From Verminephrobacter eiseniae EF01-2 (GTDB lineage: Bacteria > Pseudomonadota > Gammaproteobacteria > Burkholderiales > Burkholderiaceae_C): a DNA stretch of 64,000 bases. Below, in pieces: positions 1 through 64,000 of the stretch; position 1 is the first letter of the stretch, and every line of letters begins with the position of its first letter. The DNA lies in assembly GCF_000015565.1 (NCBI RefSeq), contig NC_008786.1, positions 1,240,001-1,304,000 of the forward strand, read 5' to 3'. A program made the position numbers and the translations under genes. The notes beneath the pieces were generated by a model that was not told the DNA's origin, searched no databases, and worked only from the letters and a program-made list of their open reading frames with translations.

Positions 1-167
1 TCGGCGCATACGCCAGCGGCTCGGACCCGGCGCTGGACGAAGCCATCCGCTTGCAGCCGCAGATGGCGCAATTTCTGCAACAAGACCTGCACCAGGCCGC
101 CACGCTGGAGCAGAGCGTGGCCGCGCTGGCGGCAGCGCTGGACCCTTGCAGGCCCGGCGATGTCTGA
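1..167 (+). CDS. fliI: Flagellum-specific ATP synthase FliI, C-terminal fragment
   Basis: The reading frame is open from base 3 and ends at a TGA at 165-167, so only about 54 C-terminal residues are present. They include GAYASGSDPALDEAI and a helical tail with FLQQDL. This matches the C-terminal end of FliI, the cytoplasmic ATPase of the flagellar type III export apparatus that unloads substrates at the membrane gate. The catalytic core lies outside the window. The stop overlaps the ATG of the next gene by 8 bases, indicating translational coupling with fliJ. Identification rests on the tail sequence and on the fliJ-K-L-M-N order that follows. Confidence 0.85.
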   Translation, partial: GAYASGSDPALDEAIRLQPQMAQFLQQDLHQAATLEQSVAALAAALDPCRPGDV

Positions 168-618
168 CACCCTGTCGGTCGCGCTGGAACTGGCAACGCG
201 CCAGCGCGATGCAGCCAGCAAGGTCTTGCAGGCCCTGCTGGCGGCGCAGCGGGCAGCGCGCGCCCGGCTCGGACAACTGCAAGACTACGCCCGCGACACC
301 GAGTCCCGCTGGGGCATGCAGGCCGGCGCCAGGCTGCCACCCGAGGTGCTGTACCACCATGACCGGTTCATCGAGCGCCTGGATGAGGCAGCCCGCATCC
401 AGGCCGGCCTGCTCAGTGCCCAGAGCGAGCATGTGGCAAGCGCCCGGGGCGCGTTGCGGGCCGCGCAACTGCGCCTGGCCAGCCTGCGCCAACTGATGCA
501 ACGGCGCAGCGATGCCATGGCGCAGCAGCAGCGGCGCAGAGACCAGCAACAGACCGATGAATGGAGCGCGCTGCGCTATCGCGACGCCCGCCGGGGTTTT
601 CAGGAGCAGGAGCATTGA
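160..618 (+). CDS. fliJ: Flagellar export chaperone FliJ
   Basis: A 152-residue, highly charged, Ala/Gln/Arg-rich protein predicted to be almost entirely helical (two long coiled-coil helices), which is the size and character of FliJ. FliJ binds the FliI hexamer in a gamma-subunit-like way and escorts export substrates to FlhA. The start ATG lies inside the end of fliI (8-base overlap) and the stop lies 2 bases before fliK, so the genes are tightly coupled. FliJ diverges strongly between species, so position between fliI and fliK is a large part of the evidence. Confidence 0.88.
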   Translation: MSDTLSVALELATRQRDAASKVLQALLAAQRAARARLGQLQDYARDTESRWGMQAGARLPPEVLYHHDRFIERLDEAARIQAGLLSAQSEHVASARGALRAAQLRLASLRQLMQRRSDAMAQQQRRRDQQQTDEWSALRYRDARRGFQEQEH

Positions 619-620
619 CC

Positions 621-1988
621 ATGGAACAGGCAAAGATTTCCTCTGCCCAGGGCACGCCGGCAGCACAGCCGACGCGCGCCCCGGCGCCGGTGGTGGCCGA
701 TGTCGACGCCGGCACGCCGGCAACGGGCTTTGCGGCATGGCTGGCGGCGCTGGCTGCCGTGGCGGATGGCAAGGCGCCAGAGCCGGGGGCCGGCGCGGAC
801 GGCAGCCCGTCGGGCCTGGCAGCGTCCGACGCGGCCGACGACGGGGGCCATGCGTTGGCGCTGGCGGCCCGGCATGGCGGCGCTGCCGGCGCAGCGGACG
901 GGCCGGACATGCCGGACGGGCCGCCCGGCGCGGATGACGGGCTGACGGCATGGGCTGCGCTGACCGCGCTGACGGCCTTGACGGCATTGACGCAAGGCGG
1001 GCGTCCCCAGGGCCTGGTGGCCGAGACCGCCAGGCTCGATGGCTGGGCCGATCTGAAAGACGCGCAGCCCCCGGGCCTGGGGGCCGGATGGGGCCATGTC
1101 TTGGCGCGCCTGCAAAACGCGCAGATCCGGCGCGCCGCCGGCATCGGCGCGTTCGATGCGGTCGCAGGCGCGCCAGGCCAATCAGACCCATCGGCCCCAT
1201 CAGGCCCATCAGGCCCATCCGCCCCGTGGAGCGTCGGGGATGCCCTGCAGCGTCTGACGGCGGCCCATGGCGCGGGCGCGGCCCTGGCGCCCGCAGCGGG
1301 CGCGGGCCTGGCACAGCAGCCGCAGTCCGCAGGCGCCACGGCCGGGCATGGCGCCGCAGCGCTGGCCACAGGGGCCGCGCCGGCGGCCCGGCTGGCCGAA
1401 GCGGCGCCGGCCATGCCGGCCTCGGCGCCTGGCCCGGGGCCTGTCGTTGCCGCGCGTGCCGACGCAGCCCCGGCCAACGCCGGCGGCGCGTGGCCCGAGG
1501 GGGCGTCCCTGCGGATGCCGGGCGATGGCGCCCCGGCGCCGGTGGCTGGCGCAAGCCCCGGCGCCAATCCCGGCGGGATCGGCGCCCAAGACCAGGTGGC
1601 CCATCAGGTGGCTTACTGGGTCCAGCCGAAAATCCAGAGCGCGCAGTTGACGCTCCAGCGCGAGGGCCAGGCCGTCGAGGTGCGCGTGTCCTTGTCCGGC
1701 AACCAGGCCCATGTCTCCTTTGGCAGCGACCAGCCGCACACCCGCGAACTGCTCGATCAGGGCCAGGCGCAACTGAGCGATCTGCTGCGCAGCGAAGGGC
1801 TGGTGCTGTCGGGCATGTCGGTCGGCATGACGGCAGGCGAGGGTGCCGCCGGCCAGGGTGCGGGCGCGCCGGAGCGCCAGCGCGCCGGCGCGCGCCAGGC
1901 GCAGGTGCTGGCTCTGGCGCCGGTCGGCACGGCGCCCCTGGCGCGTGGCGGCGGGGCCACGGACCATGCGGTGGACATCTTTGTCTGA
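621..1988 (+). CDS. fliK: Flagellar hook-length control protein FliK
   Basis: 455 residues from the ATG at 621, two bases after the fliJ stop; an earlier in-frame ATG at 561 lies inside fliJ and is less likely. Residues ~1-330 are low-complexity Ala/Gly/Pro-rich sequence with tandem TAL and SGP units, the expected disordered ruler region. The C-terminal ~110 residues form the conserved Flg_hook domain, with LTLQREGQAVEVRVSLSG and a later LLRSEGLVLSGMSVG block, which contacts FlhB to switch export from hook to filament substrates. The tandem units (bases ~955-990 and ~1195-1220) are 9-12 bp and preserve frame, so ruler length could vary between strains. Confidence 0.9.
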   Translation: MEQAKISSAQGTPAAQPTRAPAPVVADVDAGTPATGFAAWLAALAAVADGKAPEPGAGADGSPSGLAASDAADDGGHALALAARHGGAAGAADGPDMPDGPPGADDGLTAWAALTALTALTALTQGGRPQGLVAETARLDGWADLKDAQPPGLGAGWGHVLARLQNAQIRRAAGIGAFDAVAGAPGQSDPSAPSGPSGPSAPWSVGDALQRLTAAHGAGAALAPAAGAGLAQQPQSAGATAGHGAAALATGAAPAARLAEAAPAMPASAPGPGPVVAARADAAPANAGGAWPEGASLRMPGDGAPAPVAGASPGANPGGIGAQDQVAHQVAYWVQPKIQSAQLTLQREGQAVEVRVSLSGNQAHVSFGSDQPHTRELLDQGQAQLSDLLRSEGLVLSGMSVGMTAGEGAAGQGAGAPERQRAGARQAQVLALAPVGTAPLARGGGATDHAVDIFV

Positions 1989-2106
1989 ATTGGCAGCCAG
2001 TGGCAACCAATTGGTCAATGGCATGGTTCGGGTTTTATTCTGGTGACCACGGCCTGTGCGCTGGTTCAATAATCGCTCATCAGGCCCTACCGCAAGGAAC
2101 CCCACC

Positions 2107-2682
2107 GTGCCCGTCAAACCCCCTGCGGCAGGCAAGAAAAAGCTGTTCATCGGCATCATCATCGGCACGGTGGCGCTGGTGCTGGTGACCTGTGGCGCTG
2201 TTGCATGGTTCGTCAACCGTTGTATGCATGCCGACGACGAAGAGGGCGGCATATGCCCGCGCAGGAATGCGCCCGCTGCCTCCATCTTCTTGCCGCTGGA
2301 AAACATGGTGGTCAATCTGGCCGACCCCGGCGGGGACCGGTTTGCCCAGATCGGCATCACGCTGGAACTCGAAGATGCCCGGGCGGAGGATCGGATCAGG
2401 CAGCACCTGCCGGTCATACGCAACGCCATCCTGATGCTGGCGTCCCAGCGCAGTTCGGCCGAACTGCTGCAGCGCAATGGCAAGGAAAAACTGGCCGCCG
2501 ACATCTTGCGCGAAGTGTCGCGCCCGTTGGGCTACCCGGTGCTTGCGCAGCGCGAACGCGCGGCGGCCGGGCCGCCGTCGCAGCCGTCGCAGCAGGAGGC
2601 CGCGCCAGGCCGCGCCAGCAGCGCAAGCATGGAGCGCAACCCGGTGCGCCGCGTGCTTTTTTCCAGCTTCATCATCCAGTGA
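2107..2682 (+). CDS. fliL: Flagellar basal body-associated protein FliL
   Basis: I place the start at the GTG at 2107 because AAGGA sits a few bases upstream and the product then begins with a short basic segment (PVKPPAAGKKK) before a single transmembrane helix (residues ~12-36), as in other FliL proteins. An in-frame ATG at 2056 would add 17 atypical residues. The periplasmic part contains FLPLENMVVNLADPGGDRFAQIGITLE-type sequence, the conserved FliL core that rings the stators and supports MotAB function. The C-terminal ~30 residues are Gln/Ala/Ser-rich. fliM follows after 21 bases. Confidence 0.9.
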   Translation: MPVKPPAAGKKKLFIGIIIGTVALVLVTCGAVAWFVNRCMHADDEEGGICPRRNAPAASIFLPLENMVVNLADPGGDRFAQIGITLELEDARAEDRIRQHLPVIRNAILMLASQRSSAELLQRNGKEKLAADILREVSRPLGYPVLAQRERAAAGPPSQPSQQEAAPGRASSASMERNPVRRVLFSSFIIQ

Positions 2683-2703
2683 CCCGGGCCCCGAGGATGT
2701 GCG

Positions 2704-3708
2704 ATGAGTGAATCATTTCTTTCGCAAGAAGAGGTCGATGCGCTGCTCGAAGGGGTCACTGGCGAGAGCCAGAAGTCGGTCCAGGATGTGGTCGAGTCCG
2801 GCAGCGTGCGCAACTACGACCTCTCCAGCCAGGAGCGCATCGTCCGTGGCCGGATGCCGACGATGGAAATCGTCAATGAGCGGTTCGCGCGCAACCTGCG
2901 CATCGGGCTTTTCAACTTCATCCGGCGCAGCCCTGAAATCTCCGTCGGCATGGTGTCGGTGCAGCGCTACAGCGCCTTTTTGCGCGAGCTGGTGGTGCCG
3001 ACCAACTTCAACATCGTGGCCATCCGTCCGTTGCGCGGCAGCGGCCTGGTCGTTTGCGAGCCTTCGCTGGTGTTCGGCATCATCGACACCTTGTACGGCG
3101 GCGCCGGCAAGTTCCAGACCCGGATCGAAGGGCGGGATTTTTCGCCGACCGAGCAGCGGGTCATCAACCGGCTGGTCGACGTGATCTGCGCCGAATACAA
3201 AAAAGCCTGGCAGGGCATTTATCCGCTCGAGCTCGAATACCAGCGCTCGGAGATGCAGCCACAGTTCGCGAACATCGCCACCCCCAGCGAAATCGTGGTC
3301 TCCACGGCGTTCCAACTGGAGATCGGCGACCTGCCGGGCGCCATCCATATGTGCATGCCTTACGCGACGCTGGAGCCGATCCGCGACGTGCTGTACTCGT
3401 CGACGCAGGGCGACTCGATCGAGGTCGACCGCCGCTGGGTGCGCGTGCTGACGCGCGAGATTCAGGCCGCAGAAGTGGTCTTGGTGGCGGAACTGGCCCG
3501 TGCCGATGCCACGGTCGAGCAGTTGCTGGCGCTCAAGCCCGGTGACTTCATCGAACTCGAGCGCCAGCCGCGCATTCGGGCGGCGATCGGCGGGGTGCCG
3601 ATTTTTGAATGCCAATACGGAACCCACAATTGCAGATACGCCATCCGCATCGAGAAATGCCTGCGCAATGCAGACCCAAGCTGGTTGGGAGAAAAAGATG
3701 TCAACTGA
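2704..3708 (+). CDS. fliM: Flagellar motor switch protein FliM
   Basis: 334 residues, the usual FliM length. The N-terminus has the CheY-P binding segment (SFLSQEEVDALLEG, residues 4-17). A CheC-like middle domain contains the GGxG-type turn (YGGAGKFQTRIEGRDFSPTE), and the C-terminal ~80 residues are a SpoA domain that pairs with FliN. FliM forms the C-ring with FliG and FliN and sets rotation direction. The 3' end overlaps the fliN start by 11 bases, so the two switch subunits are translationally coupled. Confidence 0.97.
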   Translation: MSESFLSQEEVDALLEGVTGESQKSVQDVVESGSVRNYDLSSQERIVRGRMPTMEIVNERFARNLRIGLFNFIRRSPEISVGMVSVQRYSAFLRELVVPTNFNIVAIRPLRGSGLVVCEPSLVFGIIDTLYGGAGKFQTRIEGRDFSPTEQRVINRLVDVICAEYKKAWQGIYPLELEYQRSEMQPQFANIATPSEIVVSTAFQLEIGDLPGAIHMCMPYATLEPIRDVLYSSTQGDSIEVDRRWVRVLTREIQAAEVVLVAELARADATVEQLLALKPGDFIELERQPRIRAAIGGVPIFECQYGTHNCRYAIRIEKCLRNADPSWLGEKDVN

Positions 3709-4189
3709 AGATGGCCCGCCCGGCGCTGGCCAGGGCGCCCCCGCAGACAACGCGGCGGACGACCCGTTCAATGGCTGGGCCGAGGCGCTGAAAGAGCAAA
3801 AACGCAGCGACGAGCCGCCCGCCGAGGGGCAGCAGGGGGGGCCCTTGAGCGGCGAGCCGGTGCGTCCCCCTCTTGCCGGCGCCGCCAGTGGCGCCAGCGC
3901 TGTCAACGGCGGCGAGCAGGTCATCAACGACATCAACCGGGTGCTGGACATCCCGGTGCAACTGTCGGTGGAGCTCGGGCGCACCAAGGTGCCGATCAAA
4001 TACATACTGCAACTGGCGCAAGGCTCGGTGGTGGAGCTCGATGCACTGGCCGGCGAGCCTATGGACGTGCTGGTCAACGGCTATCTGATCGCCCAAGGCG
4101 AGGTGGTGGTGGTCAACGACAAGTTCGGCATCCGCCTGACCGATGTGGTGACGCCCTCCGAGCGCCTGCGGCGCGTCAGCCGTGGCTAG
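3698..4189 (+). CDS. fliN: Flagellar motor switch protein FliN
   Basis: 163 residues from the ATG at 3698, inside the end of fliM. The first ~75 residues are acidic and low-complexity. The C-terminal ~85 residues are the SpoA domain (VLDIPVQLSVELGRTKVPI, then LAQGSVVELD and GEVVVVNDKFGIRLTDV). FliN is the most abundant C-ring protein and docks the FliH-FliI ATPase complex. The TAG stop at 4187-4189 is also the first three bases of a MITE-like element, so the present C-terminus is set by that insertion. Nothing conserved appears to be missing. Confidence 0.96.
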   Translation: MSTEDGPPGAGQGAPADNAADDPFNGWAEALKEQKRSDEPPAEGQQGGPLSGEPVRPPLAGAASGASAVNGGEQVINDINRVLDIPVQLSVELGRTKVPIKYILQLAQGSVVELDALAGEPMDVLVNGYLIAQGEVVVVNDKFGIRLTDVVTPSERLRRVSRG

Positions 4190-4356
4190 TGTCGCGTCAC
4201 CGACCATCTGTCGGTCTGCGCTGGCCATCGAAGCGCAGCGCGGCGTTGCAGCGCTTGCCAATACGCTCGCGCTCGGTATTGGCCGCGCGATGCGCCTTGC
4301 GCTGCGCTCCGATGGCGGCGCGCTGCCTGCGCCATCTGACCGATGACGCGGCACTA
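4187..4356. repeat. MITE-like palindromic element, copy 1 (fliN/fliO junction)
   Basis: About 170 bp bounded by TAGTGTCGCGTCA and its near-complement TGACGCGGCACTA. Two closely related copies occur at 41453-41616 and 45306-45468. The whole element is an imperfect palindrome centred on CCAATAC...GGTATTGG, so a single strand can fold into one long hairpin. It encodes no protein. Here it lies in the middle of the fli operon, contributes the fliN stop codon, and ends 5 bases before the fliO ATG. Confidence 0.85.
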
Positions 4357-4361
4357 GCGGC

Positions 4362-4658
4362 ATGACCTCGAACCTGCTCCCCTCGGTCGCGGTGCTGCTG
4401 TTTGTCGGCGCGATGGCCTGGCTGGCCTGGCTCGTTCGGCGCCAGCGCCATGGCGCTGGCGGCCCGGCTTCCGGCGCTGCCGCGCGTGTGCTGTCTGCGG
4501 TGGCGGTCGGGCCGCAGCAGCGCGTGGTGACGGTGGAGGTCGGGCCCGAGCATGCGCGCATATGGTTGGTGCTCGGTGTGACGGCCCGGCAGGTCAGTTG
4601 CCTGCATGTGCTGCCCGTGCCGCCGCAGGGAAATGCCAATGAAAATGCCAACGACTGA
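4362..4658 (+). CDS. fliO: Flagellar biosynthesis protein FliO
   Basis: 98 residues with one N-terminal transmembrane helix (LLPSVAVLLFVGAMAWLAWLV, residues ~5-25), a basic stretch, and a cytoplasmic FliO domain with QQRVVTVEVG and WLVLGVTARQVSCLH. FliO is an assembly chaperone for the FliP pentamer of the export gate. It sits between fliN and fliP as expected. The start is only 5 bases past the right end of the MITE-like element, so its ribosome-binding region derives from the element and no good Shine-Dalgarno is visible. Translation may be weak or depend on re-initiation. Confidence 0.88.
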   Translation: MTSNLLPSVAVLLFVGAMAWLAWLVRRQRHGAGGPASGAAARVLSAVAVGPQQRVVTVEVGPEHARIWLVLGVTARQVSCLHVLPVPPQGNANENAND

Positions 4659-5721
4659 AGCATCGGCGGTTCCGGCGCCGGGCCGGGCGCGGGTTTCCAG
4701 AAGCTCACGGGAACACCTGCGTCTTCGGGCGGCCGGGCGGCGCGCACTGGGGTACCTGCGCCTTCGGCTGCGGTATGAGCACCTTCGGGCGGCCGGGCGG
4801 CGCGCACTGGGGTACCTGCGCCTTCGGCTACGGTATGAGCGCCTTCGGGCGGCCGGGCGGCGCGCACTGGGGTACCTGCGCCTTCGGCTACGGTATGAGC
4901 GCCTTCGGGCGGCCGGGCGGCGCGCACTGGAGTACCTGCGCCTTCGGCTACGGTATGAGCACCTTCGGGCGGCCGGGCGGCGCTCATGGCTGCTCGCCGC
5001 GCTGGCCGGGGCCGCTGTCATGTCGGTCCCGGTGTGGGCGCAAACGGCGGGCGCTTTGCCGTTGATCGTTGGCAATGGCCCGGCGGGCAGCAGCTACTCG
5101 GTGCCGATACAGACCCTGCTGTTCTTCACCGCGCTGACGTTCCTGCCGGCGGTGCTGCTGATGATGACCGGCTTTACGCGCATCGTGATCGTGCTGTCGC
5201 TGCTGCGCCAGGCGCTGGGCACGCAGTCCGTGCCGCCGAACCAGATCATCATCGGCCTGTCGCTGTTGCTGACTTTCTTCGTGATGGGCCCCACGTTCGA
5301 GCGCGTGTACCAGGAAGCGTACCTGCCCTACACCAACGACAGCATTAGCTTCGAACAGGCATTGGACAAGGCCGAAGCGCCGATGCGCAGCTTCATGCTC
5401 AAGCAGACCCGGCAATCGGACTTCGGCCTGTTTGCCCGGCTGGCCCGGCTCGACCCGCAGGTGAGCGCGCAAACGGCGCCGCTGCGCGTGCTGGTGCCGG
5501 CTTTCGTGACCAGCGAGCTCAAGTCGGCGTTTCAGATCGGCTTCATGATCTTCATCCCGTTCCTGGTGATCGACATGCTGGTCTCCAGCATCCTGATGTC
5601 CCTGGGCATGATGATGCTGTCGCCGGTCTTGGTGGCGCTGCCGTTCAAACTGATGCTGTTCGTGCTCGCCGATGGCTGGAATTTGCTGCTCGGCTCGCTG
5701 GCAGCCAGTTTCGTGATCTGA
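4639..5721 (+). CDS. fliP: Flagellar export gate protein FliP with N-terminal repeat insertion
   Basis: From ~4970 onward this is ordinary FliP: a cleavable signal (WLLAALAGAAVMSVPVWAQ), then IQTLLFFTALTFLPAVLLMM, VIVLSLLRQALGTQ, PPNQIIIGLSLLLTFFVMGP and the C-terminal helices (LVIDMLVSSILMSLGMMMLSP). FliP pentamers with FliQ and FliR form the export gate. Family members are ~245-260 residues. Here ~110 extra residues precede the signal, encoded by ~4.5 copies of a 60-bp minisatellite giving a basic 20-residue repeat. I place the start at ATG 4639, with AGGGA about 8 bases upstream; 4633 and 4606 are alternatives. The real protein may start differently, because no ATG lies immediately before the signal in this frame. 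Confidence 0.9.
   Translation: MKMPTTEASAVPAPGRARVSRSSREHLRLRAAGRRALGYLRLRLRYEHLRAAGRRALGYLRLRLRYERLRAAGRRALGYLRLRLRYERLRAAGRRALEYLRLRLRYEHLRAAGRRSWLLAALAGAAVMSVPVWAQTAGALPLIVGNGPAGSSYSVPIQTLLFFTALTFLPAVLLMMTGFTRIVIVLSLLRQALGTQSVPPNQIIIGLSLLLTFFVMGPTFERVYQEAYLPYTNDSISFEQALDKAEAPMRSFMLKQTRQSDFGLFARLARLDPQVSAQTAPLRVLVPAFVTSELKSAFQIGFMIFIPFLVIDMLVSSILMSLGMMMLSPVLVALPFKLMLFVLADGWNLLLGSLAASFVI
4714..4985 (+). repeat. 60-bp minisatellite (~4.5 units) in the 5' end of fliP
   Basis: Tandem, nearly identical 60-bp units containing GGTACCTGCGCCTTCGGCTA followed by an CCTTCGGGCGGCCGGGCGG block. Units differ at only a few positions (GGGGTACC against GGAGTACC, GAGCACC against GAGCGCC). Because 60 is a multiple of three, the fliP frame stays open through all of them. 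The low divergence points to recent expansion or ongoing homogenisation. Confidence 0.95.
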
Positions 5722-5732
5722 AGGGAGATGCG

Positions 5733-6002
5733 ATGACAGCGCAAATGGTGCTGACCATCGGGCGCGACGCCCTGAGCTTGCTGCTGATGATCTCCATGCC
5801 GGTGCTGGCGGCGGTGCTGGCCGTCGGGTTGATCGTCAGCATCTTTCAGGCCGTCACGCAGATCCATGAAGCCACCCTGGCCTTCGTTCCGAAACTGATC
5901 GCCGCGATGGCGGTGCTTGCGCTGGCCGGCCCCTGGATGCTCGGCCTGCTGGTCGATTTCATCCGCCGGACCATCGAATCCATCCCTTCGATGATCGGCT
6001 GA
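5733..6002 (+). CDS. fliQ: Flagellar biosynthetic protein FliQ
   Basis: 89 residues with two transmembrane helices (residues ~16-38 and ~52-75) joined by the conserved FQAVTQIHEATLAFVPK segment, the FliQ signature. It is a component of the FliPQR export gate. It starts 11 bases after fliP, preceded by GGGAG. Length and order are canonical. Confidence 0.97.
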   Translation: MTAQMVLTIGRDALSLLLMISMPVLAAVLAVGLIVSIFQAVTQIHEATLAFVPKLIAAMAVLALAGPWMLGLLVDFIRRTIESIPSMIG

Positions 6003-6076
6003 CCTGCCGCAGGCGCCAATGGCACTGCGCGCACGGTGCGCACAGCGCGGGCCGCCGGAGACCGGAAAACAGCACG

Positions 6077-6847
6077 ATGACCTTCTCTGAAGCCCAGATC
6101 ATGGCCTGGCTGTCGCCTGTGCTGTGGCCCTTCCTGCGGGTGCTGGCCCTGTTCTCGGTGGCGCCGGTGTTCTCGGCGCGGCAACTGCCGCTGCGCGCCA
6201 AGATCGGCCTGGCCTTCCTGGTGGCGCTATGCGCCCAGGGGGTGCTGACCGATCAGCCCGTCATCAGCGTCAATGGCCGCGAGGCATTGGGCGCGGTGGC
6301 GCAGCAGGTCGCCGTGGGGCTGGCCATCGGCTTTGCGCTGCGCCTGGTATTTACCGCCGTGGAGTTGGCCGGTGAAATCATCGGTTTGCAGATGGGGCTG
6401 AACTTCGCGTCGTTTTTCGACCCCGTAGCCCATGCGCAGATCAGCGCCGTGACCCGCTTTTTCGACAACCTGGTGCTGCTGCTGTTCATCGTCGGCAACG
6501 GCCATTTGCTGGTGCTGATGGCGGTGGTCGATAGCTTTGACCGCTTTCCGGTCGACGGCAATTTCCTGCAAGCGCTCGGGCAGATGCGGCTGCACACGCT
6601 GGGGTCGGCCATATTTTCCAGCGCCCTGTGGATCGCCTTGCCGATGATCGCGCTGCTGCTGTTCGTCAATCTGACGCTGGGCATCATCTCGCGGGTTGCG
6701 CCCCAGATGAACATCTACGCCGTGGGCTTTCCGGTCACGCTCACGGTGGGCCTGTTGGGCATCACGGCCACATTGCCGATGCTGGAATCACCCGTGCTGG
6801 CGCTGATGCAGCAAGCGGTGGAACTGTTTGTCACGCAGCAGCGCTAG
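6077..6847 (+). CDS. fliR: Flagellar biosynthetic protein FliR
   Basis: 256 residues with about six hydrophobic segments. Typical FliR features are an N-terminal helix (MAWLSPVLWPFLRVLALFSVAPVF), the LAGEIIGLQMGLNFASFFDP segment, and a C-terminal region with GIISRVAPQMNIYAVGFPV. FliR caps the FliP5FliQ4 gate. It follows fliQ after a 74-base gap and is the last gene of the run; a stem-loop terminator lies 14 bases past the stop. Confidence 0.97.
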   Translation: MTFSEAQIMAWLSPVLWPFLRVLALFSVAPVFSARQLPLRAKIGLAFLVALCAQGVLTDQPVISVNGREALGAVAQQVAVGLAIGFALRLVFTAVELAGEIIGLQMGLNFASFFDPVAHAQISAVTRFFDNLVLLLFIVGNGHLLVLMAVVDSFDRFPVDGNFLQALGQMRLHTLGSAIFSSALWIALPMIALLLFVNLTLGIISRVAPQMNIYAVGFPVTLTVGLLGITATLPMLESPVLALMQQAVELFVTQQR

Positions 6848-6861
6848 GCGCAGGCCGATCA

Positions 6862-6894
6862 CCGGGGTTGTGCGCCGGAACCCCGGGAAATTTT
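6862..6894 (+). terminator. Rho-independent terminator after fliR
   Basis: Perfect 8-bp stem CCGGGGTT / AACCCCGG (6862-6869, 6879-6886) with a 9-base loop, followed by GAAATTTT. It begins 14 bases after the fliR stop and would end the fli operon transcript. The T-run is short, so efficiency is uncertain. Confidence 0.6.
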
Positions 6895-7059
6895 GCCCCC
6901 CCGACGGTCCGCCCTGAAGCTCGTTGGAATGGATCGCTTCGGCGCCGCGCCGACAGATCGTCACGCGGTCGGCCAGCGGCGCCCTCGATGCGCAACGGAA
7001 GAATCTGTGCGCCAAGCCCCCAGCCAAGCCGCCAAACCGTCCGAGCGTCAATGCGAGCG

Positions 7060-7461
7060 TCAATGCTTCAGCCAGTTTTCGACGATCAAGCCTGGGTAAG
7101 GCGCGAAGTCGCGCTCATTGTTCGTGACCAAGGTCGCTCCCAGCGCAATCGCGTGGGCGGCGATGAGTTTGTCCAGGTGGTCTGACTTCCTCTGCCTCGT
7201 TGCGCTGCGAACCGGGCCGTAGGAGCGAGCGGCTGCGGTATCGAATGGCTCGACTTCCATCAGTTCGATGAGCGCATCGAGATTTCGGCGCTCCCGGTCA
7301 GGATCAGGGCAAACCGAAACCCCGAATTCAAGCTCGGCAAAAGTGATGGCAGACATGAGCACATCCCCAACGTAGCACTGGGCGAAGCGGCGAGAGACTT
7401 CCTCGGGCTGATGCTTCATCAGGTAAATGCACATATTGGTGTCGAGCATGTAGCGCGGCAT
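7060..7461 (-). CDS. vapC: VapC-type PIN-domain ribonuclease toxin
   Basis: 133 residues starting at MPRYMLDTNMCIYLMK. The PIN-domain acidic residues are visible: the D in MLDTN, the E in TFAELEFG, and the D in DHLDKLIAAHA followed by LVTNNERDF. This is the tRNA(fMet)-site-specific endonuclease subgroup of VapC. Its ATG shares one base with the stop of the upstream vapB (TGATG), the usual coupled arrangement. A longer open frame upstream is vapB coding sequence read in another frame. Confidence 0.92.
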   Translation of the reverse strand: MPRYMLDTNMCIYLMKHQPEEVSRRFAQCYVGDVLMSAITFAELEFGVSVCPDPDRERRNLDALIELMEVEPFDTAAARSYGPVRSATRQRKSDHLDKLIAAHAIALGATLVTNNERDFAPYPGLIVENWLKH

Positions 7462-7697
7462 CAGAGCGCATCCCGGTCGCGTTGCCCATGCCCGCCCCGG
7501 CCATTGGCCATGAAATCCGGGGCGAACCGGGCGAAACGCTCCATGAGGCCCGCAAGAGACGGCCGAGCCGGTCGAATCCGCAACTCGTCCCCCACGCGCT
7601 CGATGCACAGCACCATGTCCGTGCGCTCATAGGACAGCTCGGCCGGGATTCTCACGGCCTGCGAATTGCCATTGCGAAAGACTTTTGTCGTGTGCAT
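7461..7697 (-). CDS. vapB: VapB-type antitoxin (AbrB/SpoVT-like swapped hairpin)
   Basis: 78 residues from MHTTKVFRNGNSQAVRIPAE, the hallmark N-terminal swapped-hairpin DNA-binding motif of VapB. An in-frame ATG nine codons earlier is possible but the conserved domain begins here. The C-terminus is basic and Gly-rich where it should wrap the VapC active site. Such pairs autoregulate by binding their own promoter. The pair sits as a two-gene cassette between the flagellar operon and a Bug receptor gene. Confidence 0.9.
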   Translation of the reverse strand: MHTTKVFRNGNSQAVRIPAELSYERTDMVLCIERVGDELRIRPARPSLAGLMERFARFAPDFMANGRGGHGQRDRDAL

Positions 7698-7939
7698 GGA
7701 GATCACCATACCATGTGTGTACATGGATGTACCATCCCCGAATCCACAAGGTTTGTCTATGCGTCGGCAATGGCCGTCCGGGCGGCGAACAAGAAATCCA
7801 AAGCGTCACCCTCATGTCCCGGGGCGGGATCGCCCTCAGCATGAAGTCGCAGGCCCACGCCACGACGAAGGCCGTGAAGCTGGCGCTGCCCAAGCCCCAC
7901 CCCTGCCAAAATTTCCGGCGGTTCCGGCGTGCCGCCCGA

Positions 7940-8923
7940 TCACTCGGGCCGGATGTTGGCAATGGCGGCAATCTTGCGAAAGCGCGCGATCTCCTCGAGG
8001 AGAAAGCGCTGCATCTGCTCGGGCGGGTAGGGCATCAGTTCGCCGCCGGTCTTGCGCACGAAAGCGCGGGACTCCTCGGTGGCCAGCGTCTTTTGCAGCG
8101 CGGCGGCGAGTTTGCCCGCCACCTCGGCCGGCGTCTGCGCGTGCACGTAAAACGAGGTCCAGCTGTACTGCACGTACTCGTCGAAACCCTTCTCGCGCAC
8201 CGTCGGCACGCCGGGCAGGTCCGGGTTGCGCGTCTCGCCCGAGACCGCCAGCGCCCGCAGCTTGCCGGCCTTGAGCAGCGGCATCGCGCCGCCGAGGTCG
8301 ACCTGCGCAAAGTCGATTTGCCGGCCGATCACGTCGGTCATGATCGGCGCCTGACCCTTGTACGGCACATTGCTGAACGTGCAGCCGGCCAACTGGGCCA
8401 GCCATGCTGCGGCCAGGTGGTAGCCGGCCGAGTAGGTGCCGACGGTGAGCGGCCCGGCCTTGGCGGCGGCCAGCAAAGCCTCCAGCGTGGCCAGCGGCGA
8501 GTCGTTGGCCACCACGATCGCGTTCATGCTGCGGGCCAGGCCCGACAGCGGCTTGTAGTCCTTGACCGGGTCGTAGCCCAGGTCTTTGATGACCAGGGGG
8601 TTCACCGCCATCGGCGAGTTGCTGGCCAGCAGCAGCGTGTAGCCGTCGGCCGGCGCATGCTTGACCGCCTGCAGCGCAATGATTCCATTGGCGCCGGGCC
8701 GGTTTTCGACGACCACCGCCTGGCCCCATTGCGTGGCGAGCCGCTCGCCAAAGTAGCGCGCCGAGTTGTCGGCGCCGCTGCCGGGCGTGAACGGCACCAC
8801 GATCCTGATCGGCCGCGTCGGAAAAGCGGGCAGCGCCGCCCCGGCCTGGCCCTGCGCCAAGCCGGGGCGCGCAACGGCCATGCCCGCCAGTGCCAGCAAT
8901 AGCCGGCGTTTCGTGGTCTCCAT
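7940..8923 (-). CDS. Bug/TctC-family periplasmic solute-binding protein
   Basis: 327 residues with a signal peptide (RRLLLALAGMAVARPGLAQ) and family landmarks: RPIRIVVPFTPGSGADNSAR near the N-terminus, VVENRPGANG, and a mid-protein NVPYKGQAPIMTDVIGRQID block. Bug proteins bind carboxylates or other small acids; a few serve tripartite tricarboxylate transporters, but most are orphans as here, with no tctA or tctB nearby. The ligand cannot be told from sequence. Confidence 0.93.
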   Translation of the reverse strand: METTKRRLLLALAGMAVARPGLAQGQAGAALPAFPTRPIRIVVPFTPGSGADNSARYFGERLATQWGQAVVVENRPGANGIIALQAVKHAPADGYTLLLASNSPMAVNPLVIKDLGYDPVKDYKPLSGLARSMNAIVVANDSPLATLEALLAAAKAGPLTVGTYSAGYHLAAAWLAQLAGCTFSNVPYKGQAPIMTDVIGRQIDFAQVDLGGAMPLLKAGKLRALAVSGETRNPDLPGVPTVREKGFDEYVQYSWTSFYVHAQTPAEVAGKLAAALQKTLATEESRAFVRKTGGELMPYPPEQMQRFLLEEIARFRKIAAIANIRPE

Positions 8924-9369
8924 CCTTTGCTCCTGATTCCGTGATGAGGCGCCTGCCGGGCCGGCATGGTCCCAATCATGGTAATGCAGGCATCCATCCT
9001 GTTAAAAAATCCCGGGACTTGCGGTCTCAGGGCTTGCGCAGAAACGCTTGCCGGTCATGTGTTGGTCATTTGCTGGCCATGATTTTCAGCACCCGGCCCG
9101 TGGTGCCGAATTTTGCGCAGGCCCCGACCCGCGACAAAACCCCCAGGCAGCAGGCGCTGGGGGTGATGGGCTGCCGGTGCGCTATATTCTGGCGCAGTGG
9201 AATTTGTTCCACGGTTGTCAGCAGTGCAAATCGTTGTTACGCCCCCGCCGGGCGGGCAACGGGTAACGGGCATCGCTGACACCCTCGCCTTTTGCGGCCC
9301 TGGCCGCAACGGATGAGCGAGACCAGATCAAGCCCTTGCATCCATCCCTTCCGTCAAAAGGAAAGCACC
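8924..9369. other. Intergenic region upstream of the octamer array
   Basis: No convincing gene. It contains a perfect 6-bp inverted repeat GTGGAA-TTTG-TTCCAC at 9197-9212, a possible operator or hairpin, and an AAAAGGAAAGC ribosome-binding site at ~9356-9366 in front of a GTG at 9370. The Bug gene is transcribed leftward from this region and the surface-protein locus rightward, so promoters for both should lie here, but I cannot identify -35/-10 boxes with confidence. Confidence 0.4.
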
Positions 9370-9657
9370 GTGACCGCCACCCTCCTGCCTACACATTCAA
9401 TCAGCGCATCAGCGCATCAGCGCATCAGCGCATCAGCGCATCAGCGCATCAGCGCATCAGCGCATCAGCGCATCAGCGCATCAGCGCATCAGCGCATCAG
9501 CGCATCAGCGCATCAGCGCATCAGCGCATCAGCGCATCAGCGCATCAGCGCATCAGCGCATCAGCGCATCAGCGCATCAGCGCATCAGCGCATCAGCGCA
9601 TCAGCGCATCAGCGCATCAGCGCATCAGCGCATCAGCGCATCAGCGCATCAGCGTAA
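9370..9657 (+). CDS. Possible repeat-encoded leader peptide upstream of the surface protein
   Basis: A GTG with a strong Shine-Dalgarno (AAAAGGAAAGCACC) opens a 95-codon frame: ten ordinary residues (VTATLLPTHS), then the 8-residue unit ISASAHQR about ten times, ending at a TAA 27 bases before the next ATG. All reading frames of an 8-bp repeat are open, so openness is no evidence of coding; the Shine-Dalgarno is the only positive sign. If translated, it could couple to the downstream gene, and array length changes would move its stop. Confidence 0.25.
   Translation: MTATLLPTHSISASAHQRISASAHQRISASAHQRISASAHQRISASAHQRISASAHQRISASAHQRISASAHQRISASAHQRISASAHQRISASA
9400..9655 (+). repeat. 32-copy octamer array (ATCAGCGC)n
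   Basis: An uninterrupted run of the 8-bp unit ATCAGCGC over 256 bases, the last unit ending in T. It lies 29 bases upstream of the ATG of a large Ig-like surface protein. Perfect short arrays of this length mutate by slipped-strand mispairing and are typical of contingency loci. The segments on either side of the array, AAAGGAAAGCACCGTG and AAAGGAAAGCGCCATG, resemble each other. Confidence 0.98.
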
Positions 9658-9684
9658 TCCTTGCCACATTGAAAGGAAAGCGCC

Positions 9685-11991
9685 ATGCCCTCCATCATCA
9701 CGATCGACAGGTCAGTCGTCAAAGCCGACGAGATGGCCACCGTCAGGTTCTCTTTCACCACTAACGAGTCCATAACCCTCCTGGGCACGCGTGGGTATCC
9801 TCACATCACCGTCACTGGCGGCGCCCTGGAGACCGTCACCCAGCCTCTTGGACTTGTAGACGGCTACTATGTCTACACCATCAGATTCATTCCTACCCGG
9901 GACCTGGAGCAATCCGACTGCCGCATCACCTACCGCAATCCCAACAGTCCAGCCGCTGACGGACAAAGCGCCGCCTTCTCTGTCGACACCCTGCGGCCCA
10001 CCGTAGCCAGCGCCTCGATCGCCCAAAGCGACCTGCGCTCCGGGGAAAAAACCACCATCACCATCACCTTCAGCGAGCTGGTGCTGCGCAACACCTTCAC
10101 GCTCGATGACCTGCAGGTGGGCGCCGGCAAGGGCACTTTGAGCAACCTGCGCGTCGCCCCCACCGACACCACGGCCACCACCGCCGCCGCCACCACTTGG
10201 CTGGTCGACCTGGAGGCCCCGGCCACCCTGCCCGCGACGGGCCTCGATGGCAACCAGATACGGATCAACCTCGACGGCATCACCGATCGCGTGGGCAACG
10301 CAGGCCCGCGCGGCCGTTGGAATTGGGAGACCCAGACGTACAACCCGACATACCTCCCGACTGTCAGCTACAACATCGACGCGCCGCCCACGGTCGCCAT
10401 CACGGGGCAGCCCGCCACCACCCTCAAGAGCGGCGAGTCCTTCACCGTCACCTTCACCTTCAGCGAGCGCGTCACCGGCTTTGGTACCGAGGACATCCAG
10501 TACGACACCAGCAAAGGCACGCTGGGCGCTCTGACGGCGGTCGGCACCGACGGCAAGGTCTGGAGCGCCAGCTACACGCCCCGGTCTGGCATCGAGAGCG
10601 CCGACAACACCATCCGCGTGAACCTCAGCGGCGTCCGGGACGCGCGGGACAACGCCGGCGTGGGCACCAGCAGCAGCGGCAACTTCAGCATCGACACCAA
10701 GCCCCCCGAGGTCGCGGTGACGATCAGCGACGCCCGCCTCACCGCTGGCGAAAGCGCCACCATCACCTTCACCTTCAACGAGCGCGTCACCGGCTTCGCG
10801 AAAGAGGCCATCGACCTGTCCCAGGCCAACGGCACGCTCGGCGACCTGACGCCGGTCGGCACCGACGGCAAAGCCTGGTCAGCCACCTTCACCCCCACGG
10901 CCAGACTGGCGCGCACCACCAACCACCGGCTCACCCTGAACCTGGCCAATGTGCGCGATGCCGCAGGCAACGCCCCGGCGGCGAACACCTACGCGTTCAA
11001 CCAGTACACCGTAGACACCATGGTCTTTGTGCTCAGCAACGCCACGGTGAATCGCGACCAGTTGGTGCTGAGCTACAGCGACGAAACGATGCTCGACGGG
11101 AACGCGGACCGTGCCCCGACCAACGAGTCCTTTACCGTGCTGGTCGATGGCACGCGCGTCGACGTCAGCCGGGTGACGGTGGATGCAGCGGCCAAGACGG
11201 TCACGCTGACCTTGGCCAGTGCCGTGGCTGCCGGCCAGCAGGTGAGCGTCGCTTACCAGGACACCGACACCAGCGACGGCAAGGCGCTACAGGAAGCCGG
11301 CACCGGCGACGACGCGGCCAGCTTTGCGGCCAGGCCGGTGACCAACCTCACCCGGCCCCCGGTCGCACCCGCCACACCGGACGCGCCGGATGCGCCGGAC
11401 TCCGACCGCGACGGTGTGCCGAACAACCAGGAGGACCTGGCCCCCGGCCTGCTGCGCCCCGACGGCTCGGCCGGCTTGTCTGGCGACGGCAACGGCGACG
11501 GCGTCAAAGACAGCCAGCAGGCCGCCGTCGCTTCGACCCGCGACCAGACCCTGGTGGCCGGCAGCCAGAACGGCAAACTGATCCCGGACAGCAACGCGCG
11601 CATCACCGAACTGGTGCGCAGCGATGCCCCGGCCAAGCTGCCCAAGGGCATGGAGATGCCGATCGGCCTGACCTCATTCAAGGTATCGCTGGCCGAGGGC
11701 CGCAGCACCGAGAGCTTCAGCCTGTACGTAGACCAGGCGCTCGGCGCCAACGGCTACTGGCTCAAGAACGGCGCCGGCACCTGGGTGAACCTGGCCAGCG
11801 AACCCTATGGCGGCAAGGTGGCCAGCGAAGGCGGGCGCATGCGGCTGGACTTTCAGATCCAGGACGGCGGCCAGTACGATGCCGACGGACTGGTCAACGG
11901 CAGCATCAGCGCCCCCGGCGCCGTGGCGAAGATGCCGCTGTCCATCGTCGGGCAGTCGGCCCAGGTCGATTCGCATGGCTTTTGGTATTAG
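9685..11991 (+). CDS. Large Ig-like repeat surface protein with C-terminal choice-of-anchor-type domain
   Basis: 768 residues, starting at an ATG with GAAAGGAAAG upstream. Residues ~100-450 hold about three bacterial Ig-like repeats, each with a SGE(S/K)xTxTxTFSExV strand and a later TxRVNLxGVRDxxxN segment. Residues ~445-550 resemble a SwmB-type repeat (LSNATVNRDQLVLSY ... VSVAYQDT). A Ca-binding-like DSDRDGVPNNQED / DGNGDGVKDS stretch follows, and the last ~130 residues resemble the choice-of-anchor U module (DGGQYDADGLVNGSI). No N-terminal signal peptide is visible, so export by a type I system, or a missing upstream part, is possible. A role in adhesion or biofilm is inference from architecture. 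Confidence 0.8.
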   Translation: MPSIITIDRSVVKADEMATVRFSFTTNESITLLGTRGYPHITVTGGALETVTQPLGLVDGYYVYTIRFIPTRDLEQSDCRITYRNPNSPAADGQSAAFSVDTLRPTVASASIAQSDLRSGEKTTITITFSELVLRNTFTLDDLQVGAGKGTLSNLRVAPTDTTATTAAATTWLVDLEAPATLPATGLDGNQIRINLDGITDRVGNAGPRGRWNWETQTYNPTYLPTVSYNIDAPPTVAITGQPATTLKSGESFTVTFTFSERVTGFGTEDIQYDTSKGTLGALTAVGTDGKVWSASYTPRSGIESADNTIRVNLSGVRDARDNAGVGTSSSGNFSIDTKPPEVAVTISDARLTAGESATITFTFNERVTGFAKEAIDLSQANGTLGDLTPVGTDGKAWSATFTPTARLARTTNHRLTLNLANVRDAAGNAPAANTYAFNQYTVDTMVFVLSNATVNRDQLVLSYSDETMLDGNADRAPTNESFTVLVDGTRVDVSRVTVDAAAKTVTLTLASAVAAGQQVSVAYQDTDTSDGKALQEAGTGDDAASFAARPVTNLTRPPVAPATPDAPDAPDSDRDGVPNNQEDLAPGLLRPDGSAGLSGDGNGDGVKDSQQAAVASTRDQTLVAGSQNGKLIPDSNARITELVRSDAPAKLPKGMEMPIGLTSFKVSLAEGRSTESFSLYVDQALGANGYWLKNGAGTWVNLASEPYGGKVASEGGRMRLDFQIQDGGQYDADGLVNGSISAPGAVAKMPLSIVGQSAQVDSHGFWY

Positions 11992-12253
11992 GCTTTGCGC
12001 GGCTTTGCGCGCACCGCCAGATCGGGTGGGCGGCTTGGTGTGGCGGTGCTGCGCACCGCGCCGGCCATCAGGCCGGGCGCGCGGATGGCCCCGTTCGCCG
12101 TGCTCCACGATGGCATCGAACCGTCGGGCCGCCAGCACACTGCGCAGAGCGCGCACGGCCGGCAGGTGCCCGGGCGCCTCGTGGCCGATCTGCCCGCAAG
12201 CCAAGTTCTCGCACAGGGTGCGCGATGCGCCACCCAGACCAGTTCCCCGATGA

Positions 12254-12406
12254 CCTGCGTGCGCAGCCAGCGCAGCGACGGACCAGCTCTACCGCACGCT
12301 ATCGCCCCAGGGCAACCCCGGGCTGCACAGCCTGTCGGCAATACTCGAGGCGCTGGGCTTGCGCTTGGCGGTGCAGCCCGTTGACCCACGCCATACGACG
12401 GCATGA
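12254..12406 (+). pseudogene. Relic of an addiction-module antidote (HigA-like HTH) gene
   Basis: Translation from 12281 gives DQLYRTLSPQGNPGLHSLSA followed by ILEALGLRLAVQPV and a TGA at 12404. This matches the C-terminal HTH half of the 'probable addiction module antidote' family (motif LYR-LS-GNP-L--L---L-ALGLRL). Upstream the frame is closed by a TGA at 12251 and no N-terminal half is recognisable; no toxin gene adjoins. Bases 11992-12253 hold nothing else I can identify. Confidence 0.55.
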
Positions 12407-12529
12407 AGGAATGGGATCGGAAGGCGCAAAAGAAAATGGCCGGCAAGGCGGCCGTGATGGCAGGGGCCAGCGCTTGCCTCGGACATGGGCCGGTCGATGG
12501 CTGAGTGCTTACCCATTCTTTCAAGAAGC

Positions 12530-12546
12530 AGATATCTGTTATATCT
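12530..12546. promoter_or_regulatory. Inverted repeat AGATAT-N5-ATATCT upstream of the acyl-CoA operon
   Basis: A perfect 6-bp inverted repeat (12530-12535, 12541-12546) in an otherwise GC-rich intergenic stretch, 37 bases before the ATG of the first gene of the acyl-CoA cluster. Its position and AT-richness suit an operator overlapping a promoter. No cognate regulator is encoded nearby. Confidence 0.35.
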
Positions 12547-12582
12547 TGTCGCAGAACCCAACGACAGGACGACAGACATCCC

Positions 12583-13392
12583 ATGACCGCCGCAAGCCCG
12601 ACATCCACCTCCCCCGCACAGCCGCAGACACCGGACATTGCGATCGAGCGCAGCGGCCACACCGCCACGGTGCAGCTATGCCGGCCACCGCACAACTTCT
12701 TCGACTTGGCGCTGATCAGCGGACTGGTCGAAGCGTTCGAGGCGCTACAGGCAGACCCGCAATGCCGCGCCATCGTGCTGGCCGCGCAGGGCCGGTCGTT
12801 TTGCGCGGGGGCCGACTTCTCGGCGCCCGAGCCCGTTGCCGGCGAGCGCCGCGATCCGTCGGCGCTGTACCGGCAGGCGGTGCGGTTGTTCGCCGTCACC
12901 AAGCCGGTGGTTGCCGCCGTGCAAGGGCCGGCCGTGGGCGGCGGCCTGGGGCTGGCGCTGGTGGCCGACTTTCGCATCACCTGCGCCGAGGCGCGCTGGA
13001 GCGCCAACTTTACGCGGCTGGGCTTTCACCCCGGGTTCGCGCTGAGTTGGACGCTGCCGCGCTTGATCGGCCCGCAAAAAGCGGCATGGATGCTCTACAC
13101 CGGGCGCCGCATCACGGGTGAAGAAGCGGTGCGCATCGGTCTGGCGGACGAACTGGTCGCGCAAGATCAGGTGCGCGCCCGCGCGCAGGCGCTGGCCGGG
13201 GAAATCGCGGCCTCGGCGCCGATTGCGGTGGAGTCCACCCGAGCCAGCCTGCGCGCCGGGCTGGTCGATGCGGTGCGTGCCGCCGTCGAGCATGAAGCGG
13301 GCGAGCAGCGGCAGCATTTCCAGACCCGCGATTTCCGCGAAGGCATCGCCGCCACGGCGCAACGGCGCGAGCCGGTGTTCGGGCGCCACTGA
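12583..13392 (+). CDS. Enoyl-CoA hydratase/isomerase family protein
   Basis: 269 residues from ATG 12583; a GTG at 12505 is in frame but unsupported. Crotonase features: GRSFCAGADF (first oxyanion-hole segment) and QGPAVGGGLGLALVADFRI (second). The position that usually carries a catalytic Glu reads RLGFHPGFALSW, so hydratase activity is not assured and an isomerase or hydrolase role is possible. It is the first gene of a five-gene run with acyl-CoA dehydrogenases and a CoA-transferase, 17 bases before the next, implying degradation of a carboxylic acid as its CoA thioester. Confidence 0.88.
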   Translation: MTAASPTSTSPAQPQTPDIAIERSGHTATVQLCRPPHNFFDLALISGLVEAFEALQADPQCRAIVLAAQGRSFCAGADFSAPEPVAGERRDPSALYRQAVRLFAVTKPVVAAVQGPAVGGGLGLALVADFRITCAEARWSANFTRLGFHPGFALSWTLPRLIGPQKAAWMLYTGRRITGEEAVRIGLADELVAQDQVRARAQALAGEIAASAPIAVESTRASLRAGLVDAVRAAVEHEAGEQRQHFQTRDFREGIAATAQRREPVFGRH

Positions 13393-13409
13393 CCGTACCC
13401 GGAGCCGGC

Positions 13410-14528
13410 ATGATCGATTTCTGCTGCGGCCAAGACCTGCAGTCGATGCTCGACACCGCAACGCGCTTTGCCCAAGAGCGGCTGTGGCCTGCGCAGCGCG
13501 ACTTCGAACAGCAGCGCGCCGTGCCCGAGCCGGTGCAGCGACTGGCGCGCGCGATAGGCTTTGACCGCATCGACTGGCCCGAGGCCAGCGGCGGCGCCGG
13601 CATGGGCGCGCTGGCGCGGGTGCTGGTCGGCGAGCAGTTGGCCGCCGGCTGCCCCGGCGCGGCGCTGGCGTTGCAGCCGCTGGGCAGCGTGGCGCAAGCG
13701 CTGCTGGCCTTCGGTGGCGCGGCCGCGCTGCGCGCCCATGCGCTGCCGCTGCTGGAGCGGCCGGGTGCGCGCGCGCTGCTGGTGTTCGACCCGCGCCAGC
13801 CATGGCACAGCCAGGCGCAAGGCGCCGGCGTTGCGTTGAGCGGCACCCTGCCTTGGCTGCCCACCGACCGGGTGGACCTGCTGGCGCTGCTCGGACGCAC
13901 CGGGCTGCAACTGGTGACGCGGGGCATCGACCTGGTGCCCGTGCCCGGCGCGGGCCTGCAGGCTGCGGGCGCAAGCCAGGTGCGCTTGCAGTGCGCGCCG
14001 GTGGACGCAGCCTGGCACGACCCCGGGGCCGCCGCGCTGGCGCTGGCGCATGCGCGGGTGCAACTGGCGGCGCTGCTCGTGGGGCAGATGCACGCGGCAG
14101 CCGAGTATGCGCGCCGGTACGCGCTGGAGCGGGTGGCTTTTGGCCGCCCCATTGCGCACCACCAGGCGCTGGCCTTTCTGATCGTCGACATGCGCAGCGC
14201 GGTCGATGCCGCCCGGCTGCTGCTGCACGAGGCCGCCTGGCGGCTCGATGCCGGGCAGCCTGCGGGCGCGGCCGCAGCCACGGCGCTGATCGAGGCGGTG
14301 GAGAACGCCGTCTTCATCGGCGCGAACGCGGTGCAGATACTCGGCGCTGCGGGCTTCATGCGCGACCACCCGGTGGAAAAGCAACTGCGCGAACTGCGCG
14401 CGCTGGGGCTGTTGCTCGGCGGCGCGGATGCGGCACGCGAGGATGCCCTGGGCGTGGGCGGCACGGCCTCCGATGCGGCGCCATGGGCGCCGATCGCCTT
14501 TCTCGCCGACGCTGCGCAGGGAGCCTGA
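13410..14528 (+). CDS. Acyl-CoA dehydrogenase subunit (FAD-site half, no catalytic Glu)
   Basis: 372 residues of the acyl-CoA dehydrogenase fold. The C-terminal domain keeps the FAD-binding signature ERVAFGRPIAHHQALAF and a QILGAAGFMRDHPVEKQLRE helix. The segment where the family carries the catalytic glutamate (normally xxYEGTxxIQ) reads LGLLLGGADAARED and has no such Glu in an EGT context, and the middle domain is degenerate. The stop is one base before the ATG of a second dehydrogenase with the opposite deficiencies. I infer that the two form one heteromeric enzyme. Confidence 0.88.
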   Translation: MIDFCCGQDLQSMLDTATRFAQERLWPAQRDFEQQRAVPEPVQRLARAIGFDRIDWPEASGGAGMGALARVLVGEQLAAGCPGAALALQPLGSVAQALLAFGGAAALRAHALPLLERPGARALLVFDPRQPWHSQAQGAGVALSGTLPWLPTDRVDLLALLGRTGLQLVTRGIDLVPVPGAGLQAAGASQVRLQCAPVDAAWHDPGAAALALAHARVQLAALLVGQMHAAAEYARRYALERVAFGRPIAHHQALAFLIVDMRSAVDAARLLLHEAAWRLDAGQPAGAAAATALIEAVENAVFIGANAVQILGAAGFMRDHPVEKQLRELRALGLLLGGADAAREDALGVGGTASDAAPWAPIAFLADAAQGA

Positions 14529-14529
14529 G

Positions 14530-15744
<1,215 letters not shown>

Positions 15745-15799
15745 GGCCGCCAAAGCCCCGATCCCGCACCATCGAACCGTTCATTCCCTTCGTTTTTTC

Positions 15800-17074
15800 A
15801 TGACTGATTCAACTTCCGACGCGGCCTGCGGGCCGATGTCTTCTACCGCGCCCTGCGGGCCGATGTCCTCTACCGCGCCCTGCGGGCCGCTCAGGGGCAT
15901 CCGCGTGCTCGACCTGACCGCCGTGGTGCTCGGCCCGCTGGCCACCCAGGTGCTGGCCGACTACGGCGCCGATGTGATCAAGGTCGAGCCGCCCGAGGGC
16001 GACATGATGCGCGCCAACGGCATCTCGCAAACGCCGGGCATGAGCTCGATCTTTCTGGCCATCAATCGCAACAAGCGCTCGCTGGCGCTCGACCTGAAGT
16101 CGCCCGAGGGCGTGGCCGCGCTGCGCGCGCTGATCCCGGGCGTTGACGTGCTGGTGCACAACATGCGTGTGGCCGCCGTCGAACGCCTGGGCCTGGGCTA
16201 CGCGCAGGTGGCGCAGTGGAACCCGAGGGTGGTGTACTGCGCGGCCACCGGCTTCGGCCAGGACGGCCCGCACCGCGACAAGCCGGCGTTCGACGACATC
16301 ATCCAGGCCGCCTGCGGTCTGGTCGGCCTGGGCGCGGCGGCCGGGCGCGATGCGCCGGACTACACGCCCAGCCTGATTGCCGACAAGACCACCGGTCTGG
16401 CGGTCTGCAACGCAGTGCTGGCGGCGCTGCTGCACCGCGAGCGCAGCGGCCAGGGGCAGTATGTCGAGGTGCCCATGCTCGAAACCATGGCCGCCTTCGT
16501 GCTGGCCGAGCACATGGGCGGAATGACCTTCCCGGGCTCGCAGGTGAAGGCCGGCTACCCGCGCCTGCTCGAAGGCGGGCGCAAGCCGGCGCGCACGCGC
16601 GACGGCTGGATCAGCATGCTGCCCTACACCACGCGCCACTGGCAGGCGTTCTTCGCCGAAGTGGGGCAGCCCGAGCTGGCCGAGCGCTACTGCATCGCCG
16701 ACCGGCACCAGCGCAACACGCATGTGAAAGCGCTGTACGGCCATCTGCGCGCGCTGTCGCCGAGCAAGAGCACGGCCGAATGGATGGCGCTGTGCGAGCA
16801 ACTGGATATTCCGGCAACGCCGATCTATGCGCTCGACGACCTGCCCTCGCACCCGCACCTGAAGGCGGTCGGCCTGTTCGAGCAGGCCCGGCATCCGAGC
16901 GCAGGGGCCATCTGCCAACTGCGGCCGACGGCGCGCTTTTCGGCCACGCCCACCACGGTCTATCGCCAGGCGCCCACGGTCGGGCAGCACAGCAGCGAAG
17001 TCCTGCGCGAGGCGGGGCTGGGCGAGGCAGACATCGCCCGGCTCAAAGCGTGCCGCGTCGTCACCGGCCAATGA
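15800..17074 (+). CDS. Family III CoA-transferase (CaiB/BaiF)
   Basis: 424 residues. The core starts at PLRGIRVLDLTAVVLGPLAT and continues with LADYGADVIKVEPPEGDMMR, NRNKRSLALDLKSPEG and a GYAQVAQWNPRVVYCAATGFGQDGP block, all standard for this family. The catalytic Asp is probably in DKPAFDDIIQAACG. These enzymes move CoA from a donor such as succinyl-CoA to a free acid. Before the core there are 2.3 tandem 27-bp units giving GPMSSTAPC twice. The gene ends in ATGA overlapping an in-frame ATG of the next gene. It probably activates the acid oxidised by the upstream dehydrogenase pair. Confidence 0.93.
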   Translation: MTDSTSDAACGPMSSTAPCGPMSSTAPCGPLRGIRVLDLTAVVLGPLATQVLADYGADVIKVEPPEGDMMRANGISQTPGMSSIFLAINRNKRSLALDLKSPEGVAALRALIPGVDVLVHNMRVAAVERLGLGYAQVAQWNPRVVYCAATGFGQDGPHRDKPAFDDIIQAACGLVGLGAAAGRDAPDYTPSLIADKTTGLAVCNAVLAALLHRERSGQGQYVEVPMLETMAAFVLAEHMGGMTFPGSQVKAGYPRLLEGGRKPARTRDGWISMLPYTTRHWQAFFAEVGQPELAERYCIADRHQRNTHVKALYGHLRALSPSKSTAEWMALCEQLDIPATPIYALDDLPSHPHLKAVGLFEQARHPSAGAICQLRPTARFSATPTTVYRQAPTVGQHSSEVLREAGLGEADIARLKACRVVTGQ

Positions 17075-17103
17075 CGACCGAAGAACCGGCAGGAGCGCGC
17101 GCC

Positions 17104-18102
17104 ATGCAAGCCAACCGGCACTCGCGCTCGGGCAGCGTGAACATCCAACGGCGCCGCTGGTTGCAACTGGCGGGCCTTGCCGGCATGCCGTCGTTCGCGC
17201 AGACCCCGGCTTTTCCGTCGCGCCCGATGCGCTTCATCGTGCCGTTCCCGCCGGGCAGCGGCACCGACATCACGGCACGACTTTTCGCCAAGAGCATCGG
17301 CGAACTGGCCGGCCAGCCGGTGACGGTGGAAAACAAGCCCGGCGGCAATGGTTTCATCGGCGTGCAGACAGCGCTGAGCGCGCCGCACGATGGCCACACG
17401 GTGTTCATCGGGAGCAATTCGACGCTCAGCACCAACGCCGCCATCTTCCGCAAACTGCCCTACGACCCGATGGCCGACTTCGCGCCGATCACGCTGTTCT
17501 CGCGCGGCGCCTGCCTGATCATCGTGCCGGCCCGGTCGGCCTACCGCACGCTCGGCCAACTGGTGGCCGACGCGCGCAAGCGCCCGGGCCAGCTCAACTA
17601 CGCCAGCGGCTCGATGTCGTACCTGCTCTACTCGGAGTGGTTCAACGAACTGGCGCAGATGAAGACGACCGCCATCCACTACAAGGGCGCTGGCGAGGCG
17701 GTGAATGCAGTGCTGACGGGCGAGGTCGACTTCGCGGTGGTCGACGCCTCCGGCAGCTACGAACTGGCGCGCTCGGGCCGTGTGCGCGCGCTGGCCTTCA
17801 CGGCGTCCGAGCGCTCCATCGTGCTGCCCGAGGTGCCGGCCATCGGCGAAGCCGGCTGGCCGGAGTACCTGGCGTTCAATTGGGTCGCGGCGGCCGTGTC
17901 GGCCAAGACGCCGGCGGCGGTGGTCGAGCAACTGGGCGCGCTGTTCGCGCAGGCCGGGCAGACCCGGCAGGTGCAGGCTTACTACCGCAAGCAGGGCACC
18001 GAACTGATCATGTCCTCAGCGGCCGGACTGCGCCGCTACCAGACCGACGAGATCGCGCGCTGGAAGCGGCTGATGGACATCACCGGCATCGGCTTGCAGT
18101 AG
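17104..18102 (+). CDS. Bug/TctC-family periplasmic solute-binding protein
   Basis: 332 residues from ATG 17104 (AGGAG upstream); ATG 17071, overlapping the CoA-transferase stop, is an alternative. The N-terminus has RRRWLQLAGLAGMPSFAQ, a signal with arginines before the hydrophobic core. Family marks: RPMRFIVPFPPGSGTDITAR, VENKPGGNGFIG and IHYKGAGEAVNAVLTGEVD. As the last gene of the acyl-CoA operon it probably presents the substrate acid for uptake, although no permease is linked. A stem-loop and T-run follow the stop. Confidence 0.92.
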   Translation: MQANRHSRSGSVNIQRRRWLQLAGLAGMPSFAQTPAFPSRPMRFIVPFPPGSGTDITARLFAKSIGELAGQPVTVENKPGGNGFIGVQTALSAPHDGHTVFIGSNSTLSTNAAIFRKLPYDPMADFAPITLFSRGACLIIVPARSAYRTLGQLVADARKRPGQLNYASGSMSYLLYSEWFNELAQMKTTAIHYKGAGEAVNAVLTGEVDFAVVDASGSYELARSGRVRALAFTASERSIVLPEVPAIGEAGWPEYLAFNWVAAAVSAKTPAAVVEQLGALFAQAGQTRQVQAYYRKQGTELIMSSAAGLRRYQTDEIARWKRLMDITGIGLQ

Positions 18103-18116
18103 GAGATTGGCTGGTG

Positions 18117-18147
18117 CCGTGCAGCAGATGCATGGAAAGATTTTTTT
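18117..18147 (+). terminator. Probable terminator of the acyl-CoA operon
   Basis: Seven-base-pair stem CCGTGCA / TGCATGG (one G-T pair) with a 5-base loop, followed by AAAGATTTTTTT. It begins 15 bases after the Bug gene stop. The stem is short, but the seven-T tail is rare in this GC-rich sequence. Confidence 0.5.
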
Positions 18148-18319
18148 GGGCTGAGGCACACCATTGTCGGCGTTGACGGCTTACACTGCACGCCTCGCAT
18201 AGAGAAACGGCTGCCCCACGGGTGACATGTAACAGAAGGCTTGACCTTCGACCTGTTCGGCGGCCAATTTTTTTGTCTGCATGACCGTCAGTTTCGCTAT
18301 TTTGATCGATGGCGGTTTT

Positions 18320-19013
18320 GCCAAGCGCAGACTTATCGGGGGACTCCATCGGCTCCAGGCAGATGCCATCGCCCGGCTGCCAGAGCCAGCCTTCGGCCTC
18401 TGCGCCACGCCCCCGATCTCGCGCCGGATCGGCCTTCAGGCCATGGCCTGCATACACTTGCACGCCGGGCGCGGTGCTCCACAACTGCATCGAGCGGCCG
18501 CTGATCGGCTTGATCAACAGCGCTGCCAGGCGCAAGCCGGGTGGACGGGCGGAGCGGGCAAGCCGGGCAGGGCCGGCGGAGCGGCAGATGAGGGCGCCGA
18601 CGGTGCGGTTTCGTCGAGCACCAGGTAATGGTCCAGCCCGCCTGCCATGCGCCATCGATCGAAGGGCTGGGCCACTGCGTCGCCCACCCGGCGGGGTTGC
18701 CGCCAGTCCAACGGCGTGCCTTGCACATTGGCCAGCACGCCGCTGGCGGCAGATGTCGGCTGCCAGCGGCAGATAGCGGCTGGCAGGCAGTTGCAGGAAA
18801 TGGCCATGGTTGCTGCCCGCGCCGGCCAGATTGCAAAACGCATGACCGGTGATGTTGACCACGGTGGGCGCGTCCAAGGCGTGGGCGCTCCAGGCCATGT
18901 GCAGGGCGTTGTCGGCGCTCAGTTGCAGGTGCAGTTGCAGATGCACCTGGCCGGGAACGCCGTCGTCTTCGGTGCGAAAGCGGTGGCCGTTCGCGAACGA
19001 TTGGGAGATGGCA
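18320..19013 (-). pseudogene. galM: Decayed aldose 1-epimerase (galM) gene
   Basis: Three collinear minus-strand segments match galactose mutarotase but lie in different frames. ~19013-18785 gives DDGVPGQVHLQLHLQL, ALDAPTVVNITGHAFCNLAG and LPASRYLPL. ~18760-18610 gives NVQGTPLDWRQP and GGLDHYLVLDE. ~18510-18325 gives SGRSMQLWSTAPGVQVYAGH and GICLEPMESPD. The N-terminal ~110 residues are absent and at least two frameshifts separate the parts. It directly follows galactarate dehydratase, so a sugar/sugar-acid operon has lost its mutarotase. Bases 18103-18319 hold no gene. Confidence 0.8.
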
Positions 19014-20624
19014 TCAGGTGACCGGCGCCGGGTTGAACAGCACCAGCGCGTTGTGCAGCTTCCACCGCTCGGCCCAGGTCTTCTTGCGGCCACTGGCCAC
19101 GTCGAGCAGCAGGTGGAACAACTCCCAGCCCAGGGTCTCGATGCTGGCCTGGCCGTCAGCGATCTTGCCGGCGTTCAGGTCCATCAGATCATGCCAACGG
19201 CGGGCCAGGTCGGAGCGCGTGGCCACTTTGACCACCGGGCATTCGGCCAGGCCATAGGGGGTGCCCCGGCCGGTGGTAAAGACATGCAGGTTCATGCCCG
19301 CAGCCAGTTGCAGCGTGCCGCAGATGAAGTCGCTGGCGGGCGTGGCCGCATAGACCAGGCCGCGCTGGTTCGGGCGCAACTTTTCGCCTGGGGCCAGCAC
19401 ATGCGAGATCGGGGCGGTGCCGCTCTTGATGATCGAGCCCATGGCCTTTTCGACAATGTTGGACAGGCCGCCGGCCTGGTTGCCCGGCGTGGTGTTGGCC
19501 GCGCGGTCGACATGGCCGCGCTCCAGATAGCGGTCGTACCAGCCGAGCTCGCGCACGATGGCCTCGGCCACCGCCGGCGTGGCGGCGCGGCGGGTGAGTT
19601 GCTCGACGGCATCGCGCACCTCGGTGTTTTCGCTGAACATCACCGTGGCCCCGGCACGCACCAGCAGGTCGCTGCAAAAGCCCACGGCGGGGTTGGCGGT
19701 GACGCCCGAGAATGCGTCGCTGCCGCCGCACTGCACCCCCAGCACCAGTTCGCTGGCGGGCAGGGTCTGGCGGCGGCGGGCGTTCAGGCGTTCCAGATGC
19801 GGGCGGGCGCTGTGCACGATGTGCTCGATCATGGCCACCAGGCCCGGATGGGCATCGGATTGCAGGCAGATGGTCTCGGGGCCCAGGGCCGGGTCACGCC
19901 CATCGGTGATCGGAAAACTGCCTGGGGGCAGCAAACGCTCGGGCTGCAACTTCTCGCACCCCAGGCTGACCACCATCACCTCGCCGCCAAAGTTCGGGTT
20001 CAGGCTGATGTTGCGCAGCGTGCGGATGGGGATGATGGCCTCGGGCGCGTCGATGGCCACCCCGCAGCCATGGCTGTGCTCCAGGCCGATCACATCGTCC
20101 ACATGGGGGTACAGGGGCAGCAGTTCGGTCTGTATGCGGCGCACCGCCAGGGCCACCACACCGGCCACGCATTGCACGGTGGTGGTGATGGCCAGGATGT
20201 TGCGCGTGCCGACCGAGCCGTCGGCGTTGCGGTAGCCCTCGAAGGTGTAGCCGGTCAGGGGCTCGGGCGGCGGCGCGTGCCCCGTGGCCAGCGGCAGGTC
20301 TTGCAGCGCGCGGGCCAAGGGCATTCGCAGCCGGCGCTCGTGCACCCAACTGCCGGCGGCAATGGGCGCGAGTGCGTAGCCGATGGTGACGCCGTAGCGG
20401 CGCACTGCGGCCCCTTCGGCAATGTCTTGCAGCGCCAGTTTGTGCCCCTGGGGCAATGGCTCGCGCAAGGTGATGCCGGCACCCGCAACACCTTCGGGCA
20501 GCACCGTGCCTGCGGGCAGACCGCCATCGTTGGCCACGATGGCGACGTTGTCGTTGGCATGCATGCGGATGGTCAGGGCGGGCATCGGTGCAGGTCTTTC
20601 GCGTGGGTCGGGCTGGTCGCTCAC
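19014..20624 (-). CDS. garD: Galactarate dehydratase (UxaA/GarD family)
   Basis: 536 residues if started at GTG 20624 (AAGG upstream); an ATG at 20585 would give 523. It aligns over its length with GarD: an N-terminal SAF-like domain ([16 protein letters not shown]), [67 protein letters not shown] and the C-terminal [13 protein letters not shown]. GarD dehydrates meso-galactarate to 5-keto-4-deoxy-glucarate. Altronate dehydratases are related, but the full-length fit favours galactarate. It stands alone apart from the galM relic. Confidence 0.88.
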
Positions 20625-20661
20625 TGGAGTTGCCTTTGCCTTCGGCTACGGTGGGCGCGGC
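20624..20661 (+). repeat. Single diverged unit of the fliP-type minisatellite
   Basis: CACTGGAGT...CCTTTGCCTTCGGCTACGGT aligns with the fliP 60-bp unit with one inserted base and about three substitutions over ~31 bp. It lies at the translation start of galactarate dehydratase, on the opposite strand. One short match could be chance, but it includes the 15-base core GCCTTCGGCTACGGT. Confidence 0.4.
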
Positions 20662-20703
20662 GCGGTGGGCGCAGTTTCTCATGACGCCGCGCGTCGTCCA
20701 CGA

Positions 20704-20830
20704 CCGATGAATCCAGACCATCGTACCCTTCGGGCCGGGTGGCTCGGGCGAGGTCGCTGGCCGTCACCCGCAGACGGCAGCGCGCAAATGGGTCGCAGAA
20801 ACCAGTCGCCCGATACTCGGCAAGGGGCAG
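20704..20830 (+). pseudogene. Probable Bug/TctC gene relic
   Basis: One plus-strand frame reads IVPFGPGGSGEVAGR, the conserved N-terminal motif of Bug receptors, but the following residues do not continue the family. No signal peptide, VENRPG motif or C-terminal domain is present before the next gene at 21034. The rest of 20662-21033 contains nothing I recognise. Confidence 0.4.
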
Positions 20831-21033
20831 AACATGGACGCGCCGGCGCGCTTTCACTTTCAGCGAGCGGCGTGGCAAGCTACCCGCGCTGCACCGTTGC
20901 CGGGCCGGCACACCGCTCAGACCCTGCGCGGGCAGGGTTGCAGCGCTGCCGCGATCGCGATCTGCAAGCGCGCCCGGGTCGTGCAGACTGGCTGCCCGAG
21001 GGCGCGCGAACGTCATTTCAGAAGGAATCGTCC

Positions 21034-21846
21034 ATGTCCGCAGTCAGGTACCAAGTCCACGCAGCAGTGGCCGAGATCACGCTGGAACACCCGCCGGTGA
21101 ACGCATTGACCGAAGAGATGGTGGGCCAATTGCTCGATGCCTTGCAGCGCGCCGCAGCCGACGCCGGCGTGCGTGCCGTGGTCCTTGCCAGTGCCGTGCC
21201 GCGCCGCTTTTGTGCCGGGCTCGATCTTCAGGCGCTGAACGCAGCGCCGCCGGAAAAAATCCATGCGCTGCTGGACAAACTCTACACCGCGCTGTGCGAT
21301 GCGCAGTTCAGGCTTGGAAAGCCCAGCATTGCCGCAGTGGCCGGAGCGGCCCGCGGCGGCGGGATGACGCTGGCCATCTCCTGCGACATGCTCGTTGCCG
21401 GTCGCTCGGCCACGTTCGGCTATCCGGAGATCGATGTCGGCTTGCTCCCCGCAATCCACTTCACCCACCTGCCGCGCATCGTTGGTCGCCACCGGGCTTT
21501 CGATCTTTTGTTCACTGGCCGGAGCTTCGGCGCCGCCGAGGCCATGGGCCTTGGAATCGTCAGCCGCGTGGTCGATGACGATCTGGTGCTGCAGGAGGCC
21601 CGCTCCATTGCGCAACGGCTGGCCGGCAAGGCGCCGAGTGCCATGAGGATCGGGCGCATGGCATTCCTGCGCGCCATCGACAACGACACCCGTCGCGGTG
21701 TCGCCGCAGCCGTGGAAACTTTCTGCGCGATCGCCACCTCCGGGGACGGGCGCGAAGGGGTCGCTGCGTTCTGCGAAAAGCGCCAGCCAGTCTGGCCGCA
21801 ACCGCAGTCGATATCGGATCCACCAGAAACCAGGGCCGACGCATGA
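21034..21846 (+). CDS. Enoyl-CoA hydratase/isomerase family protein
   Basis: 270 residues from the ATG at 21034, preceded by AGAAGGAA; an open frame extends upstream but without a start signal. Crotonase marks: HPPVNALTEEM, PRRFCAGLDLQAL (oxyanion hole) and AGAARGGGMTLAISCDMLV. The catalytic region reads FGYPEIDVGLLPAIHFTHLP. It belongs to a subgroup found beside Bug receptors and CoA-dependent catabolic genes. Its last four bases are ATGA, shared with the start of the next gene, so the two are co-translated. Confidence 0.88.
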   Translation: MSAVRYQVHAAVAEITLEHPPVNALTEEMVGQLLDALQRAAADAGVRAVVLASAVPRRFCAGLDLQALNAAPPEKIHALLDKLYTALCDAQFRLGKPSIAAVAGAARGGGMTLAISCDMLVAGRSATFGYPEIDVGLLPAIHFTHLPRIVGRHRAFDLLFTGRSFGAAEAMGLGIVSRVVDDDLVLQEARSIAQRLAGKAPSAMRIGRMAFLRAIDNDTRRGVAAAVETFCAIATSGDGREGVAAFCEKRQPVWPQPQSISDPPETRADA

Positions 21847-22811
21847 ACAGAAGAACCCTCATGGCGCTGGGCCTGACCTGCGGCGCAACTGTGCTGCCAG
21901 CCTACGCACGGGGCTACCCGGACCGGCCCGTGAAGCTCATCGTCCCCTACGCGCCAGGCGGCACGACAGACCTGCTGGCCCGCATCGTCGCCACCCGGCT
22001 GGGGGCCATTTCGAAACAGCCGTTCGTCGTGGAGAATCGGCCCGGCGCCGGTGGGGCGGTGGGCTCTGCATACGCAGCCAGGCAGCCGGCTGATGGCTAC
22101 ACACTGGTGATGGTGGTGGAAAGCTCTCATGCGGTGAACCCGAACGTCTACGCCAAGATGGCTTACGACCCCGTCGAGGACTTCGCGCCGATCAGCAATA
22201 TTGCCGATGTGCCCAACGTGCTCGTCATCAACCCGGGTTTTCCAGCCACGGATCTGCAGGGACTGGTGCAAGCACTCAAAGCCCATCCCGGCAGGTATGC
22301 CTTCGGATCCTCCGGCAACGGCGGGCTTAGCCACATCAATGGCGAGCTGTTCGAGCATCTGACGGGCACGCAAATGCTGCATGTGCCTTACAAAGGACTG
22401 GGGCCGGCGCTGGCAGATTTGATCGCGGGGCAGGTCAGCCTGGTGTTCGACAACATTCCATCGTCCGCCGGTCTCATACAGTCGGGGCAGATCCGACCCT
22501 TGGCGGTAGCGGCCAGGCAGCGGCTCAAACTGCTGGCGCAGGTGCCGACCTATGCGCAAGCCGGACTGCCGGCAATGAACAACCCCTCGTGGTTCGGCCT
22601 GGGGGCGCCCGCAGGCACGGCGCCCAGGATTCTCGATCGGCTCAATGCCACAGTGCGCCAGGCGCTCACCGATCCCGAAGTGATCGCCGCCATCGAGAAA
22701 CTGGGGGCGATTCCTGCTCCGATGTCCCGAACCGACTTCGGCAAACTCGTCGCCAGCCAGAACGAGCGCTGGAGAAAAATCATCGAGGACATCGGTTTTG
22801 AAAAACTCTGA
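21843..22811 (+). CDS. Bug/TctC-family periplasmic solute-binding protein
   Basis: 322 residues with a signal (RRTLMALGLTCGATVLPAYA) and the family motifs RPVKLIVPYAPGGTTDLLAR, VVENRPGAGGAVGS, and MLHVPYKGLGPALADLIAGQ. It is coupled to the upstream enoyl-CoA hydratase by ATGA overlap, so the ligand is probably an acid processed by that enzyme. No transport membrane subunits are present nearby. Confidence 0.93.
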   Translation: MNRRTLMALGLTCGATVLPAYARGYPDRPVKLIVPYAPGGTTDLLARIVATRLGAISKQPFVVENRPGAGGAVGSAYAARQPADGYTLVMVVESSHAVNPNVYAKMAYDPVEDFAPISNIADVPNVLVINPGFPATDLQGLVQALKAHPGRYAFGSSGNGGLSHINGELFEHLTGTQMLHVPYKGLGPALADLIAGQVSLVFDNIPSSAGLIQSGQIRPLAVAARQRLKLLAQVPTYAQAGLPAMNNPSWFGLGAPAGTAPRILDRLNATVRQALTDPEVIAAIEKLGAIPAPMSRTDFGKLVASQNERWRKIIEDIGFEKL

Positions 22812-22837
22812 CGTTTCTTTTCTCAAGGGGCAGCATG

Positions 22838-23045
22838 TCAGGTGGCGATGTCGAATGATTTTGCCGCGCTCGGGGGCGTTTCGAGATCGCGCAACGCTAC
22901 GACAGGATGGTCTTCGAGGGCATCGATGCTGTCGAAGACGCGCTTGCGGAAATGCTTTTTTCGCAGCCCATCCCAGAGGTGCTCCAGCGGATTGAGTTCA
23001 GGTGAATGCGGTGGCAGGAACGACAGCCGCTGCGTGATGCAAACT
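22838..23045 (-). pseudogene. IS630-family transposase C-terminal fragment
   Basis: The minus strand reads LSFLPPHSPELNPLEHLWDG, then RKKHFRKRVFDSIDALEDH, which is the C-terminal end of the IS630 DDE domain with its final Glu context (PELNPLEHLW). Only ~65 residues remain; the upstream catalytic Asp residues are gone and no inverted repeats are evident. It marks an old insertion between the Bug gene and the ABC exporter. Confidence 0.8.
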
Positions 23046-23108
23046 GCGTGGTGCAAGGCTACGCCGCACAGCCGCACAAGCAGCACGCCTGCGCAACGCT
23101 GCGGGCAA

Positions 23109-23951
23109 CTACCGCTGAAAGCGCTTGCGCGTCAGTGCCAACGCCAGCCAGAACGCCGCCACGGTGTAGACCAGCAGCACCAGCGCATGGCGCGCCGCGT
23201 CCTGCGGCCATTGGTCCATGAACAAGGGGCGCACCAGCGCCACGGCATTGGACAGCGGCAGCCAACTGGCGGCCGCTTGCAGCATCCGGGGCAGTTGTTC
23301 CAGCGGGAAAAACACGCCGCTCAGGAACATCATCGGGGTGAGAAACAGCGTGAAGTAGTAGGTGAAAAAATCGTAGCCCTTGGCCAGCGCGTTGAACACC
23401 AGTGCGATGCAACTGAAGGTGATGCCCACGCCCAACAGGATGGGCCATGCCAGCAACAGCTTCGGTGAATGGCTGATCTGCAACGCCAGCATCACGCCAA
23501 GAATGGCGGTGACGGTAAACAGCGACTTGAAGGCGGCCCACAACATCTCGGCCAGCACGATGTCGTCCAGCCCCACGGGGGCGTTCAGGATGCTGTCCCA
23601 GGTCTTTTGCACATGCATGCGCGAGAACGCGGAGTACAGCGCCTCGAACGACGCCGCCTGCATCGCGCTCATGCAGATGGCGCCGCTGGCCAGGAACAGG
23701 ATGTAGGGCACCTGCTGCGCGCCTTGCGCACCGACCACATTGACGTGCCCGACCAATGCCCCCATGCCGTAGCCAAAGGCCACCAACCACATCAGCGGCT
23801 CGGCGATGTTGCCCACCAGACTGGGAATGGCCAGTTTGCGCCAGACCAGCAGGTTGCGCTGAAACACTGGCCAAAAGCGCAGCGACAGGATGGGTGCGCG
23901 CCAGATGCCTGGTTGCAGCGTGGGTTTTGCAGGGGTGCTCAGGGTGGTCAT
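23109..23951 (-). CDS. ABC-2 type exporter permease, NodJ-like
   Basis: 280 residues with about six transmembrane helices. Landmarks include IAEPLMWLVAFGYGMG, SGAICMSAMQAASFEALY, and LTPMMFLSGVFFPLEQLP, all of the NodJ/ABC-2 permease family. The gene follows its ATPase after 34 bases. NodJ itself exports lipochitin oligosaccharides in rhizobia, but this pair is widespread in Betaproteobacteria without nod genes, so the substrate is unknown. Confidence 0.9.
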   Translation of the reverse strand: MTTLSTPAKPTLQPGIWRAPILSLRFWPVFQRNLLVWRKLAIPSLVGNIAEPLMWLVAFGYGMGALVGHVNVVGAQGAQQVPYILFLASGAICMSAMQAASFEALYSAFSRMHVQKTWDSILNAPVGLDDIVLAEMLWAAFKSLFTVTAILGVMLALQISHSPKLLLAWPILLGVGITFSCIALVFNALAKGYDFFTYYFTLFLTPMMFLSGVFFPLEQLPRMLQAAASWLPLSNAVALVRPLFMDQWPQDAARHALVLLVYTVAAFWLALALTRKRFQR

Positions 23952-23985
23952 GGCGTCATCCCGGGAAATGGGGGAAAACGATGGT

Positions 23986-24924
23986 TCATGCGTCCTCCCG
24001 GATTTGGCGTCCTGTCAGTTTGAGGAAAAGGTCCTCCAGATTGGCGGGCCGATGCAGGGTGTGCAGGTGGGGCTGCTCACCCAGCGCGTGCAGCAGCGCG
24101 GCGGCATGGTCGGTGTAGAAAAACACCGTCTCGCCGCTTACCTCCACGCGCGAGGCCAGGGCGCGCAAGGGGCCATCCGGCAGCGCCAGCGCGCCTATGC
24201 CATACACCTCCACCACTTCAGGCTCCAGATGCCGGGCGATCAGGTCGCGCGGCTTGCCTTCGGCGATTTTCTTGCCGTGGTCCAGCACCAGCAGGCGCGT
24301 ACACAGGCGCTCGGCCTCGTCCATGAAGTGGGTGGTCAGCAAAATCGATTTGCCCTGCTGCAACAGCAATTGCAAACGCTCCCACATCAGGTGGCGGGCC
24401 TGCGGGTCCAGACCGGTGGTGGGTTCGTCCAGCAGCAACAGTTGGGGATCGTTGACCAATGCGCGTGCCAGCGAGAGCCGCCGCTTCATGCCGCCCGACA
24501 ATTCGCCCGGGCGGACATCGGCTTTGTGCGACAGCGAGGCAAACTCCAGCAGCGATGGAATGCGCGCCTCGATCTGCGCGTCCCGCATGCCAAAGTAGCG
24601 GCCATACACCAGCAGGTTCTCGGCGCAACTGAAGTCCGGGTCCAGCGTGTCCATCTGGCTCACCACGCCCCACCGGGCCTTGATGGCCAAGGCATCGCGC
24701 GGCATCTGCAGGTCCATGGCGTGGATGCTGCCGCCGTCCGGCGCGGCAAGCCCCAGGCACATGCGGATGGTGGTGGTTTTGCCGGCGCCGTTGGGGCCTA
24801 TGACACCCAGGCATTCGCCCGGCGCGATGTCAAAAGACAAGTCCTTGACGACATCGGCATTGGCGTAACGCTTGGACAGGTCCCGGACCTGCAACAGGGG
24901 GGAAAGAGAGGGCGTCACAGGCAT
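23986..24924 (-). CDS. ABC exporter ATPase, NodI-like
   Basis: 312 residues from MPVTPSLSPLLQVRDLSKRY at 24924; upstream in-frame ATGs (24951, 25134) add unconserved sequence. Walker A GPNGAGKTTTIRM, Q-loop in VVSQMDTLDPD, signature LSGGMKRRLSLARAL, Walker B LLLDEPTTGLD and switch His in LLTTHFMDEAE are all present. The C-terminal ~80 residues are typical of NodI/CcmA-type exporters. It pairs with the downstream NodJ-like permease. Confidence 0.92.
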   Translation of the reverse strand: MPVTPSLSPLLQVRDLSKRYANADVVKDLSFDIAPGECLGVIGPNGAGKTTTIRMCLGLAAPDGGSIHAMDLQMPRDALAIKARWGVVSQMDTLDPDFSCAENLLVYGRYFGMRDAQIEARIPSLLEFASLSHKADVRPGELSGGMKRRLSLARALVNDPQLLLLDEPTTGLDPQARHLMWERLQLLLQQGKSILLTTHFMDEAERLCTRLLVLDHGKKIAEGKPRDLIARHLEPEVVEVYGIGALALPDGPLRALASRVEVSGETVFFYTDHAAALLHALGEQPHLHTLHRPANLEDLFLKLTGRQIREDA

Positions 24925-25102
24925 GTTGCATTGTCGCGCAGTGGCGGGCATCGGAAAACGGGGCGTCGCCGCCACAGGTATTGCTGCAAAGACTGCGCGC
25001 GGCCCACAAGGCCGGGTGGAACTGGTCGTCGACAAAACCCGCACGCCGGTACCGGCGCAGCGCGCCGGCATTGCCTTGCAGCACTTGCCCCGGATGGCTG
25101 GC

Positions 25103-25537
25103 TCATCGGCCAAGCGCCCCGGGCTGCGGATCATGGCGCAGCGTTTGCCACAGCACGGCCAGCGCGCAGCACCATTGCAGCGCGTACATCGCCGTGCCCA
25201 GGCTGTGCCACAGGCGCAGGTCTTGCCGGGCCATGATGCGTGGCGCTACGCCGAACTGGCTCAGCAATGCCAGCAGCATGCCGCTCAGGATGAACACCAT
25301 GGCTGCGTTGGCCCACGGGGGCTGTTGCGGCGCATGTCGGGGTCTGGATGCCAGCAGCAGCACCAGGCCGCAGGCCAGCGCCACCCAAGTCTGCGCAGCA
25401 AACAGCCGGGCCGCCATTTGGCCGGCCAGCGCTGGCGACGGCAACTGGGCAAACAGCAGCGGCACCACCACAGGGCCGATGGTGCTCAGGCTGCCCCACC
25501 ACAGGGCTGCCACCAGGGCGGGAAGGCGTTCGAGCAT
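25103..25537 (-). CDS. DUF4149 family membrane protein
   Basis: 144 residues, four predicted transmembrane helices (~5-27, ~43-62, ~76-97, ~115-135). The N-terminal LPALVAALWWGSLSTIGPVVVPLLF and LLSQFGVAPRI segments match DUF4149, a small family commonly downstream of greA in Comamonadaceae. It starts 28 bases after the greA stop and is probably co-transcribed. Function is unknown. Confidence 0.82.
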   Translation of the reverse strand: MLERLPALVAALWWGSLSTIGPVVVPLLFAQLPSPALAGQMAARLFAAQTWVALACGLVLLLASRPRHAPQQPPWANAAMVFILSGMLLALLSQFGVAPRIMARQDLRLWHSLGTAMYALQWCCALAVLWQTLRHDPQPGALGR

Positions 25538-25565
25538 GTCTCCGGGCCGTCGCGTTGCCTGCTGC

Positions 25566-26042
25566 TCACCGGTAGCTGACCGCCACCACTTCGTAGCGCC
25601 GGATGCCGCTGGGCGCTTGCACTTCGGCGGTGTCGCCTTCTTCCTTGCCGATCAGTGCGCGCGCGATGGGGCTGGAGATGTTGATCAGGCCCTGCTTGAG
25701 GTCGGCCTCGTCCTCGCCCACGATCTGGTAGGTCACCGTGTCGCCGGATTCTTCGTCTTCGAGTTGCACCGTGGCGCCAAAGACCACCTTGCCGCCGCCG
25801 TCGACTTCGCCCGGATCGATCACTTGCGCCACGGAGAGTTTTCCCTCGATCTCCTGGATGCGCCCTTCGACGAAGCCTTGGCGGTCTTTGGCCGCGTCGT
25901 AGTCGGCGTTTTCACTCAGGTCGCCTTGTGCGCGCGCTTCGGCGATCGCCGTGATCACGGACGGGCGCTCCACGGTCTTGAGGTGGTGCAGCTCTTGCTT
26001 GAGTTTCTCGGCGCCGCGCTTGGTAATCGGGATGGTGGTCAT
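25566..26042 (-). CDS. greA: Transcription elongation factor GreA
   Basis: 158 residues from [18 protein letters not shown]. The N-terminal coiled coil carries the acidic tip [20 protein letters not shown] that enters the RNA polymerase secondary channel and promotes cleavage of backtracked RNA. The C-terminal FKBP-like domain ends with [19 protein letters not shown]. Length is canonical. It is separated from carB by 117 bases that contain a terminator. Confidence 0.97.
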
Positions 26043-26101
26043 TCTTGTCAATCTCCATGGGTCAAGACAACAGCAGTGCCAAGACGTTTGCATCCGCGGG
26101 A

Positions 26102-26140
26102 TGCAAAAAGCAAACCGCCGCACGGTTGCCGCGCGGCGGT
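26102..26140 (-). terminator. Rho-independent terminator after carB
   Basis: On the minus strand a strong GC stem, ACCGCCGCGCGG pairing with CCGTGCGGCGGT-type sequence around a short loop, is followed by TTTGCTTTTTGC. It begins about 20 bases past the carB stop and precedes greA, so it separates the car genes from the greA-DUF4149 unit. Confidence 0.75.
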
Positions 26141-26159
26141 ATTCGGGGTCAGGCGCAGA

Positions 26160-29425
<3,266 letters not shown>

Positions 29426-29426
<1 letters not shown>

Positions 29427-30589
29427 CATGCGTTCTCCATCAGCGCGGTGAAGCGGTCGAACAGGTAGGCGATATCGTGCGGGCCGGGCGAGGCCTCGGG
29501 GTGGCCCTGAAAGCAGAACGCGGGCCGGTCGGTGCGTTCCAGTCCTTGCAGCGTGCCGTCGAACAGGCTGATATGCGTGGCGCGCAGACAGGCCGGCAGC
29601 GAGTCCGGCGCCACCGCAAAGCCGTGGTTTTGGCTGGTGATGCTGACGCGGCCGGTGTCCAGGTCTTGCACCGGGTGGTTGGCGCCATGGTGGCCGTGGT
29701 CCATCTTGAAGGTCCGGGCGCCCGAGGCCAGGGCCATGATCTGGTGGCCCAGGCAGACGCCGAACATGGGCAGGCCGCTGGCGATGAGTTGCTGCGTGGC
29801 CGCGATGGCGTAGTCGCAAGGCGCCGGGTCGCCCGGGCCGTTGGACAGGAAGACCCCATCGGGCCGCAGCGCCAGCACCTGGTCGGCAGGCGTTTGTGCC
29901 GGCACCACGGTGAGCCGGCAGCCGCGCTCGGCCAACATGCGCAGAAGGGTTTTCTTCACGCCAAAGTCATAGGCCACCACATGAAACCGCGCTTGCGCGA
30001 GCTGGCCATGGCCGCTGCCGAGCCGCCACCCGGTCTGCGTCCATGGGTAGCGCGTTGCGGTGCTCACCACCCGGGCCAGGTCGCGACCGGCCATGTCGGG
30101 CGCTGCCCGGGCCAAGGCGATGGCCTCGTCGATGCGCGCTGGCGTGACCTGCTGGCCTGCGGCCAGGCCGATGATGGCGCCGTTTTGCGCGCCCCGGCTG
30201 CGCAGCAGGCGGGTCAGTTGGCGGGTGTCGACATTGGCAATGGCGACGGTCTGCCCGCGCACCAGGTATTGCGCCAGCGTGGCCGTCGCGCGAAAGTTGC
30301 TGGCCAGCGGCGGCAGGTTCTTGATGACCAGGCCGGCGGCGTGGATCTGGTCGGATTCGACGTCCTCCTCATTGACGCCGCAGTTGCCGATGTGCGGGTA
30401 CGTGAATGTCACGATCTGCTGGCAGTAGCTCGGGTCGGTGAGGATTTCCTGGTAGCCGGTGATGGCGGTGTTGAACACCATTTCTGCGACCGTGGTGCCG
30501 GTGGCACCAATCGAATGGCCGACGAAGACCGTGCCGTCTGCGAGCGCCAGGATGGCGGGCGGGAAACTTCCCTGTAGAGACAAAAGCAC
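29426..30589 (-). CDS. carA: Carbamoyl-phosphate synthase small subunit
   Basis: 387 residues from GTG 30589, chosen because CGGAGAA lies just upstream and [18 protein letters not shown] is the usual N-terminus; the frame extends to 30643 without support. The C-terminal class I glutaminase carries the nucleophile Cys in [14 protein letters not shown] and the His/Glu pair in [13 protein letters not shown]. The N-terminal domain has [20 protein letters not shown]. CarA hydrolyses glutamine and passes ammonia to CarB. It overlaps carB. Confidence 0.97.
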
Positions 30590-30757
30590 TGGGTTCTCCG
30601 GATGGTTACGGTCGCCCGGCGCTGGCAGTCCATGTTGGCACATCCGCAGGCCTGCGCGCCCGTGCGCCTGTGCGGTGGTGACTGACTATTACTCGAATGG
30701 GTGTCGCTGGGGTTGCGATCGGGCGACGCTATTGGCGAAAAAGCCCTCGATTGTAGT

Positions 30758-31765
30758 TCATCGCGCGCCGTGGTAGAGCGCCACGCGCTCGACTTCATTT
30801 TTCGAGCCCAGGATCACGCTGACGCGCTCGTGCAAGTGGGTCGGCTGTATCTCCAGGATGCGTTGCCGGCCGTTGCTGGCGGCGCCGCCGGCCTGCTCGA
30901 CCAGCCAGCCCATGGGGTTGGCCTCGTACAGCAGGCGCAGCTTGCCGGGCTTGTGGGGTTCGCGCCGGTCCCAGGGGTACAGGAAAACGCCGCCGCGGCT
31001 GAGGATGCGGTGCATGTCGGCCACCATGCTGGCGACCCAGCGCATGTTGAAGTCCTTGCCGCGCGGGCCGCTGCGGCCTTGCAGGCATTCGTCGATGTAG
31101 CGTTTGACGGGTGCAGCCCAGTGGCGCATGTTGCTCATGTTGATGGCGAATTCCCGGGTCTCTTCGGGGATGCGCAGGTTCTCTTGCGTCAGCACGAACG
31201 AGCCTTGTTCGCGGTCCAGCGTGAACAGCGCCACGCCAGCGCCCACGGTCAATGCCAGCATGGTCTGCGGGCCGTAGATGCAGTAGCCGGCGGCGACCTG
31301 GCGGGTGCCGGGTTGCAGGAAGTCGGTCTCTTCGACGCGGCGCTCGCCGTCGGGCTTTCTGAGCACGCTGAAGATGGTGCCGATGCTGACGTTCACGTCG
31401 ATGTTGCTGGAGCCGTCCAGGGGGTCGAACAGCAGCAGGTATTCGCCTTGCGGGTAGCGGTGGGGCACCAGGTAGATGCCGTCCATTTCTTCGGACGCCA
31501 TGGCCGCCAGGTGGCCGCCCCATTCGTTGGCCTCGATCAGCACCCCGTTGGCAATGATGTCGAGCTTTTTCTGCACCTCGCCCTGCACGTTCTCGCTGCC
31601 GGCCGTGCCCAGCACATCGCCCAGAGCGCCTTTGCTCACTGCGTGGCTGATGCTCTTGCAGGCGCGGGCCACCACTTCGAGCAGCAGGCGCAACTGCGCC
31701 GGTATCAGGCCGCCGGCCCGTTGTTGCTCGACGAGGTAGCGGGTCAGGCTGATGCTGGTTGCCAT
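30758..31765 (-). CDS. fbp: Fructose-1,6-bisphosphatase class I
   Basis: 335 residues with the metal-binding [20 protein letters not shown] motif, an upstream acidic site near [13 protein letters not shown], and the substrate region [10 protein letters not shown] typical of the bacterial class I enzyme. The C-terminal part includes [20 protein letters not shown] and [17 protein letters not shown]. It catalyses the committed step of gluconeogenesis. It lies 75 bases downstream of pepN on the same strand. Confidence 0.97.
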
Positions 31766-31840
31766 GGTGATGCCTCTTTATGGTGGCGCTCGATGGGCGA
31801 ATGTTCGGCGCGGCGCCGCGTCGATCGCGCAGCGCCTCGA

Positions 31841-34621
31841 TCAGTCGGCCAGCGCCCGGTTGACCACCTCGCGCACGTCGCTGGACAGTTCGGGCTTGGC
31901 GGCAACGCGGGCGATGGCTTCGCGCGCGGCGCTGCGCCAAGGCTGCGCCAGTTTCTTCCAGCGCTCCAGCGCCCGGGCCAGGCGCGCGGCCACCTGGGGG
32001 TTGAGCGCATCGAGCTCGATCACGCGCTCGCTCCAGAACACATAGCCGGCCGCGTCGGCGCGGTGGAAGGCGCTGGGGTTGGCGCAGCAGTAGCTGAAGA
32101 TCACGCTGCGCGCGCGGTTCGGGTTCTTCAGGCTGAAGTCCGGGTGCTGCATCAGCTGGCGCACGGCGGACAGCCGGTTGCCGGCGCGATCGGGCGTGCC
32201 GGCCTGTAGCGCAAACCACTTGTCGATGACCAGCGGCTCGTCTTTGAACAGCGCATGAAAGCGTGCCAAGGCCGGCGCTGCCAGTTCGCTGCCGTTGGCC
32301 ACCAGCGCAGACAGCGCGTTCAGGCGCTCGGTCATGTTGGCGGCCGACTTCAGGCGCTGGTAAGCCTTGCCGGGCCAGAGTGGAGCGCCCTGGTGCCGGG
32401 CGGCGCAGCACAGCATGTGCAGCGCCAGGCCGCTCAGCGCGCGGCGGCCCGCAGATGGCGCGTCCGGGCGGTAGCGGTCGCTGTCCTGGTGCTGCTCCCA
32501 GGCCCAGGCCCAGTCCGAATGCAGCGACAGCGCCAACTGTTCGTGCATGGCTTGGCGCACGGCGTGGATGCGCTGCGGGTCGACCACATCGAGTTGCTCG
32601 GCGATGTAGCTCTCCGAGGGCAGGGTCAGCACCAACTCCTTGAAGGCCGGGGCCAGCGTCGGGTGGCGCAGCACGCTGCGCATGGCCTGGATCAAATCCG
32701 CGCTCAAGACTTTATGGCCGATATGGCCGATATGGCTGCTGGCGCCGGCCTCATTTGCGCCGTCGGCTATCGCATCGATCGCGCAGCGGAGCATCAGGCG
32801 CTGGCCGGCCTCCCAGCGGTTGAAGGCGTCCGTATCGTGCTCCAGCAGCGTCAGCAACTGGTCATCGGTGGTCTCGATGTCCAGCACCACGGGCGCGCTG
32901 AAGTTGCGCAGCAGCGATGGCACGGGCGCGCTGCCCAGGCCGGTGAAGGTCAGCGTCTGCTCGGCTTCGGTGAGCACCACCAGGCGCGAGGTCGGCGCGC
33001 TCGCCGGTGCGCTGTCTGTGCTGTCTGCGCCGGCCAGGTGCAAGGGCAGGGCGGCGCCGCTGGCGCTGAGCAGGCCCAGTTCCACGGGGATCACGAAAGG
33101 CTGCTTGTCGGCCTGATCGGGCGTGGGCGCGCAGCTTTGCCTGAGCGTGAGCGTGTAGCTGCCGCTGGCCGCGTCGTAGCTGCCGCTGGCGTGCACGCAG
33201 GGCGTGCCGGCCTGGCTGTACCAGCGCTTGAACTGCGGCAGCAGCCGTGCCAGGTCGCTGGCCGGGTTGGCGTCGGCAATCGCCTGGGCGAAATCGTCGC
33301 AGGTCACGGCCTGGCCGTCGTGGCGCTCGAAGTACAGCTTCATGCCGCGCGCAAAGCCTGCGCGCCCGACCAGCGTGTGCATCATGCGCACCAGTTCGGC
33401 GCCTTTTTCGTAAATGGTGACGGTGTAGAAGTTGTTGATCTCGATGTAGCTGTCGGGCCGCACCGGGTGGGCCATGGGGCCGGCGTCTTCGGGGAACTGC
33501 GTGGTGCGCAGCACGCGCACGTCCTCGATGCGTTTGACGGCGCGGGCCGAGGGGCTGTCCGCCAGGTCTTGGCTGAACTCCTGGTCGCGAAACACCGTCA
33601 GGCCCTCTTTCAGGCTCAACTGGAACCAGTCGCGGCAGGTGACGCGGTTGCCGGTCCAGTTGTGGAAGTACTCGTGGCCGACCACGCTCTCGATGTTGGC
33701 AAAGTCGCTGTCGGTGGCCGTGGCCTCGCTGGCCAGAACATATTTGGTGTTGAAGATGTTCAGGCCCTTGTTCTCCATCGCGCCCATGTTGAAGTCGCTG
33801 GTGGCAACGATCATGAAGCGTTCCAGATCCAGCGGCAGGCCGAAGCGCGCCTCGTCCCAGGCCACGCTGTGCACCAGCGCCTGCAGTGCGTGCTCGGTCT
33901 TGTCCAGGTCGCCCGGGCGCACATAGACCTGCAGCAGATGCTCGCGGCCCGAACGACTGCGGATTTTTTGCTCGCGCGCCACCAGGTTGCCGGCAACCAG
34001 CGCGAACAGATAGCAGGGTTTTTTGTGCGGATCGACCCACTTGGCGAAGTGGCGGCCGTCTTCCAGCGCGCCGCTGGCCACCAGGTTGCCGTTGGACAGC
34101 AGCACCGGGTACAGCGCCTTGTCGGCGCGCAGCGTGACGCTGTAGCTGGCCATCACGTCGGGGCGATCGAGAAAGTAGGTGATGCGCCTGAAGCCCTCGG
34201 CCTCGCATTGGGTAAAGAAACTGCCCTGGCTCAGATACAGGCCCATCAGCTGCGTGTTCCTGGCCGGGCAGCAGGTGGTGAAAATCTCCAGCGCGAAGGG
34301 CGCCGTGCCATGTTCTTCGACGCTCGGCAGGTGGTTGAGCACCAGGCGCTGGCCTTCCATCTTGAACGAGGTGCACTGGCCGTCGAGCAGCACGCGCGCC
34401 AGGTTCAGATCCTGGCCGTCGAGCTTGAGCGGCTGCGCGGCCACGCCGGGGTTGCGGCGCAGCGTCATGCGGTTGAGCACGCGGGTCTTGTTCGGGTCCA
34501 GGTCGAAGGTCAGATCGACGCTGTCGATCCAGAAGGCCGGGGCGCTGTAGTCCTCGCGGCGGATGGTGATGGCCGGGCCTGCGCCATCTCCGTTGGCGTC
34601 TGCCTTATGCCGTTGCAACAT
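31841..34621 (-). CDS. pepN: Aminopeptidase N (M1 family)
   Basis: 926 residues, longer than the ~870 of E. coli PepN, mainly through Ala-rich linkers. It has the substrate-binding GAMENKGLNIF, the zinc site HEYFHNWTGNRVTC with the distal Glu in LKEGLTVFRDQEFSQD, and the C-terminal alpha-solenoid (ARSVIFSYCCANPSAFH). Removes N-terminal residues from peptides in the cytoplasm. It follows prfB after 42 bases and precedes fbp. Confidence 0.97.
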   Translation of the reverse strand: MLQRHKADANGDGAGPAITIRREDYSAPAFWIDSVDLTFDLDPNKTRVLNRMTLRRNPGVAAQPLKLDGQDLNLARVLLDGQCTSFKMEGQRLVLNHLPSVEEHGTAPFALEIFTTCCPARNTQLMGLYLSQGSFFTQCEAEGFRRITYFLDRPDVMASYSVTLRADKALYPVLLSNGNLVASGALEDGRHFAKWVDPHKKPCYLFALVAGNLVAREQKIRSRSGREHLLQVYVRPGDLDKTEHALQALVHSVAWDEARFGLPLDLERFMIVATSDFNMGAMENKGLNIFNTKYVLASEATATDSDFANIESVVGHEYFHNWTGNRVTCRDWFQLSLKEGLTVFRDQEFSQDLADSPSARAVKRIEDVRVLRTTQFPEDAGPMAHPVRPDSYIEINNFYTVTIYEKGAELVRMMHTLVGRAGFARGMKLYFERHDGQAVTCDDFAQAIADANPASDLARLLPQFKRWYSQAGTPCVHASGSYDAASGSYTLTLRQSCAPTPDQADKQPFVIPVELGLLSASGAALPLHLAGADSTDSAPASAPTSRLVVLTEAEQTLTFTGLGSAPVPSLLRNFSAPVVLDIETTDDQLLTLLEHDTDAFNRWEAGQRLMLRCAIDAIADGANEAGASSHIGHIGHKVLSADLIQAMRSVLRHPTLAPAFKELVLTLPSESYIAEQLDVVDPQRIHAVRQAMHEQLALSLHSDWAWAWEQHQDSDRYRPDAPSAGRRALSGLALHMLCCAARHQGAPLWPGKAYQRLKSAANMTERLNALSALVANGSELAAPALARFHALFKDEPLVIDKWFALQAGTPDRAGNRLSAVRQLMQHPDFSLKNPNRARSVIFSYCCANPSAFHRADAAGYVFWSERVIELDALNPQVAARLARALERWKKLAQPWRSAAREAIARVAAKPELSSDVREVVNRALAD

Positions 34622-34663
34622 GGATGATCTCCGGAAAATCAGTGTTCATGGGTTCGGTGCGCA

Positions 34664-35768
34664 TCACAGGCCCTGCTTGAGCGCGGCTTCGATGAAGGCG
34701 TCGAGGTCGCCGTCGAGCACCTTCTGCGTGGCCGATATTTCGACATGGGTGCGCAGGTCCTTGATGCGGCTGTTGTCCAGCACATAGCTGCGAATCTGGT
34801 GGCCCCAGCCGACATCGGTCTTGCTGTCTTCGAGCTTTTGCTGCTCTTGCTGGCGCAAGCGCCGCTCGTGGTCGTACAGGCGCGAGCGCAGGCGCTGCCA
34901 GGCGATGTCGCGGTTGCCATGCTGGCTGCGCCCGTCCTGGCACTGCACCACGATGCCCGTGGGCAGATGCGTCAGGCGCACGGCCGAGTCGGTCTTGTTG
35001 ATGTGCTGGCCGCCGGCGCCGCTGGAGCGGAAGGTGTCGGTGCGCACGTCGGCCGGGTTGATGTCGATCTGTATCGAGTCGTCGATCTCGGGGTAGACGA
35101 ACAGGCTGGCAAAGCTGGTGTGGCGCCCGCCCGAGGAGTCGAACGGGCTTTTGCGCACCAGGCGGTGCACACCGGTTTCGGTGCGCAGCAAGCCATAGGC
35201 GTATTCGCCCTCGACCTTGATCGTGGCGCTCTTGAGGCCGGCCACATCGCCCGGTGTTTCTTCTTCGACCGTGGCCTTGAAGCCCTTGCGCTCGGCGTAC
35301 CGCAGGTACTGGCGCAGCAGCATGCCGGCCCAGTCGCAGGCTTCGGTGCCGCCAGCGCCGGCCTGGATGTCGACAAAGCAGTTGAGCGCATCAGCCTCCT
35401 TGCTGAACATGCGGCGAAATTCCAACTGCTCGATCCCGGGCCTGAGCCGGGCGGCCTCGGCCTGTAGCGCCAACAGGCCGGCGTCATCGCCTTCCTGCTT
35501 GCTCATCTCGAACAACTCGGTGTTGTCGGCCAGTTCGCGGCCGAGCTTGTCGAGCATCGACACCACGTCGTCGAGGGATTTTTTTTCCTTGCCCAGGGCC
35601 TGGGCCTTTTTCGGGTCGTTCCAGACCGCCGGGTCTTGCAGCGCTGCGTCGACGGTTCTCAGACGCTCGAATTTGGCATCGTAGTCAAAGATACCTCCGT
35701 AATTCTTGCGTCCGCACGGCCAGGTCGGCGAGGCTGTTGCCGATGAGGTTGATATGTTCTGCGTCCAT
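34664..35768 (-). CDS. prfB: Peptide chain release factor 2 with programmed +1 frameshift
   Basis: The first 27 codons run from ATG 35768 ([18 protein letters not shown]...) to an in-frame TGA at 35685-35687. Translation then shifts +1 and continues as [12 protein letters not shown] to 34664, giving 367 residues. The shift site is the classical GGAGGTATCTTTGAC: a Shine-Dalgarno-like GGAGG, the slippery CTT and the UGA that RF2 itself reads, so RF2 regulates its own synthesis. Domain marks are [40 protein letters not shown] (the GGQ tripeptide) and the SPF-type recognition motif in [13 protein letters not shown]. Confidence 0.97.
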
Positions 35769-35959
35769 GATTCCTGTCCTGTCTGTTCGGTGAAATAACC
35801 CGTGATCATCGCATGGCCCGATCCCGCCCCCTGGCGCACAGTGCGGCCTGGCCGCAACCCGGGCCCGGGCCCGGGCCGGCATTGCCGCAGAGCAAAAATG
35901 ACGGCAACCAGGGCATGAAGTACCTGCGCCCGTGCGCTGTTTTGCCAATGATCAGCCGG

Positions 35960-36997
35960 TCAGCGATAAAAGCCCTGATTTGCCAGCCACTGCTGAATGA
36001 CATCCGCCACCTGAAGGTTGTTTTTATCCATCATCATCATGTGTGAGTTGCCTTTGATGCCGATGTCGGGTAAATCGATGACTTCCGGCTTGCCGCCCGC
36101 AGCGCGTACCTGGTCGAGAAACCCGATGCCATTGGCCCTGATTTTTGGCCAGCGGGCATCTTGCCCGATGTAATCACCGTAGAGTGTCAAAATGGCCGTG
36201 TCCCTGAGTTTGGCGGCATCGGCCATCGTCCCGCCGCCGGCGGGTTCGATCAAAACCAGGGCCTTGATTTTTTCAGGCTGCGCCTGCGCTGCCTTGAACG
36301 CAAAGGGGCCGCCTTGTGAATGGGCCAGCACGATGCACGGGCACAGCTTGTCGACCAATTGGGCATAGGCGCGCAGGATGGCGCCATCGGTGCTCGTCCA
36401 GCGCGGCACATTCTGTTTGATGAAATTGTCATAAGCCGCCACCGGAAACTGGTTGCCGGGCAGCAGCCGCATTTTGCCTGCATCCTCGTCATAGGAACCG
36501 GCGCCGGCGCCAATGCGAAAACGCTCGAAAGGCCCCGGCTTCGTCGGAAAAACGGGCTCGCCCGCAAAAATATCGGGATACATGGCCCAGCCGGACCGGC
36601 CCCGCTCCACCGCATCGGAGTTGTAAACCGTCCAGCCCTGGCGGATGAAGTAATTGAGCCAACCTTCACGGCCATCGGGCGTGGTTTCATAAGTCACCCC
36701 CGTCAAACCGCCGCCATGCCACATCAGCAATGGCAATCGTCCGCGTCGCCGTGCCGGAACGAAATACTGCACATACATTTGTTCCACCTGATGGATGCCA
36801 TTCGGGTCGACCTTGGCCGGCACTCCGCCTGCCGTAAAAACAATCTCGCCGACCGGTTTGCCACTGATGCTGACTTCACGCCCGCCAATATGAAACGACC
36901 CCATCTCCTGCAACGCCAATGGTGCCTGGGCGCAGCCGGTCAGTAATGAAACGAGACCCGCCGCGACAAAACATGTCGTAAATAAGTGATTCTTCAT
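35960..36997 (-). CDS. Predicted lipoprotein alpha/beta-hydrolase
   Basis: 345 residues from ATG 36995-36997. The N-terminus is a lipoprotein signal (FVAAGLVSLLTGCAQ) with the lipobox Cys in LTGC, so it is probably membrane-anchored. Hydrolase-fold marks: LPLLMWHGGG (oxyanion region), the nucleophile elbow AHSQGGPFAF, the acid probably in IDLPDIGIKGN, and the His in GNSHMMMMD near the C-terminus. It resembles secreted esterases of unknown substrate. It stands upstream of prfB with a 191-base gap. Confidence 0.8.
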   Translation of the reverse strand: MKNHLFTTCFVAAGLVSLLTGCAQAPLALQEMGSFHIGGREVSISGKPVGEIVFTAGGVPAKVDPNGIHQVEQMYVQYFVPARRRGRLPLLMWHGGGLTGVTYETTPDGREGWLNYFIRQGWTVYNSDAVERGRSGWAMYPDIFAGEPVFPTKPGPFERFRIGAGAGSYDEDAGKMRLLPGNQFPVAAYDNFIKQNVPRWTSTDGAILRAYAQLVDKLCPCIVLAHSQGGPFAFKAAQAQPEKIKALVLIEPAGGGTMADAAKLRDTAILTLYGDYIGQDARWPKIRANGIGFLDQVRAAGGKPEVIDLPDIGIKGNSHMMMMDKNNLQVADVIQQWLANQGFYR

Positions 36998-37122
36998 GGT
37001 GCCCCATGTATCGTCAAAGACCGGCACGGAAATAAATCGGCCGGCCAGTATATTGCAAAAATGGAGCGCAGACGGGCCGCAGGGGCCGGGCGCTCCGGTT
37101 TTGAAAACCGGAACCTGCCGGG

Positions 37123-38046
37123 CTATGGCCGGGCGGCGTGCGCTTCGTTCAGGAACCGCTCGATGCACTGCGCCACTTGCGCGGGCTGGTCGTGGTGCAG
37201 CATATGGCCGGCGTCCTGCACCACGGCGGTACGGCAGTCGCGCACATGGGTCAGGCGCTGGTGGTATTCGTCGAGCCGGTACCGGCCGTTCCACCACTGG
37301 CCCAGGCTGTCGGAGCCGGCCTCGATGGCCAGCACCGGGGCGGTGATCTGCGCGTACAGGGCCAGGGCCTCATCCACCCGGAAAAGCTGGGCGCTGGCCA
37401 CCTTGTGGGCCGGGTCGCCCAAAATCTCCCACTGCCCCTGCGCATTCGGGCGCGCCCAGTGCTGCGCCAGCCATTGCGCCTTGTCCTGCGCCAGCCGGGG
37501 GTTGGTTTTCATCAGGCGTCGCGCCACGTCGGCGGCGCTGGCGTAGCGCTTGAGTGTCTTGTCGCCCTGGTGCAATTGCTTGATCTCGGCGATCCATTGG
37601 GCGTAGCGCGCCGGGGCTTGCGCAGGCTGCGTGGCCGGCAGGCCGAAGCCTTCCAGGTTGACCAGCCGGCGCACGCGCTCGGGCCGCACCCCGGCGTACA
37701 TCATCGCCACGTTGCCGCCCATGCTGTGTCCCACCAGGTCGACGGCCTGGCCTGGGGCATGGTGGTCGAGCAGCAGGTCCAGGTCGGCCAGGTAATCGGC
37801 AAAGAAGTAGTGATCGGCCTGCGCACAGCCGCTCAGCCCGAAGCCGCGCCAGTCGGGCGCGATGATGCGCCGCTCCTGCTGCAGGGCGTCGACCGTGAAC
37901 TGGTAGGAGGCGCTCACGTCCATCCAGCCGTGCAGCAGCACCAGCGGGGGCAGGGCGCTTTCCTCGGGGCCCCAGTGGCGGACATGGTAGTTCAGGCGGC
38001 GCAGCACCAGCGTGCTGCTGCGCGAGGGTTTGAGGGCTTGGTACAT
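37123..38046 (-). CDS. Alpha/beta-hydrolase
   Basis: 307 residues from MYQALKPSRSSTLVLRR; the upstream in-frame extension to 38166 has no conserved content. Fold marks: PLVLLHGWMDVSASY (oxyanion HG), the Ser nucleophile in DLVGHSMGGNVAMMYAG, and the His in DAGHMLHHDQPAQV. The aromatic/cap insertion is medium-sized, as in general esterases or serine hydrolases of the MhpC/YbfF type. Substrate unknown. Confidence 0.85.
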   Translation of the reverse strand: MYQALKPSRSSTLVLRRLNYHVRHWGPEESALPPLVLLHGWMDVSASYQFTVDALQQERRIIAPDWRGFGLSGCAQADHYFFADYLADLDLLLDHHAPGQAVDLVGHSMGGNVAMMYAGVRPERVRRLVNLEGFGLPATQPAQAPARYAQWIAEIKQLHQGDKTLKRYASAADVARRLMKTNPRLAQDKAQWLAQHWARPNAQGQWEILGDPAHKVASAQLFRVDEALALYAQITAPVLAIEAGSDSLGQWWNGRYRLDEYHQRLTHVRDCRTAVVQDAGHMLHHDQPAQVAQCIERFLNEAHAARP

Positions 38047-38173
38047 GGATGGGGCGGTGTTCGGTACTGCGCCAATGGTATGTCGGCAGGCGGTGGTTGC
38101 CGATCGGCCGCCGGTGATCGGGCGACCCGTCACGGACCCCAAGACACAGTCCCCAAGGTTCAGCACGCCGGTT

Positions 38174-38449
38174 TCACCACACCGGTTGCGCCGACCCCGG
38201 CGGCGCGGCCGGTCTGCCCCACGCCATCGTCGCGTGGCCGACCGTCACCGGGCCTTGCAGGCGCTGCGCCTTGCCCCGGAAGGTGGTTTCCATCGTTGGC
38301 GCCAGGCCGGCAGCGCCGACCGAGGCCACCGCCAGATCGGTGACGGCCAACACGGACGGCAGGCTGCCGCTGCCGACGAAGTGCACATGCGCCAACGCGG
38401 CCTCGCGGCCTTGGGCGGCGCGCCAGATTTCGCGCAGAAAGCCGCGCAC
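38174..38449 (-). pseudogene. Relic of a CaiB/BaiF CoA-transferase N-terminal region
   Basis: The minus strand reads FLREIWRAAQGREAALAHVH, GSGSLPSVLAVTDLAVASVG and AAGLAPTMET. This resembles the N-terminal part of a CaiB-type subgroup (motif IWRAxGG, GxGxLPSxxAVTDLAxAxxG). The similarity then fades and the frame ends; none of the VLDLT, EPPxGD or catalytic regions is present. It lies between amn and the alpha/beta-hydrolase gene, 32 bases past the amn stop. Confidence 0.55.
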
Positions 38450-38481
38450 GCTGGTGTCGCGTCAAGAAGATGGCGGACGGT

Positions 38482-39963
38482 TTACTGGAACGCCACCTCG
38501 GCGAAGCTGCGCAGTTTGCGGCTGTGCAGGCGGTCTACGCCGCCGCTGCGCAGGATGTCGATGGCGCGCATGCCGATGCGCAGGTGCTGGTCCACGCGCT
38601 CGCGGTAGAAGTGGTTGGCCATGCCGGGCAGCTTGATTTCGCCGTGCAGCGGCTTGTCGCTCACGCACAGCAAGGTGCCGTAGGGCACGCGAAAGCGAAA
38701 GCCGTTGGCGGCGATGGTGGCGCTTTCCATGTCCAGCGCCACGGCGCGGCTTTGGCTGAAGCGGCGCTGCGGGGTGTTGTCGGGCAGCAGTTCCCAGTTG
38801 CGGTTGTCGGTGCTGGCCACGGTGCCGGTGCGCATCACGCGCTTGAGGTCGGCGCCACCGATTTGCGTGATGTCGGCCACGGCTTGTTGCAGGGCCAGTT
38901 GGATCTCGGCCAGGGCGGGAATGGGCACCCACAGCGGCAGTTCTTCGTCGAGCACATGGTCTTCACGCACATAGGCGTGGGCGAGCACATAGTCGCCCAG
39001 TTGCTGGCTGTTGCGCAGGCCGGCGCAGTGGCCGAGCATCATCCAGGCATGTGGCCGCAGCACGGCGATATGGTCGGTGATGGTCTTGGCATTGGCCGGG
39101 CCTACGCCGATGTTGACCATGGTGATGCCGCTGGCATCTTCGCGCACCAGGTGGTAGGCCGGCATTTGCGGCAGGCGCGGCGGCGCGATGCCCGGTGCGG
39201 CGCCGGCTTCGGCGGGCAGGCCGGCGCGGCGCGTGACCAGGTTGCCCGGTTCGATGAAGGCCAGGTATTGGCTGTCGGCGCGCGCCATTTCGGCATGGCC
39301 CAGGCGTATGAATTCGTCGATGTAGAACTGGTAGTTGGTGAACAGCACGAAGTTCTGGAACCATTCGGGGGCCGTGCCGGTGTAGTGGCGCAGGCGGTGC
39401 AGCGAATAGTCCACGCGCGGCGCGGTGAACAGCGCCAGCGGCTGCGCCTCGCCGGGGGCGGCCTGCCAGGTGCCGTTGGCAATGCCGTCGTCCATCGCGG
39501 CCAGGTCCGGCAGGTCGAAGATGTCACGCATCAGCATCCGGCGCTCGGGCGTCAGCGTGCCGTCGATGTGGTCGTGCTCGGCAAACGAGAAATGGATCGG
39601 AATCGGATGGTTGCCGGTGCCCACCTCCAGTTCCACGCCGTGGTTGGCGCGCAGCAGGCGAAACTGTTCCGCGTAGTAGCGGGCGAACAGGTCGGGCCGG
39701 GTCAGCGTGGTTTCATAGCGCCCCGGGCCTTCGACGAAGCCATAGGCCAGCTTGCTGTCGGCACGGGCCACGGTGGTGGTGTGCATGCGCACGAACGGGT
39801 AGAAGGCGCGCACCGCGCCGGTGGGCGTTGCGCCGGCGACGAAACGCTGCATGGCGGCACGCAGGTGGTCGATCTGTTGCTGGTAGATGCGCTGCACCTG
39901 GGCCAGCGCGTCGGCCGGGTCGGTGTGGCGCGTGGGGGCGATGAAGTCCGGAATGAGGGGCAT
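38482..39963 (-). CDS. amn: AMP nucleosidase
   Basis: 493 residues from MPLIPDFIAPTRHTDPADAL. The N-terminal half has the AMP nucleosidase-specific domain (IHFSFAEHDHIDGTLTPERR, RVDYSLHRLRHYTGTAPEWFQ). The C-terminal half is phosphorylase-like, with ITMVNIGVGPANAKTITDHI and ALDMESATIAANGFRF, where the Glu in DMESA contacts the ribose. It cleaves AMP to adenine and ribose 5-phosphate, tuning adenylate pools. It is divergent from dbpA, with 58 bases between starts. Confidence 0.95.
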   Translation of the reverse strand: MPLIPDFIAPTRHTDPADALAQVQRIYQQQIDHLRAAMQRFVAGATPTGAVRAFYPFVRMHTTTVARADSKLAYGFVEGPGRYETTLTRPDLFARYYAEQFRLLRANHGVELEVGTGNHPIPIHFSFAEHDHIDGTLTPERRMLMRDIFDLPDLAAMDDGIANGTWQAAPGEAQPLALFTAPRVDYSLHRLRHYTGTAPEWFQNFVLFTNYQFYIDEFIRLGHAEMARADSQYLAFIEPGNLVTRRAGLPAEAGAAPGIAPPRLPQMPAYHLVREDASGITMVNIGVGPANAKTITDHIAVLRPHAWMMLGHCAGLRNSQQLGDYVLAHAYVREDHVLDEELPLWVPIPALAEIQLALQQAVADITQIGGADLKRVMRTGTVASTDNRNWELLPDNTPQRRFSQSRAVALDMESATIAANGFRFRVPYGTLLCVSDKPLHGEIKLPGMANHFYRERVDQHLRIGMRAIDILRSGGVDRLHSRKLRSFAEVAFQ

Positions 39964-40021
39964 GCCGCCATTGTCCACAAGCTGCGGGGGAGGCTGTGGC
40001 GCGCGGCCCGATAATCGGGCC

Positions 40022-41425
<1,404 letters not shown>

Positions 41426-41452
41426 GCGGGGGGGCGGCGAGTCGGCGGGCGC

Positions 41453-41616
41453 TAGTGTCGCGTCACCGATCATCTGTCGGTCTGCGCTGGCCATCGAAGT
41501 GCATCGCGGCGTTGCATCGCTTGCCAATACGCTCGGTATTGGCTGCGCGATGCGCCTTGCGCTGCGCTCCGATGGCTGCGCGCAGCCTACGACATCTGAT
41601 CCGTGACGCGACACTA
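41453..41616. repeat. MITE-like palindromic element, copy 2 (dbpA/yaeQ)
   Basis: 164 bp with the cleanest ends of the three copies: TAGTGTCGCGTCAC...GTGACGCGACACTA. The 20-base arms differ at one position. The centre CCAATAC-GCTCG-GGTATTGG-type stem and GCCATCG/CGATGGC arms make the whole element self-complementary. It lies between the convergent genes dbpA and yaeQ, where a large hairpin could act as a bidirectional terminator. Confidence 0.88.
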
Positions 41617-41648
41617 GGGCCGCACCGTCCCCTCGGCACACCGGCCCC

Positions 41649-42209
41649 TTACTTCCAACGCACGGGTTCCACAGCCACGCTGCCCTGGCTGCTGCTCAGC
41701 GTGATGGCGCCCTCCTGCACCGTGGCTTGCAACTGCATGCTGCGCTCGGCCAGCCGTGCCAGCGCCTGGGAGGCTGCGCTGGGGATGCGCCACACCTGCA
41801 ACTTGTCGAGCCGGGACAGCCGGGGTGCGATGCCTTGCCACCAGATGTCGGCGGCGTGGTGGTAGCAGTAGACCAGCACGGCATCGGCCTTGCCGCAGGC
41901 CCGGGTCAGGGGTTTGTCCTCGGGCTGGCCGACCTCGATCCACAGCCGCTTGCGCCCGGTGAAGTCGGTCAGTGACACGTCCGGATCATCCGGGTCAGAC
42001 AGGCCGGCGCCAAAGGCCAGGGTGGCGTCGCCGTGGCACAGCCGCTGGAGTTGGTGCGCCTGTAGCGCCAGCGCCGCCAGCCGCACCATCATCCGCTCGT
42101 CGGTCTCGCTCGGGTGGCGCGCCAGCGTGAACGGGTGGTCGGCATAGTAGCCGTGGTCTATGTCGGCGATTTGCAGGCTGGCTTTGAAGATGGTGGATTT
42201 GATGGCCAT
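41649..42209 (-). CDS. yaeQ: YaeQ family protein
   Basis: 186 residues matching YaeQ throughout: MAIKSTIFKASLQIADIDHG, RHPSETDERMMVRLAALALQA, DLTGRKRLWIEVGQPEDKP-type sequence and ADAVLVYCYHHAADIWWQ. The fold is a PD-(D/E)XK-nuclease relative (E and K visible in WIEVGQPEDK context), but no enzymatic role is established. It was linked to RfaH suppression in E. coli, which remains unexplained. Single-gene unit convergent with dbpA. Confidence 0.93.
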   Translation of the reverse strand: MAIKSTIFKASLQIADIDHGYYADHPFTLARHPSETDERMMVRLAALALQAHQLQRLCHGDATLAFGAGLSDPDDPDVSLTDFTGRKRLWIEVGQPEDKPLTRACGKADAVLVYCYHHAADIWWQGIAPRLSRLDKLQVWRIPSAASQALARLAERSMQLQATVQEGAITLSSSQGSVAVEPVRWK

Positions 42210-42280
42210 GCCGATTCACTGCATACGAAATGGGGGGCGGACGGCGCAGCAGGGCGATGCGCTACAGGCCCGGGGCCATT

Positions 42281-42311
42281 GTGTGTGTGTGTGTGTGTGG
42301 GGGGGGGGGGG
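42281..42311 (+). repeat. (GT)9-G13 simple sequence tract
   Basis: Nine GT dinucleotides followed directly by thirteen G residues in the gap between the purB stop (42356) and the yaeQ start. Dinucleotide and homopolymer tracts of this length are unstable by slippage. It could lie in the yaeQ 5' region (yaeQ reads leftward from 42209) or in the purB 3' untranslated region. Confidence 0.95.
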
Positions 42312-42355
42312 TTATTTGTGAAGGCTATTTGTGGCCATGGCATGGGCACGCGCTG

Positions 42356-44466
<2,111 letters not shown>

Positions 44467-44540
44467 ATCGGCCGGCGGCCCCTGATCGCCGGTTCACAGG
44501 TTTACAGGTTCACCATCAGGCCCGATCGGTTCGATCAGGT

Positions 44541-45299
44541 TCAGCGGCACCAGAGCGCTGGCTGGCTGGTCAGGCCCATCCAGAGTGCCCAGGCCGCCAC
44601 CGCGCAGAGCAGGCCCCCCGCCACCCGGGTGCCCCATTGCGCCCGCATCAGGTCGAGGCGGTTTCTCAGCCGGCCCCAAGCCCAGGGGCCGGCCAGCAGC
44701 CAGACGCCGCTGCCCAGACCGAACATGGCCATGGTCAGCGCCCCTTGCAGCGCGCCGCCACTCAAGGCCGCCACCAGCAGGGCCGAATACAGCAGGCCAC
44801 AAGGCATCAAGGCCCACAGCACACCTGCCAGCGCGACGCCGCCAGGCGCCGCCACCAACGGCCGCACGCGGCCCCATACCGCCCGCCCGGCCTGCTCCAC
44901 CCATGCGGGCTGGCGCGACTGCAACAGCATCATCAAGCCCCAGGCCATGACCGCGACATGCAGCAAGGTCCACACCGGGCGCAGCGCCGTGGTCTGCGTG
45001 GTCAGCCACGCCAGGCTGTCGAGCGCCAGCGCCGCCAGCGCACCTGCGCCGGCATAGCCGGCCAACCGGCCGGCATGAAATGCCGCAGAGCGCCGGATGG
45101 CCCCGCCGCCCCCGCTGCACCGGGCCCAGCGCACAGGCTGCGCTCCTTGGCTGGCTGGCGCGGCGCTGTCTGTGCCCTGCGCGCCCTTTGCGCCTTTTGC
45201 GCCCACCAACGCCGCGCAGGGCGCCGAGCACATGACCAGGCAATGGGAGCCGCCAGCCAGTCCCATCAGCAAGGCGGTCGAGGCCAGTGTTGCAAGCAT
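44541..45299 (-). CDS. SafE/TauE-like membrane protein, probable cytochrome oxidase assembly partner
   Basis: 252 residues with about six transmembrane helices. The N-terminus has GLAGGSHCLVMCSAPCAALV, the Cys-rich GxxHCxxMC signature of the UreH/SafE subgroup often found beside cco genes, and a later WALMPCGLLYSALLVAALSG segment with another Cys. These features suggest copper or metal handling for haem-copper oxidase biogenesis, an inference from context. A GAKGAKGAQG stretch comes from in-frame tandem triplet units. The ATG is 6 bases from the end of MITE copy 3, which therefore occupies its leader. Confidence 0.75.
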   Translation of the reverse strand: MLATLASTALLMGLAGGSHCLVMCSAPCAALVGAKGAKGAQGTDSAAPASQGAQPVRWARCSGGGGAIRRSAAFHAGRLAGYAGAGALAALALDSLAWLTTQTTALRPVWTLLHVAVMAWGLMMLLQSRQPAWVEQAGRAVWGRVRPLVAAPGGVALAGVLWALMPCGLLYSALLVAALSGGALQGALTMAMFGLGSGVWLLAGPWAWGRLRNRLDLMRAQWGTRVAGGLLCAVAAWALWMGLTSQPALWCR

Positions 45300-45305
45300 G
45301 GGGCG

Positions 45306-45468
45306 AGTGTCGTGTCACCGATCATCTGTCGGTCTGCGCTGGCCATCGAAGCGCATCGCGGCGTTGCATCGCTTGCCAATACAGCTCGGTATGGGCCGCG
45401 CTATGCGCCTTGCGCTGCGCTCCGATGGCTGCGCGCAGCCTACGACATCTGATCGGTGACACGACACT
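45306..45468. repeat. MITE-like palindromic element, copy 3 (hemN to SafE-like gene)
   Basis: 163 bp, AGTGTCGTGTCACCGATCA... to ...GATCGGTGACACGACACT, so both arms carry the same compensatory GTGTC/GACAC change relative to copy 2 and remain complementary. The centre is slightly broken (CCAATACAGCTCGGTATGGG). It lies in the gap between hemN and the downstream SafE-like gene on the same strand. Confidence 0.85.
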
Positions 45469-45525
45469 TAGTGTTCCGTATGGAAAATGACGACACATGA
45501 AACCGTGATTTACGGGGCCAAGGGC

Positions 45526-46908
45526 TTAGATGATGCGCGAAAACCGGGCGCGGTTGCGATCGGCTTGCAGGTAGCGGTCGAAAACCATCGCAATGCCGCG
45601 CACGAAGAACCAGCCCGTGGCGCTCACGGTCACACTCTCCGGCCCGATCCGCACCAGGCCCTGCTCGGCCAGGTTTTCGAGCTGCGCGAGTTCGACCGCA
45701 AAATACTGCCGAAAATCGATCAGCCAAGCCTGCTCCATCGGCTCGAACAGCAACTCGCCCTGGCACATGATGGCCATGATCGCCGCACGCCGCACCAGGT
45801 CGTCGCGCGTCAGCGCCAGGCCCCGCACCACCGGCAGACGCCCTTGGTCCAGAAAGTCGTAATACTCGTCCAGCGTCTTGGCGTTCTGGCTGTAGCTGGC
45901 GCCCACGCGGCCAATGGCCGAAACCCCCAGGCCGATCAGGTCGCAGTCCGGCTGCGTGCTGTAGCCCTGGAAATTGCGATGCAGCCGCCCCTGCCGCTTG
46001 GCCACGGCCAGCGCGTCTGAAGGCAGCGCGAAGTGGTCCATGCCGACATAGACATAGCCTGCGGCGATGAATGCGTCGAGCGCGCGCGCGAGCATCTCCA
46101 GCTTGGCCGCTGCTGCCGGCAACTCGGCCGACACGATGCGGCGCTGGGGCTTGAAGCGCTCGGGCAGGTGCGCATAGGCATACAGCGCGATGCGCTCAGG
46201 CCGCAACTGCACCGTCTGCGCCAATGTGCGCTCGAAGGACTCGGGCGTCTGGCGCGGCAGGCCATAGATCAGATCGATATTCACCGAGTCGAAGCCCTGC
46301 GCGCGCGCAGCCTGGAGCAGCGCAAAAACCTGCTCGGCAGGTTGCGCGCGGTGCACCGCCTTTTGCACCCCGGCGTCGAAATCCTGCACACCCAGACTCA
46401 GCCGGTTGAAGCCCAACTCGGCCAGGCATGCCAGCCGGTCGGCGTCGACGGTGCGGGGATCGACTTCGATCGAATACTCGCCGCCCGGCGCCAAGGCAAA
46501 GCTGCGCTGGAGCATGGCCATGAGTTCGCGCAGGCCGGCATCGGCCAGGAAGGTGGGCGTGCCGCCGCCCAGATGCAATTGACTGACCACCTGACCGACG
46601 CCGCAGTGCGTGGTCTGCAATGCGATCTCGCGCGCCAGGTAGCGCAGATAGACGGTGGCGCGCTCCGGGTGCCGGGTGATGATCTTGTTGCAGGCACAGT
46701 AGTAGCACAGCGACTCGCAAAACGGGATGTGCACATACAAGGACAACGGCTGCGCCTTGGCCATCGCGCACGAGCGGCGTTGCTCGAGCGCCAGCACATA
46801 GTCCTCCTGGCCGAAGGCTTCGACAAAACGGTCGGCCGTCGGATAGGAGGTGTAGCGGGGCCCTGGCACGTCGAAGCGGCGCAGAAGATCAGGCGAAACA
46901 GCGGGCAT
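45526..46908 (-). CDS. hemN: Oxygen-independent coproporphyrinogen III oxidase
   Basis: 460 residues. The radical-SAM cluster motif is in YVHIPFCESLCYYCACNKII (CxxxCxxC plus the extra Cys of HemN). LHLGGGTPTFL, EVDPRTVDADRL, NRLSLGVQDFDAGVQKAVHR and DLIYGLPRQT are standard HemN blocks. It makes protoporphyrinogen IX precursor without oxygen, so it is needed for haem in microaerobic growth. It is divergent from fnr with an FNR box between them. Confidence 0.97.
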   Translation of the reverse strand: MPAVSPDLLRRFDVPGPRYTSYPTADRFVEAFGQEDYVLALEQRRSCAMAKAQPLSLYVHIPFCESLCYYCACNKIITRHPERATVYLRYLAREIALQTTHCGVGQVVSQLHLGGGTPTFLADAGLRELMAMLQRSFALAPGGEYSIEVDPRTVDADRLACLAELGFNRLSLGVQDFDAGVQKAVHRAQPAEQVFALLQAARAQGFDSVNIDLIYGLPRQTPESFERTLAQTVQLRPERIALYAYAHLPERFKPQRRIVSAELPAAAAKLEMLARALDAFIAAGYVYVGMDHFALPSDALAVAKRQGRLHRNFQGYSTQPDCDLIGLGVSAIGRVGASYSQNAKTLDEYYDFLDQGRLPVVRGLALTRDDLVRRAAIMAIMCQGELLFEPMEQAWLIDFRQYFAVELAQLENLAEQGLVRIGPESVTVSATGWFFVRGIAMVFDRYLQADRNRARFSRII

Positions 46909-46965
46909 GGGGGGAGTTGTCCTTACGATCGGACTGCACTGTGCCCCAGCCCGTCGGACTGCTCC

Positions 46966-46979
46966 TTGACTTGCATCAA
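46966..46979. promoter_or_regulatory. FNR box between hemN and fnr
   Basis: TTGAC-TTGC-ATCAA fits the FNR consensus TTGAT-N4-ATCAA with one substitution. It is 58-71 bases upstream of the hemN start and ~81 upstream of the fnr start, a sensible position for activating hemN and autoregulating fnr. Confidence 0.75.
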
Positions 46980-47059
46980 GCGAGGCTGCGGTTCAAGGCC
47001 GACAATCGCTGGCGTGGCGCTTTCGGTTCTTTTGGTCGCTTGCCGGTGGCGGGCGCGGT

Positions 47060-47815
47060 ATGCTCGGCATTCCCATTCCGGCCCATGTGCTCATGAACCC
47101 GCTCACCATCAAAGTCGCCTGCTCCAACTGCAATCTGCGCGAGTTGTGCATGCCCGTCGGGCTCAGCGAGCATCAGTTGCAGCGCATCGATGAAATGGTG
47201 GCCGTGCGCCGCAAGGTCAAACGCGGCGGGGCGCTGTTTCGCAACGGCGAATCCTTCACCTCGCTGTACGCCATCCGCACCGGTTTTTTCAAGACCTGTG
47301 TGGCCACCGAGGATGGCCGCGACCAGGTCACCGGCTTTCAGATGGCCGGCGAGATCATTGGCCTGGACGGCATCGTCAACGAGCGCCACAGTTGCGACGC
47401 GGTGGCGCTGGAAGACGCCGAGGTCTGCGTGATGCCGTTCGATCGCATCGAAGAGCTGTCGCGCGCGATCCTGCCCTTGCAGCACCATGTGCACAAGATC
47501 ATGAGCCGCGAAATCGTGCGCGAGCATGGCGTGATGCTGCTGCTGGGCAGCATGCGCGCGGAAGAGCGGCTCGCGGTCTTCCTGTTGAACATGGTGCAGC
47601 GCCTGCATGCCCGCGGGTTCTCGTCATTCGAGCTGGTGCTGCGCATGACGCGCGAGGAAATCGGCAGCTACCTCGGCCTCAAGCTCGAAACCGTGAGCCG
47701 GACTTTCTCCAAGTTTGTCGAAGAAGGCATCGTGCAGGTCAAACAGCGCCATGTGCGCATCCTCGACGCCGATGCGCTCAGGCGCATCATCAGCAGCCAG
47801 CAGGCCTGTCACTGA
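47060..47815 (+). CDS. fnr: FNR-type oxygen-sensing transcription regulator
   Basis: 251 residues. The N-terminal Cys cluster (C21, C24, C30 in VACSNCNLRELCMPVG) with a fourth Cys in ERHSCDAVA (C112) can hold an oxygen-labile 4Fe-4S cluster. The cNMP-like beta-roll follows, and the C-terminal HTH has TREEIGSYLGLKLETVSRTF, with the E-xx-SR residues that read TTGAT half-sites. ATG 47093 (MNPLTIKVACSN) is an alternative start. It sits between hemN and the cco operon and is the obvious regulator of the three FNR boxes here. Confidence 0.95.
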   Translation: MLGIPIPAHVLMNPLTIKVACSNCNLRELCMPVGLSEHQLQRIDEMVAVRRKVKRGGALFRNGESFTSLYAIRTGFFKTCVATEDGRDQVTGFQMAGEIIGLDGIVNERHSCDAVALEDAEVCVMPFDRIEELSRAILPLQHHVHKIMSREIVREHGVMLLLGSMRAEERLAVFLLNMVQRLHARGFSSFELVLRMTREEIGSYLGLKLETVSRTFSKFVEEGIVQVKQRHVRILDADALRRIISSQQACH

Positions 47816-47863
47816 GCCGCAGACCCAGGCAGCAGACCCCGAGCGCCAGAGCGCCCGCCCGTC

Positions 47864-48154
47864 TCAGGAACAGCCGGGCTTGCGGCAACCGTCCGGGCGC
47901 CCGGCGGCCGGCACCGGGCAGCGATCGAGCTCGAAAGGCGACAGCGCCAGCAAGGTGGTCAACGCGCTGCTGGCCATCGTGATCGCCCAGAACGCAAAGA
48001 ATGCCAGCGTATAGACGCCTTGCCGCGATAGCGCCAGGGGTTGGCCGAACCAGTGCAGATCCTGCGGATCGACCAGCGCGAAAACCAGCATTTCCAGCAG
48101 CCCGGCCATCAAAAAGGCGGGCCATGCAATCCACATCAGGCGGTGCGTCCACAT
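47864..48154 (-). CDS. Small two-helix membrane protein at the 3' end of the cco operon
   Basis: 96 residues from MWTHRLMWIAWPAFLMAGLL. Two transmembrane helices (~4-26 and ~45-67) are joined by a loop with VDPQDLHWFGQPLALSRQGVY. The C-terminus holds paired Cys residues (LDRCPVP, GCRKPGC). It follows fixH in the cco operon by 50 bases and converges with fnr. I do not recognise a named family; small proteins of this look occur after ccoGH in Comamonadaceae and may assist oxidase assembly. Confidence 0.65.
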   Translation of the reverse strand: MWTHRLMWIAWPAFLMAGLLEMLVFALVDPQDLHWFGQPLALSRQGVYTLAFFAFWAITMASSALTTLLALSPFELDRCPVPAAGRPDGCRKPGCS

Positions 48155-48204
48155 AGGGGAATCCTGTCTTTGGGTTCGGCCTGCCGCAGACCGGGGGTTG
48201 GACT

Positions 48205-48483
48205 TCAGCGCGGCGGCAATGACTGCTCCGGCGTGGCCGCGTGGTTGCGGGCCTTGAGCGCCGGCGCCAGGCTTTTGTCCGGATGGGCCAAGGTCTTGTT
48301 GATCTCCATGCCCAGGCGGTAATAGTCCGGCTCCACCACCGGGTCGGGCCGCGAAAGCGCCAGCCACAGCGTGACAAAGCCGGCAACGACCACGATCGCA
48401 GGCCCGGCAAGCACCAGCCAGACATGGCCGAATTTCCACCAGGGCGCAGCAACGGGGCTGGCAACGACGGGGTTTGACGACAT
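48205..48483 (-). CDS. fixH: FixH/CcoH-like cbb3 oxidase assembly protein
   Basis: 92 residues from MSSNPVVASPVAAPWWKFGH. One transmembrane helix (VWLVLAGPAIVVVAGFVTLWLAL) precedes a periplasmic segment with DPVVEPDYYRLGMEINKTLA, the conserved FixH motif (DYYxxGxxxN). FixH is needed for cbb3 oxidase maturation and interacts with the CcoI copper route. It is short relative to many FixH (~150), lacking most of the C-terminal beta domain. It lies 38 bases after ccoG. Confidence 0.8.
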   Translation of the reverse strand: MSSNPVVASPVAAPWWKFGHVWLVLAGPAIVVVAGFVTLWLALSRPDPVVEPDYYRLGMEINKTLAHPDKSLAPALKARNHAATPEQSLPPR

Positions 48484-48521
48484 GGCGCTTGAACTCCTGA
48501 ACAATTTCTCGAAGATGCCGC

Positions 48522-50012
<1,491 letters not shown>

Positions 50013-50065
50013 GGTGCTGCTTCGGGGGCTGTGCGCCAACGCGGGCCGGTGCGGCGGGCTGGCCT

Positions 50066-50980
50066 TCAGCGTGCCGCACCGGGCTTGTTCGACAGGCCCC
50101 AGACATAGGCCGACAGCACGCCGATCTGCGCCTCGGTCAGCTTGTGCTCCTGCGCCGGCATCTGGTTGACCTTGCCGTTGTTGATCATCTCGGCAATGGT
50201 CGCCTCACCCCAGCCATGCAGCCAGATGTCGTCTGTCAGGTTGGGCGCGCCCAGAGCCTGGTTGCCCTTGCCGTCCATGCCGTGGCAAGCGGCACAGGTG
50301 ACGAACTTCGGCTTGCCCAGCGAGGCCCGCAGCGAGTCGTGTGGACTGCCCGAAAGGCTCAGCACATAGTGCGACAGGTTGCGCACATCCTCCGGGGTGC
50401 CGACCGCAGCCGCCAGCGGCGCCATGTTGCCGATGCGCCCCTGCGTCAGCGTTTCGCGGATTTTCTCGGGCGTGCCGCCATGCAGCCAGTCCGCATCGGT
50501 CAGGTCCGGAAAACCCTTGCTGCCGCGCGCGTCCGAGCCATGGCATTGCGCACAGTTGTTCATGAACAAGCGCTCACCCATCGCATGGGCTTGCGGGTCT
50601 GCGGCCACTTGTTCCGGCGTCATCGACGCAAAGCGCGCATACAGCGGTTCCAGATTGGCCCGGGCCTTGGCCATTTCAGCCTCGTACTCGCCCTGCATGC
50701 TCCAGCCGAGCCGGCCGGCAAAGCTGCCAAGACCGGGGAATGCCGCCAGGTAGGCCAGACCGAAGAGCAGGGTCATGAGGAACAGCCACACCCACCACCG
50801 CGGCAGGGGGTTGTTCATTTCCGCCAGGTCCACATCCCAGAGATGGCCGGTGGTGTTGTCGGCATGGGCCACCACCTTTCTGCGGCCTGCCATCCAAAGC
50901 AGCAGCGCGCAGGCGACGATGGCGACCAGGGTCAGCGTGGTCACAAAGACCGACCAGAAATTGCTGGTGAAGTCACTCAT
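50066..50980 (-). CDS. ccoP: cbb3-type cytochrome c oxidase subunit III (CcoP)
   Basis: 304 residues. There is an N-terminal transmembrane helix (SVFVTTLTLVAIVACALLLWM) and a second one (WWVWLFLMTLLFGLAYLAAF). Two class I haem c motifs follow, NNCAQCHGSDARG and VTCAACHGMDGKG, with distal Met ligands later. CcoP is the dihaem electron-entry subunit. It begins 24 bases after ccoQ. Confidence 0.96.
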   Translation of the reverse strand: MSDFTSNFWSVFVTTLTLVAIVACALLLWMAGRRKVVAHADNTTGHLWDVDLAEMNNPLPRWWVWLFLMTLLFGLAYLAAFPGLGSFAGRLGWSMQGEYEAEMAKARANLEPLYARFASMTPEQVAADPQAHAMGERLFMNNCAQCHGSDARGSKGFPDLTDADWLHGGTPEKIRETLTQGRIGNMAPLAAAVGTPEDVRNLSHYVLSLSGSPHDSLRASLGKPKFVTCAACHGMDGKGNQALGAPNLTDDIWLHGWGEATIAEMINNGKVNQMPAQEHKLTEAQIGVLSAYVWGLSNKPGAAR

Positions 50981-51004
50981 GGGGTGTTCTCGTTGCAGTG
51001 AAGG

Positions 51005-51142
51005 TCAATCTTGCTCGAAGGGCAGCCGGGCCGCCTCATCGAACCGGGCCTTGTTGCGGCCCCTGTAGGCCCAGACCCAGATGCCGATGAAGCAGGCCAT
51101 CGATGCCAATGTGGCGCCGATGCGCATGGTCGTGATGTCCAT
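51005..51142 (-). CDS. ccoQ: cbb3-type oxidase small subunit CcoQ
   Basis: 45 residues: MDITTMRIGATLASMACFIG, then IWVWAYRGRNKARFDEAARL and PFEQD. A single transmembrane helix and the WAYRGRNKARFDEAA motif identify CcoQ (FixQ), which stabilises the CcoNOP complex. It starts 12 bases after ccoO and ends 24 bases before ccoP. The gene is easily missed because of its size. Confidence 0.92.
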   Translation of the reverse strand: MDITTMRIGATLASMACFIGIWVWAYRGRNKARFDEAARLPFEQD

Positions 51143-51154
51143 GGCCGGGCCCCT

Positions 51155-51787
51155 TCATTTGAGCGCCAGGCCCAAGACTTGCAGGTAGGCAATCAGCGCC
51201 TCCTGCTCGGACTTGCCCTTGACCTCGGCCGCTGCCGCATCGATCTGCGCGTCGGTGTACGGCACGCCCACGGTGCGCAAGGCCCTCATGCGCGGTGCCA
51301 TCACGCTCGGATCGACCGGGGTTTTCTCCAGCCAGGGATAGGCCGGCATGTTCGACTCGGGCACCACATCGCGCGGATTGTTCAGGTGGATGCGATGCCA
51401 TTCATCGCTGTACCGCCCGCCCACGCGGTGCAGGTCCGGCCCGGTGCGCTTGCTGCCCCACTGGAACGGGTGGTCGTAGACAAACTCGCCGGCCACCGAG
51501 TAGTGGCCATAGCGCAGGGTTTCTGCGCGCAACGGCCGGATCATCTGCGAGTGGCAGTTGTAGCAACCCTCGCGGATATAGATGTCGCGGCCGGCCAACT
51601 GCATCGCGTCGTAGGGCAGCACGCCCTTGACCGCCTCGGTCGTGGACTTCTGGAAAAACAGCGGCAAGATCTCCACCAGGCCGCCAATGGCGATCACCAG
51701 CAGGATCAGCACGACCATCAGGAAGTTGCTGGTCTCCACCTTCTCGTGGGAGAAACCGCTCGCAGCAGAGGGCTTGTTATCGGACAT
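51155..51787 (-). CDS. ccoO: cbb3-type cytochrome c oxidase subunit II (CcoO)
   Basis: 210 residues from [20 protein letters not shown] (an upstream in-frame ATG at 51817 overlaps ccoN). One N-terminal transmembrane helix ([20 protein letters not shown]) leads to a mono-haem domain with [20 protein letters not shown], and SNMPAYPWL supplies the Met ligand. It is the usual FixO length. It follows ccoN after 22 bases. Confidence 0.97.
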
Positions 51788-51809
51788 GGCTCGACTCTCC
51801 TTGGCGCGC

Positions 51810-53270
51810 TCAGGCATGCGCCGCGTTCACGGCAGGAATGGCTACCCGGACCGGACGGCCGGAGCTTGCGGTCAGCCAGACGTTCCAGGCCATCACCAGC
51901 ATGCCGGCCAGATACAGCAGGCCACCGGCCAAGCGGACCACGTAGAACGGGTAGCTGGCTTTGACGCTTTCGACAAAGGTGTAGCTGAGCGTGCCGTCCG
52001 GGTTGACGGCGCGCCACATCAGGCCCTGCATCACACCGGCAATCCACATCGCGGCGATATACAGCACGATGCCGATGGTGGCCAGCCAGAAATGCAGCTC
52101 GATGGCCTTGATGGAGTGCATCTTGTCCTTGCCGAACAGGCGCGGCACCAGGTAGTACAGCGTACCCATCGAAATCAGCCCGACCCAGCCCAGGGCGCCC
52201 GAGTGCACATGGCCGACGGTCCAGTCGGTGTAGTGGCTCAGCGCGTTGACGGTCTTGATCGACATCATCGGCCCCTCGAAAGTGGACATGCCGTAGAACG
52301 ACAGCGACACGATCAGGAAGCGCAAAACGGGATCGTCGCGCAGCTTGTGCCAGGCACCCGACAGGGTCATCACGCCGTTGATCATCCCGCCCCAGCTCGG
52401 CGCCAGCAGGATCAGCGAAAACACCATGCCCAGCGATTGCGTCCAGTCCGGCAGCGCGGTGTAGTGCAGGTGGTGCGGGCCGGCCCACATGTAGGTAAAG
52501 ATCAGCGCCCAGAAGTGGACGATGGACAGGCGGTAGCTGTACACCGGACGGCCCGCCTGCTTGGGGACGAAGTAATACATCATGCCCAGAAAGCCTGCCG
52601 TGAGGAAAAAGCCCACCGCATTGTGGCCGTACCACCACTGCACCATCGCATCCTGCACCCCGGCGTAAGCCGAGTAGCTCTTCATCAGGCCGGCCGGAAT
52701 CGCCGCGCTGTTGACCACATGCAGCAAGGCCACCGCCAGGATGAACGCGCCAAAGAACCAGTTGGCGACATAGATATGCCGAACCTTGCGCGTGCCGACG
52801 GTGCCAAAGAACACGATGGCGTAGGACACCCAGATCAGCGTGATCAGGATGTCGATGGGCCATTCGAGCTCCGCGTATTCCTTGCCGGAGGTGTAGCCCA
52901 GCGGCAGGCTGATGGCCGCCGCCAGAATCACCAACTGCCAGCCCCAGAAGGTGAACGCGGCCAGCGGAGCGGCAAACAGCCGGACCTGACTGGTGCGCTG
53001 CACCACGTAGTAGCTGCTGGCAAACAGCACACAGCCGCCAAACGCAAAAATCACCGCGTTGGTGTGCAGGGGGCGCAGGCGCCCATAGCTGAGCCAGGGG
53101 ATGCCGAAGTTCAGGTCAGGCCAGGCCAACTGGGCGGCGATGACGACGCCCACCAGCATGCCAACCACCCCCCAAACCACGGCCATGACAGAAAACTGCC
53201 GCACCACGGTGTCGTTGTAGTGCGCAACGCTGGCGTTGCGGACGACAGCATTTGTTCTTGATGAATCCAT
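51810..53270 (-). CDS. ccoN: cbb3-type cytochrome c oxidase catalytic subunit (CcoN)
   Basis: 486 residues from [20 protein letters not shown]. Twelve transmembrane helices are expected; haem and Cu-B histidines lie in [43 protein letters not shown] and [12 protein letters not shown]. It is the haem b/b3 and Cu-B subunit of the high-affinity terminal oxidase used at low oxygen. An FNR box lies 55-68 bases upstream of the start. Confidence 0.97.
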
Positions 53271-53324
53271 CGGGCACCTCTTTGTATTGCCATGCGAGTC
53301 TGTTGCAGCCGGGACGATAGTGCG

Positions 53325-53338
53325 TTGACGCAAGTCAA
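53325..53338. promoter_or_regulatory. FNR box upstream of ccoN
   Basis: TTGAC-GCAA-GTCAA is a perfectly symmetrical FNR-type site. It lies in the 64-base gap between ccoS and ccoN and overlaps the last codon of ccoS. It is positioned to drive ccoNOQPGH at low oxygen independently of the ccoI-ccoS transcript. Confidence 0.75.
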
Positions 53339-53472
53339 CCGTCCCGGAGAATTCGCTCCGCCTCTTGGTCCAGACTCTCGAACTGGCCGTGGTAGACAGC
53401 CCACCACAGCCCGCCCAGAATCAACAGCACCAGCACCACGGACAGCGGAATCAGCAGGTAAAGAATGTCCAT
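53335..53472 (-). CDS. ccoS: cbb3-type oxidase assembly protein CcoS
   Basis: 45 residues: [20 protein letters not shown], then [20 protein letters not shown] and ILRDG. A single transmembrane helix followed by WAVxxGQFDDLEx(A/G)-type sequence is the CcoS signature. CcoS is needed for cofactor insertion into CcoN. It lies 20 bases after ccoI; its stop overlaps the FNR box of ccoN. Confidence 0.92.
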
Positions 53473-53492
53473 CAGACGGGTTCCCGGAAAAT

Positions 53493-55946
53493 TCAAGAGG
53501 TGCGCTGCACGGCCCTCATCGGGGGCGGCGGTTGGGGCCTTTCATCGCGCTGCGCGTCGCCCGCGTCACCTGCGGCAGGCGCAGCAGCGGCGCCCCAAGC
53601 CAGCGGACGCCGCGAAACCGGCTTTGCCGGGCCGTCGGCAAATCGCAGGGGCTTGCTGAGCCGCGCCGCATTGAGCACCACCAGCAGCGAACTCAGCGCC
53701 ATGCCCAGCCCGGCCAGCCAGGCCGGCATCCAACCGAGCAGCGCCAGCGGCACACACAGCGCGTTGTACAGCGCAGCCCAGCACAGGTTCTGGCGCACCA
53801 CCCGCAGCGTGCGACGCGCCAGCAGCAGCGTCTGCACGACCAGCGCCAGATCGTCGCCGAGCACCACGAAGTCGGCCCGCGAGCGGGCCAGCGGCACGGC
53901 GCGGCCAAAGGCAAAGGAGACATCGGCGCCGGCCAGCACCGGGCCATCGTTCAGGCCATCGCCGACCATCGCCACATGGCGCCCGCCCGCTTGCAGCGCC
54001 TGCAATGCAGCCAACTTGCCCTGGGGCGTGCAATCGCCCTGCGCCCGGTCCGTGGCAATACCGGCCAGCGCAGCCACGCGCTGCACCGCGCCGATGCGGT
54101 CACCCGAGAGCAATTGCACCGACAGGCCCTGCCGCTCCAACGCCTGCACCACGGCAGCAGCTTCGCAGCGCAGGTCTTCCACCAGATCGAAACGGGCCAG
54201 TTCGAGCACCGCGCCATCGGGCCCTTGTTCGGACAGCAGCACTTGCGGCGCACCGCTGTCCTGCTGCGCGGCCAGACCGGCATGCCGGGCCGAGCCCAGC
54301 CGAACGATGCGCACCGCGCCGGCGCCGTCCTGCACCGTGGCCCGCAGACCCAGGCCGGCCTCTTCCTGCCAATCGGCAAGCCGCCACCGCCCGTCTGCCA
54401 CCGTCACCGCCGCAGCCGCCGCCACCACGGCACGCGCTGCGGGGTGCATCGAGTGGCGCGCCAGCGCTGCCGCCAGCGCCAAAGCCTCGTCAGCCCCCCG
54501 GCCAGCCGCCGTGTGCACGGCCCGCAGCGCCATGCCGTCGCGGGTCAGCGTACCGGTTTTGTCAAAGACCACGGTATCGACCCGGGCCAGCGCCTCCAGC
54601 CCTTGCAGATTGCGCACCAGCACGCCATGGCGCGCCAGCGTGCCCGCAGCGGTGAGCATGGCGACCGGGGTGGCCAGCGACAAGGCGCAGGGGCAGGTGA
54701 CGATCAGCACCGCCACCGCCACCATCAGCGCATGCCCCGGATCGGCAGACCAGCCATGCAGCGCAGCCAACGCCGCAGCCGCCAGCACCAGCACCAGGAA
54801 CGGCCGCGCAATGCGGTCTGCCAACTGCGCAAGCCGAGGCTTTTGCAGCGCAGCGCTGTCCATCAGGGCCACGATCTGCGCCCAGCGGGTCTGCCCGTCC
54901 GTGCCCTCGACCAACATCTCCACGGGCGATTGCAGGTTGTAGCTGCCGGCCAGCACCTTGCTGCCCACAGGGCGGGCCACCGGGGTGGACTCGCCGGTCA
55001 GCAAGGCCTCATCGGCGCAAGTGCTGCCCAGCGTGATGCGCCCGTCCGCCGCAAACGCCTCACCCGGCAGCACGCGGATGGTGTCGCCCACGGCCAGACG
55101 GCGCGTGGCCACGCGGCTGAAACTGCCATCGGCACAGCGCCGCTCCACGCTGTCCGGCAGGCGGTTGAGCACCGCCTCCAGCGCGCCCGCCGTGCGGTCA
55201 CGCAGGCGCGACTCCAGCCAACGCCCGGTCAGCAGGAAGAAAACGAACATGGTCAAGGAGTCGTAGAACACCTCCCGGCCGAAAATCCCGCTCGGGTCGA
55301 ACGTGCCCGCAGTACTGACCCCAAAGGTGATCGCCATGCCCAGCGCCACCGGTAGGTCCATGCTGACCCGGCGCAGGCGTATATCGCGCAGCGCGCCGGC
55401 AAAGAACGGGCCGCAACAGAAAACCACCACGGCCAGGCTGATGACCCAGCACGCCCAGCGCAGCAACTGCTCCATCTCGCCGGTCAAATCACCCGGCTCG
55501 GCGACATAGGCCGGCCACGCATACATCATCACCTGCATCATGCAAAAGCCCGCCACCAGCCAACGCCAGAGCGCCTGGCGGCTTGCGCGCAGGCGCTGCT
55601 CGCGCGCCAAGGCATCGACCGCAGGCATGGCGCGGTAACCGGCTTGGTGCACGGCCTGCAACCACTGCGACGGGCGCACCAGCCCGGGCTGCCACAGCAC
55701 GCGGGCGCGGCGCGTGGCGGCGCTGACATCGGCCTGCAGCACCCCCGGCACGGCGCGCAGCGCGTCTTCGATCGTGAGGGCGCAGGCGGCGCAGTGCATG
55801 CCTTCGAGCACCACCTGGGAATCCCAGACCGTTGCCGGATCTGCCGGACCCGCCGGGGCTGCCGGACTGTGGAGGCGACCAAACGCCGACCACTCCTGCG
55901 GGTCGTCGAGCAACAGCAGTTGCGCGGCCGATCGTGACATTGACAT
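53493..55946 (-). CDS. ccoI: Copper-translocating P-type ATPase CcoI (FixI-like)
   Basis: 817 residues from ATG 55946. An N-terminal HMA domain has GMHCAACAL (residues ~49-57). P1B-ATPase motifs: actuator LLTGES, the metal site VTCPCALSLATP in a transmembrane helix, phosphorylation DKTGTLT, the SMHPAA HP motif and GDGLNDGPVL. CcoI exports Cu(I) to the periplasmic side for the Cu-B centre of CcoN, and its place before ccoS favours that over a detoxifying CopA. The C-terminal 40 residues are Ala/Pro-rich. Confidence 0.92.
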   Translation of the reverse strand: MSMSRSAAQLLLLDDPQEWSAFGRLHSPAAPAGPADPATVWDSQVVLEGMHCAACALTIEDALRAVPGVLQADVSAATRRARVLWQPGLVRPSQWLQAVHQAGYRAMPAVDALAREQRLRASRQALWRWLVAGFCMMQVMMYAWPAYVAEPGDLTGEMEQLLRWACWVISLAVVVFCCGPFFAGALRDIRLRRVSMDLPVALGMAITFGVSTAGTFDPSGIFGREVFYDSLTMFVFFLLTGRWLESRLRDRTAGALEAVLNRLPDSVERRCADGSFSRVATRRLAVGDTIRVLPGEAFAADGRITLGSTCADEALLTGESTPVARPVGSKVLAGSYNLQSPVEMLVEGTDGQTRWAQIVALMDSAALQKPRLAQLADRIARPFLVLVLAAAALAALHGWSADPGHALMVAVAVLIVTCPCALSLATPVAMLTAAGTLARHGVLVRNLQGLEALARVDTVVFDKTGTLTRDGMALRAVHTAAGRGADEALALAAALARHSMHPAARAVVAAAAAVTVADGRWRLADWQEEAGLGLRATVQDGAGAVRIVRLGSARHAGLAAQQDSGAPQVLLSEQGPDGAVLELARFDLVEDLRCEAAAVVQALERQGLSVQLLSGDRIGAVQRVAALAGIATDRAQGDCTPQGKLAALQALQAGGRHVAMVGDGLNDGPVLAGADVSFAFGRAVPLARSRADFVVLGDDLALVVQTLLLARRTLRVVRQNLCWAALYNALCVPLALLGWMPAWLAGLGMALSSLLVVLNAARLSKPLRFADGPAKPVSRRPLAWGAAAAPAAGDAGDAQRDERPQPPPPMRAVQRTS

Positions 55947-55981
55947 GGGACAAAGCCTAGCGCCGGGGCCCGGCAAACAGA

Positions 55982-55995
55982 TTGACCTGCATCAA
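55982..55995. promoter_or_regulatory. FNR box between ccoI and the universal stress gene
   Basis: TTGAC-CTGC-ATCAA is nearly identical to the hemN/fnr site. It is 36-49 bases upstream of the ccoI start and 57-70 upstream of the usp start, so it could serve both divergent genes. Confidence 0.72.
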
Positions 55996-56052
55996 GCCCC
56001 GGTACATGAATCACCCTAAGCTCGTTGCCCTCACTTCGAGGAAACTCCTCTC

Positions 56053-56496
56053 ATGTACAAGCGCATCCTGATAGCCACCGACGGCTCGGCCCTGTCGGAC
56101 AAAGCCGTCGAACATGGCCTGGCATTGGCCGCACTCACCGGCGCCACCGTGGTGGCCCTGAAAGTCGTGCCCCGCTACCCCCGCAGCTACTTTGAAGGCG
56201 GCGTGCCGGCCGACATGAACGCCGTCAAGCACATCGAAGCCCAATGGGGCGACGCAGCCCAAGCCATGGTCGATGGCGTGAAGGCCCGGGGCGACGCCCA
56301 AGGGGTGACGGTCAAAGCGGTCATCGCCAAGTCCGACCTGGTGGCCGAGGCCGTGATTGCTGCCGCCAAGAAGCACAAGTGCGACCTGATCGTGATGGCA
56401 TCGCACGGCCGCAAGGGCCTCAAGCGCCTGCTGCTGGGCAGCGAAACCCAGCATGTGCTCACGCACTCGCATATCCCGGTGCTGGTGCTGCGCTGA
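56053..56496 (+). CDS. Universal stress protein (UspA family)
   Basis: 147 residues. MYKRILIATDGSALSDKAVE is the standard N-terminus; the ATP-binding loop near the C-terminus reads IVMASHGRKGLKRLLLGSET (G-2x-G-9x-G-S type), so it is probably an ATP-binding Usp. Divergent from ccoI and sharing an FNR box, it is likely induced at low oxygen, as several Usp proteins are. Confidence 0.93.
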   Translation: MYKRILIATDGSALSDKAVEHGLALAALTGATVVALKVVPRYPRSYFEGGVPADMNAVKHIEAQWGDAAQAMVDGVKARGDAQGVTVKAVIAKSDLVAEAVIAAAKKHKCDLIVMASHGRKGLKRLLLGSETQHVLTHSHIPVLVLR

Positions 56497-57003
56497 GGCG
56501 AGCGCAGCGCAGTGCGCGCAGGGTGACGAACCCGTTTGAACGATCGGGCCGATGGCCTGGAATTCAGCGCATCGCACGCAAGGCCACCGACGGACAACCC
56601 GGTCCCTCCGGGCGCAGTTGCAGATGCGGGCTTGGCCACCCGCTGCACGGCACGCCAACTCGCCCGGCTCTGGATGACCACGCTCGCCGTGCGCCGGGCG
56701 CTTTCGCGTCCGCCGCAGATTTCATTCATGCGGCGATGCGATTTGGCGCAGGCTCCTTGCAGGACGGACAGGCAGCCAGTTTCGCCAGACATTCGGGGGA
56801 GATCAGGAGGATGTCGATTTCTCCACTGGCAAGTGTGGCCTCAACGTCAGTCGCGTGGGGCCGCCAGCCAGGGCCGGATCAGGTGGAACCAGATCAAAGC
56901 AGATCGAACCACGCCAGATCAGGCTTCAGAAGGCCGTTTCATGCGATGATGCAAATGCCGCCAGAAATTCGTCCAAATTCGTCCTTTTGATGAAAGCCAA
57001 GTC
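56497..57003. other. Gene-poor boundary between the cco block and the defence island
   Basis: No intact gene is convincing. On the minus strand, 56726-56856 reads EATLASGEIDILLISPECLA, which resembles the segment before the DEAH box of RecQ-type helicases (GExDxLLxSPExL) and ends at a stop; it may be a helicase relic. AGATC occurs three times within 56891-56920. A tandem direct repeat (AAATTCGTCC)2 sits at 56965-56984, 20 bases before the HTH gene. Confidence 0.35.
56965..56984 (+). promoter_or_regulatory. Tandem decamer direct repeat upstream of the defence island
   Basis: Two perfect adjacent copies of AAATTCGTCC, AT-richer than their surroundings and 19-38 bases upstream of the HTH start codon. 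A direct repeat with about one helical turn spacing in front of a small HTH gene suggests an operator for autoregulation. Confidence 0.4.
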
Positions 57004-57201
57004 ATGACTGATCGCTGGTTGTCGGTCGAAGAAATCGCCGAATACCTCGGCGTGAGCAAGGACACCGTGTATGCGTGGATCAACAAACGCAACATGCCGG
57101 CCCACCGCATCGGTCGACTCTGGAAATTCAAATCCGAAGAAGTCGACGCGTGGGTGCTCTCGGGTGGCGCGGCAGAAAACGAAGAGCGGGAAAAGGAATG
57201 A
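57004..57201 (+). CDS. Excisionase-family HTH DNA-binding protein
   Basis: 65 residues: WLSVEEIAEYLGVSKDTVYA, then WINKRNMPAHRIGRLWKFKS with a final EEVDAWV. This is the MerR-like HTH_17 domain, with winged arginines in HRIGRLWKF. Proteins like this are excisionases or small regulators at the head of defence islands and restriction loci. With the methyltransferase directly downstream, a regulatory role is the more likely. The C-terminus is a charged tail (AAENEEREKE). Confidence 0.85.
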   Translation: MTDRWLSVEEIAEYLGVSKDTVYAWINKRNMPAHRIGRLWKFKSEEVDAWVLSGGAAENEEREKE

Positions 57202-57266
57202 AGGACTTGGCTTCTGCTGGTTTCGATCGCCTCATGCAATGGTCGAAACGAAAACAGGAGAATTGA
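57198..57266 (+). CDS. Possible 22-residue coupled ORF between HTH and methyltransferase genes
   Basis: ATGA overlap with the HTH stop opens MKDLASAGFDRLMQWSKRKQ, then EN and a TGA one base before the methyltransferase ATG. AAAAGGA lies just upstream and ACAGGAGA inside the end serves the methyltransferase. It may be a real micropeptide or only a path for ribosomes to reach the next start. No homology is claimed. Confidence 0.3.
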   Translation: MKDLASAGFDRLMQWSKRKQEN

Positions 57267-57267
57267 C

Positions 57268-58317
57268 ATGAAGAAAAAAATTGCTTGTGTCGATTTATTC
57301 TGCGGCGCTGGCGGATTGACGCATGGCTTTATTCTGGAGGGCCTTCCCGTCGTTGCGGGCATCGATCTCGATCCCGCCTGCCGCTTTCCTTACGAAAAGA
57401 ACAATGCTCAGGCCAAGTTCGTCGAGCGCGACATCGGCAAAGTCACGACCACCGAGCTCAAGGCGCTGTTCGGTGCCGCCGATGTGACGATCTTGGCGGG
57501 TTGCGCGCCTTGCCAGCCGTTCTCGACCTATGCCCAACGTTACGAACTCGATGGCAAGGATGGCAAGTGGGGCCTGCTCTACCAGTTTGCGCGCCTCGCC
57601 GAAGGCACGATGCCCGACGTCATCACGATGGAGAACGTGCCGACCGTCGCCAAGCACGAGGTATTTCACGACTTCGTCGATACGCTGAAACGACTCGGCT
57701 ACGAGGTTTGGCACGACGTCGTCGATAGTTCTCTCTATGGCGTCCCGCAGATGCGACGTCGGATGGTGTTGCTGGCCTCCAAGCACGGCAAGATCGAGAT
57801 GATCGAGCCGACGCGCAAGAAACCCAAGACGGTAAAGCAAGCCATCGGACGCTTGCGTCCTCTCAGCGCCGGTGAATCCGCGCCCAAGGACAAACTGCAC
57901 GTCACCTCGACGCTGTCCGACACGAACCTCGAGCGAATCAAGGTCTCCAAGCCCGGCGGCACTTGGCGCGATTGGCCGAAGAACCTCGTCGCCGAATGCC
58001 ACCGCGCCGAAAGCGGTCGCACCTATCCGGGCGTGTACGGACGGATGGAGTGGGACAAGCCTGCGCCGACGATGACGACCCAATGCTACGGGTTCGGCAA
58101 TGGCCGCTTCGGCCACCCCGAGCAGGATCGGGCCATCTCTCTTCGTGAAGCCGCGATCTTGCAGAGCTTTCCACGCAACTACAAATTCATCCCAAAGCGT
58201 GGTGAGGTCAGCTTCAAAGTGCTCGGTCGGTTGATCGGCAATGCGGTGCCCGTCGATCTCGGTCGCGCCATCGCCCGCAGCATCGACCAGCACCTCGCGT
58301 CGGTTCCGGCCAAGTGA
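57268..58317 (+). CDS. DNA (cytosine-5-)-methyltransferase
   Basis: 349 residues. Motif I VDLFCGAGGLTHGF, motif IV GCAPCQPFSTYAQ with catalytic Cys82, motif VI MENVPTV, motif VIII PQMRRRMVLLA, a variable region ~180-255, motif IX around SLREAAILQSFP and motif X GNAVPVDLGRAIA are all present, so it should be active. The shortish target-recognition region does not reveal its site. It is the first enzyme of the island, and is best read as self-marking for the adjacent system and possibly as a DrmMII-like component. Confidence 0.95.
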   Translation: MKKKIACVDLFCGAGGLTHGFILEGLPVVAGIDLDPACRFPYEKNNAQAKFVERDIGKVTTTELKALFGAADVTILAGCAPCQPFSTYAQRYELDGKDGKWGLLYQFARLAEGTMPDVITMENVPTVAKHEVFHDFVDTLKRLGYEVWHDVVDSSLYGVPQMRRRMVLLASKHGKIEMIEPTRKKPKTVKQAIGRLRPLSAGESAPKDKLHVTSTLSDTNLERIKVSKPGGTWRDWPKNLVAECHRAESGRTYPGVYGRMEWDKPAPTMTTQCYGFGNGRFGHPEQDRAISLREAAILQSFPRNYKFIPKRGEVSFKVLGRLIGNAVPVDLGRAIARSIDQHLASVPAK

Positions 58318-58338
58318 TGGGCTGACGAGGACTACTGG

Positions 58339-58797
58339 ATGCCCGGACTCGTGTCCTCATCATCCAATGCCAGTCGCCGCATGGTGAAGGTGAGGCAGAC
58401 GGGCACGGACGCCGAGCTGGCGCTACGTCGGGAGATGTACCGCATCGGTCTGCGCTACAGGATCGGCTACGAGGTTCTGAGAAAGCCGCGCCGCGTCGCC
58501 GATGTCGCTTTCCCCGGCCGCAAGATCGCCGTCTTCGTCGATGGCTGCTTCTGGCATGGCTGTCCGGAACACGCCACGTGGCCGAAGCGGAACGCGGACT
58601 TCTGGCGGCAGAAGATCGAGGCCAATCGTCAGCGTGACGCGGATACGAACGCACGGCTCCAAGCCAACGGCTGGACGGTGCTGCGATTCTGGTCGCACGA
58701 GTCGCCGATCGAAGCTGCCAAGACGGTCGCCCGCGTGGTTGCCAAGGCGGACATGAAGCACCGCGCCCCGTCATCCGACGCGCAAGAGCAGAACTGA
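58339..58797 (+). CDS. vsr: Vsr-family DNA mismatch endonuclease
   Basis: 152 residues. Vsr marks: TDAELALRREMYRIGLRYRI, RRVADVAFPGRKIAVFVDGC with the catalytic Asp, FWHGCPEHATWPKRNADFW (zinc/His region) and NGWTVLRFWSHES. Vsr nicks T:G mismatches that arise by deamination of 5-methylcytosine, so it normally accompanies a cytosine methyltransferase, as here. The first ~14 residues are unconserved and ATG 58381 is an alternative start. Confidence 0.93.
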   Translation: MPGLVSSSSNASRRMVKVRQTGTDAELALRREMYRIGLRYRIGYEVLRKPRRVADVAFPGRKIAVFVDGCFWHGCPEHATWPKRNADFWRQKIEANRQRDADTNARLQANGWTVLRFWSHESPIEAAKTVARVVAKADMKHRAPSSDAQEQN

Positions 58798-58816
58798 CAG
58801 GGAAGATGACCACCAC

Positions 58817-61800
58817 ATGGGCACCCAGAACGAACGGCAACCTCAGACATATCGCGCTCGCCCCGAGCCGGGGCAGCTCGTCGAGGTGCGCCGTCGTCAA
58901 TGGGTGGTGGCCGACGTCGATGCCGCAGGACTGGAAACCGGCGCTCGCCAACACTGCGTGACGCTCTCGTCGATCGACGAGGACGGCCTCGGCGAAGAAC
59001 TGGAAGTCGTCTGGGAGATCGAGCCGGGCGCTCAGGTCATCGAGCGCGCGGGCTTGCCATCCGTCACGGGGCAGGACGATTCGGACATGCTCGACGCCTT
59101 CCTCGATGCCGTGCGCTGGGGTGCAGCCACCAACGCCGACCGGGGATTTCTCCAAGCGCCGTTCCGCAGCGGCGTCAGCATCGAAGACTTCCAGCTCGAC
59201 CCGCTGGTGCGCGCCATCGACATGGCTCGCGTCAACCTGCTCATCGCTGACGATGTTGGCCTCGGCAAGACCATCGAGGCCGGTCTGGTCGTTCAGGAAC
59301 TGCTGCTGCGGCATCGCGCACGCACCGTCCTGGTCGTCTGCCCCGCGTCGCTTCAGGAGAAGTGGCGTGTCGAGATGCTGGAGAAATTCGGCCTCGACTT
59401 CCGCGTGGTCGACACCGACTACATCAAACGGCTACGGCGCGAACGCGGCATCCACGCCAATCCTTGGACCTCGCATCCGCGCCTCATCACGTCGATGGAT
59501 TGGGCCAAGGGCGGCGAAGGCTTGCGCGCCATGCGCGATGTCATTCCTGCGCATGTCGGCCATCCGCGCAAGTTCGATCTGCTGGTCGTGGACGAAGCGC
59601 ACAACGTCGCGCCCGCCGCAGGCGCGCACTACGCGCTGGAGAGCCAGCGCACGCGCTTCGTCCGTGCCATCGGCCCGCACTTCCAGCATCGTCTGTTCCT
59701 GACCGCGACGCCACACAACGGCTACACCGAGTCGTTCACTGCGCTGCTGGAACTGCTGGACGATCAGCGCTTTGCGCGCAACATCCTTCCCGACGAAAAG
59801 CGCCTGAGTCAGGTGATGATCCGTCGCCTGAAGAGCGATCTGGTCGATGCGGACGGCAATCCCCTGTACGCCCGGCGCACCTTGCAGGCGCTCGAAGTCC
59901 CCTACACGGCGGAAGAACGCGAAATACACCGCAAGCTGGATGACTATTGCGCCAGCCGCGAAAAGGACGCCGAGAAAGCGGGCAACGGCTTCGGCACGGT
60001 CTTCGTCAATCGCCTCCTCAAGAAGCGTCTGCTCTCGTCACCGGCGGCATTCGCGTCCACACTCGAAAAGCACGTCGCATCGCTGTCCGAAGCACGGCCC
60101 GCGAAGCCGGATGCGATGGCCGAGCGCATCCTGCACAAGGCCATCCTGAAGGCCGACGAGGACTACGCCGACGATCGGGAAGTCGAGAACGCGCAAGCCG
60201 AAGCCATCGAGGAAGCCACGCGCCGCTCGATGCCGTTGACGGCGGAGCAGCGGGCGATGCTGTCTGAACTTCGGGCGTGGGCTTGGCGCGCCCGCAATCA
60301 GGCCGACTCCAAGGCCCAAGCCATCCTCGACTGGCTCACGGTCAATCTCAAAACCAACGGCGAGTGGAACGACCGCCGGGTGATCCTGTTCACCGAGTAC
60401 CGCACCACGCACCAGTGGATGCAGCAAATCCTCGCCAGCCACGGCTTCGGCAGCGAGCGTCTCGGCCTGCTCCACGGCGGGCTTCCCCAAGAAGAGCGCG
60501 AACCGATCAAGGCGGCATTCCAAGCCTCTCCGCAGGATTCGCCCGTCCGCATCCTGCTCGCCACCGATGCAGCCTCCGAAGGCATCGACTTGCAGAACCA
60601 CTGCAATCTGCTCATCCACCTGGAGATTCCCTACAACCCCAACGTGATGGAGCAGCGCAACGGGCGCATCGACCGCCACGGCCAGCGCGAGAAGGAAGTG
60701 CTGATCTGGCATCCGGTCGATGGCGGCCACGGCGAGGACATCCTGCGCGCCCTGCGGAAACTGGATTCGATGCGCGCCGACATGGGCAGCGTCAACCCGG
60801 TCATCGCGCCACAAATGCCCGGCCTCATCGAAGGCTCGCTGAAGGACTTGGACACCCGCATGGCCGAGGCGCGGATCGCGCGGGCCAAGAACTACGTTCG
60901 CGCCGAGCGCGAGTTGAAGGAGCGCGTCGCCAAGCTGCACGAGCGACTGCTCGCCACCAAGCAGGATTTCCACCTCACGCCCGACCACGTCCTGATGGCC
61001 GTGAAAACCGGCCTCGCGCTGGCGGGCCGTCCGCCGCTGGAACCCGTCGAACTGGCGGGCGCGCCTTCGGGCAGCGTCTTCCGGATGCCTGCGCTGTCTG
61101 GCTCGTGGGCGCGCTGTCTGGAAGGGCTGCGCCACCCGCACACGCAGAAGATGCGCCCCATCACCTTCGACCATGCCGTTGCCAGTGGCCGCGACGACGT
61201 CGTGCTCGTCCACCTGAACCATCGCCTGGTGCAGATGTGCCTGCGCCTGCTGCGCGCCGAAATCTGGGCGCAGGACGACGTGAAGAAACTGCACCGCGTC
61301 ACCGTCCGCACCGTGCCGGATGCACTCGTCGATGGCCCCGCCGTGGTCGCCGTCTCACGGCTGCTCGTCACCGGCGGCAACCACCATCGGCTGCACGAGG
61401 AACTGACGGTATCGGGCGGCTACCTGCGCGACCAGTCCTTCCGCCGCGAAGAAGGCGTCACCCGCGTCCAGCAGTGGTTGGACGAAGCGAAGCCGATCAC
61501 GGCAGCCCCATCCCTGTTCGATGCACTGCGCGTCCGCTTCGACCGTCAGCAGGAGGCCATCCTGAAGGCCGTCGATGCCCGTTCCAAAGAACGTCTCCGC
61601 TACCTGACCAACACGCTCCAGACCCGCAAGCAGCAGGAGCTTGACGATATCGGCACGGTGCTCGACGAACTGGAAAAGGCAATCCAGTCCGAGTTGAAGA
61701 AGGATCAGCAACCCGAACAGCTCTCGCTCTTCACCGAGGACGAGCGCACGCAGCTCCGGCGCGACATCGCTGCGTTGGAAGCGCGCCTCGCACGCATCCC

Positions 61801-61912
61801 CGACGAGCGCAGGATGGAGACGCAGGCCATCGAATCCCGCTACGCCAAGCTCGACGACCGCACCTTCCCGGTGGCGGTGATCTTCGTCGTGTCGGAGGGC
61901 AGCGCAAGATGA
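58817..61912 (+). CDS. drmD: SNF2-family helicase, DISARM DrmD-like
   Basis: 1031 residues. An N-terminal ~120-residue domain (PGQLVEVRRRQWVVADV ... APFRSGVSIEDFQLDPL) precedes the helicase core: Walker A ADDVGLGKTIEAGL (148-152), VVDEAHNVAP (DEAH ~259), LTATPHNGY, and in lobe 2 ATDAASEGIDLQ and NGRIDRHGQREKEV. The C-terminal ~400 residues are charged and coiled-coil-like. The N-terminal domain, GRIDRHGQ motif and length match my recollection of DrmD, the class 1 DISARM helicase; other SNF2 helicases of phage-defence loci are related. Its last four bases (ATGA) overlap the next gene. Confidence 0.8.
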   Translation: MGTQNERQPQTYRARPEPGQLVEVRRRQWVVADVDAAGLETGARQHCVTLSSIDEDGLGEELEVVWEIEPGAQVIERAGLPSVTGQDDSDMLDAFLDAVRWGAATNADRGFLQAPFRSGVSIEDFQLDPLVRAIDMARVNLLIADDVGLGKTIEAGLVVQELLLRHRARTVLVVCPASLQEKWRVEMLEKFGLDFRVVDTDYIKRLRRERGIHANPWTSHPRLITSMDWAKGGEGLRAMRDVIPAHVGHPRKFDLLVVDEAHNVAPAAGAHYALESQRTRFVRAIGPHFQHRLFLTATPHNGYTESFTALLELLDDQRFARNILPDEKRLSQVMIRRLKSDLVDADGNPLYARRTLQALEVPYTAEEREIHRKLDDYCASREKDAEKAGNGFGTVFVNRLLKKRLLSSPAAFASTLEKHVASLSEARPAKPDAMAERILHKAILKADEDYADDREVENAQAEAIEEATRRSMPLTAEQRAMLSELRAWAWRARNQADSKAQAILDWLTVNLKTNGEWNDRRVILFTEYRTTHQWMQQILASHGFGSERLGLLHGGLPQEEREPIKAAFQASPQDSPVRILLATDAASEGIDLQNHCNLLIHLEIPYNPNVMEQRNGRIDRHGQREKEVLIWHPVDGGHGEDILRALRKLDSMRADMGSVNPVIAPQMPGLIEGSLKDLDTRMAEARIARAKNYVRAERELKERVAKLHERLLATKQDFHLTPDHVLMAVKTGLALAGRPPLEPVELAGAPSGSVFRMPALSGSWARCLEGLRHPHTQKMRPITFDHAVASGRDDVVLVHLNHRLVQMCLRLLRAEIWAQDDVKKLHRVTVRTVPDALVDGPAVVAVSRLLVTGGNHHRLHEELTVSGGYLRDQSFRREEGVTRVQQWLDEAKPITAAPSLFDALRVRFDRQQEAILKAVDARSKERLRYLTNTLQTRKQQELDDIGTVLDELEKAIQSELKKDQQPEQLSLFTEDERTQLRRDIAALEARLARIPDERRMETQAIESRYAKLDDRTFPVAVIFVVSEGSAR

Positions 61913-63930
61913 GTCGCGGCGTTCGATATTCGCTATCCGGATTCGCGCATGCCGATGACGCTCAGTTGCTGGGCGAGCTCACCGACGCGGTTGCCTCGAC
62001 AGGTATACAAAGCACACGCACGACCCAGATAGAAACGTGGAAGACCCAGGTCGCGCTCCTGAAGCAATGTGCGTATGCCCTGATCGAGATGCACGAGGCC
62101 GCCAAAGGCTGGCAAGTGATCCTTGAGTATGAACTGCCACGCCGCCAGAAGCGCCCCGATGCGATCTTGCTCGCCGAGGACGTGATCCTTGTAGTCGAGT
62201 TCAAGGTCGGAGCCATGTCTCACGATGCATCGTCTCGCTGGCAAGTAGAAGATTACTGCTTGAACTTGCGTGACTTCCACGGCGGCAGTTCCGGGCGCGC
62301 GATCGTGCCGGTGCTTTGTTCCACTGCTACGCCGACCGTCATGAGTTCGCCTTTAATTTCGAGCTCCTGTGTCGCGCCCATACGGCTCACGAATGCCAAC
62401 GGCCTAGCCAGCGTATTGCTGTCGGCCTACTCGGCGCAGCACGATCCCAGCGACCGATCCATTGATCCCGACACATGGGTCGATGCACCGTACCGTCCGA
62501 CGCTTTCGGTCATAGAAGCAGCTGAGCGCCTTTACGAGAACCATGACGTTCGTGAGATCAGCCACAGCTACGCCAGCAACTTGGACGCAACGACGGACCT
62601 GCTTTCGGAAGTGATCAGAGAAGCACGTGCGCAGAACCGACGGTGCGTATGCTTCGTCACCGGTGTTCCAGGCGCCGGGAAAACGTTGACTGGGCTCAAC
62701 GTCGTCCACGACCCATCCCTGCGTGTGGAAGGCGGCCCATCTGGAATCTTCTTGTCCGGCAACGGCCCCCTGGTCAAGGTCGTGCGAGAGGCTTTGGTGT
62801 TGAGCCAGCAGCGTGCCGGGCGTCGGCGCCAGGACAGCGCCCATGAAGTCTCGACCTTCATCCAGAACGTCCACCAATTCTTGCGCTATCACCGCGAGCA
62901 TCCCGCGGCTCTGCCACACGAGCACGTCGTCGTCTTCGACGAGGCCCAACGTGCATGGGATCGCGAGCAGATGCAGCGCAAGCAAGGGGTGGACCGTTCG
63001 GAGGCTGCCGAACTCTTCGACGTGATGGATCGACTGGATGGATGGGCCGTGATCATTGCTCTCGTCGGCGGCGGACAAGAGATCTTCCTCGGTGAGGCAG
63101 GATTGGAGGAATGGGGGCGAGCCGTCGCCGTTCGGCCCGATTGGCGAGTCGTCGCCTCTCCCGAAGTCGTCTCCGGAGGTGCCAGCGTATCCGGACATCG
63201 CTTGTTCACTGATGGCGTTCCCTCTGGCATCGAGTTCCGCCCCGAGCCATTGGCGCACCTCAGTGTCGGCGTGCGAAGCTTTCGCGCTCAACGGTTGGCG
63301 GAGTGGGTCGATGCGGTGCTCCTCCTCGATACCGAACACGCACGGTCTCTCGTGCCGGATCGCCGGGAGTTCCCGCTCCATTTCACTCGTGATCTCGAAG
63401 TCGCCAAGGCGTGGTTGCGAGCCAGGAGTGAACCGGGCTGTGGTCAGCGAGCAGGCCTGATCGCTACATCGGAGGATCAACGTCTTCGTGCCTATGGCCT
63501 GGAACGCTCCAGTGCCTTCCGGCTGGATTACTCGTTCGAGAAGTGGTTCCTGATGCCTCCCGCGGACGTTCGTTCGAGCCATGCTCTCGAGGTGGCGGCG
63601 TCGGAGTTCGAATGCCAAGGGCTCGAGCTCGATTGGGTGGGACTGTGCTGGGGCGGCGATTTGACGCCATCCGCCTCTGGCAGCTGGGAGTACCGCAAGT
63701 TTCGCGGCAGTAGCTGGAATCAGGTGCGTAGCGATTCGGAACGCACCTATGTACGCAATCGCTACCGCGTGCTGCTCACGCGTGCGCGTCTCGGCATGGT
63801 CATCTGGATACCTCCGGGTAAGGCAAGCGACCCGACGCTCGAACCGGACAGATTCGACCGGGTTCGGAGTTTGCTTGAGGCAGTCGGCGTGCCAGAGCTT
63901 CGAGAAGAATTCGAAGGGGCCGAGGCATGA
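61909..63930 (+). CDS. DUF2075 helicase with N-terminal PD-(D/E)XK-like nuclease site
   Basis: 673 residues. Residues ~60-100 contain E75, KRPDAILL (D84) and VVEFKVG (E97, K99), the spacing of a PD-(D/E)XK nuclease. The DUF2075 P-loop region follows: GVPGAGKT (252-259), VVFDEAQRAWDRE (DEAQ ~344), GGGQEIFLGEAGLEEW, and a C-terminal NRYRVLLTRARLGMVIWIP motif typical of UvrD/Schlafen-like helicases. It is coupled by ATGA at both ends, so it belongs to the same translation unit as drmD. DUF2075 proteins are common in defence islands but are not a canonical DISARM subunit. Confidence 0.85.
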   Translation: MSRGVRYSLSGFAHADDAQLLGELTDAVASTGIQSTRTTQIETWKTQVALLKQCAYALIEMHEAAKGWQVILEYELPRRQKRPDAILLAEDVILVVEFKVGAMSHDASSRWQVEDYCLNLRDFHGGSSGRAIVPVLCSTATPTVMSSPLISSSCVAPIRLTNANGLASVLLSAYSAQHDPSDRSIDPDTWVDAPYRPTLSVIEAAERLYENHDVREISHSYASNLDATTDLLSEVIREARAQNRRCVCFVTGVPGAGKTLTGLNVVHDPSLRVEGGPSGIFLSGNGPLVKVVREALVLSQQRAGRRRQDSAHEVSTFIQNVHQFLRYHREHPAALPHEHVVVFDEAQRAWDREQMQRKQGVDRSEAAELFDVMDRLDGWAVIIALVGGGQEIFLGEAGLEEWGRAVAVRPDWRVVASPEVVSGGASVSGHRLFTDGVPSGIEFRPEPLAHLSVGVRSFRAQRLAEWVDAVLLLDTEHARSLVPDRREFPLHFTRDLEVAKAWLRARSEPGCGQRAGLIATSEDQRLRAYGLERSSAFRLDYSFEKWFLMPPADVRSSHALEVAASEFECQGLELDWVGLCWGGDLTPSASGSWEYRKFRGSSWNQVRSDSERTYVRNRYRVLLTRARLGMVIWIPPGKASDPTLEPDRFDRVRSLLEAVGVPELREEFEGAEA

Positions 63931-64000
63931 GCCAAAACGATCATCACCACGACTGGCTCTCGCTCGTCGAGATTTCCGGCCCGTTCCTCGCCGTTCCCGT
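63927..64000 (+). CDS. Start of the next defence gene (truncated by the window edge)
   Basis: The ATG overlaps the previous stop (ATGA) and the frame is open to the window end: MSQNDHHHDWLSLVEISGPF, then LAVPV. Twenty-four codons are too few to assign. Position after a DrmD-type helicase suggests the adenine methylase or another DISARM component, which is inference only. Confidence 0.6.
   Translation, partial: MSQNDHHHDWLSLVEISGPFLAVP

Follow-up and report, generated by a model that had tools for sequence, protein, structure and literature searches.

The operon lies at the right-hand edge of a 64,000-nt stretch of Verminephrobacter eiseniae EF01-2 DNA (the window; NC_008786.1, 1,240,001–1,304,000), in which the region 57004–64000 was studied, and continues past that edge; positions above 64000 are window coordinates extended rightwards (Table 1). 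The small HTH protein at its start is a possible operon regulator. The C5-cytosine methylase, M.C5, contains PCQP and ENV motifs (pattern search). The helicase that the earlier note had described as DrmD-like is identified as DrmD by a curated family cut-off (NF038317); with a second DrmD model, NF038318, the same protein scores below threshold (133 bits against a cut-off of 950). The extra nuclease-helicase claimed to be inserted after DrmD is indeed there, as a Schlafen-group-3 protein with a PD-ExK-like motif near its N-terminus (pattern search), and the further coupled ORF proves to be DrmMI. The PDLC02643 match covers residues 1–1359 of 1452 of this protein, on which a type IIG enzyme model outscores the best DrmMI model (2119 versus 1980 bits). 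Order and strand of all these genes are as the earlier note had them, and the ATGA overlaps it reported are present at 61909 and 63927. DrmMI, DrmA and DrmB, identified when the sequence was followed beyond 64000, uphold its assignment to DISARM. The sole PDB matches found for DrmA and DrmB are the corresponding chains of 7s9v, aligned over nearly their whole length. We take 7s9v to be the Serratia DrmA/DrmB pair of Bravo et al. 2022.

Table 1. Features of the operon in window coordinates (ext., extended past 64000)
Feature	Position	Strand	Evidence
HTH protein (MAD1/excisionase type)	57004–57201	+	NF047737 83 bits (cut-off 80); PF12728 66 bits
C5-cytosine methylase M.C5	57268–58317	+	PF00145 195 bits; PADLOC MTase_II 292, DrmMII 285 bits
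Vsr very-short-patch endonuclease	58381–58797 (alternative start 58339)	+	TIGR00632 111 bits (cut-off 97.85)
DrmD, SNF2-type helicase	58817–61912	+	NF038317 DISARM_DrmD 1404 bits (cut-off 610)
Schlafen-group-3 helicase (DUF2075/PDC-S41), slot A	61909–63930	+	PF09848 SLFN-g3_helicase 271 bits (cut-off 24); PADLOC PDC-S41 745 bits
DrmMI adenine methylase	63927–68285 (ext.; 63927–64000 in window)	+	PADLOC DrmMI PDLC02643 1980 bits
PRTase-wHTH retron effector	68282–69682 (ext.)	+	PF24390 82 bits; PF24409 59 bits; PDLC02933 320 bits
Retron RNA	69468–69686 (ext.)	+	covariation over 13 sequences
Retron RT, type III-A	69683–70831 (ext.)	+	PDLC02944 520 bits; YADD present
BbrUII-family restriction enzyme	70921–72858 (alternative start 70771; ext.)	+	NF050001 853 bits (cut-off 550)
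YhcG nuclease	72871–73935 (ext.)	+	–
DrmA	73947–77912 (ext.)	+	NF038325 1489 bits, above cut-off
DrmB	77909–79759 (ext.)	+	NF038324 760 bits, above cut-off
drmC N-terminal stub	79761 to ~79922 (ext.)	+	~54 codons, then island border

When drmA, drmB and drmC were sought within about 15 kb rightwards, drmA and drmB were found (73947–79759), but drmC is an N-terminal stub only; most of the gene is lost and the remaining codons end at the border of the island. The DrmC family model is unspecific, with matches also in 9 of 14 control genomes. PADLOC defines type I DISARM by five genes, DrmC among them (as set out in a passage of PMC9252829). In V. eiseniae, DrmA, DrmB, DrmD and DrmMI are present, DrmE is absent among the PADLOC matches listed (best 25 families per protein, 12 array proteins) and a DrmC with a PLD domain is lacking. 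Under this definition the broken drmC argues against a full five-gene system, and because of it we name the operon class-1 by descent with truncated drmC. As to class 2 (DrmE with DrmMII), DrmE is missing from the same matches, and M.C5 is not told apart from DrmMII since its two PADLOC scores are nearly equal. The mixed class-1/class-2 layout proposed earlier was dropped because DrmMI follows downstream and the C5 methylase is a frame gene in relatives; no other class-2 gene occurs among the matches listed for the 12 array proteins.

M.C5, Vsr and DrmD stand in the same order in all seven loci read whose DrmD is at least 67% identical to that of V. eiseniae, and the order M.C5–Vsr–DrmD–DrmMI–DrmA–DrmB is common to V. 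eiseniae, G024, G085, G208, G240, G703 and a Microvirga plasmid (n = 7). The HTH gene is found in six of these (G703 has no HTH match before M.C5). Of 26 plasmid DrmD records 13 were followed up, and the more distant G654 and G721 (DrmD 37–38%) were set aside. The usual frame of the lineage is HTH–C5 methylase–Vsr–DrmD–DrmMI–DrmA–DrmB–drmC, and an extra cytosine methylase is usual for this DrmD lineage. A DNA search for DrmA in E. coli genomes (distant mode) gave zero matches; among 50,697 phage records DrmD matched one, of 11,984 bases and at 37% identity.

Cargo varies between relatives, mostly at the DrmD/DrmMI (slot A) and DrmMI/DrmA (slot B) junctions. Among the seven loci, slot A is filled in three, slot B in seven and the DrmA/DrmB junction in none. 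Slot A holds the DUF2075 protein (the Schlafen-group-3 nuclease-helicase of V. eiseniae) in V. eiseniae and G208 and an Mrr-type endonuclease in G024, and is empty in G085, G240, G703 and Microvirga; the DUF2075 protein is exchangeable cargo. In V. eiseniae, slot B contains a type III-A retron, then the BbrUII-family restriction enzyme, then the YhcG nuclease. The Microvirga terrae plasmid pR24_2 (NZ_CP102847) has the same HTH–M.C5–Vsr–DrmD–DrmMI–cargo–DrmA–DrmB–DrmC order, but its slot A is empty, its slot B carries a GHKL ATPase and O-methyltransferase pair and its drmC is annotated. Cargo moves independently of the frame, since the GHKL and Methyltransf_35 proteins of G240 and Microvirga are 84% and 77% identical and the frame proteins only 51–73%. 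In 9/9 loci compared, the end of DrmD overlaps the following start by 4 bases, and the end of DrmMI does so in five of the six loci whose slot B is occupied and whose DrmMI frame is unbroken (the exception is G240). Bacterial operons, however, often contain ATGA overlaps. More distant loci break the two-slot pattern: in Planktothrix drmA and drmB are separated by a small ORF on the minus strand, and in Pseudanabaena a BrnT/BrnA pair separates drmB from drmC. In the search for an empty site, the left flank of V. eiseniae was unmatched in 18 kb of G045, whose HD gene aligns from 79939 (extended) onwards; the flanks 56401–57010 and 79861–80600 have no common stretch of at least 11 bases.

The retron in slot B has a type III-A RT, a PRTase and winged-helix effector and, before the RT, a structured msr–msd RNA closed by a1/a2. 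This RNA sits within the reading frame of the PRTase, which runs on to the RT start. Type III-A retrons with PRTase/WH have been described (in a part of PMC12548924) and share the RT, the effector and the structured RNA upstream of the RT, but the V. eiseniae retron differs from them in its insertion in a DISARM operon and in the effector frame that crosses the RNA. A retron without RNA, conceivable as there is no gap ahead of the RT, was ruled out by the RNA found inside the PRTase frame, and a frameshift at the PRTase end by alignment; the frame is simply stop-less there. The consensus fold of all 13 loci has 38 pairs, of which 23 are changed on both sides, a1/a2 included. An initial fold used nine of the 13 aligned sequences, chosen by eye (L031, L032, L033 and L036 were left out); the fold of all 13 keeps its main helices and lacks its two 5′ stem-loops. 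For a1/a2 alone, 97.8% of cells are paired and one pair shows a two-sided change in 6 of 13 rows; in a shuffle test, two of five measures were not exceeded (both-side changes 307/500, further pair types 500/500). Rfam on the retron stretch (L007 12000–15200) gave nothing at gathering level and two matches under the gathering scores. The stop-less PRTase end is found in V. eiseniae, L025, L029 and L030, and a stop is present in seven loci (L028, L031–L036); L026, L027 and L037 lack a PRTase match, and L037 lies outside the alignment. On an RT tree with 15 rows, the four stop-less rows do not group together and their state takes three changes; in 144 of 500 shuffles no more than three are needed, and 7 of the 12 inner branches are poorly supported. 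The PRTase and RT genes have a GC content of 52% (GC3 54–56%), compared with 56–65% (GC3 68–87%) for the remaining array genes, which marks the retron as a low-GC late insert. No other retron inside DISARM was seen among 57 retron loci, leaving a single case.

From DrmD and the DrmMI, DrmA and DrmB genes to its right, we read the operon as class-1 DISARM by descent, with foreign defence modules built in at the DrmD/DrmMI and DrmMI/DrmA junctions (probability about 0.8). Class-1 DISARM operons are an established type of bacterial antiviral defence; past the right edge of the window, the present one contains further defence modules, a retron among them. For comparison, we take the Serratia DISARM operon to be class 1, in agreement with a passage of PMC12458937. 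According to parts of Bravo et al. 2022 (PMC9142583), the operon of Serratia sp. SCBI has a 5mC methylase together with an m6A methylase, and DrmC is dispensable and often missing. V. eiseniae resembles the Serratia operon, as described, in both methylases and in the alignment to 7s9v; its own drmC is truncated, and its slot B has the retron, the BbrUII-family enzyme and YhcG.

The C5 methylase and Vsr on the left and the BbrUII/HgiDII enzyme 12 kb downstream may also be one modification–repair–restriction unit with the DISARM genes between, which can hold together with the class-1 reading and which we consider plausible at somewhat less than even odds. The enzyme is above the cut-off of its family, and the only C5 methylase of the array is of the same family as the HgiDII/BbrUII methylases, but unlike in those systems the two genes do not adjoin, and their cognate pairing is putative. 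Stand-alone BbrUII-family enzymes adjoin a same-family C5 methylase, 52–56% identical to M.C5, in three of four plasmid loci read out of nine records matched (Haloplanus, Rhizobium acidisoli and B. glumae; not Rubrobacter). A plasmid of Deinococcus has Vsr, M.C5 and the BbrUII enzyme grouped directly right of drmC, and both M.C5 and BbrUII enzyme genes occur in V. eiseniae and G024. M.HgiDII, whose site is GTCGAC, and M.BbrUII are both 5mC methylases (a passage of PMC5867850), with GTCGAC given as the M.BbrUII site in a passage of PMC5005818; the Serratia DISARM C5 methylase site, YMT(mC)GAKR, excludes GTCGAC (in the relevant part of PMC9142583). GTCGAC has 41 sites in 108 kb, and the other three N-TCGA-N palindromes have 34, 17 and 13. 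However, G085 and G240 have no BbrUII enzyme, yet their M.C5 recognition regions are similar to that of V. eiseniae (78 and 80% identical); whole-protein identities are 88% for G024, which has the enzyme, 82% for G240 and 78% for G085. Co-variation of the recognition region with the enzyme was looked for and not seen. The neighbours of non-DISARM M.C5 homologues (55–58%) are DUF262 and HEPN nuclease genes in four cases (H58, H59, H60 and H65) and BbrUII in one (B. glumae), in a count that leaves out H57 and H64.

Much the same weight, again short of an even chance, falls to a passive pile-up of independent defence systems gathered in one island with only transcription in common. The kinds of cargo vary among relatives, and low GC is confined to the retron. 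Genes embedded in DISARM operons are already known from about 70 cases of ShdA (RmuC), an accessory defence gene in Pseudomonas DISARM (PMC10270631, in part); it is a different cargo, and neither a retron nor a restriction enzyme appears as cargo in that part of the paper. Against a passive process, insertions in the close lineage fall at two junctions and keep the 4-base start–stop overlaps, which points to selection for co-expression rather than to joint function. A new DISARM subtype with cytosine methylase, Vsr mismatch repair and nuclease-helicase all as integral working parts, as the earlier note suggested, is improbable: M.C5 and Vsr may well be integral to this DrmD lineage, as they are present in 7/7 loci read, but the nuclease-helicase is missing from five of seven, the Vsr match of G085 is divided between two ORFs, G107 (DrmD 48–50%) has DrmD–DrmMI–DrmA–DrmB and a DrmC-like gene with no M.C5 or Vsr among the matches listed, and a C5 methylase in a DISARM operon is already published for Serratia (PMC9142583, in the part cited above).

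Returning to the class-1 reading, a likely mechanism can be proposed from the protein families, with expression, activity and any cooperation of the parts as predictions. DrmMI (m6A) and M.C5 (5mC) would mark host DNA, and Vsr would repair T:G mismatches arising from 5mC deamination. DrmAB, assisted by DrmD, would load onto unmodified DNA bearing 5′ overhangs. The cargo would bring responses of its own: the BbrUII enzyme would contribute site-specific cutting and the Schlafen and YhcG proteins other nuclease attack. The retron PRTase would lead to abortive infection upon disturbance of its RNA–DNA sensor. A further-reaching view, which we regard as rather unlikely, is that class-1 DISARM in this lineage serves as a chassis offering two translation-coupled sockets, in which modules (retron, BbrUII enzyme, helicase-DUF2290, KAP NTPase, GHKL and methyltransferase) are interchangeable effectors dependent on the two methylation marks of the operon for self-recognition; in V. 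eiseniae, cargo nucleases might then replace the lost DrmC, and the retron might protect the operon from anti-DISARM factors of phages.

The C5 methylase beside DrmMI corrects the simple class-1/class-2 rule, and the retron RNA within the effector frame raises the question of how a single transcript accommodates both translation and retron RNA folding. Should the two sockets prove general, it would be enough to read class-1 DISARM operons at DrmD/DrmMI and DrmMI/DrmA to find defence cargo, and DNA destruction by DISARM without DrmC would become addressable through cargo exchange.

The five genes that the earlier note had read from the sequence, together with the start of a sixth, are all present as it stated. 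By profile search the five are HTH_17/MAD1, a C5 methylase (M.C5), Vsr, DrmD and a Schlafen-group-3 helicase (formerly DUF2075; PDC-S41 in PADLOC). The call of a DrmD-type helicase is secure by the curated cut-off, and a second DrmD model, DpdE and RapA all fall far below their own cut-offs for this protein. In PADLOC the top model is PDLC02572 (1706 bits), which is labelled DrmA, with the DrmD model PDLC02621 at 1528 bits. The label is probably a naming slip, since a protein above the DrmA cut-off sits downstream. Right of 64000, where the note had proposed looking for the remaining DISARM genes, DrmMI, DrmA and DrmB are present and drmC is found as a stub only. The sole PDB matches of DrmA and DrmB are the corresponding chains of 7s9v (2249 and 1176 bits), in alignments that span nearly the whole of each protein. 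Pattern searches of the array located Walker A, DEAH, NPPF, YADD, a PRPP motif and PD-ExK-like motifs; one pattern for D-x-ExK found none in DrmMI.

Features of the V. eiseniae array with coordinates in window numbering, continued rightward beyond 64000
Feature	Coordinates	Strand	Evidence
DrmD	58817–61912		NF038317 1404 bits, curated cut-off 610
DrmMI	63927–68285	+	PADLOC DrmMI 1980 bits; NPPF present
PRTase-wHTH protein	68282–69682	+	PF24390 82 bits, PF24409 59 bits, PRTase_III-A 320 bits
Retron RNA	69468–69686		a1 CCGTTCA 69468–69474, a2 TGAATGG 69680–69686
Reverse transcriptase (RT)	69683–70831	+	RT_III-A 520 bits; Ec86 RT structure 122 bits
BbrUII/HgiDII-family restriction enzyme	70921–72858 (start possibly 70771)	+	NF050001 853 bits, cut-off 550
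YhcG/DUF1016	72871–73935	+	PF06250 212 bits, PF17761 157 bits
DrmA	73947–77912	+	NF038325 1489 bits, cut-off 950
DrmB	77909–79759	+	NF038324 760 bits, cut-off 240
drmC stub	79761–79928 (model match)		DrmC family model positions 1–56 of 253
HD-domain gene	79923–80477	opposite	relative matched over residues 4–184; DNA match from 79939 on

About 54 residues from the ATG of the stub resemble the DrmC of relatives. The tblastn matches of relatives' DrmC end at 79922 (genome G208), 79934 (G085) and 79991 (G024 and G240, 41–46% identity); the G208 ORF used begins inside drmB, so part of its match is drmB. Elsewhere in the V. eiseniae genome the DrmC model has one further match only, on a small contig (31.5 bits), and it also matches in 9 of 14 control genomes.

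At 1e-100, DrmD matches were obtained in 3 of 99 relatives, in 5 of 399 genomes from the order and in 5 of 369 from the class, each count including V. eiseniae. The searches gave eight other genomes (G024, G085, G208, G240, G107, G703, G654 and G721), and context was covered for the first six and for 13 of 26 plasmid records, one of the 13 unannotated. Seven loci form the close set, in which DrmD has 67% identity or more to the V. eiseniae protein: V. eiseniae itself, G024, G085, G208, G240, G703 and a Microvirga terrae plasmid. The order C5 methylase, Vsr, DrmD, DrmMI, DrmA, DrmB is common to all seven. A DrmC match follows DrmB in all except V. eiseniae, and all but G703 have an HTH match ahead of the methylase. 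In G085 the Vsr match (L084, 8212–8650) is divided between two ORFs; G085 may be able to do without Vsr, or the split may be an assembly error. In G703 (L106/L107) a 526-residue ORF, transposase-like by eye, interrupts drmMI. ORFs left of the island in G208 and G240 resemble phage tail genes by eye, and these two islands may be prophage cargo. In G107, with DrmD at 48–50%, the series DrmD, DrmMI, DrmA, DrmB is present along with a DrmC-like match (31% over 167 residues); matches to M.C5 and Vsr were looked for there and none was found.

Variable genes are located in two slots of this shared frame. Slot A, the DrmD/DrmMI junction, is filled in three of the seven close loci, with the Schlafen protein in V. 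eiseniae and G208 and an Mrr-type endonuclease in G024. Slot B, the DrmMI/DrmA junction, is filled in all seven: a retron, BbrUII and YhcG in V. eiseniae; a PifA-like KAP NTPase and BbrUII in G024; a helicase and DUF2290 in G085 and G208; a GHKL ATPase and Methyltransf_35 in G240 and Microvirga; and a 1060-residue protein in G703. DrmA is followed directly by DrmB, and Vsr by DrmD, in every one of the seven. Between G240 and Microvirga the GHKL protein is 84% and Methyltransf_35 77% identical, as against 51–73% for the frame proteins, a gap that we read as a sign of cargo swapping. The DrmD stop overlaps the next start by four bases in 9/9 loci compared (eight ATGA, one GTGA), whether DrmMI or cargo follows. 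Six loci have slot B filled and a DrmMI frame without interruption, and in five of them, G240 being the exception, an ATGA overlap joins DrmMI to the first slot-B gene. Four-base start-stop overlaps are common in bacteria.

The 11 other annotated plasmid records, with DrmD at most 58% identical, are less tidy than the close loci. Slot B is empty in the Deinococcus, Rhodococcus and Nocardia plasmids and filled in Oscillatoria, Planktothrix, Nostoc (where gene size and order suggest the roles), Acidibrevibacterium, Methylocystis and Thiodictyon; in Pseudanabaena it is filled and drmA-B-C is inverted. The Bradyrhizobium plasmid has no annotated drmA within range. Two records speak against a strict two-slot rule: Planktothrix has a small minus-strand ORF separating drmA from drmB, and in Pseudanabaena drmB and drmC are parted by a BrnT/BrnA pair. 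None of the 11 records has an annotated C5 methylase ahead of DrmD.

The earlier note had treated a cytosine methylase as the mark of class 2, and proposed a hybrid, a mixed or new subtype. This rule fails here, as M.C5 stands in all seven close loci and the Serratia DISARM operon, which we take to be class 1, also has both kinds of methylase. Excerpts from Bravo et al. (PMC9142583) give that operon one 5mC and one m6A methylase, with the motifs ACAC(mA)G and YMT(mC)GAKR, and PMC12458937, in an excerpt, counts their trigger loop among class-1 helicase features. The two methylases of the array differ in constancy. DrmMI of V. eiseniae is 73–93% identical to those of G024, G085, G208 and G240 over residues 1–800 (in 100-residue blocks) and 19–58% over residues 1001–1300 (66927–67826), which suggests frequent change of its methylation target. 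Because an MmeI-type recognition domain (PF20466, residues 1154–1224) falls in the divergent residues, the m6A target probably differs between these relatives. The M.C5 recognition region is steadier (66–90% among the same five).

It is possible that M.C5 and the distant BbrUII enzyme form one split restriction-modification system in V. eiseniae and G024. M.C5 shares its family with methylases adjoining BbrUII-type enzymes (Haloplanus 53%, Rhizobium 52%, B. glumae 56%, Deinococcus 45% identity); however, it is kept in relatives where the BbrUII enzyme was not found. Other members of the family (55–58%; H58, H59, H60 and H65, all outside DISARM) adjoin DUF262 and HEPN nuclease genes. In the Deinococcus plasmid NZ_CP044987.1 (L097), a class-1 DISARM is followed, right of drmC and outside the operon, by Vsr, a C5 methylase and a BbrUII enzyme, a possible source arrangement. 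In Rhodanobacter (L080, 12775–16623) a type III-A-like retron is accompanied within 6 kb by matches to Vsr (119 bits) and, weakly, to a C5 methylase (56 bits) and to BbrUII (26 bits), again a retron beside restriction-modification genes.

Judged by composition, the retron is a late insert, because its PRTase (GC 52%, GC3 56%) and RT (GC 52%, GC3 54%) lie below the other array genes (GC 56–65%, GC3 68–87%) and the flanks (GC 66%). Twelve of the 399 genomes from the order, V. eiseniae among them, have an RT match at 1e-30. Genome contigs scanned with an alignment of RTs yielded 57 loci, none with a DrmD, DrmMI, DrmA, DrmB or Schlafen match at 1e-5 within the sequence covered (up to 10 kb each side, often less); this would leave V. 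eiseniae as the single known case of such a retron inside DISARM, in a search that favours close RT relatives.

A conserved stretch upstream of the RT is common to 13 loci, and in V. eiseniae it folds with z −3.66 relative to shuffles. The consensus fold of all 13 RNAs has 38 pairs, the a1/a2 helix included, of which 23 have both sides changed in one or more rows. For a1/a2 alone, 97.8% of cells are paired as compared with 94.1% in shuffles (0/500 as high), two of five shuffle measures are not exceeded, and one pair changes from C-G to U-A in 6 of 13 rows. An earlier fold of nine of the RNAs comprises 53 pairs, of which 31 show changes on both sides, with 88.7% of cells paired (76.6% in shuffles; 0/500 reach any of five measures). 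Slid versions give 31.6–43.8% for a1/a2 and at most 17 pairs changed on both sides for the nine-RNA fold, a comparison that is inflated because both structures derive from the same sequences. The RNA of V. eiseniae falls within the final 74 codons of the PRTase frame, past the end of the PADLOC match (residue 392); at 69458–69682 this frame has no stop at the usual end and runs through the RNA to the RT start. The same is seen in L025, L029 and L030 (Halomonas, Verrucomicrobia, Chlorobi). These four loci are not one clade in the RT tree, in which the V. eiseniae RT groups with that of a Halomonas (support 97/93). L026 and L027, and also L013 and L014, have a III-A-like RT and RNA with no PRTase match. 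Of these, L013 and L014 seem to retain the final PRTase codons upstream of the RNA, and their neighbours resemble genes for a membrane protein and a P-type ATPase.

No title or abstract found joins retron, DISARM and phosphoribosyltransferase, nor do titles, abstracts and an excerpt of PMC10952713 describe such an arrangement under nested or embedded cargo, DISARM with Vsr, or DISARM with the cargo families; 'retron' and 'cytosine' have no occurrence in the main text of PMC12458937. Accessory genes in DISARM operons and III-A retrons are already in print: parts of PMC10270631 describe ShdA as an accessory gene within the operons and DISARM as often adjoining restriction-modification systems, and part of PMC12548924 covers III-A retrons together with a III-A1-like RT that lacks PRTase. 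As far as the searches reach, the DISARM variant of V. eiseniae is new. In it, self would be marked by two methylases, DrmAB would bind unmodified 5'-overhang DNA, as reported for Serratia in excerpts of PMC9142583, which also call DrmC dispensable, and the cargo would contribute an attack of its own.
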